Source of the DNA: Pseudomonadales bacterium
GTDB lineage: Bacteria > Pseudomonadota > Gammaproteobacteria > Pseudomonadales > Azotimanducaceae
DNA length: 35,649 nt
Direction: 5' to 3'
Assembly (NCBI GenBank): GCA_030749725.1
Contig: JASMJM010000162.1
Coordinates: 1-35,649, forward strand
Of the stretch, positions 1-35,649 are shown one piece after another; the first letter of the stretch is position 1; every line of letters starts with the position of its first letter. A program made the position numbers and the translations under genes. A model generated the notes under the pieces. It was not told where the DNA came from, ran no database searches, and saw nothing but the letters and a program-made list of their open reading frames with translations.

Positions 1-633
1 ATCGTTGTAGACCGGGCAATTCTGGTAGATCTCGATGAAGGATGAACCATCGTGCAGGTAACCCCTTGATATCACCGCAGACAGTTGTTTCATCTCGGTG
101 TCGATAGAACGCCCTACGAATCGGGCCCCTGCCCCCAGCGCCAGTCCACAAGGCGAAATAGGCATGTCGACGGACCCGTCCGGCGTCGAAGGGGATATTG
201 TTCCCACCTTTGAAGTGGGTGAAGCCTGGCCCTTGGTCAATCCATAGATCTCGTTGTTGAACAGGATGATCTGCATATTCACGTTCCTGCGCAGGGCGTG
301 AATCATGTGGTTACCACCGATACTCAAGCCATCGCCATCACCTGTGATGACCCATACATCCAGATCGGGATTGGCCAGCCTGACCCCGGTGGCCACAGCA
401 GGGGCTCGGCCGTGAATGGTGTGAAAACCGAACGTGTCCATGTAATAAGGAAGACGGGAGGAGCAGCCAATGCCGGAGATAAACACCTGGTTCTCCTTTT
501 TCACCCCCAGTTCCGGCAGCAGCTTCTGGATCGTTTTCAAGATGGCGTAGTCGCCACATCCGGGACACCATCTTACTTCCTGATCTGAGGCGTAGTCCTT
601 GACTGACAGTTTCCGATCCGTGACAACGCTCAT
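1..633 (-). CDS. korB: 2-oxoacid:ferredoxin oxidoreductase, beta subunit (partial; C-terminus outside window)
   Basis: The first 211 codons are visible; the gene runs off the left edge. The beta subunit binds thiamine pyrophosphate and a [4Fe-4S] cluster and, with the KorA subunit, oxidatively decarboxylates a 2-oxoacid, probably 2-oxoglutarate, in the cytoplasm, passing electrons to ferredoxin. Visible signs are the CPGCG motif (Cys23, Cys26), Cys57 in GIGCSSR and Cys206 in QNCPVYN, which together give the four expected cluster ligands. The TPP/Mg motif GDGDGLSIGGN starts near residue 98 and is followed by NNEIYGLTKGQ. The start ATG at 633 overlaps the korA stop as ATGA, so the two are translationally coupled. 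Substrate preference for 2-oxoglutarate over pyruvate is inferred from resemblance to the two-subunit KorAB type of actinobacteria. Confidence 0.93.
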   Translation of the reverse strand, partial: MSVVTDRKLSVKDYASDQEVRWCPGCGDYAILKTIQKLLPELGVKKENQVFISGIGCSSRLPYYMDTFGFHTIHGRAPAVATGVRLANPDLDVWVITGDGDGLSIGGNHMIHALRRNVNMQIILFNNEIYGLTKGQASPTSKVGTISPSTPDGSVDMPISPCGLALGAGARFVGRSIDTEMKQLSAVISRGYLHDGSSFIEIYQNCPVYND

Positions 634-2501
634 GGGCACCGCTCCAATTCAGATTCAATGGCCTGCTCGATCTCGCTGATCTTAAAGGGACGGCCCGATA
701 CTTTATTGAGTCCCTTGGCATCGATCAGATACTGGGATCTCACCAGGTTTACGAACTGACCGGTATTCATCTCCGGTATCAGCACGCGCTCATAGGATGC
801 CAGTAACTCACCCAGATTGGCGGGCAATGGCCACATGTAGCGTACGTGTATATGGGAAACATCCCTGCCCTGCTCACTTGCTCGTCGCACGGCACCATGG
901 ATCGGACCGAACGTGGATCCCCACCCCACTAGCGCAAGTTTGCCGCCCGGGTTACCGAGGATGACCTGCTGCGCTGGAATGTCCCCGGCAATGCCATCGA
1001 TCTTGGCTTTACGGATATCGGTCATCTTCTGGTGATTGGCTGGTTCGTAACAGATATCACCTGTCTCCGAGTCCCTTTCGATGCCGCCTATGCGGTGTTC
1101 CAATCCAGCGGTTCCCGGCTTGGCCCAAACTCTTGCCAGCGTCAGAGGGTCCCTCTTGGCGGGCGTGAATCCTTCAGCGTCTGCATGGTAGTTGACAGGA
1201 AACGGTTCATACTGATGAAAATCCGGAAGATTCCAGGGCTCCGATGCATTGGCAAGATAGCCATCGCTCAAGACGATCACCGGGGTCATGTACTTGGTCG
1301 CCAGGCGCACCGCCTCGATGGCTATATCAAAACAGTCTGCCGGCGTAGCGGCAGCAATGACCGGCATGCTGGCATCGGCGTGCCGGCCAAACAGGGCCTG
1401 ATTAAGATCGGACTGCTCCGTCTTGGTGGGTAATCCTGTGGAGGGGCCACCGCGCTGCGTATTGACCACGACCAGCGGCAATTCGACTGCACTACACAAG
1501 GATATGGCCTCTCCCTTCAGGGAGATGCCGGGACCTGAACTGGAGGTCACGCCCAGCGTGCCAGCGAAAGAGGCACCGATAGCTGCACAGACCGCGGCGA
1601 TCTCATCCTCCGCCTGAAAGGTCATTACATCAAATTCCTTGTGATTGGAAAGGGCGTGGAGCAGCGCCGTCGCCGGCGTGATGGGATAGGACGCGAATAG
1701 AATATCCAGATCCGCCAATTGACCTCCTGCCAGCAGACCCCAGGCGAGTGCTTCAGTGCCGTTCACGTTGCGATATACCCCCGCCGGAAGATCCGCTTTG
1801 GGGATCTTGTACACCTCGACGCCGGCGGGCAACTCTGCCGTCTCACCATAGGCGTGGCCCGCATTGATAGCGGCGATATTGGCTTCAGCCATAGCGGGTT
1901 TGGCTGCAAATTTGCGGTTCAGTCCGTTGATGGTTTCAGTGCGATCACGATCGAACAGCCACATGATCAGGCCCAAGGTCCACATATTCTTACAGCGTAT
2001 CGAATTCTTTTTACTCAGACCGAAGGGTTTTACCGCTTCCAACACCTGCTTGGTGACATCGATATCGATGACGCGATAGCCATCCAGGGACTCATCCTCG
2101 AGCGGATTGGCTTCGTATCCCGCTTTGGTGAGATTTTTTGCAGTAAAGGCACCGCTATCGGCAATGATCAACCCGCCCTCTACCAGATCCTGCAGATTGG
2201 TAACCAGCGCGGCGGGATTCATTACCACCAACACATCCAACTCGTCACCAGCCGTTGTGACGTCATCTGAGCCAAAATAGATCTGGTATGCCGATACGCC
2301 AAACGTGGCGCCCGCAGGAGCTCTGATCTCTGCTGGGAAATCGGGGAATGTAGCCAGGTCGTGGCCATAGAGGGCGGTAGCCTGGGTGAAATTCGTTCCG
2401 GTGAGCTGCATGCCGTCGCCGGAATCACCGGCAAATCGGATCACGACTCCCTGAACGGGCGTATCTGTATTGCGTGAACCCACATCCCCTAAGACAGTCA
2501 T
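630..2501 (-). CDS. korA: 2-oxoacid:ferredoxin oxidoreductase, fused gamma-alpha subunit
   Basis: A 623-residue protein if started at ATG 2501; a GTG two codons upstream (2507) is equally possible and neither has a strong Shine-Dalgarno. In the 625-residue numbering, the N-terminal gamma domain spans about 18-200 (FAGDSGDGMQLTG, then FPDFPAEIRAPAG). The alpha/pyrimidine domain begins near 245 and carries YPITPAT at 274-280, TSSSGPGISLKGEAI from 321 and RGGPSTGLPTKTEQSDL from 352. This gamma-alpha fusion with a separate beta subunit is the known KorAB arrangement that makes reduced ferredoxin from 2-oxoacids, typically 2-oxoglutarate to succinyl-CoA. No ferredoxin domain is fused, so a separate ferredoxin must be the acceptor. 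It is first in its operon; korB follows with an ATGA overlap. Confidence 0.93.
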   Translation of the reverse strand: MTVLGDVGSRNTDTPVQGVVIRFAGDSGDGMQLTGTNFTQATALYGHDLATFPDFPAEIRAPAGATFGVSAYQIYFGSDDVTTAGDELDVLVVMNPAALVTNLQDLVEGGLIIADSGAFTAKNLTKAGYEANPLEDESLDGYRVIDIDVTKQVLEAVKPFGLSKKNSIRCKNMWTLGLIMWLFDRDRTETINGLNRKFAAKPAMAEANIAAINAGHAYGETAELPAGVEVYKIPKADLPAGVYRNVNGTEALAWGLLAGGQLADLDILFASYPITPATALLHALSNHKEFDVMTFQAEDEIAAVCAAIGASFAGTLGVTSSSGPGISLKGEAISLCSAVELPLVVVNTQRGGPSTGLPTKTEQSDLNQALFGRHADASMPVIAAATPADCFDIAIEAVRLATKYMTPVIVLSDGYLANASEPWNLPDFHQYEPFPVNYHADAEGFTPAKRDPLTLARVWAKPGTAGLEHRIGGIERDSETGDICYEPANHQKMTDIRKAKIDGIAGDIPAQQVILGNPGGKLALVGWGSTFGPIHGAVRRASEQGRDVSHIHVRYMWPLPANLGELLASYERVLIPEMNTGQFVNLVRSQYLIDAKGLNKVSGRPFKISEIEQAIESELERCP

Positions 2502-2515
2502 ATTCACTTATCTCA

Positions 2516-2542
2516 ATTATCCGACCGAAGCCGGTGTCACAA
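2516..2542 (-). promoter_or_regulatory. Possible korAB promoter
   Basis: Reading the minus strand, TTGTGA (2542-2537) is followed after 15 bases by GATAAT (2521-2516), ending just upstream of the korA start. The -10 matches five of six bases and the -35 four of six, but the spacer is shorter than the preferred 17, so this is only a candidate. Confidence 0.28.
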
Positions 2543-2720
2543 AATGCCCATGCAGCTATCGCACAGTGTAACAGAGCCGATTAATTCTAAGTTCCTTGTT
2601 TGTTGATCCAAATGGCAGATCTCGCCTGACAAGCAGACACGGACACCCCCAATGATCCACCGTTATTGTCAGAGACCGGCAAAGCAACTGTTTGGTTTCA
2701 AGTCACGTCAAGAGTTATCG

Positions 2721-2751
2721 ATCAGGCGCTGGGCACGAACCGCGGCCTGAT
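2721..2751 (-). terminator. Hairpin downstream of the FHA gene, weak terminator candidate
   Basis: Perfect 7-bp arms ATCAGGC (2721-2727) and GCCTGAT (2745-2751) enclose 17 bases. The hairpin lies about 35 bases beyond the stop of the minus-strand FHA gene, within the 278-bp gap before korA. No run of U follows on the transcript, so a classical intrinsic terminator is not shown; it could equally be a 3'-end stabilising hairpin. Confidence 0.3.
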
Positions 2752-2785
2752 AACCGTACCACTGAGGGGGTTAAGTGGATCTCTC

Positions 2786-4315
2786 TCAGATCGTGCGCAA
2801 GCGCAGCACGACCGATCCCATGATGATCTGATCGCCGTTGTTCATGGTGATCAAGCCCTTCTGGTCGATCGACTGACCGTTTATGGTGGTGCCGTTGGTA
2901 GTATCCAGATCTTCGATAAAGAGCCGATCTTTGCGCAGTTTCATTCGGATGTGCTGGCGCGATACATCACTGTGGTTGATCACATAAGGTGAATCGGGTG
3001 GGTTTCGTCCAATCACGACACCCTCGTCCGTTACCAGTTGATCTGCAGAGATCCTGAGAAGATAACGTACCCCATCCCTGTCCTCACCATCCAGAACATA
3101 TTCGGATAGGTTGGCTTTCTGCATCTCTGTGCTTGGGGATTCAAGCTGAGGTCCATGCACTTTCGGATTCACATCCCGTTTTGACAGATAGAAGACAGCG
3201 GCCACCAAGAGGACAAAGAGCCCAATAAGGCCGCCGAGCAGCACCTTCTCCGCCATCTCTGCCTTGCTTCTCTGATCGGCCAGGGCCGCGTTGAGATTCT
3301 GTTCACGTTCAGAGTATTCCGACTGCATCGTTGTCAAGGCTGCCTTGGTTTCCGCCATGATCTCGTTGCTGCGTCGGGTCACTTCCTCCCGGGCTGCCTG
3401 TGCCGCCCGGGCTGCGGCGGCAGCATCCGTGATCGCTTGGCCTGCCCTCTTCTGAGCAGTTTTGGTCTGTTGCAGCAGGTTGTCGTTTTTCTTATTTACG
3501 TCGGATAGCTGACGGGCCAGTTCGTTGGCTTTTAGCATGGCTTTGTCGGCTTCGTCTTTGGCTTCCTTGGCACTTTCCGAAGCCTGCTCGGCACTCTGTC
3601 GAGCTTGTGCTATGGCCGAAAGACAACTGCCGCCCGCAGTTTTGATATTGAGATTCTGCTCAGTCAGTAGTGAACCCAGGGACCCGCCCTGCATCGCATA
3701 GGCAACGCCGGCTGCGTCACCCGGCGAGGAGACACTAAAGCCCACAATCTCACCACATTCGTTCAGCAACGGTGACCCGAATCCGGATTCACCCAGGGAT
3801 GCATTGTGCATCAACATGCGCACCTGGGCACTCAGCCCCGGCACGACGTAGCGTCTGCTGATGCTACCCTTTGACAGCCACACCGTTCTGCCTCGATCCG
3901 CCCGGATCCCTGCCGACCATACTGAGTCGCCCTCTTCAAGCGCCTCGCGTGCAAAGATCAAAGCTGGTACTCGAAGGCCGTTAACTTTCAGAACCGCAAG
4001 ACCCAGGGAATCGTCCGCCAACAGATTCGCAGCAACCAGTTGAGCTTCCGATCCAGGAATGCTGACGGTGACGGTTTCTCCGCGAGTCAGTACCTGGGCA
4101 CTGGTCACTACAAAGCCGTTGTAGATATCACTTTCGACGACAAAGCCGATCCCGGCGCCAACTACCTTATTGCCACTGTAGCTGCGCACGGCGACGATAC
4201 TCTTATTGATCTCCTGAATCTGAATATCCCCACTCGCAGGCAGCGTCGTGAACGCCAGCATCACAGCGAGGAAAAGCCGGCTGTAGATTCTGGAATGAAG
4301 GGTACATGGAGCCAT
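2786..4315 (-). CDS. Membrane-anchored protein: degenerate trypsin-like (HtrA-type) domain, coiled coil, C-terminal FHA domain
   Basis: A 509-residue protein. Residues 1-29 look like a signal sequence. Residues ~35-215 resemble an S1C/HtrA protease fold, with FVVTSAQVL where VVTNAHV is expected, so the catalytic His is Gln74. GLAVLKV replaces DLAVLKV, so the catalytic Asp is Gly105. GESGFGSPLL stands where GNSGGPL is expected, leaving Ser177. Two of three triad residues are therefore missing and the domain should be inactive. Residues ~233-357 are an Ala/Glu/Lys-rich coiled coil, 358-377 a transmembrane helix followed by SKR, and ~415-509 an FHA domain with GR (436-437), SRQH (452-455) and TTNGTTING (472-480). 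The predicted layout is a periplasmic pseudoprotease and coiled coil with a cytoplasmic phosphothreonine-binding FHA. This suggests a sensor or scaffold for Ser/Thr phosphorylation, but no kinase gene is in the window. It is divergent from the LLM gene. Confidence 0.85.
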   Translation of the reverse strand: MAPCTLHSRIYSRLFLAVMLAFTTLPASGDIQIQEINKSIVAVRSYSGNKVVGAGIGFVVESDIYNGFVVTSAQVLTRGETVTVSIPGSEAQLVAANLLADDSLGLAVLKVNGLRVPALIFAREALEEGDSVWSAGIRADRGRTVWLSKGSISRRYVVPGLSAQVRMLMHNASLGESGFGSPLLNECGEIVGFSVSSPGDAAGVAYAMQGGSLGSLLTEQNLNIKTAGGSCLSAIAQARQSAEQASESAKEAKDEADKAMLKANELARQLSDVNKKNDNLLQQTKTAQKRAGQAITDAAAAARAAQAAREEVTRRSNEIMAETKAALTTMQSEYSEREQNLNAALADQRSKAEMAEKVLLGGLIGLFVLLVAAVFYLSKRDVNPKVHGPQLESPSTEMQKANLSEYVLDGEDRDGVRYLLRISADQLVTDEGVVIGRNPPDSPYVINHSDVSRQHIRMKLRKDRLFIEDLDTTNGTTINGQSIDQKGLITMNNGDQIIMGSVVLRLRTI

Positions 4316-4316
4316 A

Positions 4317-4330
4317 GAGCTGTCCAGCTC
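4317..4330 (-). promoter_or_regulatory. Hairpin covering the only SD-like sequence of the FHA gene
   Basis: GAGCT and AGCTC (5-bp arms, 4-base loop) lie one base upstream of the FHA gene's ATG. The only purine-rich SD-like tract, GGAG, falls in the upstream arm. The hairpin might lower initiation of this gene; it is short and may be chance. Confidence 0.25.
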
Positions 4331-4365
4331 CGACTTTCCAGTATGGGTGTCAGCACTAACTATAA

Positions 4366-4426
4366 TGTGATTCTCCTATCGATTGACGCGCCATTTTATG
4401 ACGAAAACCATACTGAGAGAATCACA
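4366..4426. promoter_or_regulatory. 10-bp perfect inverted repeat in the divergent FHA/LLM intergenic region
   Basis: TGTGATTCTC (4366-4375) and GAGAATCACA (4417-4426) are exact inverted copies 41 bases apart, between two divergent genes. A TATAAT hexamer (4361-4366) abuts the left arm and TTGACG (4383-4388) lies between the arms. The arrangement suits a dimeric or looping regulator acting on both genes. Which promoter elements are used is not clear. Confidence 0.4.
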
Positions 4427-4497
4427 AAACTCAATTTTTGTGACGTGGTACTTTGATCTGGGATACCATGGCGCAGTCAAATCCAAGGAGAATTCCG

Positions 4498-5400
4498 ATG
4501 AGATTCAGTTTCTGGCCCACACCAAGCCAACCTTTTGCTGAGGTGATGTCACTCGGCCGGCACGTCGAGCAAACCGGATGGGATGGCATCTGGTACGCCG
4601 ATCACTTTATGCCCAATGCAGAAGACACCAGTCAACCCACGCCGGAAGCCTGGACCACGTTGTCAGCCCTGGCTGCTTCAGTACCGCGTATTCGCCTCGG
4701 AACCCTGGTTACCGGCAACACCTACCGACATCCGGCGGTACTGGCCAAGATGGCAGCAACCGTGGATCACATCTCCGAAGGTCGTGTGGTCCTGGGTTTG
4801 GGATCAGGCTGGCAGGAAAACGAACACACTGCCTACGGCATTCCTTTCTACTCCGTCAACGGTCGCCTGCGTCGCCTTGCGGAAGCCTGTCAAATCATCA
4901 AGGCGTTGTATCGCGAGGAAAGTGTCACCTTCGACGGCGAATACTACCAGTTGAAGAACGCGCCGCTGCAACCCAAACCTCACCAGCCGAACCTGCCCCT
5001 GATGATTGGTGGCGGCGGCGAAAAGGTTACTCTGCGGATTACCGCCAAATATGCCGACGAGTGGAACGTCTGGGGTGACGCTGCAACACTAACGCGCAAA
5101 ATGGCCATACTGGATGGGTACTGCAATGACATCGACCGGGACCCTGCTGAGATTCAAAGGTCCGCGGTAGCGCTACTATTTCTGAGCGATGATGAAGCGT
5201 TTCTGAAGAGAATCAAAGAGGGCGGCGGCGCCCAACCTACCATCGCCGGGAATGTGAATGAAGTTATCGACATCGTTAACGACTATGTGAAGGCGGGCGT
5301 GAATGAACTCATCGTACCCGACTTCACCATGGGCCAGGGGGCGCAGAAGATCGAAACCCTGGACCGGTTTATCAACGAGGTAGCTTCAAATTATCGTTAG
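4498..5400 (+). CDS. LLM-class flavin- or F420-dependent oxidoreductase
   Basis: A 300-residue luciferase-like (TIM-barrel) oxidoreductase. The start at ATG 4498 is chosen because AAGGAG lies eight bases upstream and the family begins MRFSFW; an upstream in-frame start at 4453 adds residues with no family likeness. Signs are WDGIWYADHF near residue 25, GTLVTGNTYRHPAVLAKMAA, the HISEGRVVLGLGSGW cofactor-loop motif, FDGEYYQL and a GGGGEKVTLRI phosphate-binding segment. Members use reduced FMN or F420 to oxidise or reduce small organic substrates in the cytoplasm. The sequence is most like the F420-type subgroup, but this cannot be settled by eye and no F420 biosynthesis gene is present here. 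It stands alone, divergent from the FHA gene and convergent with the HEAT-like gene. Confidence 0.88.
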   Translation: MRFSFWPTPSQPFAEVMSLGRHVEQTGWDGIWYADHFMPNAEDTSQPTPEAWTTLSALAASVPRIRLGTLVTGNTYRHPAVLAKMAATVDHISEGRVVLGLGSGWQENEHTAYGIPFYSVNGRLRRLAEACQIIKALYREESVTFDGEYYQLKNAPLQPKPHQPNLPLMIGGGGEKVTLRITAKYADEWNVWGDAATLTRKMAILDGYCNDIDRDPAEIQRSAVALLFLSDDEAFLKRIKEGGGAQPTIAGNVNEVIDIVNDYVKAGVNELIVPDFTMGQGAQKIETLDRFINEVASNYR

Positions 5401-5416
5401 GTTTACTGCAAGACGC

Positions 5417-5965
5417 CTATCGTCTGGCGGGTGCATCCACCGCCTCAAGCTCCCAGGATTCAGATATCTTCGATCTGTAGCTGCTTAGCTTTTCTCTAGC
5501 TGACTCAGAGTCAAGGCTTTTCAGGCACCTTGCCACCCTCACTCTAAGATGAGGATCCTCGGCATCTAACATTTTTGCAATGGCGTCCTCGACCCGTCGG
5601 GAGTGCGTTTCAGCAAATGCTTGACACATACCTTGCACCGCTCGACGCCGTTTGACGTTGCTGGCGGCATTGCTCACAGCTTCATTGAAGAAAGCCCAGA
5701 CTTCATCGTTGGGATAGATGCGCAGGGCGACCATGGCCCGTTCACGAATAAACCCGGGATGATCCCTACTTCCCGCTATCTGCAATAACGCGTGATAACT
5801 GTCAGGAGGTAGTGCCGCGAATTTGTCAGAGTCGAATTGCCACTCATATCCCTTGAGTAGTGGCATGACCCGATCGGTACTCTCATTTGCATAGTGCACG
5901 CCGGTCAAACCGATGGCAGACAGAAAAACAAGCAGACGAATCGCGCTACACAACCTGTTGAACAG
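5417..5965 (-). CDS. Small exported HEAT-repeat-like protein
   Basis: About 180 residues. The N-terminus (RLLVFLSAIGLTGVHYA) is a short hydrophobic signal sequence, so the mature protein is probably periplasmic. The rest is helical with HEAT-like pairs: DHPGFIRERAMVALRIYPNDEVWAFF, then RRVEDAIAKMLDAEDPHLRVRVARCL. This indicates a small protein-binding solenoid; no catalytic motif is seen. No ATG or GTG starts the frame. A TTG at 5953 is possible, but the strong SD GGAGGTGA (5969-5976) is correctly spaced only for a CTG at 5965, the start used here; an in-frame TGA overlapping that SD blocks longer versions. Partner and role are unknown. It lies downstream of glmS on the same strand with a ~115-bp gap. 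Confidence 0.6.
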   Translation of the reverse strand: MFNRLCSAIRLLVFLSAIGLTGVHYANESTDRVMPLLKGYEWQFDSDKFAALPPDSYHALLQIAGSRDHPGFIRERAMVALRIYPNDEVWAFFNEAVSNAASNVKRRRAVQGMCQAFAETHSRRVEDAIAKMLDAEDPHLRVRVARCLKSLDSESAREKLSSYRSKISESWELEAVDAPARR

Positions 5966-5968
5966 ACG

Positions 5969-5976
5969 TCACCTCC
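5969..5976 (-). promoter_or_regulatory. Strong Shine-Dalgarno site that favours a CTG start
   Basis: GGAGGTGA on the minus strand is fully complementary to the 16S anti-SD core. Five bases separate it from the CTG at 5965, while the TTG at 5953 is 12 bases further on. In another frame the same stretch reads a ten-codon ORF starting ATG GAG GTG and ending in TAG, so a tiny leader peptide is an alternative reading. Confidence 0.45.
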
Positions 5977-6080
5977 ATAGCAACCCTGGCAATCAATTCA
6001 GCCAAATCAGCATAGCACAGAAAGGCAGTCATACAATCCATGTGGCAGGGGATCAGCAGTGTCTGGACTCCCCCAAACGA

Positions 6081-7856
6081 CTACTTGACAGTAACGCTCT
6101 TAGCAAGATTCCTAGGCCTGTCAGGGTCGCACCCTCTCAATATCGCGAGATGGTATGCCAGCAACTGGCAAGGGATGATGGCGCTGACTATATTGACCAA
6201 CCCCTGCCCCGCCATCGGCAGCTCGATAAATTCATCGAACAGCGAATTGTCTTCATGCGCGATCCCGATCAAGAATGCTCCCCGTGCGTTCACCTCTGCA
6301 GCAACGTTCAGCATATAGCTGTCTTCCTTGCCTACAAAAACGATTACCGGCACGCCCGCTTCGATTAAGGCGATGACGCCATGTTTCAACTCCCCTGCGG
6401 AGAATGCCTCCGCATGAAGATAGCTGGCTTCCTTGACGTTGAGGGCCCCTATCAAAGCCGTACCGAAATGCTGCTCATGCCCGAGAATAAACAGATGATT
6501 CTGCTTTGCGATCTTCTTGGCAACTTCCAGTGTGCGGCTTACCAACCGGTCAATGAATCCTGTGTGCATTTGTGCGGCCAGGAATTCGGTCTCGGATTTA
6601 TGTTCACCGCTGCTGCGGTCATCCCTCAATGCACTTGCCAACACATACCCAAAGGTGATCTGCGCAGTTGCGCTCTTGGTGGACAGAACACAGATCTCCG
6701 GCCCACAATGGTTATAGTAGGTGTAATCTGACAACCGCGTTATGGTGGTACCGGCCATATTGACGACGCAGGCAATGCTGAGTCCTTTTGCCTTCGCATA
6801 GTCGATTGCCTCAATGGTATCCGCTGTCTCGCCACTCTGACTGACGGCAATCAACAGATCTCCCTCATGCAGCATGCAGCTGTAGGATGCTATTTCATAC
6901 GCCTTGATGCCGAGCGCATGAACGCCGCCGATATTACGCAGTAGGTACGCGATCTGATCCGCTGCGAAGAATGCACCGCCCGCGCCGGTGACAAAGACTG
7001 ATCGCGCCCGACTGGCTGCTGCAACGAGCGGCCTGAGTTCTTGAAAGGAAATGTCTCCTGCACGCGGGATGCTGGACGTCTGCTCCAAGATCTCCTTCAA
7101 CATGTAGTGCGGATGACCATCTTTAGCCATCAGCGTGCTCTGATGGTTCACCTCCACCCAATCAACGGTCAGCTCTGTATCGTCGGCCACGGCATAGAGC
7201 CCCAAATCTCCATCGCGGTAGTCCAGCAGGGTCAGATCGTCCAGCAGCAGACATTGATCCGTGTGATCGGCAAATGAGAGGGAATCGGAAGCGAAGAAAT
7301 ATTCATCCTTTCCTTTGCCTACCAGGAGCGGCGAGCCATTGCGAATTCCAATCACACGATGCTCTTCATTTACTACAACCATAATGGTGTTACGGCCCTG
7401 CAGGCACAAAAACGCCTGCCGAGCCGCCTGTCGAAAGTCGTCTGTCGCCAACAGATTGACTTCGATCAATCTCAGAATCACTTCCGTGTCCGTATCGGTA
7501 TCGAATGACTCACCTTGTGCTGTCAGATCGTTTTTCAATTGCTGGTAGTTTTCCACAATACCGTTGTGGGCAAGCGAGAACTCGCCGTTCCTGGACAGAT
7601 GGGGATGACCATTGGTGAGATTGACGGCACCGTGGGTGGCCCAGCGGGTATGCCCCAAGGCAACCCTTGCATCCGGTAGATGATCCTTGAATTCCACGTC
7701 ACCGATGGCACCGACGTGTTTGATCAGTTGCATCTGATCAGCCTGCAGAACCGCCACACCCCAGGAGTCGTATCCCCTGTATTCCAGCCGCTTGAGACCC
7801 TCGACAACCACCGAGGTCGCATTGTTTTCGCCTGCATATGCAAATAGACCACACAT
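6081..7856 (-). CDS. glmS: Glutamine--fructose-6-phosphate aminotransferase (GlmS-like), divergent
   Basis: A 591-residue protein. The start is ATG 7856, because Cys2 of MCGLFAYAG must be the N-terminal nucleophile of the glutaminase domain and AGGAA lies seven bases upstream; a longer in-frame reading to 7964 would bury this Cys. The Ntn amidotransferase domain (~1-220) shows GHTRWATHG, NGHPH, HNGIVENY and DTDTEVI. Two SIS isomerase domains follow, with YMLKEILEQ (251-259), SQSGETADT (339-347) and YLHAEAFSAGELKHG, and the family C-terminus LAKSVTVK is present. GlmS makes glucosamine-6-phosphate from fructose-6-phosphate and glutamine for cell wall and lipopolysaccharide. The first SIS loop reads TGAGGAFFA instead of the usual CGTSYHA, so this is an atypical member or paralogue. 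It is divergent from a TrmB-family regulator. Confidence 0.9.
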   Translation of the reverse strand: MCGLFAYAGENNATSVVVEGLKRLEYRGYDSWGVAVLQADQMQLIKHVGAIGDVEFKDHLPDARVALGHTRWATHGAVNLTNGHPHLSRNGEFSLAHNGIVENYQQLKNDLTAQGESFDTDTDTEVILRLIEVNLLATDDFRQAARQAFLCLQGRNTIMVVVNEEHRVIGIRNGSPLLVGKGKDEYFFASDSLSFADHTDQCLLLDDLTLLDYRDGDLGLYAVADDTELTVDWVEVNHQSTLMAKDGHPHYMLKEILEQTSSIPRAGDISFQELRPLVAAASRARSVFVTGAGGAFFAADQIAYLLRNIGGVHALGIKAYEIASYSCMLHEGDLLIAVSQSGETADTIEAIDYAKAKGLSIACVVNMAGTTITRLSDYTYYNHCGPEICVLSTKSATAQITFGYVLASALRDDRSSGEHKSETEFLAAQMHTGFIDRLVSRTLEVAKKIAKQNHLFILGHEQHFGTALIGALNVKEASYLHAEAFSAGELKHGVIALIEAGVPVIVFVGKEDSYMLNVAAEVNARGAFLIGIAHEDNSLFDEFIELPMAGQGLVNIVSAIIPCQLLAYHLAILRGCDPDRPRNLAKSVTVK

Positions 7857-7932
7857 TGTCATTTCCTGTTTGACATCTATACACTGTTTCAGCACCATAG
7901 AACAATAGTTTGGCTCATCAATACCATTTGTC

Positions 7933-7957
7933 ATCATAATATTGACAATACTATGAT
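7933..7957. promoter_or_regulatory. 25-bp near-perfect palindrome, operator candidate for glmS and the TrmB-type regulator
   Basis: The left arm ATCATAATATTG (7933-7944) and the right arm CAATACTATGAT (7946-7957) flank a central A at 7945; 11 of 12 positions pair. It lies in the 96-bp gap between divergent glmS and the regulator gene and includes the regulator's ATG at 7953-7955. Length, dyad symmetry and position fit the binding site of a dimeric winged-helix protein, most simply the adjacent TrmB-type regulator acting on itself and glmS. Binding is inferred. Confidence 0.7.
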
Positions 7958-8699
7958 CATCCATGAAGCTCTTGGAAAACTCGATTTCACGGACCGGGAG
8001 ATCGATATCTACCTCGCCCTGCTGAAACTCAGTCCTGCTTCCATCAGGGACATCGCCAGCCAGTCAGATATCAATCGAGGCACGACTTACGAGCTACTGA
8101 AGGGACTGCACAAGAGGGGATTGGTCAGTTACTTTCCGAGAGGCAAACGCCGCTTCTTCTGTGCGGAACCACCCGAACAGCTATTGCAGATCGCTGAGGA
8201 GAAAAGGCAGCACCTGGGACAAGCCATCGATACCTTGCAGAGTGATATCATCCCCGATCTGAATCTCCTCAAGCCGGACCGGGCCGCCACCAACGTTCAT
8301 TACTACGAAGGGGATGAAGGCATCGAGCACGTATTGCGGGATATCCTCAGAACGGTGGAACAATCACAGCGCAAGATCTACAGCGTCTATTCGTCAAAAC
8401 TGATCCGCAAATACCTGTACCGCCCGTTTCCCAACTACACGCGTCAGCGGGTGCAGCGCAACATCAGGGTCCAAGTGATCGCTATCGGCGAGGGTGGCGA
8501 GGATGCGCCCCTGGCGGAACGTAAATGGATCGACATAGATGACCGCGACACTGCTGCCAGTTATGTTGCCATCTATCCGCCAAAATGTGCCATGATCTCG
8601 CTCATTCAGGAAGACTACCCCACCGCTGTCGTGATCGATTCTTCCGCCATCGCATTGGCCCTGAAGATATCGTTCGATACGCTTTGGAATCTGTTGTGA
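7953..8699 (+). CDS. TrmB-family transcriptional regulator
   Basis: A 248-residue protein. Residues ~8-75 form a winged helix typical of TrmB: LDFTDREIDIYLALLKL, then IRDIASQSDINRGTTYELLKGLHKRGLV (recognition region), and a wing with FPRGKRRFF. A coiled helix (~85-110) and an effector-like domain (~118-248, HYYEGDEGIEHVLRDIL) follow. TrmB proteins are sugar-responsive repressors or activators, best known in archaea and found in some bacteria. The only in-frame start is ATG 7953, without any SD, and it sits inside the palindrome, suggesting a leaderless or very short-leader transcript. The back-to-back arrangement with glmS suggests it controls amino-sugar synthesis, perhaps sensing a phosphosugar; the effector is unknown. 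Confidence 0.85.
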   Translation: MIIHEALGKLDFTDREIDIYLALLKLSPASIRDIASQSDINRGTTYELLKGLHKRGLVSYFPRGKRRFFCAEPPEQLLQIAEEKRQHLGQAIDTLQSDIIPDLNLLKPDRAATNVHYYEGDEGIEHVLRDILRTVEQSQRKIYSVYSSKLIRKYLYRPFPNYTRQRVQRNIRVQVIAIGEGGEDAPLAERKWIDIDDRDTAASYVAIYPPKCAMISLIQEDYPTAVVIDSSAIALALKISFDTLWNLL

Positions 8700-9237
8700 G
8701 TCAGTCACCGAAACATCTAACAGGTACAACCAGCTGTAACAAACCACGGGAAAAAAGGCAGATCGAACAGGGCAGCTCAATTCAAAGCCAAAAATTGACC
8801 TGTCTCAACTAAACACGAATCTGTCTTACCCCTATCCCGCTACCTGTTGCGTCCACCGGCAAAGGAGAGTACATTTTTGCTTGGCTGCGCAGAGCGCTGC
8901 AGCCGGGCTAAAGAAGTTTACAGTGATTTGATCCCCTGGACTTTTGCACAATTCCTTATCGCCATTAGGGAGATCGTGACTGTACCAGCCGCGGAGCTCG
9001 TAATGACCACACTGCATTTGCAGGATAACGGACTAGTCCTGGCTCGGTCTATGTTAACAACTCTTCAAGAGCCGCTTCACACCCTCCTCGCAATAGCGAC
9101 TTCCAAAACGACCAAACTAGCTTCGATCTTCATTCAATCCAGTACCCACACGCTATATAATTCATCCGATGTTTTACTGTCCCGGATAAGCGACTGTCTT
9201 GCCATCCGACTCATGCACGGCAGGAGGTAAATTCAAC
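8700..9237. other. 538-bp stretch without a supported gene, upstream of nuoA
   Basis: An open frame on the plus strand (8847-9230) lacks family likeness and an SD, so I do not call it. The stretch holds a small stem GGCTGC/GCAGCC (8883-8904) with a 10-base loop and a -10 box near 9156. Neither secG nor a tRNA, which often precede nuo in gammaproteobacteria, could be seen. It is probably a long leader or control region, or decayed sequence. Confidence 0.5.
9133..9161 (+). promoter_or_regulatory. Candidate promoter of the nuo operon
   Basis: A perfect TATAAT (9156-9161, within TATATAAT) is preceded at the ideal 17 bases by TTCAAT (9133-9138), which matches the -35 consensus at only three positions. 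It lies about 76 bases upstream of the nuoA start with nothing coding between. Confidence 0.5.
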
Positions 9238-9642
9238 TTGAGCGAAACCACAACAGGATTGTGGCCACTGGTCCTCTACATGGCCTCGGTCATCGCACTG
9301 GTACTCCTGATCATCGGTCTATCCCACATTGCCGGCCCCAAAACGAAAATGAGAAGAGCCACCGGAGATCCGTTTGAAGCGGGAATCGTACCCGTCGGCG
9401 GAACCGAGCACACCATCTCGGTGGAGTTCTATCTTGTCGCCATGTTCTTTGTCATCTTCGACCTGGAGACGGTTTTTATCTTTGCATGGGCGATCGCTTT
9501 TTATGAACTCGGCTGGACCGGTTACTGGGCAATCATCATATTTATAGTGATCCTGACTGCCGCGCTCATCTATGAATGGAAATCGGGTGCCCTCGACTGG
9601 GGAATAAAGAGACGCAAAGGCCTGAAACTGGAGCACCGCTAA
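9238..9642 (+). CDS. nuoA: NADH-quinone oxidoreductase subunit A
   Basis: A 134-residue membrane subunit of complex I, with three hydrophobic helices, the [18 protein letters not shown] loop after helix 1, and [22 protein letters not shown], the family signature with Asp-Leu-Glu in helix 2. It helps shape the quinone entry region with NuoH and NuoJ. Translation most likely starts at TTG 9238 ([14 protein letters not shown]), ten bases after AGGAGG (9222-9227); an ATG 13 codons upstream would place the SD inside the gene. It is first in the operon, and its TAA shares one base with the nuoB ATG (TAATG). Confidence 0.95.
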
Positions 9643-10301
9643 TGGAGTGGAATATCAGCAAAATAAAACCAGGCGACCGGCTGCCGGGAAGCTCGATCGC
9701 GACCACACAGGTCGACGAAGGTTTGGAAGCGGAAGTCGAGAAAAATGTCATGCTCTCCACGCTGGAAGCGATGATCTCCTGGGGTCGCAAGAATTCAGTT
9801 TTCCCATACAACTTCGGCATCTCCTGCTGTTATGTGGAAATGGCAACTACGTTCACCAGTAGATTTGATATCGCACGATTCGGTTGTGAGGTGCTCAGGG
9901 CAACGCCGCGACAATCGGACCTCATGGTGGTTGCAGGCACACCCTTTATAAAGATGGCGCCGGTCATTCAACGCCTCTACGAGCAGATGATCGAACCGCG
10001 CTGGGTGATTTCAATGGGTGCCTGTGCAAATTCGGGAGGCATCTACGACATCTACAGTGTGGTGCAGGGGGTGGACAAGTTCATCCCGGTGGATATCTAC
10101 ATTCCCGGCTGTCCGCCACGTCCTGAAGCCGTGCTTGAGGCAGTTATGTTGCTGCGTGAAAAGATCGGTGCAGAGCGGCGTCCTTTGAGTTGGCTACTTG
10201 AAGATCAGCGAGTGGTGGAACTTGAAACCGGTAGCATGCGAGACAGGAATACGCCAGACAGAATGCGAGCGACCGACTTGCGATCGCCCGACGAAGTATA
10301 G
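9642..10301 (+). CDS. nuoB: NADH-quinone oxidoreductase subunit B
   Basis: A 219-residue peripheral-arm subunit holding cluster N2, the last electron carrier before quinone. Visible ligands are the tandem Cys62-Cys63 in [10 protein letters not shown], Cys128 in GACANSGG and Cys157 in [10 protein letters not shown], the expected N2 pattern. The C-terminal ~40 residues ([13 protein letters not shown] onward) are a charged tail. The start at ATG 9642 overlaps the nuoA stop by one base. The last codons of the gene are part of a 22-bp tandem duplication, and the first TAG (10299-10301) ends the protein, so the second copy is untranslated. Confidence 0.96.
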
Positions 10302-10329
10302 TGAATAGCCCGACGAAGTATAGTGAATA
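10286..10329 (+). repeat. 22-bp exact tandem duplication at the nuoB 3' end
   Basis: Two identical 22-bp units occupy 10286-10307 and 10308-10329, each beginning GCCCGACGAAG and ending GTGAATA; the next three bases (GCC) begin a third. The first unit includes the nuoB stop codon. It widens the nuoB-nuoCD gap to 51 bp. It probably arose by replication slippage. Confidence 0.95.
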
Positions 10330-10352
10330 GCCAAACAGTTTAGCGATACAAG

Positions 10353-12128
10353 ATGAATACAGCTCAAACAGCGGTGAACCAGTTAGATAAACCGGCGATA
10401 GCGAGAGAACTAGAGAATCGTTTCGCAGATGTGACTCTAATCTACCAGCCGACAATCGATGCCCTGCCGACATTCTGGGTAGGCAGAGATCGGTTCAGGG
10501 ATGTACTGAAATATCTGAAGACGGAGTCCGTGCAGCCCTACCCCATGCTTTACGATCTTTGTGGTATGGACGAGAGAGTTCGCACCCACAGGGAAGGACT
10601 TCCCAACAGCGACTTTACGGTGATCTATCACCTTCTGTCCATTGTTCGAAACGAAGACATCCGCATAAAGGTTGCTCTTACTGAGAATGACAATACCGTG
10701 CCGACGGTAAGCGATATCTTCCCGAATGCGAACTGGTATGAACGGGAAGCCTGGGATATGTTCGGTATCACCTTTGACGGGCATCCGAATCTCAGACGTA
10801 TACTTACACCGCCCTGGTGGGAAGGCCACCCACTGCGCAAGGACCACCCGGCTCGCGCGACGGAGATGGAACCCTTCACACTGACGGAAGAGAAACAGGA
10901 GCAATACCAGGAAGCGCTGCGATTCAAACCCGAAGAGTGGGGCATGTCGCGTAAGAAGGGCGACACGGAATACATGTTTCTCAACATCGGCCCCAACCAC
11001 CCGAGTTCCCACGGCGCCTTCCGCATCGTCCTGCAGTTGGATGGTGAAGTGGTTGTGGATGCGGTACCGGAAATCGGTTTCCACCACCGCGGTGCGGAAA
11101 AGATGGGTGAGCGGCAAAGCTGGCACAGCTTTATCCCCTATACGGATCGCATCGATTATGCAGCCGGGGTGATGAACAACCTGCCCTACGTGATGGCTGT
11201 TGAAAAACTGGCAGGCATCGAAGTGCCGGACCGAGTCAAGGTGATCCGCATCATGCTGGTGGAACTGTTCAGGGTCATCAGCCACATGGTGTTCTGGGGT
11301 ACCTTTTCCGCTGACGTCGGTCACATGTCATCCATCTTCTACATGTTTAACGACCGCGAAAGAATCTTCCGCATTTTCGAAGCCATTACCGGTGGCCGCA
11401 TGCACCCCTCCTGGTTCCGCATCGGGGGTGTGGCCCAGGATCTCCCTAACGGCTGGGATAAAATGGTCAGGGACTTCGTCGAATGGATGCCCGGGCGTGT
11501 CGATCACTTCGATAAGATCAGCATGCAGAATACCGTACTCCAAAAACGCACGGTCGGTATCGGCATCTACACCCAGGAAGAGGCACTGGACTGGGGAGTG
11601 ACGGGGCCGGGACTGCGCGCTACCGGCATCGACTACGACTTCCGCCGCGATCGAGCGTATGGCGGTTATGACCAGTTTGATTTTGATATACCGGTAGGCT
11701 CCAACGGCGACTGCTACGACCGGGCCGCAGTAAGGGTCGAAGAGGTCCGCCAGAGCGTGAGAATCGTCAAGCAGTGCCTCGACAACATGCCAGAGGGGCC
11801 CTACAAAGCGGATCATCCCCTCACCACACCGCCACCCAAAGAGCGCACCATGCGGGATATCGAGACGCTGATTCACCACTTTGTCAATGTCAGCTGGGGC
11901 CCTGTTATACCGGCAGGGGAAGCCAGCGTAACCGTTGAAGCTACCAAGGGAAACAACAGCTATTACCTGACCAGCGACGGCAGCACCACCTCGTATCGGA
12001 CCAGAATCCGGACCCCGACGTTTGCGCATTTGCAGATGCTGCCACTGATCAGCAGAGGACTGATGGTTCAGGACGTGGTCGCCATCCTGTGTGCTACCGA
12101 TATCGTAATGGCGGATGTAGATCGTTAG
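10353..12128 (+). CDS. nuoCD: NADH-quinone oxidoreductase, fused subunits C and D
   Basis: A 591-residue fusion. Residues ~1-178 are the NuoC (30-kDa) part with [28 protein letters not shown] and GHPLRKD. After a linker (~178-205), residues ~206-591 are the NuoD (49-kDa) part with [42 protein letters not shown] and [13 protein letters not shown]. NuoD together with NuoB forms the quinone-binding cavity. Fusion of C and D is typical of gammaproteobacteria such as E. coli. The NuoD quinone-site His and the C-terminal Asp-rich end ([12 protein letters not shown], where E. coli-like proteins end GTLDPVFGEVDR) are in the expected positions. nuoE follows after 44 bp. Confidence 0.96.
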
Positions 12129-12172
12129 ATTGTCAAGATCTGAAAGCGGATCTGGATTGTTAGGACGTAAAT

Positions 12173-12661
12173 ATGAGTGCAGCAGAGCAGGACCTTATCC
12201 AAGCCCTTAGCGACGAGGAAATCGGGGAGATCGAAAAAGAGATCACTCACCTCAACGGTCGCAAGTCTGCTGCTATCGACGCGCTCAAAATAGTGCAAAA
12301 GCACCGGCGCTACGTATCTGATGAGAGTCTGCAGGCGGTAGCTAATCTCCTGGGTATGTCCTTTGCAGAACTCGATGGCATCGCCACATTCTACAATCTG
12401 ATATTCCGCAAGCCTGTCGGAGAAAAAGTCATTCTTCTGTGTGACAGTGTCAGCTGCTGGATCATGGGCGGCGTAGACATTCGAGAGAAGATAAAGTCGA
12501 AACTGCAGATAGAGATGGGAGAGACAACACCTGACGACAAATACACACTGCTTCCGATGTCGTGTCTGGGCGACTGTGATCACGCCCCTGCAATGATTGT
12601 CGGCGAAGACGTATATCGCGATCTTACCAATGAACGAATTGACGAAATCTTTGACGAGTAA
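12173..12661 (+). CDS. nuoE: NADH-quinone oxidoreductase subunit E
   Basis: A 162-residue thioredoxin-like [2Fe-2S] subunit (cluster N1a) of the NADH-oxidising module. An N-terminal helical bundle (~12-75) is followed by the ligand cysteines: Cys90 and Cys95 (CDSVSC, C-x4-C) and Cys131 and Cys135 (CLGDC, C-x3-C), all present with normal spacing. AGGA lies seven bases upstream of ATG 12173. The gene ends two bases before nuoF, so the two subunits are probably made in step. Confidence 0.96.
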   Translation: MSAAEQDLIQALSDEEIGEIEKEITHLNGRKSAAIDALKIVQKHRRYVSDESLQAVANLLGMSFAELDGIATFYNLIFRKPVGEKVILLCDSVSCWIMGGVDIREKIKSKLQIEMGETTPDDKYTLLPMSCLGDCDHAPAMIVGEDVYRDLTNERIDEIFDE

Positions 12662-12663
12662 AC

Positions 12664-13962
12664 ATGGAAACTCCATTAACTAACAACATCGGTCCCGACA
12701 AGCCATTTCCGGATCTCGCTGTCTATGAGCAGAACGGCGGCTATCAGACGGTACGCGACACCATTGGCAAACGATCACCGACCGATGTGCAGGAAGCAGT
12801 CAGCGAATCCAGGCTGCGCGGAAGAGGAGGTGCGGGAGTTTCCACCGGGATGAAATGGGGTTTCGTACCCATGGACAACGCCAGTCCCGGACACAAATAC
12901 CTGGTAGCCAACGCAGACGAGATGGAACCGGGGGCCTTTAAGGACCGGGTTCTGATGGAGTTTGACCCCCACCAGTTGATCGAGGGGATGATACTCTCGG
13001 CCTATGCCATCCAAGCCGACATCGGCTACATTTTTATCCGCTCGGACTATTACTTGGCCACAGCAAGGCTAAAGGCGGCAATTGCAGAGAGTCGTGACAA
13101 AGGCTACCTGGGAGAGCGAATCCTCGGGACCGATTACAGTTTCGAGCTGCACGTGCACGTCAGTGCCGGGCGCTACATCTGCGGCGAAGAGACCGCGCTC
13201 TTGAATTCCCTCGAAGGAAAGAGGGCAAACCCCAGAACCAAGCCGCCGTTTCCCCCGATTAGTGGACTGTGGGGCAGACCCACCATCGTCAATAACGTCG
13301 AGACGCTCTGCTGTGTCCCCCACATCGTGCAAAACGGTGCAGACTGGTTCAGGTCGTTGGGAAGAGCGGAGGATGCCGGCACGAAACTGTTCGGTGCAAG
13401 TGGCAGGGTCAAGAATCCGGGTTGCTGGGAATTGCCGATGGGTACCCCCATCAGGGAGATCCTCGAAGGAAGCGCAGGCGGAATGCAGGATGGTTACGGC
13501 CTCCGAGGGTTCCTGCCGGGTGGTGGATCTACCGGCTTTCTGACCGACGAGCATCTGGATCTGCCGATGGACTACGATGCCATCATGCAGGTCAAAAGCC
13601 GCCTTGGTACGGGTACCATGATCATTCTGGACGACAGAACCTGTCCCATCGGCATGGTTGAAAATCTGGTCAACTTCTTCGCGCGGGAGTCCTGTGGTTT
13701 CTGCACGCCGTGCCGCGATGGACTGCCATGGATTGAAGAGATTTTGCACAAGTTGGAAACCGGGCAGGCAGAGCCGGAAGATATGAACATACTGGCCCAG
13801 CAGGCTGGATTTATCGACTGGTGGGGATCAGATTCGAGCAGCAACGGCAACACCCACTGCCCTCTTGCGCCCGGCGCCATAGAACCGCTCGAGAGTGCTA
13901 GGAAGTACTTCGCCGATGACTTTGAACGACACATCCGGGACAAGAAGTGTTCCTATCGGTAG
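12664..13962 (+). CDS. nuoF: NADH-quinone oxidoreductase subunit F (NADH-binding)
   Basis: A 432-residue subunit that oxidises NADH, with FMN and cluster N3. The glycine-rich nucleotide loop RGRGGAGVSTGMKW lies at 52-65, NADEMEPGAFKDR near 83-95, SAGRYICGEETAL at 167-179, and the N3 ligands Cys344, Cys347 and Cys350 (SCGFCTPC) with Cys399 in the THCPLAPGA segment. The Glu at 90 (EPG), where E. coli NuoF also has Glu rather than the Asp of many others, may reduce flavin reactivity. It works with NuoE and NuoG in the cytoplasmic arm. Confidence 0.96.
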   Translation: METPLTNNIGPDKPFPDLAVYEQNGGYQTVRDTIGKRSPTDVQEAVSESRLRGRGGAGVSTGMKWGFVPMDNASPGHKYLVANADEMEPGAFKDRVLMEFDPHQLIEGMILSAYAIQADIGYIFIRSDYYLATARLKAAIAESRDKGYLGERILGTDYSFELHVHVSAGRYICGEETALLNSLEGKRANPRTKPPFPPISGLWGRPTIVNNVETLCCVPHIVQNGADWFRSLGRAEDAGTKLFGASGRVKNPGCWELPMGTPIREILEGSAGGMQDGYGLRGFLPGGGSTGFLTDEHLDLPMDYDAIMQVKSRLGTGTMIILDDRTCPIGMVENLVNFFARESCGFCTPCRDGLPWIEEILHKLETGQAEPEDMNILAQQAGFIDWWGSDSSSNGNTHCPLAPGAIEPLESARKYFADDFERHIRDKKCSYR

Positions 13963-13974
13963 TAGCCATAGACA

Positions 13975-14013
13975 GCAGATCCAGAGAACAGATTTAGAGA
14001 GCAGATTTTGCAG
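13975..14013 (+). repeat. Three imperfect 13-bp tandem units between nuoF and nuoG
   Basis: The units are GCAGATCCAGAGA (13975-13987), ACAGATTTAGAGA (13988-14000) and GCAGATTTTGCAG (14001-14013). Units 1 and 2 match at 10 of 13 positions; unit 3 keeps the CAGATTT core. They fill most of the 64-bp gap and stop just before the nuoG SD (GGAAGGAG). This is probably slippage; no role is evident. Confidence 0.75.
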
Positions 14014-14026
14014 GAAGGAGTAACAC

Positions 14027-16792
14027 ATGCCCAAGATTGTTGTTGATGGGATATCCTATGAAGTGGATGCCGGCAATAATCTGTTGGAAGCGCTTCTCAA
14101 TCTGAAGAGGGATCTACCTTATTTCTGCTGGCACCCTTCCATGGGTTCGATCGGCGCCTGCCGCCAATGCGCAGTCATTCAGTATCGGGATGAGGATGAT
14201 GACACGGGCCGTATTGTCATGGCCTGCATGACACCGGTCAGCGAAGGGACGATCTTTTCTACCGATACGGACAGTGCCAAAGAATTTCGCCGCGATGTAA
14301 TCGAAAACATGATGATCAATCACCCCCATGATTGTCCCGTCTGTGAAGAAGGTGGTGAGTGTCATCTGCAGGACATGACGGTGATGACCGGTCACAGGAA
14401 TCGGACCTACAGCGGCCCCAAGAATACGTTCAGAAATCAGTACCTCGGACCCTTCATCGATCACGAGATGAATCGCTGCATCACATGCTACCGATGCGTC
14501 CGCTACTACAGTGACTATGCAGGCGGAGTTGATCTGGCGGCGTTTGCTTCCCGCAACAACACCTACTTCGGCCGCCACCAGGATGGCATCCTCGAGAGCG
14601 AATTTGCGGGTAATCTGGTGGAGGTGTGTCCGACCGGAGTGTTTACCGACAAAACTCTTAGCGAACACTATACACGCAAGTGGGATCTGCAATCGGCCCC
14701 ATCGATATGTGTGGGGTGTGGCGCAGGATGCAACACCAGCGCATCCGAGCGTTACGGCCAGCTAAGGCGCATTCACAATCGTTTCAACGACCAGGTAAAC
14801 GGCTATTTCCTCTGCGACCGCGGTCGATTCGGTGCAGGATTTGTCAATAACGAGGACAGGATCCCCCAGGCCGGTATTCGTGACAGCGAGGGCAAATATG
14901 ATCGGGTCAGCGCAGAAGAGGCGCTCTCGCACGTAGCGGATCAATTAGCTAACAGTTCAGGCAAGGTGGTAGGTATCGGATCTCCACGGGCTTCACTGGA
15001 ATCCAACTACCTGCTCAAGCAGATTGTTGGCGAGGGTAATTTCTACAGCGGTGTATCTAGCAAAGAGCAGGAGCTCACCAACTGCATCATCGATATTATG
15101 CGTGATGGCAGCGTCAAAACGCCCTCATTGGCCGAGGTGGAAGAAGCGGATGCTGTCCTGGTACTGGGCCAAGACCTGACCAACACAGCTCCCCGCTTAG
15201 CACTGGCCGTGCGCCAATCAGTGAGGAACCGGTCGAAGGAGTTGGCAGTTCAGGCTCAAATTCCGCTCTGGCAGGATGCTGCGGTGCGAGAACTGGCCCA
15301 GGATGAACTCAGTCCACTGGTTCTGTTGACCTCTTATGCGGATCGACTCGAAGATGTGGCGAGCCTGAGCTGTCATGCGTCAGCAACAGACATCGCCCGC
15401 ATCGGATTCGCCGTTGCCAATCGATTGAACGATCGGTTCACGGCCGTGGATGGCCTCAGTGAGACAGATCAGAAGACCGTAGAGGAAGTGGTGGAAATTC
15501 TGAAGGCAGCAGATCGCCCCTTAATCGTCTCAGGAACCGGCAGCCAATCGAAGTCCGTTATCGAAGCGGCAGCTAATATCGCTTGGGCGCTGCAAGCCGA
15601 TAACGAGCAGACTGCCATCATGCTCTGCGTGCCTGAGTGTAATAGTCTGGGCGTCGGCTTGCTGGAGAGGGAAAACAGTAACACTCTGACAGATCTGTTG
15701 GATTCAACTGACACGATTTCAACAGCCATCGTTCTGGAAAATGATCTGTTTCGAAGAGCTTCAACTCAGCAGATCACGGCATTCGCTGCAAAGCTCGAGC
15801 AATTGGTGGTAATAGACTCCCTCGACAATGCGACCGTGTCTTTGTCCGATGTGGTTCTGCCTGCCGCCACCTTCGCTGAAACGGAGGGAACCCTGGTAAA
15901 CAATGAAGGTAGGGCGCAACGATCCTTTGCTGTATTTGAGGGCGCCGGCGATATTCAGGGAAGCTGGCAATGGCTGACCAACCTGGGCAAGGCCCTTTCA
16001 AGGGAGGGATTCGCTGCCCTGGAACGGATCGATTCAGTCACTGCGGAATGTGAACGTAGCAATGACCTGCTGTCCGGTATCACAAAGGTCGCGCCAACTG
16101 CTGACTACCGCGTCGAAGGTATGAAGATTGCCCGAATGACCCACCGCGCCAGCGGAAGAACGGCGATGAGAGCCAACATCAACGTCCATGAACCGAAACA
16201 ACCGGTGGATCAGGAATCCGCACTGGCATACACTATGGAGGGGATCAGCGGACCCCGAGCTCCTCTATCCGCTTATGTCTGGTCACCCGGGTGGAACTCC
16301 AATCAGGCGGTGCACAAATTTCAGACTGAAACAGGTGGCCCGCTGTCCCACGTCAATCCGGGTATTCGTCTGATCGAGCCCGCCGGCAACGGCAGCCCGC
16401 AGGAGAGATACCGTGAAGTGCCACAGCCAAGAGCTGCAGGAGCAGGATCCCTGGCACTCATTCCCAGATACCACATATTCGGCAGTGACGAGATGAGCGC
16501 GCGTAGTAAAGCGATTGCAGAGCTGGCTCCCAGCAGTTATCTGGCCATCGCTCCGGAAACTGCGCAGCGCTTGTCGGTGGTCTCCAAAGACGGTGTTGAA
16601 TTCACCATCGGTAATCGGACCCTGCAGCTGGAGGTCGTAGTGGATAGCTCGGTCGACGACGGCTGTGCCCTCTTTCCAGCCGGACTGGCGGATACGCTGG
16701 ATCTTATGCATCAGGCCCAGGTCAGTCTGCAAAAGGCGGCTGGCTGGACCCCAAGAACAACCACCCAGGATAAGCTGATTGCGAAAGAGTAG
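14027..16792 (+). CDS. nuoG: NADH-quinone oxidoreductase subunit G
   Basis: A 921-residue iron-sulfur subunit (E. coli NuoG is ~908). Ligands seen in order are: [2Fe-2S] N1b, Cys34, Cys45, Cys48, Cys67; N5, His99, Cys103, Cys106, Cys112; the next [4Fe-4S] (N4), Cys151, Cys154, Cys157, Cys201; and the off-pathway N7, Cys228, Cys231, Cys235, Cys263. N7 is present only in some lineages, including E. coli. The remainder is a molybdopterin-oxidoreductase-like domain without cofactor. The segment LGPFIDHEMNRCITCYRCVRYY is close to the enterobacterial form. The start is ATG 14027, with GGAAGGAG seven to eight bases upstream. Residues ~690-780 (MRANINVHEPKQPVDQESALAY) match the C-terminal domain of the E. 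coli-type subunit. Confidence 0.96.
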   Translation: MPKIVVDGISYEVDAGNNLLEALLNLKRDLPYFCWHPSMGSIGACRQCAVIQYRDEDDDTGRIVMACMTPVSEGTIFSTDTDSAKEFRRDVIENMMINHPHDCPVCEEGGECHLQDMTVMTGHRNRTYSGPKNTFRNQYLGPFIDHEMNRCITCYRCVRYYSDYAGGVDLAAFASRNNTYFGRHQDGILESEFAGNLVEVCPTGVFTDKTLSEHYTRKWDLQSAPSICVGCGAGCNTSASERYGQLRRIHNRFNDQVNGYFLCDRGRFGAGFVNNEDRIPQAGIRDSEGKYDRVSAEEALSHVADQLANSSGKVVGIGSPRASLESNYLLKQIVGEGNFYSGVSSKEQELTNCIIDIMRDGSVKTPSLAEVEEADAVLVLGQDLTNTAPRLALAVRQSVRNRSKELAVQAQIPLWQDAAVRELAQDELSPLVLLTSYADRLEDVASLSCHASATDIARIGFAVANRLNDRFTAVDGLSETDQKTVEEVVEILKAADRPLIVSGTGSQSKSVIEAAANIAWALQADNEQTAIMLCVPECNSLGVGLLERENSNTLTDLLDSTDTISTAIVLENDLFRRASTQQITAFAAKLEQLVVIDSLDNATVSLSDVVLPAATFAETEGTLVNNEGRAQRSFAVFEGAGDIQGSWQWLTNLGKALSREGFAALERIDSVTAECERSNDLLSGITKVAPTADYRVEGMKIARMTHRASGRTAMRANINVHEPKQPVDQESALAYTMEGISGPRAPLSAYVWSPGWNSNQAVHKFQTETGGPLSHVNPGIRLIEPAGNGSPQERYREVPQPRAAGAGSLALIPRYHIFGSDEMSARSKAIAELAPSSYLAIAPETAQRLSVVSKDGVEFTIGNRTLQLEVVVDSSVDDGCALFPAGLADTLDLMHQAQVSLQKAAGWTPRTTTQDKLIAKE

Positions 16793-16803
16793 GTAGATCA
16801 TCC

Positions 16804-17790
16804 ATGGAAATCATCCTCGCCCTATTGAAAGTTTTCGGAGTCCTGATCGGTGCCGTATTGGCGGCGGCCGTGCTGACTTGGTACGAACGAAGGATGCTTG
16901 GCCTGTGGCAGGATCGTCTTGGCCCCAATCGCGTCTGGTTTTTCGGCATCGGCATCGTGGTGGCCGACATGCTGAAGATGTTCTTTAAGGATGACTGGAT
17001 ACCGCCGTTTGCCGACAAACCCATCTTCGTAATGGCACCTGCCATCATGTTAGGGTCCATCTGGATGGCGTTTGCGGTGGTTCCATTCGCGCCCGGTATT
17101 CACGTCATCGACCTAAACGTCGGCCTGTTGTTCTTTATGGGCATGAGTTCGATGGCTGTTTACGGCGTGCTGCTGGGCGGCCTTTCCTCAAACAGCAAGT
17201 TTGCACTCATCGGCGGGCTGCGCTCGGCCGCGCAGATGGTCAGTTACGAAGTCTTCATGGGTCTTTCCCTGATGGGCGTAGTCATGATCACCGGCTCATT
17301 CAGCCTGGTCAAAATCGTCGAAGCCCAGGGGGATCTCTGGTTTGTTGTCACCCAGTTTCTGGGCTTTATCGTCTTCATGATCGCGGGGATCGCTGAAAGT
17401 CACCGATTGCCATTCGACCTGCCGGAGGCGGAGCAGGAACTGGTGCAGGGATTTCATACCGAATACTCGGGCATGAGTTTCGGTATGTACATGGTGGGTG
17501 AATACATGGGTGTGGTACTGGTTTCGGTATTCATCACCACGATTTTCTTCGGTGGATGGCTGGGACCTGACTTCCTGGCCTGGACGGGCATTGCATGGCT
17601 GTCAACCGTCACCGACTTCTTCTGGTTTGCCGTCAAGGCGGCGTTCTTCATCAGCTTTTTTGTACTGCTGCGGGCCGCCATGCCGAGGCCCAGGTACGAC
17701 CAACTGATGTCGTTAGGTTGGAAGATCATGTTACCTTTGACCCTGCTGAACCTGGTAGTGACAGGGTACGTATTACTCATGCAAACGTAA
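16804..17790 (+). CDS. nuoH: NADH-quinone oxidoreductase subunit H
   Basis: A 328-residue membrane subunit with about eight transmembrane helices that links the peripheral arm to the proton-pumping arm and lines the quinone tunnel. Signatures are WYERRMLGLWQDRLGPNRVWFFG near the N-terminus, GGLRSAAQMVSYEVFMGLSLMGV, and the charged loop AESHRLPFDLPEAEQELVQGFHTEYSGM, whose acidic residues are the conserved E-channel. RPRYDQLMSLGWKIMLPLTLLNL is the usual C-terminal signature. It starts 11 bp after nuoG. Confidence 0.96.
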   Translation: MEIILALLKVFGVLIGAVLAAAVLTWYERRMLGLWQDRLGPNRVWFFGIGIVVADMLKMFFKDDWIPPFADKPIFVMAPAIMLGSIWMAFAVVPFAPGIHVIDLNVGLLFFMGMSSMAVYGVLLGGLSSNSKFALIGGLRSAAQMVSYEVFMGLSLMGVVMITGSFSLVKIVEAQGDLWFVVTQFLGFIVFMIAGIAESHRLPFDLPEAEQELVQGFHTEYSGMSFGMYMVGEYMGVVLVSVFITTIFFGGWLGPDFLAWTGIAWLSTVTDFFWFAVKAAFFISFFVLLRAAMPRPRYDQLMSLGWKIMLPLTLLNLVVTGYVLLMQT

Positions 17791-17812
17791 GGATTAAGAA
17801 AAGGCTAAACCG

Positions 17813-18388
17813 GTGCTCGAAAACATAATCAGCCAATTCCGCACACTCTATGGAGTCTGCAGCCACATGTTCCGCAGGTATGCTAAGCGCGGGCCGATGT
17901 ACGAAGTGGTGGGTAAGAAGAAACTGTGGGAGACGGTTCAATATCCCGAAGAGATGCCGTACCTGGCGCCAAGATTTAGAGGCCGAATCGTCCTCACCCG
18001 TGACCCGGATGGAGAGGAACGCTGTGTGGCATGCAACCTCTGTGCAAGCGTCTGTCCACCGGACTGCATCGCCCTGCAGAAGACAGAGGCGGACGACGGT
18101 CGCTGGTATCCGGAGTTCTTTAGAATCAATTTCTCTCGCTGCATGATGTGCGGCTTGTGCGAGGAAGCTTGCCCCACCTATGCCATCCAATTGACACCGG
18201 AGTTCGAGATGGGTGAATACCATCGTGAGAATCTCATCTACGAAAAGGAGCACCTGCTCATCGACGGCCAGGGCAAGTACCCGGGTTACAGTTTCTACAA
18301 CGTAGCCGGCAAGAGTATCGCAGGCAAGGACAAGGGAGACGGTGACGGCGAAGCACCACCGGTGGACATTCACTCGTTACTACCGTGA
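17813..18388 (+). CDS. nuoI: NADH-quinone oxidoreductase subunit I
   Basis: A 191-residue ferredoxin-like subunit carrying clusters N6a and N6b that pass electrons toward N2. Two C-x2-C-x2-C-x3-C motifs are intact: Cys71, 74, 77, 81 ([11 protein letters not shown]) and Cys110, 113, 116, 120 ([11 protein letters not shown]). An amphipathic N-terminal helix (~1-25) docks on NuoH. The start codon is GTG at 17813 with only a weak AAGG upstream; 22 bp separate it from nuoH. The C-terminal ~40 residues ([21 protein letters not shown]) are polar. Confidence 0.95.
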
Positions 18389-18408
18389 TGAAGAGCAGAG
18401 GAGGCTAA

Positions 18409-18927
18409 GTGGAACTGATACTTTTTTATCTGGCAGCGGCGATCTCATTGGGTACTACCCTGATGGCGATTACCCGCACCAACGCCGCCCATGCGCTCAT
18501 CTATTTCATCATCTCGCTGCTGGCATCAGCGGTTATCTTCTTCCTGGTGGGTGCGCCATTTGCAGCCGTCCTTGAGGTGATCGTATATGCCGGCGCCATC
18601 ATGGTGTTGTTTGTCTTCGTCATCATGATGCTGAATCTGGGAGAAGCAGGGCAGCGACAGGAACAAGCTTGGTTGAGTCTCAGCGCCTGGATAGTACCCG
18701 CCATTCTGGCAGCCATACTGTTAGCCGAAATGGTATTGGTTCTAAGCAGTAGTGAGACACCCATACCCGCGCAATCCGTAACGCCAAAGCAAGTCGGGGA
18801 ATCACTGTTCGGACCGTATATCCTGGCCGTTGAGATCGCCTCGATGCTACTGTTAGCAGGTCTGGTCGGCGCCTACCACTTGGGCAGGCGTTACCTGGAA
18901 GAAACCAGAGAGGACGAGGGGGAATAA
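18409..18927 (+). CDS. nuoJ: NADH-quinone oxidoreductase subunit J
   Basis: A 172-residue membrane subunit with five predicted helices. Family signatures are [52 protein letters not shown], the long conserved helix 2-3 region containing the pi-bulge segment ([14 protein letters not shown]). It starts at GTG 18409 with AGGAGG seven bases upstream. The C-terminus ([10 protein letters not shown]) is acidic and the stop shares one base with the nuoK ATG (TAATG). Confidence 0.95.
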
Positions 18928-19241
18928 TGGAAGCCGTATCAGTTCCGTTGGAACATGGTCTCGTACTGGCCGCTCTGCTGTTCAGTCTTGGACTCATCGG
19001 GGTTATGGTTCGTCGCAACCTTCTTTTCATATTGATGTCCCTGGAGATCATGCTCAATTCAACCGCCCTGGCATTCATCATGGTGGGTGCTCGCTGGGCG
19101 AAGCCGGATGGACAAGTGATGTTCATGCTGATATTGACCGTTGCTGCCGCCGAAGTGGCGGTCGGCTTAGGACTACTGTTACAACTGCATCATCGATTCC
19201 GTTCACTGGACACCAATGCTGCAAGTCATTTGAGGGGATAG
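18927..19241 (+). CDS. nuoK: NADH-quinone oxidoreductase subunit K
   Basis: A 104-residue protein with three transmembrane helices, homologous to MnhC/MrpC. It carries the two buried glutamates needed for proton translocation, Glu40 (LMSLEIMLN) and Glu76 (VAAAEVAVG). It overlaps nuoJ by one base and ends one base before nuoL. Confidence 0.95.
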
Positions 19242-19242
19242 A

Positions 19243-21096
19243 ATGCTCGATCTAGTTTGGCTCGTCCCGATATTCCCACTGGCCGGGTTCCTGATTCTGT
19301 TTACGACCATCGGTAAGCTTCCTCAGCCCATCGCAGCCGCCGTTGGTGCGGGAAGTGTTGGTCTGGCCGCTGTAGTGGCATTCTCCGCCGGCTACGTGTT
19401 TCTCGCTGACGGCATGTCGCCCCTGACGGTAACGCTTTATACATGGATGAATGTCGGCGACTTCTCTCCCGGCTTATCCTTCTACGTGGACGGGTTGACT
19501 CTAATCATGATGTTCGTCATTACCGGCGTTGGATTTCTGATTCATGTCTATTCCACCACCAATCGGGCCGTGTTCATAGATGACGAGCATCACAGCCGCT
19601 TCTTCGCCTATATGAATCTGTTTGTGTGCGCCATGCTGCTGCTGGTAATGGGCGACAATCTGCTGCTCCTTTACATGGGTTGGGAAGGCGTGGGCCTGTG
19701 CAGCTACCTGCTGATCGGGTTCTGGCACGACGACCCGGCTAACGGCGCGGCCGCAAGAAAGGCCTTTGTCGTCACGCGGATCGGCGACACCGCGATGGCC
19801 CTCGGGCTGTTCCTGCTATTCTTGAATTTCCGTACCCTTGAGATCCAGCCACTCATGGCCAAGGCAAGCGGAACCTGGGTTCTCGGCTCGCCGACCCTGG
19901 CTGCATTCCTGATTCTCGGGGGTGCGGTGGGTAAATCGGCACAACTGCCATTGCAGACCTGGCTGCCGGATGCGATGGCCGGTCCCACTCCTGTCAGTGC
20001 CCTGATCCATGCAGCTACAATGGTGACCGCCGGCGTTTACCTGATTGCCCGGACCCACGAACTCTTCCTGTTGGCGCCCGTCGCTCAAACGGCTGTCGCC
20101 CTGGTTGGCGTAATCACGCTGCTGATGGCTGCCTGCACGGCTCTGGTCCAGACCGATATCAAGCGCATCCTCGCCTTCTCGACTATCAGTCAGATTGGGT
20201 ATATGTTCCTGGCCCTCGGGGTAAGTGCCTGGTCATCCGGTATATTCCACCTGATGACCCATGCCTTCTTCAAGGCGTTACTGTTCCTCGGGGCAGGTGC
20301 GGTGATCTTCAGCCTGCATCACGAGCACAATATCCTCAAGATGGGTGGCCTCCGAAAGAGACTGCCGGTGGCATTCTGGAGTTTCCTGATCGGCAGCGCC
20401 GCATTGGCTGCATTCCCGTTTACATCCGGTTTCTACAGCAAGGAACCCATTCTGATGCAGGCCTTCGAGGTCAGCCCCTGGTTATGGGCCGGTGGATTGC
20501 TCGGTGCATTTATCACCGCCATCTACAGTTTCCGCCTGGTCTTCATCGTGTTCTTCGGTGAGATGAGGACGGAACCCATAGAGCCGACAGGACTATCCGG
20601 CACGCCTTGGGCTATGGCGATTCCGCTGCTAATCCTTTGCGTTCTGGCAATCACTGGCGGTTGGTGGGGTGAACCACAGGTGGCAGCGGTATTCCCTGAA
20701 GTGAGCGGTGAGCACCATGCTGGGGCCACCGCTTATATCACGTCCGGGGTTCCCCTCGTCGGAATAGTACTGGCCTACCTGATTTTCCTGGACGGCAGGC
20801 TGAAGGTCACCGCCCTGACCGAATCGAGCCTGGGCAAGGTACTGCACGACTTCTGGTTCAGCCATTGGGCGATGGACTGGCTCTACAATGCACTGTTCGT
20901 GAGCCCCTTCAAGTGGGTGACTGCTTTCAACAAGAAGGACATCCTCGTCGATTCTATCTACGACGGAACAGCAGCGACCGCCGCATACGTTCACACGCTG
21001 CTCTCCCAGACACAGACTGGCGTACTGCGTTTCTACGCAGCCAGCATGGCTTTGGGACTGGTGGTGTTGGTCGCGGTGGTGTTGGGATTAACTTAG
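19243..21096 (+). CDS. nuoL: NADH-quinone oxidoreductase subunit L (antiporter-like)
   Basis: A 617-residue, multi-helix distal pumping subunit. Conserved features are WEGVGLCSYLLIGFW with the key Glu, GKSAQLPLQTWLPDAMAGPTPVSALIHAATMVTAGVYL with the key Lys and the broken-helix region, and LMTHAFFKALLFLGAGAVI. The C-terminal part carries the long lateral helix and last transmembrane helix (YAASMALGLVVLVAVVLGL). Length is normal for the family. The next gene starts 18 bp on. Confidence 0.96.
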   Translation: MLDLVWLVPIFPLAGFLILFTTIGKLPQPIAAAVGAGSVGLAAVVAFSAGYVFLADGMSPLTVTLYTWMNVGDFSPGLSFYVDGLTLIMMFVITGVGFLIHVYSTTNRAVFIDDEHHSRFFAYMNLFVCAMLLLVMGDNLLLLYMGWEGVGLCSYLLIGFWHDDPANGAAARKAFVVTRIGDTAMALGLFLLFLNFRTLEIQPLMAKASGTWVLGSPTLAAFLILGGAVGKSAQLPLQTWLPDAMAGPTPVSALIHAATMVTAGVYLIARTHELFLLAPVAQTAVALVGVITLLMAACTALVQTDIKRILAFSTISQIGYMFLALGVSAWSSGIFHLMTHAFFKALLFLGAGAVIFSLHHEHNILKMGGLRKRLPVAFWSFLIGSAALAAFPFTSGFYSKEPILMQAFEVSPWLWAGGLLGAFITAIYSFRLVFIVFFGEMRTEPIEPTGLSGTPWAMAIPLLILCVLAITGGWWGEPQVAAVFPEVSGEHHAGATAYITSGVPLVGIVLAYLIFLDGRLKVTALTESSLGKVLHDFWFSHWAMDWLYNALFVSPFKWVTAFNKKDILVDSIYDGTAATAAYVHTLLSQTQTGVLRFYAASMALGLVVLVAVVLGLT

Positions 21097-21114
21097 GACT
21101 GACTGGATACTGAT

Positions 21115-22653
21115 ATGATTTTATTGTGGCTGATCATCGTACTGTTCGCAGGTGGAGTCGTAGCCTGGCTGGCAGAGGGGTGGAACAAAGATTGGCCAAG
21201 ATGGGTATCCCTCTTTTTTCTGGGAATCTCTCTTATCATCGTCGCGACTCTGTTCGGTAATCCGCTGCCCGGAGATGGCTTTGTTACCGGCAACCTGACT
21301 AACGAGTCGGCCTGGCTGGTCAGCTTCTACTGGAGCTGGATTCCTCGATTCGGCATCAACGTACAACTCGGCCTCGACGGTCTCAGTCTGTTGATGGTAG
21401 GTCTGACCGTATTCCTGGGCGTTGTGGCGGTTGTGTCCTCCTGGTCCGAGATCGATCACAGACCGGGCTTCTTCCAGTTCAATTTGATGTGGACCCTCGC
21501 GGGCGTTGTGGGAGTCTTCGTATCACTGGATCTGTTTCTGTTCTTCTTCTTCTGGGAAGTGATGTTGATCCCCATGTATCTGCTGATTGCAGTCTGGGGC
21601 CATGAAGACAGGAACTACGCGTCGATGAAGTTCTTCCTGTTCACCCAGATCAGCGGCATGCTCATGTTGGTGGCAATTCTGTCCCTGGTGTTCATACATC
21701 ATGACACGACCGGCGTGTACACCTTCAATTACTTCGATCTGCTCGGCACCCAGTTGAGTGAGTCGGTGGGGTTCTGGTTGATGCTGGGCTTCTTTATCGC
21801 GTTTGTCGTCAAGCTGCCGGGATTTCCGTTCCACCCCTGGTTGGCAGACGCACATACCCAGGCACCGACCGCTGCCAGCGTGCTACTGGCAGGAATTCTA
21901 CTCAAAACCGGCGCGTACGGTTTGATTCGCTTCACCGTTCCCCTGTTCCCCTCTGCATTCGTTGAAATCGCGCCGTACGCCATGGCGCTGGGTACGGCCG
22001 GCGTGATTTACGGGGCACTGCTGGCATTCGCTCAGACCGACTTCAAGCGATTGATCGCATATAGCAGCGTCAGCCATATGGGATTCGTGCTGATAGGCAT
22101 TTACGCCTGGAATCAGTATACGCTGCAGGGTTCGGTCATGCAGATGATCGCCCACGGTTTCAGTACGGCGGCCCTCTTTATGTTGGCGGGGGCCATCCAA
22201 CACAGACTGCACACGCGCGAGATGACCAAGATGGGAGGCCTGTGGAAGGAGATGCCCAGGATGGGCGCGATCGCCTTGTTCTTTATCATCGCATCACTGG
22301 GTATGCCGGGACTGGGTAACTTCGTTGGTGAATTCCTGGTATTGATGGGCACGTTCCAGGTGAATATACCGATTACCGTAGTGGCCGCCCTGGGACTGAT
22401 TACCGCTGCCGTCTATTCCTTGATTGCGATGCAGAGAACGTTTCAGGGACAGCCGACCGCGGAGGCGGCATATCCCGACGGCCTTCAAGATTACGGAGCC
22501 AGGGATATCTCGGTTATGATCATGATGATGATCGGTCTGCTCTTTCTGGGTCTCTACCCGCAACCCATCTTTGACATCGCTAATCCGGTCCTGGCAAATC
22601 TGCACACCTACACGCCCCATGGAAGTCCGGCATGGTTGGGGAGCCTGCTATGA
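21115..22653 (+). CDS. nuoM: NADH-quinone oxidoreductase subunit M (antiporter-like)
   Basis: A 512-residue pumping subunit with about 14 helices. It has FFFFWEVMLIPMYLLIAVWG with the conserved Glu, KLPGFPFHPWLADAHTQAPTAASVLLAGILLKTGAYGLIRF with the conserved Lys and broken helix, and AHGFSTAALFMLAGAI. It ends in an ATGA overlap with nuoN, indicating coupled translation. Confidence 0.96.
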   Translation: MILLWLIIVLFAGGVVAWLAEGWNKDWPRWVSLFFLGISLIIVATLFGNPLPGDGFVTGNLTNESAWLVSFYWSWIPRFGINVQLGLDGLSLLMVGLTVFLGVVAVVSSWSEIDHRPGFFQFNLMWTLAGVVGVFVSLDLFLFFFFWEVMLIPMYLLIAVWGHEDRNYASMKFFLFTQISGMLMLVAILSLVFIHHDTTGVYTFNYFDLLGTQLSESVGFWLMLGFFIAFVVKLPGFPFHPWLADAHTQAPTAASVLLAGILLKTGAYGLIRFTVPLFPSAFVEIAPYAMALGTAGVIYGALLAFAQTDFKRLIAYSSVSHMGFVLIGIYAWNQYTLQGSVMQMIAHGFSTAALFMLAGAIQHRLHTREMTKMGGLWKEMPRMGAIALFFIIASLGMPGLGNFVGEFLVLMGTFQVNIPITVVAALGLITAAVYSLIAMQRTFQGQPTAEAAYPDGLQDYGARDISVMIMMMIGLLFLGLYPQPIFDIANPVLANLHTYTPHGSPAWLGSLL

Positions 22654-24131
22654 GTAACACTGAACTGGTTGCCCTGCTTCCACTGATTAGTTTTGCTACG
22701 GTCATCACCATCGTCTTGCTGGCGATACCCTTCTGGCGCAACCTCAAAGGGATCTGTGCGCTGAGTGTAGTCGGCCTGCTGATCAGCCTGGCAACGATCC
22801 TCTGGACCACCCGGATTGTGCCGATACAGGTAACGCCCCTTGTCCTGATCGATCAATACGCACTGCTCTTCATGACACTGATCTGTCTCGCTACCGTCGC
22901 GGTCGCCCTGCTGGCCTATGATTACCTGAAGGAGAGAGAGGGCCAACAAGAGGAGTTTTATCTGCTGCTGTTGCTGGCAGCTCTCGGGGCAATCGTACTG
23001 GTGTGCAGCAGCCACTTCGCATCCTTCCTGTTGGGCCTGGAATTACTGGGCATCTCCCTCTACGCCTTGATCTCATTTCCCATCCGAGGTCAGGCTACGC
23101 TGGAGGCGGCTCTCAAGTATCTGATTCTCTCCGGCGTCGCTTCAGCATTCCTGCTGTTCGGCACGGCGCTGATCTTTGCAGCACTGGGAACGCTGTCTTT
23201 CAACGAAATGGTGCAGGGATTCTACGTGGACGTTGGCAGCAACCGATTGTACGTCATGGTCGGCAGTGCTTTGATGCTGGCCGGCATCTGCTTCAAGCTC
23301 TCCCTGGTGCCGTTTCACATGTGGACTCCGGATGTGTACGAAGGCGCTCCAGCACCAGTGACCGCCTTCGTCGCCACGGTCTCCAAAGGGGCCATCTTTG
23401 CCATTCTGCTGCGCTTCTTCATCTGGACCGATGCCTATCAATATGAATCCATCCTGTTCGGTCTGGGCATCATCGCCGTCTTATCGATGCTGGCGGGCAA
23501 TCTGCTCGCCCTCATGCAGTCGAGCGTCAAGCGAATTCTGGCTTACTCCTCTATTGCTCACCTCGGCTATCTACTGGTGGCGTTTATCGCCGGACGACTG
23601 GCCGGTGGTGCCGCTCTTGCCGTGGAAGCGGCAAGCTATTTCCTGGTCGCGTATTTCATCACCACCCTCGGGGCGTTCGGCGTTGTCAGTATCATGTCCA
23701 ATGGGAACCGGGAGCGGGATCTTGACGATATCGCCAGCTACGAGGGATTGTTCTCGCGTCGTCCGTTCCTGGCAACAGCGTTTACCGCCATGTTGCTCTC
23801 GTTGGCGGGCATTCCACTTACGGTCGGCTTTGTGGGCAAGTTCTATATCTTCGCCGCAGGGGTGCAGGGCGCCCTCGCCTCGTATGGATGGTCGCTGCTG
23901 GTGGCTTTGATTATCGGCAGTGGTATTGGTCTCTATTACTATCTGAGGATCGTGTTCGCAATGACCAAGCGGCCCGCCGCCACGGATTCTGCCGCGACGG
24001 AGTGGATCACCATACCGGTTGCCGGTGGTTGGGTGATGCTGACACTGACCGGTACGTTGCTGGCTCTCGGGGTTTATCCAACTCCGCTGATCGAACTGAT
24101 CAACAGCATGGTGAGGTCACTGCCGCTGTAG
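22650..24131 (+). CDS. nuoN: NADH-quinone oxidoreductase subunit N (antiporter-like)
   Basis: A 493-residue pumping subunit, last gene of the operon. The start is ATG 22650, overlapping the nuoM stop by four bases with GGGGAG upstream; a reading from 22632 is possible but would place the start inside nuoM. Signatures are LLGLELLGISLYALI with the conserved Glu, KLSLVPFHMWTPDVYEGAPAPVTAFVATVSKGA, and AYSSIAHLGYLLVAF. The following 44 bp before the convergent GH3 remnant hold a short GC-rich stretch and a TAACG-GTA-CGTTA dyad but no convincing intrinsic terminator. Confidence 0.96.
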   Translation: MSNTELVALLPLISFATVITIVLLAIPFWRNLKGICALSVVGLLISLATILWTTRIVPIQVTPLVLIDQYALLFMTLICLATVAVALLAYDYLKEREGQQEEFYLLLLLAALGAIVLVCSSHFASFLLGLELLGISLYALISFPIRGQATLEAALKYLILSGVASAFLLFGTALIFAALGTLSFNEMVQGFYVDVGSNRLYVMVGSALMLAGICFKLSLVPFHMWTPDVYEGAPAPVTAFVATVSKGAIFAILLRFFIWTDAYQYESILFGLGIIAVLSMLAGNLLALMQSSVKRILAYSSIAHLGYLLVAFIAGRLAGGAALAVEAASYFLVAYFITTLGAFGVVSIMSNGNRERDLDDIASYEGLFSRRPFLATAFTAMLLSLAGIPLTVGFVGKFYIFAAGVQGALASYGWSLLVALIIGSGIGLYYYLRIVFAMTKRPAATDSAATEWITIPVAGGWVMLTLTGTLLALGVYPTPLIELINSMVRSLPL

Positions 24132-24175
24132 CCCGAGAGGCGGCCCCGCCCCGAGAATGAGACTGTAACGGTACG

Positions 24176-25344
24176 TTATCCAATCAGGCTGAACTGTCTG
24201 GTCGCACGAATGTCTCGGCTGGAGCTGCCTACTCTCAGTTCATAATCACCCGGTTCGACCAGCCACTCTTTCTGCTGCGGATCATAGAACGCCAGACTTC
24301 TTGCAGCTAGATTGAATCTAACGACCTCACTTTGCCCAACATCGAGCGTGATCTTGGCAAAGTCCTTCAGTTCCTGTTCCGGTCGCGTCAAGCGGGGACG
24401 CAGATGTCGAATATATAGCTGTACGACTTCAGTGCCCCTTCTGGCACCGATGTTTCTGACTTCGACGGTACACTCTACATCTTCTGGTGAAGAGTAGTGA
24501 TCCTCCTGCAACGAAATCTCTGCATACTCGAACTGTGTATAGGAGTTGCCATGGCCAAACGGGAACAGTGGCTCAACGCGCTTTTTGTCATAATAGCGAT
24601 AGCCCACGAATATTCCTTCGCCGTAACGCACCTGACCATTGTCACCCGGATAGTTAATGAAGGCGGGATTATCTTCCAGCCGTTCTGGAAATGTCTGGGT
24701 CAGTCGCCCGGAAGGGTCACAATCACCGAACAGAACATCCGCAATGGCGTTACCGCATTCCTGTCCCGGGTACCAGCATTCCAGCACCGCAGGCACCTGA
24801 TCCAACCAGTCAGACATGACCAGCGATGAACCATTGTTCAGCACCACTACGGTACTCCTGTTAGCCTTCGCGACCTCCTGTATCAGTTTCACCTGATCGC
24901 CGCACAACTGCATAGGGCAGTGCCAACTCCCTTGGACTGCACGCCTTTTATAAAAGCCACCGCCATCCGGGCGGTCAGATAGGGATCTTCCGAATAACAC
25001 TCGAAATTCCTTCCTGCGAGCGGCGATCGATGGATGTTGACTGTCGGACCCAGCAGAATCTGTGCACCTTTGGACAGCGCCTCCTCGCCGAGGAGCTGAC
25101 CCACCCGGTTGATGAGTTCAACGTTCCAGCTTGCGGCAAGCGCTGTTCCCACTGGTAGGCAGACGGAGGTCAGGTCGCTGCGCGCTTCTCCTCTTGCGCC
25201 ATTGGGCCCATCGGTCATCTTGAAGGCGGGGATTTCAAGTCTTTGCACTCCAGTCGAGTGCCACAGGTTCGCGCCCGCCACCATCGACACCTTCTCAGCC
25301 AGGGTCATGCTGCGCAGCATTTGATCTATCCTTGTCTCCATCAT
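24176..25344 (-). pseudogene. Glycoside hydrolase family 3 (beta-glucosidase) remnant with internal deletion and frame change
   Basis: Two parts in different frames. Part one (25344 to about 24920) is the start of a GH3 barrel: MTLAEKVSMVAGANLWH, KMTDGPNGARG, LPVGTALAASWN, GPTVNIHRSPLAGRNFECYSEDPYL. Part two (about 24920 to 24176) begins inside the second GH3 domain with CGDQVKLIQEVAKANRSTVVVLNNG and GQECGNAIADVLFGDCDPSGRL, then an Fn3-like domain (DVECTVEVRNIGARRGTEVVQLYI) to the normal end. Missing are the KH motif, the SAYN segment and the nucleophile motif (V-S-D-W), several hundred residues in an intact enzyme. The frame also changes at the junction (24905-24925), where part one meets a stop at 24889. 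The first ATG overlaps the peptidase stop as ATGA. No active hydrolase is expected, unless the deletion is an assembly error. Confidence 0.88.
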
Positions 25345-26846
25345 CCGACTCCATCAAGGTATCTGCGTTGCAGGTGCTCTTTGAAATATCTCGAATCCAA
25401 CGGGCCACCGGTGGCGCGCGTAAGCAGCTCTTGTGCACTGAGCAAACGACCCATGCCATGAATATTCGTGCGCAGCCAGGCAAGCAGTACCGTGAAGTCA
25501 CCGCGACCGATCCCCGCCAGCAGTTCCGGGCTGTCTTTCTTGGCCGCTGCAAAGAGTTGCGCTGCCGTCATGGCTCCCAGACTATAGGTGGGGAAATAAC
25601 CGAAGATTCCCGCCATCCAGTGGACATCCTGCATGCAACCATCTCGATCGTCTCCGTGGGTGGACAGTCCCAGATACTGTTGCATCTTGGCGTCCCACGC
25701 CTCGGGCAGATCAGCCAGGGGCAGGCGTCCTGCCAGTAGATCCTGTTCCAACTCGAACCTCAGGATGATGTGCAGCGGATAGGTGACTTCATCCGCATCA
25801 ACGCGAATGCTTCCCTTCTCAACCCGGATGTAGTGTCCGCGCAGATTGTCGTCACTCCATGCCGATTTGTCCGACGCCAGTTCAGCAAACGTGTCCCGCA
25901 ACATGGGGGCGACGTAGTGCAGAAATTCCGTGGTACGACAGACCTGCATCTCCATCAGCAACGACTGGCTCTCATGCATGGCCATGCCAAGGGCTTCACC
26001 CACGGGTTGATCGCGCCAGGCCGATGGCAAGCCCTGTTCATACAGGGCATGACCGGTTTCATGCAGCACCCCCATCAGCGCTTGCATGAAGGAGTTGTCT
26101 CGATAACGGGTGGTGATTCTGACATCATCCGGCACGCCGCCACAGAACGGATGGTGGCTGACATCCAGACGCCCGTGCTGCATGTCAAAACCGAGGGTCT
26201 TCATCAAGGTCAGTCCAAGTTCTCTCTGACTTTCGATCGGGAATGGGCCCGTCAGGGGCGCAAGCTCCGTTGCCGACTGTTTCTGCAGTACGCTCTCTAC
26301 GAATGCAGGCAGGAACGATTTCAGATCAGCAAACAGGGCGGTGATCGTCGCACTTGTCAGGCCCGGCTCATATAGATCGATCAATGCATCGTACTGGGAC
26401 AACCCGGTGGCTTCCGATCGGAGTTCAGCTTCATTGCGAGTGAGATTCAACACCTCCTGCAGAAGCGGCAGCAATGCATTCCAGTCGTTGGCAGCGCGCA
26501 ATTCGCGCCAGCTCTGCTCACACTTTGCTGCCGCCCGGCTTTGCGCCTCTACCAGGTCGCTGGGAACACTGGTCGCCAGCAACCACGTTCTCTTCATCTG
26601 CTCAAGATTGGCTGTCTGCCACTCAGACAAATCCGGTTGGGATTCTGCGCTGGCGATCAAATCCGCCAGTTTTGCATCGGTTGTCAGCTCGTGCACGACC
26701 ACGTTCAGGGCCGCCATCGCCTCGCCTCTGACCTGCCCTCCCCCAACAGGCATCATGGCAGCCTCGTCCCAGACGACAATCTGCTGTATATGATTGAGGT
26801 GATTGATGCGACGGAAGTGGTCTTGTAGTTCCTGGTAGGCACTCAT
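25341..26846 (-). CDS. Metallocarboxypeptidase, family M32 (carboxypeptidase Taq-like)
   Basis: A 501-residue cytoplasmic zinc carboxypeptidase that removes C-terminal residues from peptides. The M32 motif set is complete: HPF (232-234), DVRIT (241-245), HETGH (262-266, zinc ligands and catalytic Glu), HESQS (291-295, third ligand Glu292), IRVDAD, and GCMQDVHW. The start is ATG 26846 (MSAYQELQDHF), nine bases after AAGGAT; the frame stays open upstream but only through the neighbouring LLM gene. It lies 25 bp after that gene and overlaps the GH3 remnant as ATGA, so the three are one operon. Confidence 0.94.
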   Translation of the reverse strand: MSAYQELQDHFRRINHLNHIQQIVVWDEAAMMPVGGGQVRGEAMAALNVVVHELTTDAKLADLIASAESQPDLSEWQTANLEQMKRTWLLATSVPSDLVEAQSRAAAKCEQSWRELRAANDWNALLPLLQEVLNLTRNEAELRSEATGLSQYDALIDLYEPGLTSATITALFADLKSFLPAFVESVLQKQSATELAPLTGPFPIESQRELGLTLMKTLGFDMQHGRLDVSHHPFCGGVPDDVRITTRYRDNSFMQALMGVLHETGHALYEQGLPSAWRDQPVGEALGMAMHESQSLLMEMQVCRTTEFLHYVAPMLRDTFAELASDKSAWSDDNLRGHYIRVEKGSIRVDADEVTYPLHIILRFELEQDLLAGRLPLADLPEAWDAKMQQYLGLSTHGDDRDGCMQDVHWMAGIFGYFPTYSLGAMTAAQLFAAAKKDSPELLAGIGRGDFTVLLAWLRTNIHGMGRLLSAQELLTRATGGPLDSRYFKEHLQRRYLDGVG

Positions 26847-26871
26847 GCTCGGCTGATCCTTAACTGTCTGG

Positions 26872-27756
26872 TTAGTCGATCTGCAATTCCGACATCGACT
26901 CCAGAACCGCCCAATCGGGTTCGCCGATATTTCCATTGGGATTGATCGGCTGAATACAGACATGGCTGGCACCCGCATCCAGGTGGGCTCTGATACGCTC
27001 AGCAATAGCCTCTTCATCACCCCAGGCAAACATGGTGTCGATAAAGCGGTCATTGCCGCCGTCTTCTAACTCGGCGGGTTCAAATCCCAGCCGTGCCCAG
27101 TTATTCCGATAGTTCACCAGGCCGAGATACATTTGTGCAGCAGTCCGGGCCAATTGTCGCGCCTTGACCGCGTCTGTTTCCAAAATCACTTTCTGCTCAA
27201 CACACAACCAGGCGTCCGGTCCCATGGTTTGCCGGGCCATGGCCGTATGCTCAGGCGGGGTGAAATAAGGCAAGGCCCCACGGGTCTTCGCTGCCGCGAG
27301 ATCAAGCATGTTTACGCCCAAAGCCGCCAATACTACCGGGGGCGTTTCTTCCGGTTGCACCGCCTGGTACGGAGTCGATTCCATCTTTGCCAGATACTCC
27401 CGCATGGTCGCGACCGGCTTGCCGTATCGATGGCCCCGCACAGTTTCCACCAGCGGTTGGTGGGATACGCCGAGGCCGAGTATGAATCTTCCGCCTGACT
27501 GTTCAGCAAGGGATTTGGCTGCCGCCATCGTTGCACCTGGATCGCGATTGTAGATGCTGGCGATGCCTGTTCCGACAATCAGTGTCTCGGTATTGGCGAG
27601 CAACCAGCCCGCATGGACGAACGGGTGGCGTCCAACAGCTTCGGGGATCCACAACACCGAATAGCCCAGTTTTTCAATTCGCCCGGCAAAGTCCGCTGCC
27701 TCGGCGGCCGACTGCGTGTCGGTGAAACACCAGACGCCTAGTTTTCCGATCCGCAT
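26872..27756 (-). CDS. LLM-class F420-dependent oxidoreductase-like protein
   Basis: A 294-residue luciferase-like oxidoreductase, first gene of the minus-strand operon with M32 and GH3. It shows GYSVLWIPEAVGRHPFVHAG (near 31-50), GTGIASIYNRDPGATMAAAKSLAEQSGGRFILGLGVSH, and EEAIAERIRAHLDAGASHVCIQPI. It resembles the subfamily usually annotated as probable F420-dependent, known mainly from actinobacteria. It is clearly different from the LLM protein at 4498. Start ATG 27756 has AAGGAAG four bases upstream. Substrate unknown; whether it uses F420 or FMN cannot be told here. Confidence 0.88.
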   Translation of the reverse strand: MRIGKLGVWCFTDTQSAAEAADFAGRIEKLGYSVLWIPEAVGRHPFVHAGWLLANTETLIVGTGIASIYNRDPGATMAAAKSLAEQSGGRFILGLGVSHQPLVETVRGHRYGKPVATMREYLAKMESTPYQAVQPEETPPVVLAALGVNMLDLAAAKTRGALPYFTPPEHTAMARQTMGPDAWLCVEQKVILETDAVKARQLARTAAQMYLGLVNYRNNWARLGFEPAELEDGGNDRFIDTMFAWGDEEAIAERIRAHLDAGASHVCIQPINPNGNIGEPDWAVLESMSELQID

Positions 27757-27768
27757 AATCTTCCTTGG

Positions 27769-27793
27769 CCATCTGAGAGGAGACGCCAGATGG
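27769..27793. promoter_or_regulatory. Dyad upstream of the LLM-M32-GH3 operon, operator candidate
   Basis: CCATCTG (27769-27775) and CAGATGG (27787-27793), exact inverted copies 11 bases apart, lie 12 bases upstream of the LLM start and between divergent transcription units. Spacing of about two helical turns suits a dimeric repressor. No regulator gene is adjacent. Confidence 0.35.
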
Positions 27794-27906
27794 TAATCGA
27801 TCCCCGGCTGGTTGGCTAATCCCGGCCCGGATGATCTCGACTGGCCCTCGTGGTATTCTCACTGTCGTTCAGCACTCCCGTGCAATATGGATTCACAGGA
27901 TCGGAG

Positions 27907-28095
27907 ATGAACAGGAAACAGAACATGGTAGCGATTTTCATCAGTGGAACAATCTCCCAGTTGGTACGAGAGGATCCCGAACGTGCTGCGATGCTGATCT
28001 CCATCGAGTTCTACCAAGCCTGCATCGCAACATTGAAACCGGGTGCCGTCCGTCGTTCAGCGCCGCTGAAGGAACGTGTCGAAGCGAGGAATTAG
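27907..28095 (+). CDS. Possible 62-residue protein of unknown function
   Basis: ATG 27907 is preceded by AGGA at a six-base spacing, and the frame runs 62 codons to a TAG at 28093. The protein is MNRKQNMVAIFISGTISQL followed by REDPERAAMLISIEFYQACIATL and a basic tail, plausibly two helices; I do not recognise it. The competing frame here, which would extend the MFS protein upstream, reads as a Cys/His/Arg-rich run typical of untranslated frames. It lies just upstream of the MFS gene and could be co-transcribed. It is uncertain whether it is expressed. Confidence 0.45.
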   Translation: MNRKQNMVAIFISGTISQLVREDPERAAMLISIEFYQACIATLKPGAVRRSAPLKERVEARN

Positions 28096-28115
28096 AGGAT
28101 GCTCTCCTGGCCAGG

Positions 28116-29294
28116 TTGAGACTTCCCCAGGCACAGATTATCTGGGTGGCATCCGCCACCGCACTGTCCCTGCTGGGTGATCAGGCCCTCTACGCGCTGC
28201 TGCCCATCTACTTCCAGGAACTGGGCCTCGTCCCCATTCAGGTGGGATTGTTACTGTCGGCGAATCGATGGATCAGGTTACTGACCAACCATCTGGCGGA
28301 ACGATTGGTCCGCACACACGCTTCCACCGGCCTGTTAGTTCTCTCGTTCCTGCTGGGCGCGCTGTTGACCTTCTACTATGCTCAGTCTCAATCCTTCCTA
28401 TTGCTGTTGGTTGCCCGGTTGCTATGGGGACTGTGTTGGTCGTTCATCAGACACATCAGCATGATGACAGTCGCTACCCAAACTGCTGAGGGGCAGATGG
28501 GGCAGATGATGGGTTATTATAATGGCATCTCCCGCACCGGGTCGGTTGCCGGCATATTGCTCGGCGGCATTCTGTTCGATACGGTGGGTTTCCAACTGAC
28601 GTTTCTCATCTTCGCGACTGTCTCTGTAATCGCGGTGCCGCTGGGATGGCAGTCACAAAGGCGCACTCGTCACGCTGACATGGTCGCCCAGTGGAAACAT
28701 GACGAGAGTCCGGTGGGATTTCGCGCTTTGATGATCTGCGGCTTTAGCCTGGGCTGCGTCGGTCCCGGCCTCATCATGTCCACCCTGGGATTTGTTCTGG
28801 CAGGCCGATACGGCAGCGAACGGGCCGTTGCCGGCATCATTCTGGGGATCGCTACCGTCAACGGCCTGCTGCTGGGAACGCGCTGGATTCTGGAAAGTCT
28901 GGCGGCACCCTTCCTGGGTGCTTTTGTAGATCGAATCGGCATACACAAAGGGGCTCCGGTCTTCTTCGTCGCCGGAACCGTGTCACTTTGCTTCCTCTCT
29001 GTCACCACCAGTGTGTTGACACTGGTCACCGGTATTCTGGTCTTTTTCTTCAGTGCCACAGCCCTGCAAGCCGTAATTACCGGGCACGCAGGGAAGCAGG
29101 GATCCAGGGTTTACGCGAGATTCGCTTCCTCTTCAGATATTGGTGCAGCGGTGGGACCGCTGCTGGGTTGGACCGCCGTCGAGTTGAGCGGCCAAGACAT
29201 CGTATTCATGCTGGCTACTCTCTTCTACGCTCTTGGCACAGTCAGCGCATGGGCCGCCTTTTATGGCAAGAATTCCCGGCGGGAATCGGGTTGA
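28116..29294 (+). CDS. Major facilitator superfamily transporter
   Basis: About 392 residues with roughly 12 hydrophobic helices in two halves, e.g. IIWVASATALSLLGDQALYALLPIYF (helix 1), GLLVLSFLLGALLTFYY, LLLLVARLLWGLCWSFI and, after a polar central loop (SQRRTRHADMVAQWKHDES), ALMICGFSLGCVGPGLIMSTLGFVLAG. The segment SANRWIRLLTNHLAERLVRT after helix 2 is the MFS loop 2-3. Start is uncertain: TTG 28116 gives a normal N-terminus, CTG 28107 fits a GAGG better, and the frame is open back to an ATG at 27831 through non-protein-like sequence. The cargo is unknown; the setting suggests a small organic compound or drug exporter. Confidence 0.82.
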   Translation: MRLPQAQIIWVASATALSLLGDQALYALLPIYFQELGLVPIQVGLLLSANRWIRLLTNHLAERLVRTHASTGLLVLSFLLGALLTFYYAQSQSFLLLLVARLLWGLCWSFIRHISMMTVATQTAEGQMGQMMGYYNGISRTGSVAGILLGGILFDTVGFQLTFLIFATVSVIAVPLGWQSQRRTRHADMVAQWKHDESPVGFRALMICGFSLGCVGPGLIMSTLGFVLAGRYGSERAVAGIILGIATVNGLLLGTRWILESLAAPFLGAFVDRIGIHKGAPVFFVAGTVSLCFLSVTTSVLTLVTGILVFFFSATALQAVITGHAGKQGSRVYARFASSSDIGAAVGPLLGWTAVELSGQDIVFMLATLFYALGTVSAWAAFYGKNSRRESG

Positions 29295-29428
29295 GTTCTC
29301 TGGCCCTCGGGATCGACCTGTCCGCCAAAGCGAACATTTGATGGGAGTCCCCCTCTCGATTCACCTTCATGACCTAACGGGATCTCAGTGGCGCCAGTCT
29401 CACGTGCGACGCACCAGTCGGGTGTGAT

Positions 29429-29457
29429 TTGACTCCGTGGGGAAAACGTGATTAATT
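29429..29457 (+). promoter_or_regulatory. Candidate promoter before the NIPSNAP gene
   Basis: TTGACT (29429-29434, five of six matches) is followed at 16 bases by ATTAAT (29451-29456, four of six) or at 17 by TTAATT. It lies about 40 bases upstream of the NIPSNAP start in a 201-bp gap. Confidence 0.35.
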
Positions 29458-29495
29458 CGGTTCATGCGCCGACTCTATCTGAATGAGGATTGAAC

Positions 29496-29834
29496 ATGCT
29501 ATTTGAAATCAGAAATTACCACTTCAATCCCGATCTGTTTGATGAATACAAAGAGTGGGCAAGGACACGCGCCACACCCTACCTGCACGCAAATCTTGAT
29601 CTCGTGGGATTTTGGGTAAAGTCCGATATTGAATCCGAAGTCAACGGTCGACCACTGGATGAACTGGGTTCAGCCAACGTCACCTGGATCATCCGCTGGG
29701 AAAATATCGAACAGAGGAACGCTCAGTTTCCTCAAGTGCTCTCCTCGCCCGAGTGGAACGAGATATTCTCTCACGTGCCCGGAGGCCCGCAGAGCTATTT
29801 GAGGACGGAAGCGAAATTCTCTACCGAGCTGTGA
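29496..29834 (+). CDS. NIPSNAP-family protein
   Basis: A 112-residue protein with a ferredoxin-like alpha+beta barrel: LFEIRNYHFNPDLFDEYKEWARTRATPYL, then VGFWVKSD, VTWIIRWENIEQRNAQFPQVLSSPEWNEI. This is the NIPSNAP/Dabb-like fold, common near catabolic gene clusters in proteobacteria and actinobacteria; biochemical function is generally unknown. ATG 29496 follows GAGGA by six bases; a TTG two codons upstream also exists. It may be co-transcribed with the DUF4345 gene 76 bp on. Confidence 0.83.
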   Translation: MLFEIRNYHFNPDLFDEYKEWARTRATPYLHANLDLVGFWVKSDIESEVNGRPLDELGSANVTWIIRWENIEQRNAQFPQVLSSPEWNEIFSHVPGGPQSYLRTEAKFSTEL

Positions 29835-29910
29835 TATGCGCATGTACCCTTTTCCAGGACAGTCACAATCACACGGTTCACAGCACAGGCCACCGGCGTG
29901 AGGGGACGCA

Positions 29911-30345
29911 GTGTCTGTCCTTAGAATACCCAGTTTGAAGTTGGTAGTGGTCGGCCTGGGGGTTTACTTCCTGGTGATCGGTTCGGTCTGCATGCTGATG
30001 CCACAGCCGATGGCTGAACAGTTCAGCATCTCACCAATAGAGGTACATGGATTGAGCACCGTTCGGGGCGACCTGGGTGGATTGTTCCTGGGTCTCGCTA
30101 TCATGAGTTTTCTGGGCGTTAAACGTCCAATGATGTTATATGCAGCCAGCATACTGCTTGGCGCTATAGCACTTGGGCGAGTCTTCGGCTTTATCCTCGA
30201 TGGCGTTACCTATTTCACGGTTATGTTGTGTGTGGTGGAAGTGATTCTCGCCGGCATATTCATAGGGCTGGCCATTCGGACTCAAGTTTCGTTGAATGGG
30301 ACTGCCACGAAGTCCGCCCCTAACGAGTCAACGGAATCTCAGTAA
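29911..30345 (+). CDS. DUF4345-like four-helix membrane protein
   Basis: A 144-residue inner-membrane protein with four hydrophobic helices: KLVVVGLGVYFLVIGSVCML, GGLFLGLAIMSFL, LYAASILLGAIALGRVFGF and VMLCVVEVILAGIFIGLAI. The VRGDLGGLFLGL and ALGRVFGFILDG motifs fit the DUF4345 family, whose role is unknown. Start GTG 29911 has GAGGGG at suitable spacing. The gene ends 13 bp before the carboxyltransferase gene, so both are likely co-transcribed. Confidence 0.75.
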   Translation: MSVLRIPSLKLVVVGLGVYFLVIGSVCMLMPQPMAEQFSISPIEVHGLSTVRGDLGGLFLGLAIMSFLGVKRPMMLYAASILLGAIALGRVFGFILDGVTYFTVMLCVVEVILAGIFIGLAIRTQVSLNGTATKSAPNESTESQ

Positions 30346-30358
30346 GCAGGAGATCAGC

Positions 30359-31909
30359 ATGAGCTGGAAATCTGAAATCGACGAGTTACACCAACGCGCC
30401 GCCCTGGCAGATGAAATGGGGGGCGAGGAAAAGGTAGCGAGGCAGCACGAATTCAACAAACTCACCATCCGTGAGCGCATTGATGCGATCATCGATCCGG
30501 GTTCCTTCCATGAGATTGGCAAGCTGGCCGGTGTCGGACAGTACAACGACGAAGGCGAGCTGACCGGATTCACCCCTTCCAACTTCGTCTTTGGCACAGC
30601 AGAGATCGAGTCCCGTCCGGTGATCGTCTCCGGAGATGACTTTACCGTGCGGGGCGGTTCAGCAGATGCATCCATCGGCGGAAAACGAAACCAGGCGGAA
30701 GGGCTGGCGCAGGATCTTCGCCTGCCTCACGTTCGGCTGGTGGATGGCATGGGAGGCGGTGGCTCCGTAAAGACCATTCAGACCGCAGGGCGAACCTATA
30801 TCCCTATGGTACGCGGATGGGAGACGGTCGTAGGGCATCTGGCCATCGCGCCCTCCGTCTCGCTGGCTCTCGGTTCCGTAGCAGGCATCGGCGCTGCGCG
30901 GGTGGCAACCAGCCACTATTCAGTGATCGTCAAGGACAGTGCCCAGATGATGATTGCCGGGCCCGCTCTGGTGGACTGGGCCAGACTCGGGAATGTCAGT
31001 AAGGAAGAACTGGGTGCCAGCAGGATACACACCCGAAACGGTGCCATTGACGATGAGGTCGATTCTGAACAGGAAGCGTTCGAGCGCGCTGCTCAATTCC
31101 TTTCCTACCTACCCAGCAGTGTCGATGAACTGCCACCGCGAACGGAATGCAGCGATGCTGTCGATCGACGCGATGAAGAATTGCTGTCGACGGTTCCCAA
31201 GGAAGCACGCAAAGTTTACAAGATGCGCCCCATAATTGAATCGGTGGTGGACAGGAACTCGTTCTTCGAGATCGGCCGCAAATGGGGTCGCACCATCATC
31301 TGCGGGATGGCGCGATTGGATGGCGTTGCGGTAGCAGTGTTTGCGGAAGATCCGTATGTTTACGGAGGGGCCTGGACGGCGGATGGCTGCCGTAAACTGA
31401 TTCGGCTGCTCGACCTGGCCTCCACCTTTCACCTGCCCTTGGTTCATCTGGTGGATTGCCCCGGTTTCCTGATCGGCAAACAGGCGGAGGAAGATTCCAC
31501 CATCCGATTTGGCAGTCAGGCGCTGGCTACGCTCGGTCAGGCAACCGTGCCGTTCTGTTCGGTTATCATCCGCAAGGCATTTGGTGTAGCAGGTGCTGCC
31601 AATCACAAACCAGGAGCCAACCACTTCCGATTTTCCTGGCCATCGGGAGACTGGGGTTCACTGCCCATCGAGGGTGGCGCGGAAGTGGCTTACAAGGCGG
31701 AACTGGCAGAGGCCGAAGACTATGGCGCTCACCTTGCGAAAATAAAGGCTCGATTGAATCGCGTTCGTTCACCGTTTAGATCGGCGGAGTTCTTTGAGAT
31801 AGAGGAGATCATCGATCCACGAGATACCAGACCCGTCCTGTGCCGCTGGGTCAACCTGGCCTACAAAGCACTCCGTCCCGGCCCCACTGCCTTCGGTTAC
31901 CGGCCATAG
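30359..31909 (+). CDS. Acyl-CoA carboxylase beta subunit (carboxyltransferase)
   Basis: A 516-residue protein with two crotonase-like lobes. The N-lobe has RIDAIIDPGSFHEIGKLAG, VIVSGDDFTVRGGSADASIGGKR and GMGGGGSVKTIQ; the C-lobe has DCPGFLIGKQAEEDSTIRFGSQAL and RKAFGVAGAANH, with glycine-rich oxyanion loops for the CoA ester and carboxybiotin. Such subunits carboxylate propionyl-, acetyl-, methylcrotonyl- or related CoA esters together with a biotin carboxylase/carrier. No biotin subunit is encoded in the window, so the partner is elsewhere or the enzyme works otherwise. Start ATG 30359 has AGGAG seven bases upstream; a longer reading overlaps the preceding gene. The substrate is not readable. 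Confidence 0.9.
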   Translation: MSWKSEIDELHQRAALADEMGGEEKVARQHEFNKLTIRERIDAIIDPGSFHEIGKLAGVGQYNDEGELTGFTPSNFVFGTAEIESRPVIVSGDDFTVRGGSADASIGGKRNQAEGLAQDLRLPHVRLVDGMGGGGSVKTIQTAGRTYIPMVRGWETVVGHLAIAPSVSLALGSVAGIGAARVATSHYSVIVKDSAQMMIAGPALVDWARLGNVSKEELGASRIHTRNGAIDDEVDSEQEAFERAAQFLSYLPSSVDELPPRTECSDAVDRRDEELLSTVPKEARKVYKMRPIIESVVDRNSFFEIGRKWGRTIICGMARLDGVAVAVFAEDPYVYGGAWTADGCRKLIRLLDLASTFHLPLVHLVDCPGFLIGKQAEEDSTIRFGSQALATLGQATVPFCSVIIRKAFGVAGAANHKPGANHFRFSWPSGDWGSLPIEGGAEVAYKAELAEAEDYGAHLAKIKARLNRVRSPFRSAEFFEIEEIIDPRDTRPVLCRWVNLAYKALRPGPTAFGYRP

Positions 31910-31911
31910 CG

Positions 31912-32352
31912 ATGGATGCAACCAATCGATATTCGGGCAGTTGTCATTGTGGAAATATCCAACTGGAATTTACAACGAAGATACCACACAGCGAGATACA
32001 ACCACGCATTTGCACGTGTAGCTTCTGCAGCAAGCACAATGCGGTATATATCTCCGATCCAAAAGGAGATCTCGCTGTATCAGTAGAGAATCCTCTGGAG
32101 ATTAGTGCCTATCAACACGGCACCAACACAGCGGGATTCATCGTCTGTAAACAGTGTGGGGTGTTTGCTGTTGCTTTGAGCAAGATTAACAGGAAGGTAC
32201 ATGCCGTGCTGAATGTCAGAACCATGGACGGTGCTGCTTTCGTTAACGCGCCTCAACTGTTTGATTATGACGGCGAGGCGAAAGAGGAAAGACTGACGCG
32301 CAGATCGAGAAACTGGATCGGGCAAGTAACACTTGAAAACTTCGAGATTTAG
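31912..32352 (+). CDS. GFA-family (glutathione-dependent formaldehyde-activating enzyme-like) zinc protein
   Basis: A 146-residue protein with the cysteine pattern of the GFA/CENP-V family: Cys11 and Cys13 (CHCGN), Cys34, Cys36 and Cys39 (CTCSFC) and Cys79 and Cys82 (CKQCG), binding structural and catalytic zinc. The founding member condenses formaldehyde with glutathione, but most family members are unproven. ATG 31912 is two bases after the carboxyltransferase stop, so the pair is probably translated from one message. Formaldehyde metabolism is not otherwise suggested here. Confidence 0.86.
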   Translation: MDATNRYSGSCHCGNIQLEFTTKIPHSEIQPRICTCSFCSKHNAVYISDPKGDLAVSVENPLEISAYQHGTNTAGFIVCKQCGVFAVALSKINRKVHAVLNVRTMDGAAFVNAPQLFDYDGEAKEERLTRRSRNWIGQVTLENFEI

Positions 32353-32383
32353 TCCTGAAGGCCCTACATGGACTCGCTTTGCA

Positions 32384-33265
32384 CTACCCTTTCCACAGGG
32401 GGGATGAGTCTTTCATCAGGCGATCCATCTTCAACATTCTGGCGATGGGTTGTTCGCCTTTGATGAGCAGCATATCGCGCCATAGTATTTCTGTTTGTGG
32501 GCTATCGGAGAGACCAACAATCTCTCCACTCGCCATGTAGTCCGTTTCCGAAAGAACCGGTCCATCGATGAACTCGACTTCAATGGCACCGTACAACCCA
32601 ACGAAAGGTGGTTTGACCGACCTGACGAGAGTGTTTTCCGCGGCTCCAAAAATAGCCACGATTCTTGTCATGGGTAAAACTCTGCCGCCGAATCGATCGG
32701 CTGTAACATAACAATCCAGAGGCTCGGTGATGACCTGAAGTTGCTCGTCTATGCTACTGTCCGCGATGCGAACCTTCTGTGGCTCAGCGGTGTCCGCGAC
32801 ATTCAGGGCAGAGAGGATACGAAGTTCCGTGACCGGTCGAATCGTTGTGAGTTTCTGTCGAAGTTCGGATTCTTCATCGTGGCCGCCACAGGATGCGCTC
32901 CCGGACATGACCAGCGTGCCATCGTCTTTTTCCATCCAGACGATCGCTCTCTGCAGAGCGGCGGTCTTGATGGGATCGGAAACAAAGCACCTGACGGGTT
33001 CCTGATCAACGGTCGCGCTCCTGAAATACAACGAAAGCGTACCTGTGTGCCAGTAATCTGCGCCGAACGTTGCCTCGAGCAGCGGCATAAACTGCTCCAT
33101 GTGAATCGAACCCGCGACGGTGCCTCCCCTGAATCCCAAATCGGTCGCCGTATCGTCGTCGTGGATACCACCTTTCTGGTGTGCCGCCGTATTGGTGGGT
33201 TTGCGCCATTCGCTCTTGAGTTTTGCCTGCATGACTTTGTGCTCTCGTGTGGACCGTTCAATCAC
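32384..33265 (-). CDS. Double-hotdog, MaoC-like protein (acyl-CoA hydratase or thioesterase-like)
   Basis: About 293 residues from GTG 33265, or 282 from ATG 33232 (MQAKLKSEW); neither start has a clear SD. The N-half has HDDDTATDLGFRGGTVAGSIHMEQFMPLLEATFG and WHTGTLSLYFRSATVDQEPV, the layout of a hotdog/MaoC dehydratase fold; the second half (ITEPLDCYVTADRFGG onward) may be a second hotdog. The usual hydratase motif D-x-N-P-x-H is not intact: IHDDD keeps a His-Asp pair, but the Asp and Asn before it are absent. So it may be a hydratase with altered catalysis, a thioesterase or a binding protein. It is convergent with the GFA gene and divergent from the PQQ dehydrogenase. Confidence 0.68.
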   Translation of the reverse strand: MIERSTREHKVMQAKLKSEWRKPTNTAAHQKGGIHDDDTATDLGFRGGTVAGSIHMEQFMPLLEATFGADYWHTGTLSLYFRSATVDQEPVRCFVSDPIKTAALQRAIVWMEKDDGTLVMSGSASCGGHDEESELRQKLTTIRPVTELRILSALNVADTAEPQKVRIADSSIDEQLQVITEPLDCYVTADRFGGRVLPMTRIVAIFGAAENTLVRSVKPPFVGLYGAIEVEFIDGPVLSETDYMASGEIVGLSDSPQTEILWRDMLLIKGEQPIARMLKMDRLMKDSSPLWKG

Positions 33266-33617
33266 CTTACATTATTCACGTCACAAAGTGGACCGTACTA
33301 AGTTCTCGACAAGCGCATGTATCCAGACAGTTCTGGATGGTGCATTTGACCAATTAGTGAGTAACCCCGTTCTCATTGTGGTTTTCATCCCTCTCGCCAG
33401 GCAGAATCCGTCACACTATGCTGATGCAGGACCTAGACGCAGGAGCGGCTTAGCGCAGAAAAAAGAATCGAAATCGTTGGCCTTTAGGCTTTCAAATCAA
33501 CCGTTTACACAGCACGTGCTCCACTTGCGCAGGAATCCGAAGAGGATTCAGTGACGGGTGTGGTACGGATTATGTATAGCACTATCGTACCGAAACCGAG
33601 GATTCAGGGAGGGCTGA
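33266..33617. other. 352-bp divergent intergenic region
   Basis: It separates the hotdog gene (minus) from the PQQ dehydrogenase (plus). An open plus-strand frame (33120-33554) reads mostly antisense to the hotdog gene and is not protein-like. Apart from the dyad at 33562-33591, no recognisable element is seen. It presumably holds promoters for both genes. Confidence 0.6.
33562..33591. promoter_or_regulatory. Inverted repeat upstream of the PQQ dehydrogenase gene
   Basis: GGTACG (33562-33567) and CGTACC (33586-33591) are exact inverted 6-bp arms around 18 bases containing TATGTATAG. It lies 26 bases before the ATG at 33618. The arms are short, so chance is possible. Confidence 0.3.
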
Positions 33618-35573
33618 ATGAGACGAAGAGGACTGATGAGACACACACGTTCCAGCATCGTTGCCGCGACGCTTCTGGTTACTAGCCAGGTATCTGCGGA
33701 TGTCGGTGACGGATGGGGTCATTACGGTGGCAGCGAGAAGGGCTTGCAGTACTCCTCTGCAGATCAGATCAACCTTTCCAATGTCGCGAATCTCAGAGTA
33801 GTCTGGCAGTTTCGTACCGGGGAGATGGGTGAGGGGTCGCGTAGTGGATATTCGTTCCAGGCAAATCCGATCCTGGCTCGTGGCACACTTTATGTTTCCA
33901 CCGGCAGCGGGATCATCATCGCGCTGGACCCGGTAACGGGGACGGAACGGTGGCGTTTCGATCCCAAACTGGATCGAACGCGGGGCACTTCTGAAACGGC
34001 CAATCGAGGCGTTAGCTCATGGATCGATCCCACTCGTAGCGAAGGCGACGCCTGTTTCCATCGCATCTACATCGGCATCCTTGACAGCCGTCTGATCTCC
34101 GTGGATGGATCGTCAGGAAAGCCATGCACTGATTTTGGCGAGCACGGTGAGATCGACCTAAGCAGAGAAGTCCGTCTGCTGGAAGATACTCGGCTGAACT
34201 ACCAGGTCACGTCGCCACCCGTTATCGTCGGCGCTACCATCATTTCCGGCTCCGCCATCGGTGACAATCGTGGTGTTGAGCTTGAGCTTGGCATCGTTCG
34301 CGGTTTTGATGCCAGAACAGGTGAATTGAGGTGGCGTTTTGACCCGATTCCCAGAGATGAGAAGGACCCGATGTATGCCAGTTGGAATCCGCAAGAAGCC
34401 AAGAAAAGCGGTGCTGCCAACGCCTGGGCGCCACTTGCTGCGGACAGCGAACTCGGTCTGGTGTATGTCCCGACGGGATCGGTCAGCCCCGACTATTACG
34501 GCGGGGAGCGGGAAGGAGATAATCGGTACGCCAACTCTCTTGTCGCACTAAGAGCTGATAGTGGTGCCGTAGTCTGGCACCAGCAGTTGGTACACCACGA
34601 TGTGTGGGACTACGACCTGCCTGCGCAGCCCACTCTTGCCGATCTGAAAAGAGATGGCGATACAATTCCCGCCGTCATTCAGGCAACCAAGATGGGGATG
34701 CTTTTCACGTTCAACCGGGTCACCGGTGAGCCGATCTTCGATATTGAAGAGAGACCGGTGCCTCAAAGCGGCGTGCCAGGCGAGCATCTGTCGAAATCAC
34801 AGCCCTTTCCAGTCGCACCGCCACCCATTATGAGCCACAACGCGTTGACTGCTGCCGACGCATATGGCTTCGTCTTGTTTGACAAGTGGGATTGCGCAGA
34901 CCAATTCGAGGAATTGCGCTCGGATGGAATCTACACGCCGCCAAGTCTGGAAGGTTCGGTGATCATGCCATCATACGGTGGCGGCATGAATTGGGGTGGC
35001 CTGGCTTTCGATCCTGACAACCAGATCGTTGTCGTTAACACGATGGAGATGCCGGCCGTCGTGCAGTTGATCAAGCGTGAAGAGTTCGATTCCGTGAGAC
35101 GATCGGGGAAATACCCGGAATCGCAGTTTAGCAGTCAGACGGGCACGCCGTATGGCATGCGTAGACAGATGATATTGTCTCCGCTGGGAGCGCCCTGCTC
35201 CGCACCTCCATGGGGTCGGTTAACAGCCGTGGACATGGTCAAGGGTGAGATAATGTGGCAAGTACCTTTTGGTACAATCGAAGATATGGTCCCGGATTTC
35301 TTTCCGAATCTTGAGCTGGGCGTGCCCGGACTGGGCGGCCCAATCATCACGGCCGGCGGTATCGCACTGATCGGCGCAGCCATGGATGACTATATTCGTG
35401 CTTTCAATCTGACTACCGGAGAGGAAGTCTGGAAGCAGCGATTACCTGCCGGTGGTCAGGCAACACCCATGACCTACGTGATTGAAGGCAAACAGTACGT
35501 GGTGATCGCCGCAGGCGGTCACAACAAGATTGGCACAACGCTCGGTGATTATGTCATTGCGTTTTCGTTATAA
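33618..35573 (+). CDS. Periplasmic PQQ-dependent dehydrogenase (quinoprotein glucose/quinate dehydrogenase-like)
   Basis: A 651-residue quinoprotein. Residues 1-27 are a Sec signal peptide (basic MRRRGLMRHTR, hydrophobic core, VSA cleavage). The mature part is an eight-bladed propeller: DGWGHYGGSEKGLQYS (40s), LYVSTGSGIIIALDPVTGTERWRF, VHHDVWDYDLPAQPTL (325-340), GGMNWGGLAFDP, and LGGPIITAGGIALIGAAMDDYIRAFNLTTGEEVW. The HHDVWDYD motif is typical of the glucose/quinate dehydrogenase branch. It oxidises a sugar, polyol or alcohol in the periplasm and passes electrons to quinone or cytochrome. No heme c motif or membrane anchor is seen, so an acceptor protein is needed. ATG 33618 follows AGGGAGG; no PQQ biosynthesis genes are present. 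The 76 bp after its stop are empty. Confidence 0.9.
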   Translation: MRRRGLMRHTRSSIVAATLLVTSQVSADVGDGWGHYGGSEKGLQYSSADQINLSNVANLRVVWQFRTGEMGEGSRSGYSFQANPILARGTLYVSTGSGIIIALDPVTGTERWRFDPKLDRTRGTSETANRGVSSWIDPTRSEGDACFHRIYIGILDSRLISVDGSSGKPCTDFGEHGEIDLSREVRLLEDTRLNYQVTSPPVIVGATIISGSAIGDNRGVELELGIVRGFDARTGELRWRFDPIPRDEKDPMYASWNPQEAKKSGAANAWAPLAADSELGLVYVPTGSVSPDYYGGEREGDNRYANSLVALRADSGAVVWHQQLVHHDVWDYDLPAQPTLADLKRDGDTIPAVIQATKMGMLFTFNRVTGEPIFDIEERPVPQSGVPGEHLSKSQPFPVAPPPIMSHNALTAADAYGFVLFDKWDCADQFEELRSDGIYTPPSLEGSVIMPSYGGGMNWGGLAFDPDNQIVVVNTMEMPAVVQLIKREEFDSVRRSGKYPESQFSSQTGTPYGMRRQMILSPLGAPCSAPPWGRLTAVDMVKGEIMWQVPFGTIEDMVPDFFPNLELGVPGLGGPIITAGGIALIGAAMDDYIRAFNLTTGEEVWKQRLPAGGQATPMTYVIEGKQYVVIAAGGHNKIGTTLGDYVIAFSL

Positions 35574-35649
35574 AAGGAGGGAATGATTTCGTTGTTTATG
35601 TGCATTGAATTGTAACTTGGATTAGTGGTTGACAGTCCCTTGGAAGGAT

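Follow-up and report, generated by a model that had tools for sequence, protein, structure and literature searches.

A putative inner-membrane receptor in which a degenerate S1C protease domain is joined to an FHA head

The gene described here occupies positions 2786..4315 on the minus strand of the window, which is the whole stretch of 35,649 nucleotides that was analysed. It has an ATG start and encodes 509 amino acids. The initial annotation had these coordinates right and left the strand unstated. A signal peptide (residues about 1-29, 4229..4315 on the minus strand, cleavage site placed by eye) is followed by a predicted periplasmic pseudo-S1C domain of the HtrA/trypsin-like kind (residues 30-232, 3620..4228, minus), a coiled coil built of alanine heptads (residues 233-355, 3251..3619, minus), a transmembrane (TM) helix at residues about 356-378 (3182..3250, minus) within a hydrophobic stretch of about 352-382, and a predicted cytoplasmic FHA region (residues 405-509, 2789..3103, minus). 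In Pfam, the window protein matched Trypsin_2 over residues 55-192 (E 3.8e-16) and FHA over residues 433-500 (E 2.2e-15), and no PDZ domain matched it at E <= 1. The FHA motifs are GR at 436-437, SRQH at 452-455 and TTNGTTING at 472-480, and G436, R437, S452, R453, H455, N474, G475, T476 and N479 are all present. The K and R residues that follow the TM helix predict that the C-terminus is cytoplasmic. All the parts listed by the initial annotation, namely the signal-peptide-like N-terminus, the coil, the single TM helix and the C-terminal FHA domain with its GR, SRQH and TTNGTTING motifs, were found. The layout it proposed was upheld, with a predicted pseudoenzyme in the periplasm, a coil and a TM helix as link, and a phosphothreonine reader predicted to lie in the cytoplasm. 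On the same strand, 278 bp downstream, lies a conserved neighbour, korA (2-oxoacid:acceptor oxidoreductase alpha subunit, 630..2507, minus), which is adjoined by part of korB (1..612, minus).

The S1C domain was aligned by MAFFT with three plain HtrAs from the same genome. The window protein has Q74 at the position of the catalytic His and G105 at that of the Asp, as had been claimed from the sequence, and F179 at the position of the nucleophile Ser, a third loss that had been overlooked. No gap is needed around F179: 'MHNASLGESGFGSPLLN' and 'QTDVAINPGNSGGPLFN' are equal in length between the conserved loop and P-L-x-N. The S1C-TM-FHA family, as defined here, has 31 rows, which are 14 of the window's clade, 8 other pseudo rows and 9 intact rows; rows were labelled pseudo or intact on visual inspection of the triad, ahead of tree building, and clade membership was assigned by match and korA position. 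The nucleophile Ser is gone in 14/14 clade rows and 8/8 other pseudo rows, that is, in 22/22 rows of the Ser-less branch, and it is retained in 9/9 intact rows and 3/3 plain HtrAs. At position 179 the other 13 clade rows have I, F, L, V, A or a gap. Loss of the Ser is typical of the clade, but loss of the Asp is not, since D is retained in 10 of the 14 tabulated rows.

The initial annotation held that homologues with an intact triad would make this a simple mutation. Such homologues exist, as nine relatives with S1C, TM and FHA retain the whole triad and have a shorter linker, but they form a branch of their own. Pseudo and intact rows were separated in the whole-protein tree (100/99) and in a tree of the S1C domain with the triad columns and three positions on either side removed and HtrA as outgroup (Ser-less branch 96/89, intact branch 98/92). 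In the S1C-only tree, the window row fell outside the other 13 clade rows, a placement without resolution. The FHA-only tree did not separate the two kinds of rows; it is the whole-protein and S1C trees that support the split. Since the Ser is absent from every row of its branch and the nine intact relatives stand on another, the alignment and trees indicate that the triad loss is not a stray mutation. Another explanation is that the S1C domain still cuts by means of another nucleophile, and the window protein does have other Ser residues a few positions from the lost one. However, in the gap-free alignment F stands where the Ser should be, the neighbouring Ser residues lack the conservation across the clade that nucleophiles would show, and the His and Asp are missing from the window protein as well; we regard residual cutting as extremely improbable.

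Profile-profile comparison agreed with the trypsin-like fold assumed for this region. In hhalign, 13 clade rows matched the three plain HtrAs with a probability of 98.7% and the nine intact S1C-FHA rows with 99.8%, and a control with a slice of the coil gave 0.0. A model of the ectodomain (residues 30-235) from the window sequence alone had a mean pLDDT of 37.7, which is too low for use. The window protein has the family layout of S1C, one TM helix, a C-terminal FHA domain and a Cys pair, Cys187 (3755..3757, minus) and Cys231 (3623..3625, minus), which presumably form a disulfide. The pair is present in 31/31 family rows compared to 0/3 plain HtrAs. In the coil, Ala is invariant in 13/13 rows with 4-3 heptad spacing at 238, 242, 245, 249, 252, 256 and 259 and again at 287, 291, 294 and 298, and the distance from Cys231 to the TM helix is 124 residues in 14/14 clade rows. 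The idea that the coil marks dead copies only was rejected, because intact rows too have as many as 86 residues between the second Cys and the TM helix (range 10-86), compared to 87-142 for the 8 pseudo rows outside the clade.

The FHA core residues R437, S452, R453, H455 and N474 are kept in 14/14 clade rows. Outside the clade the core is weaker: R437 is replaced by K in 3/8 other pseudo rows, N474 by G in one of those 8, and S452 is lost in 3/9 intact rows. Mean pairwise identity among 13 clade rows was 78.6% for the FHA head, 39.6% for S1C and 42.2% for the coil, and dN/dS was 0.04, 0.12 and 0.18, respectively, in the only one of five pairs from which all three regions could be used. The head carries the residues for phosphothreonine binding, and such binding is predicted.

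Full-length homologues share 36-41% identity with the window protein, and copies of the window's clade were found in 22/200 genomes of the taxonomic family and in 8/37 sampled genera, including the window's own genus. These data suggest that the layout is more than chance. When alignment A3 was searched against the class and the phylum, matches at E <= 1e-18 came from 337/369 and 382/398 genomes, respectively; these tallies are uninformative on the S1C-TM-FHA family since the matches nearly always cover the S1C part only. Fifteen loci from these searches were read individually, and a contig search gave one related locus, an S1C match over residues 52-207 in Halanaerobium. One locus, G152, is cut off by the edge of its contig and adjoins a VWA-type gene; it was left out of the tables.

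The gene is missing from many close relatives, and the copies in G019, G058, G084, G092, G121 and G145 are interrupted, split or partial, where assembly errors are possible. The gene is therefore dispensable. These losses could also mean that it is a decaying relic with no function, a reading we consider highly improbable. The open frames are long, the FHA core is nearly invariant, the Cys pair and the coil heptads are invariant, the coil length is constant, and in the sole fully usable pair each of the three regions has a dN/dS well under 1.

The window's clade has branched off as an orphan next to korA-korB. Downstream of the clade gene and on the same strand, korA was found in 21/22 loci, of which 20 have it no more than about 460 bp away; in L097 an SDR gene lies between the two, and the remaining locus is on a 3.3-kb contig that ends first. 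This raises the possibility that the protein is a membrane-tethered regulator of KorAB (2-oxoacid:ferredoxin oxidoreductase), similar to the PknG-controlled OdhI and GarA, which inhibit 2-oxoglutarate-consuming enzymes; GarA is described as an inhibitor of KGD and OdhI as an inhibitor of ODH (PMC2773412). However, many genomes have korA and lack the gene: a korA match at E <= 1e-60 was found in 110/200 genomes of the taxonomic family, compared to 22/200 for the clade gene. At 16 loci with a close korA and no clade gene, 10 have a PhyH-like or TPP enzyme gene directly upstream of korA; these, named by eye, are the usual upstream genes of the block. In one of these, G179, an 82-aa ORF upstream of korA resembles a leftover of the FHA C-terminus. 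Outside the clade, none of the 13 related loci has a korA match. Together, the korA loci without the gene, the apparent remnant and the lack of korA elsewhere look like inherited position followed by loss, and there is little chance that the protein regulates KorAB.

No match to a kinase, PP2C, TolQ, VWA or small FHA gene was found in any of the 22 stretches of the window's clade, so the kinase link there is by homology only. Within the first 14 kb of the window, the part tested, no kinase or phosphatase was found. The window genome has three kinase genes at E <= 1e-15 and one PP2C_2 match. Among 6 FHA and 4 Trypsin_2 matches in this genome, the window ORF alone has both domains, and no second S1C match or active partner protease lies on the window contig. 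One kinase of the window genome, C124, was tried as a partner and rejected, as it has an E <= 1e-60 match in 31/200 genomes of the taxonomic family and in 0/21 other carriers. Any kinase at E <= 1e-15 was present in 20/22 carriers compared to 9/16 hand-picked non-carriers with a close korA, an excess that is uncorrected for kinship, genome size and completeness and is no more than a hint. Both carriers with no kinase, G121 and G145, have interrupted copies.

A survey of neighbours for kinases and phosphatases, suggested in the initial annotation, thus came out negative at the window's clade (0/22) and positive outside it. At the 13 related loci there, PP2C was found at 12, a Ser/Thr kinase and a small FHA protein at 10 each, and TolQ-like and VWA-type genes at 9 each, a context that supports FHA-based signalling. 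Visual inspection of the ORF lists examined revealed no T6SS genes. As for a defence system, an idea that was set aside, the PADLOC matches were weak for the coil and TolQ-like models and generic for kinase and protease.

At 4/8 pseudo loci, a pseudo gene is followed in tandem by an intact S1C-TM-FHA gene, with overlapping stop and start in three pairs and a 19-bp gap in one. These abutting frames would fit a scaffold that works from the inside out, in which the FHA head reads cytoplasmic phosphorylation, the protein clusters, and a periplasmic partner such as an active S1C protease is switched, so that the pseudoprotease is the output and not the sensor. The FHA head being the most constrained part fits this too, and there is a precedent in MamO, which has a degenerate site and is described as activating MamE-dependent proteolysis (PMC4794232). 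On the other hand, an intact S1C-TM-FHA partner is missing from the window genome, and the ORF lists of the available stretches show no intact twin at four pseudo loci outside the clade, G295, G276, G304 and G240. We consider such a scaffold unlikely, though a serious alternative.

Since distant relatives lie inside kinase and phosphatase clusters, some of them next to a working twin, an unstudied kind of signalling receptor is indicated. The window protein is probably a non-catalytic S1C receptor or adaptor of the inner membrane, with an FHA head that recognises threonines phosphorylated by kinases acting in trans. The dead protease pocket would bind a periplasmic peptide, protein or partner protease, and the Cys pair would hold the barrel and the beginning of the alanine coil together. 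The coil, in turn, may drive oligomerisation and relay a change of state across the TM helix, and the FHA head could dock a protein on which a Hanks-type kinase, with its gene at another place in the genome, has phosphorylated a threonine. The window's clade would have retained the receptor only, next to korA-korB, while most outside relatives have a kinase and PP2C nearby and four have an intact twin. A bolder version, which we offer tentatively and hold to be possible rather than probable, is that active and dead HtrAs, both with cytoplasmic FHA heads, form a hetero-oligomer within a membrane complex of kinase, PP2C, TolQ-like and VWA proteins, in which cytoplasmic threonine phosphorylation and periplasmic proteolysis control each other. 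The window's clade would then have the same receptor minus its protease twin and with new connections to kinases in trans.

Extracellular domains such as PASTA allow some bacterial Ser/Thr kinases to be switched directly from outside. Our literature searches found no description of a receptor in which a phosphothreonine reader is coupled to a protease or pseudoprotease in the periplasm, nor of any named system with the S1C, coiled-coil and FHA layout, in line with the initial annotation. If the proposed reading is true, this is a defined protein where pseudoenzyme function, kinase signalling and envelope proteolysis converge, and the natural active/dead pairs would allow the role of the dead partner to be tested directly. 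We also offer an annotation rule, in which S1C, the Cys pair, TM and FHA together mark the family; no NCBIfam model reaches its cut-off here.

Several known systems share parts of this layout. The T6SS module PpkA-PppA-Fha/TagH encodes a kinase, a PP2C and an FHA protein together and, to our knowledge, has no S1C domain. The TagH model TIGR03354 of NCBIfam did not match the window protein at E <= 1 and gave 33-42 bits with relatives against a cut-off of 120. OdhI and GarA, small soluble actinobacterial proteins, have a related FHA domain, and the window gene adjoins a 2-oxoacid oxidoreductase, but they have no TM helix, coil or S1C domain; the NCBIfam OdhI model reached only 24.9 bits with the window protein (E 1.5e-5) against a cut-off of 200. 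The S1C domain had a weak match to a MarP-type profile (E 4.9e-6, under the cut-off), and a match to MarP-type structures covered residues 37-232. MarP has a disulfide and is an active protease behind an N-terminal multi-TM region; we know of no FHA domain in it. DegS, the membrane-anchored HtrA of the sigma-E pathway, has a periplasmic S1C domain and acts in envelope signalling, and its structures matched over about residues 53-197. It is active, with a PDZ domain and an N-terminal anchor, whereas the window protein has no triad, no PDZ match and a C-terminal TM helix and FHA head.

A single entry in a 2008 domain survey, an FHA-FHA-Trypsin protein of Bacteroides thetaiotaomicron, is listed with both domains in one chain (PMC2605481). 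It resembles the window protein in this, but its FHA domains are listed as N-terminal, which is the reverse order. RsgI9, an anti-sigma-I factor of Clostridium thermocellum, has an extracellular protease-like S1C domain that is said to bind cellulose or polysaccharide (PMC12203970), and its structure 7sjy matched the window protein at E 6.5e-4. RsgI9 is a transmembrane signalling protein with S1C outside, as is proposed for the window protein, but its cytoplasmic part is a protease-processed anti-sigma region with no FHA domain. The NCBIfam models for MamO and MamE matched an intact twin, far below cut-off only. We know of neither an FHA domain in MamO nor a connection between it and Ser/Thr kinases. 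The window gene, unlike MamO, has no active partner protease gene on its contig. Like MamO, whose degenerate site is reported to go with activation of MamE-dependent proteolysis (PMC4794232), the window protein has a degenerate HtrA-like site, and four of its distant relatives adjoin an active twin.

The 509-aa ORF lies on the minus strand at window 2786-4315, where the plus strand is interrupted by stops. Pfam placed Trypsin_2 at residues 55-192 (3.8e-16) and FHA at 433-500 (2.2e-15). The FHA stretch was also matched by a T3SS FHA-like model, the sole further family above its cut-off, and no NCBIfam model reached its cut-off for either the window protein or the S1C-FHA relatives that were scanned. 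The N-terminus resembles a signal peptide by eye, and hydropathy gave a single transmembrane (TM) stretch at about 352-382, followed by lysine and arginine. The initial annotation had reported Q74 in place of the catalytic His and G105 in place of the Asp, and both were exact in an alignment with the window genome's own HtrAs. The same alignment put F179, which that annotation lacked, at the position of the nucleophile Ser. F179 makes the case for a pseudoprotease stronger: the whole triad is gone, and the Ser loop aligned to the HtrAs without any gap around it.

Searched against 58 relatives, the window protein had three further full-length homologues and one split homologue. A four-row alignment matched 26 of 200 same-family genomes at E <= 1e-15: 22 are of the window's clade, three (G087, G100 and G152) hold members from outside it, and in G014 only the S1C part matched. 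Six of these 22 (G019, G058, G084, G092, G121 and G145) have an interrupted, split or partial copy, possibly through assembly errors; the copy of G174 is at a contig end, and that of G066 lacks the N-terminus in its open frame. In the 14 clade copies tabulated, which leave out these six, G174 and G081, Ser was kept in 0/14, His in 1/14 and Asp in 10/14. At the sequence level, a lone mutation is excluded as the account of the triad loss in the window protein. The Asp loss first reported is real in the window, but only four clade rows show it, the window's included; given these counts, it is the loss of Ser that marks the clade.

At the order level, 17 of 390 genomes matched at E <= 1e-12, ten of these over the S1C part only; further S1C-TM-FHA proteins came from class and phylum searches and from tandem loci. 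We tabulated 17 such proteins from beyond the clade: eight lack the Ser (G087, G100, G304, G276, G240, G295, G487, G605) and nine have a whole triad (G487, G100, G087, G605, G602, G572, G1056, G660, G783). C187 and C231 (window numbering) occur in every one of the 31 family rows; the window genome's three plain HtrAs have Cys at neither position. We infer a disulfide that would link the barrel to the domain end, where the coil starts. Each of the 14 clade rows has the full set of FHA residues R437, S452, R453, H455 and N474. Outside the clade, R437 is K in 3/8 pseudo rows and N474 is G in one, while S452 is lost in 3/9 intact rows. The distance from the second Cys to the TM stretch is 124 residues in 14/14 clade rows and 87-142 in the other pseudo rows, against 10-86 in the intact rows, so the long coil accompanies the dead copies, though it is not exclusive to them.

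The G783 protein, L205 (contig C40, 119-1519, minus), is an S1C-TM-FHA protein with an intact triad and a 70-residue linker, whose FHA core lacks R437, S452 and R453; it is the mirror image of the window protein, with an active enzyme and a possibly dead reader. The S1C proteins of phylum-level family f252 (L169, L170, L171, L173, L175, L184) have intact-looking triad motifs and, by eye, apparently the same Cys pair, then a coil-like stretch and hydrophobic segments, and end in a C-terminal part other than FHA.

In the whole-protein tree, a single branch (100/99) divided the nine intact from the 22 Ser-less rows, and the window clade was one group (99/99) within the Ser-less part. An S1C-only tree, built without the triad columns +-3 and with HtrA as outgroup, still kept the Ser-less (96/89) and intact (98/92) rows apart, with the window row unresolved beside the 13 other clade rows (93/88). 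The FHA-only tree supported the window clade (95/97) and left the remainder unresolved. These trees are most simply read as a single ancient split between an active line and a dead one, the latter maintained since. A single origin is likely rather than proven, because several end branches are long and the dead and active labels were assigned from the triad itself.

To compare neighbors, kinase, PP2C, TolQ-like, VWA-type, small-FHA, korA and korB queries were run by tblastn (1e-6) against 22 window-clade stretches (3.3-18 kb; the window as its first 14 kb) and 13 other loci (6.0-19.5 kb). Counting self-matches, which arise because the queries were drawn from five of the 13 other loci, the window and one clade locus, the other loci matched PP2C in 12/13, kinase in 10, small FHA in 10, TolQ-like in 9, VWA-type in 9 and korA in 0/13. 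The window-clade stretches matched korA in 21/22 (the last contig ends first) and korB in 20/22, and kinase, PP2C, TolQ-like, VWA-type and small FHA in 0/22. Pfam confirmed PP2C, MotA/ExbB, kinase and VWA on examples, one VWA slightly below cut-off; NCBIfam gave no match at E <= 1e-5 for the one TolQ-like, one VWA-type and one small FHA protein scanned. Taken as a whole, the FHA-PP2C-S1C-VWA-kinase-TolQ cluster of the islands in L088-L092, L200 and L216 looks like a conserved membrane phospho-signalling complex. PP2C is directly upstream of the dead gene in 7/8 pseudo loci (G100, G087, G605, G295, G276, G304, G240; the exception is G487). An intact S1C-TM-FHA gene directly follows the dead gene in 4/8, with stop and putative start overlapping in G487, G100 and G087 and a 19-bp gap in G605, which suggests that the dead and intact products act together.

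By its match to TIGR03710 (above cut-off), korA encodes the alpha subunit of a 2-oxoacid:acceptor oxidoreductase. It matched in 110 of 200 family genomes at E <= 1e-60, far beyond the carriers of the pseudoprotease gene. In 10 of 16 examined gene-less loci with a close korA, one of the block's usual upstream genes is directly upstream of korA. L128 of G179 has an 82-aa ORF (3512-3760, minus) between the upstream enzyme gene and korA; it ends by eye in apparent last FHA strands and is likely what remains of the FHA C-terminus after the gene was lost. The korA neighborhood is best read as a position kept by descent, with the pseudoprotease gene lost repeatedly. The inhibition of KGD by GarA in mycobacteria (excerpts of PMC2773412) makes an OdhI/GarA-like role as regulator of KorAB attractive, but what points to it here is gene position, and we hold it very improbable.

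Mean identity over the 13 full clade rows was 78.6% for FHA, 39.6% for S1C, 42.2% for the coil and 29.4% for TM. The single pair of five usable in all regions gave dN/dS of 0.04 for FHA, 0.12 for S1C and 0.18 for the coil. Ala is fixed in 13/13 rows at coil positions 238, 242, 245, 249, 252, 256, 259, 287, 291, 294 and 298, a 4-3 pattern. By these values, constraint is strongest on the FHA reader head; the coil looks to be tightly packed, and divergence of the outer domain goes on under purifying selection, as would be expected of a binding domain that tracks varying ligands. The dead S1C domain, coil, TM stretch, complete FHA core, conserved family and relatives' phospho-signalling neighbors can be read from sequence. 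We consider it somewhat probable that the window protein acts as a transmembrane receptor or adaptor without catalytic activity, with its FHA domain as the read-out; its topology, disulfide, oligomer, phosphothreonine binding and signalling are predictions. An inside-out version, with the protein as a scaffold, seems to us unlikely.

The window genome (3.84 Mb, 173 contigs) matched six FHA, three Pkinase at E <= 1e-15, four Trypsin_2 and one PP2C_2, and only the window ORF had FHA and S1C in one protein. The kinase on contig C124 was rejected as a partner, its occurrence not tracking the gene. At L037 (contig C122, minus), an intact-triad S1C gene and the gene of an N-terminal-FHA protein with hydrophobic segments overlap (297-1265 and 1259-2530); here S1C and FHA belong to separate but coupled genes, and the Cys pair is missing. 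L197 (contig C64, 2064-11418) clusters a TPR-bearing kinase, a MotA/ExbB protein, a C-terminal-FHA protein (Hsp70-like by eye) and two 'SFLD...CGFGA' membrane proteins, one VWA-like (below cut-off). It is akin to the relatives' islands but, unlike them, is without S1C. Two short overlapping ORFs at window 24176-25344 (minus), jointly too short for a whole enzyme, resemble by their motifs both ends of a GH3-type glucosidase, and probably represent a gene that was broken or internally deleted.

Full-text literature searches found no description of the combination, which is weak evidence, as most subscription journals lie outside their coverage. In excerpts, the eLife 2020 survey of conflict systems (PMC7159879) does not describe the S1C-TM-FHA layout; trypsin, VWA and PP2C are named there as partners, FHA turns up in three places (as a sporadic effector domain, in a PIN combination and in a reference), and TolQ appears nowhere. 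One FHA-FHA-trypsin protein is listed in excerpts of a 2008 survey (PMC2605481). Among known systems, as partial texts describe them, RsgI9 uses an S1C-like domain as a binding sensor (PMC12203970), and the pseudoprotease MamO acts together with MamE, its active partner (PMC4794232).
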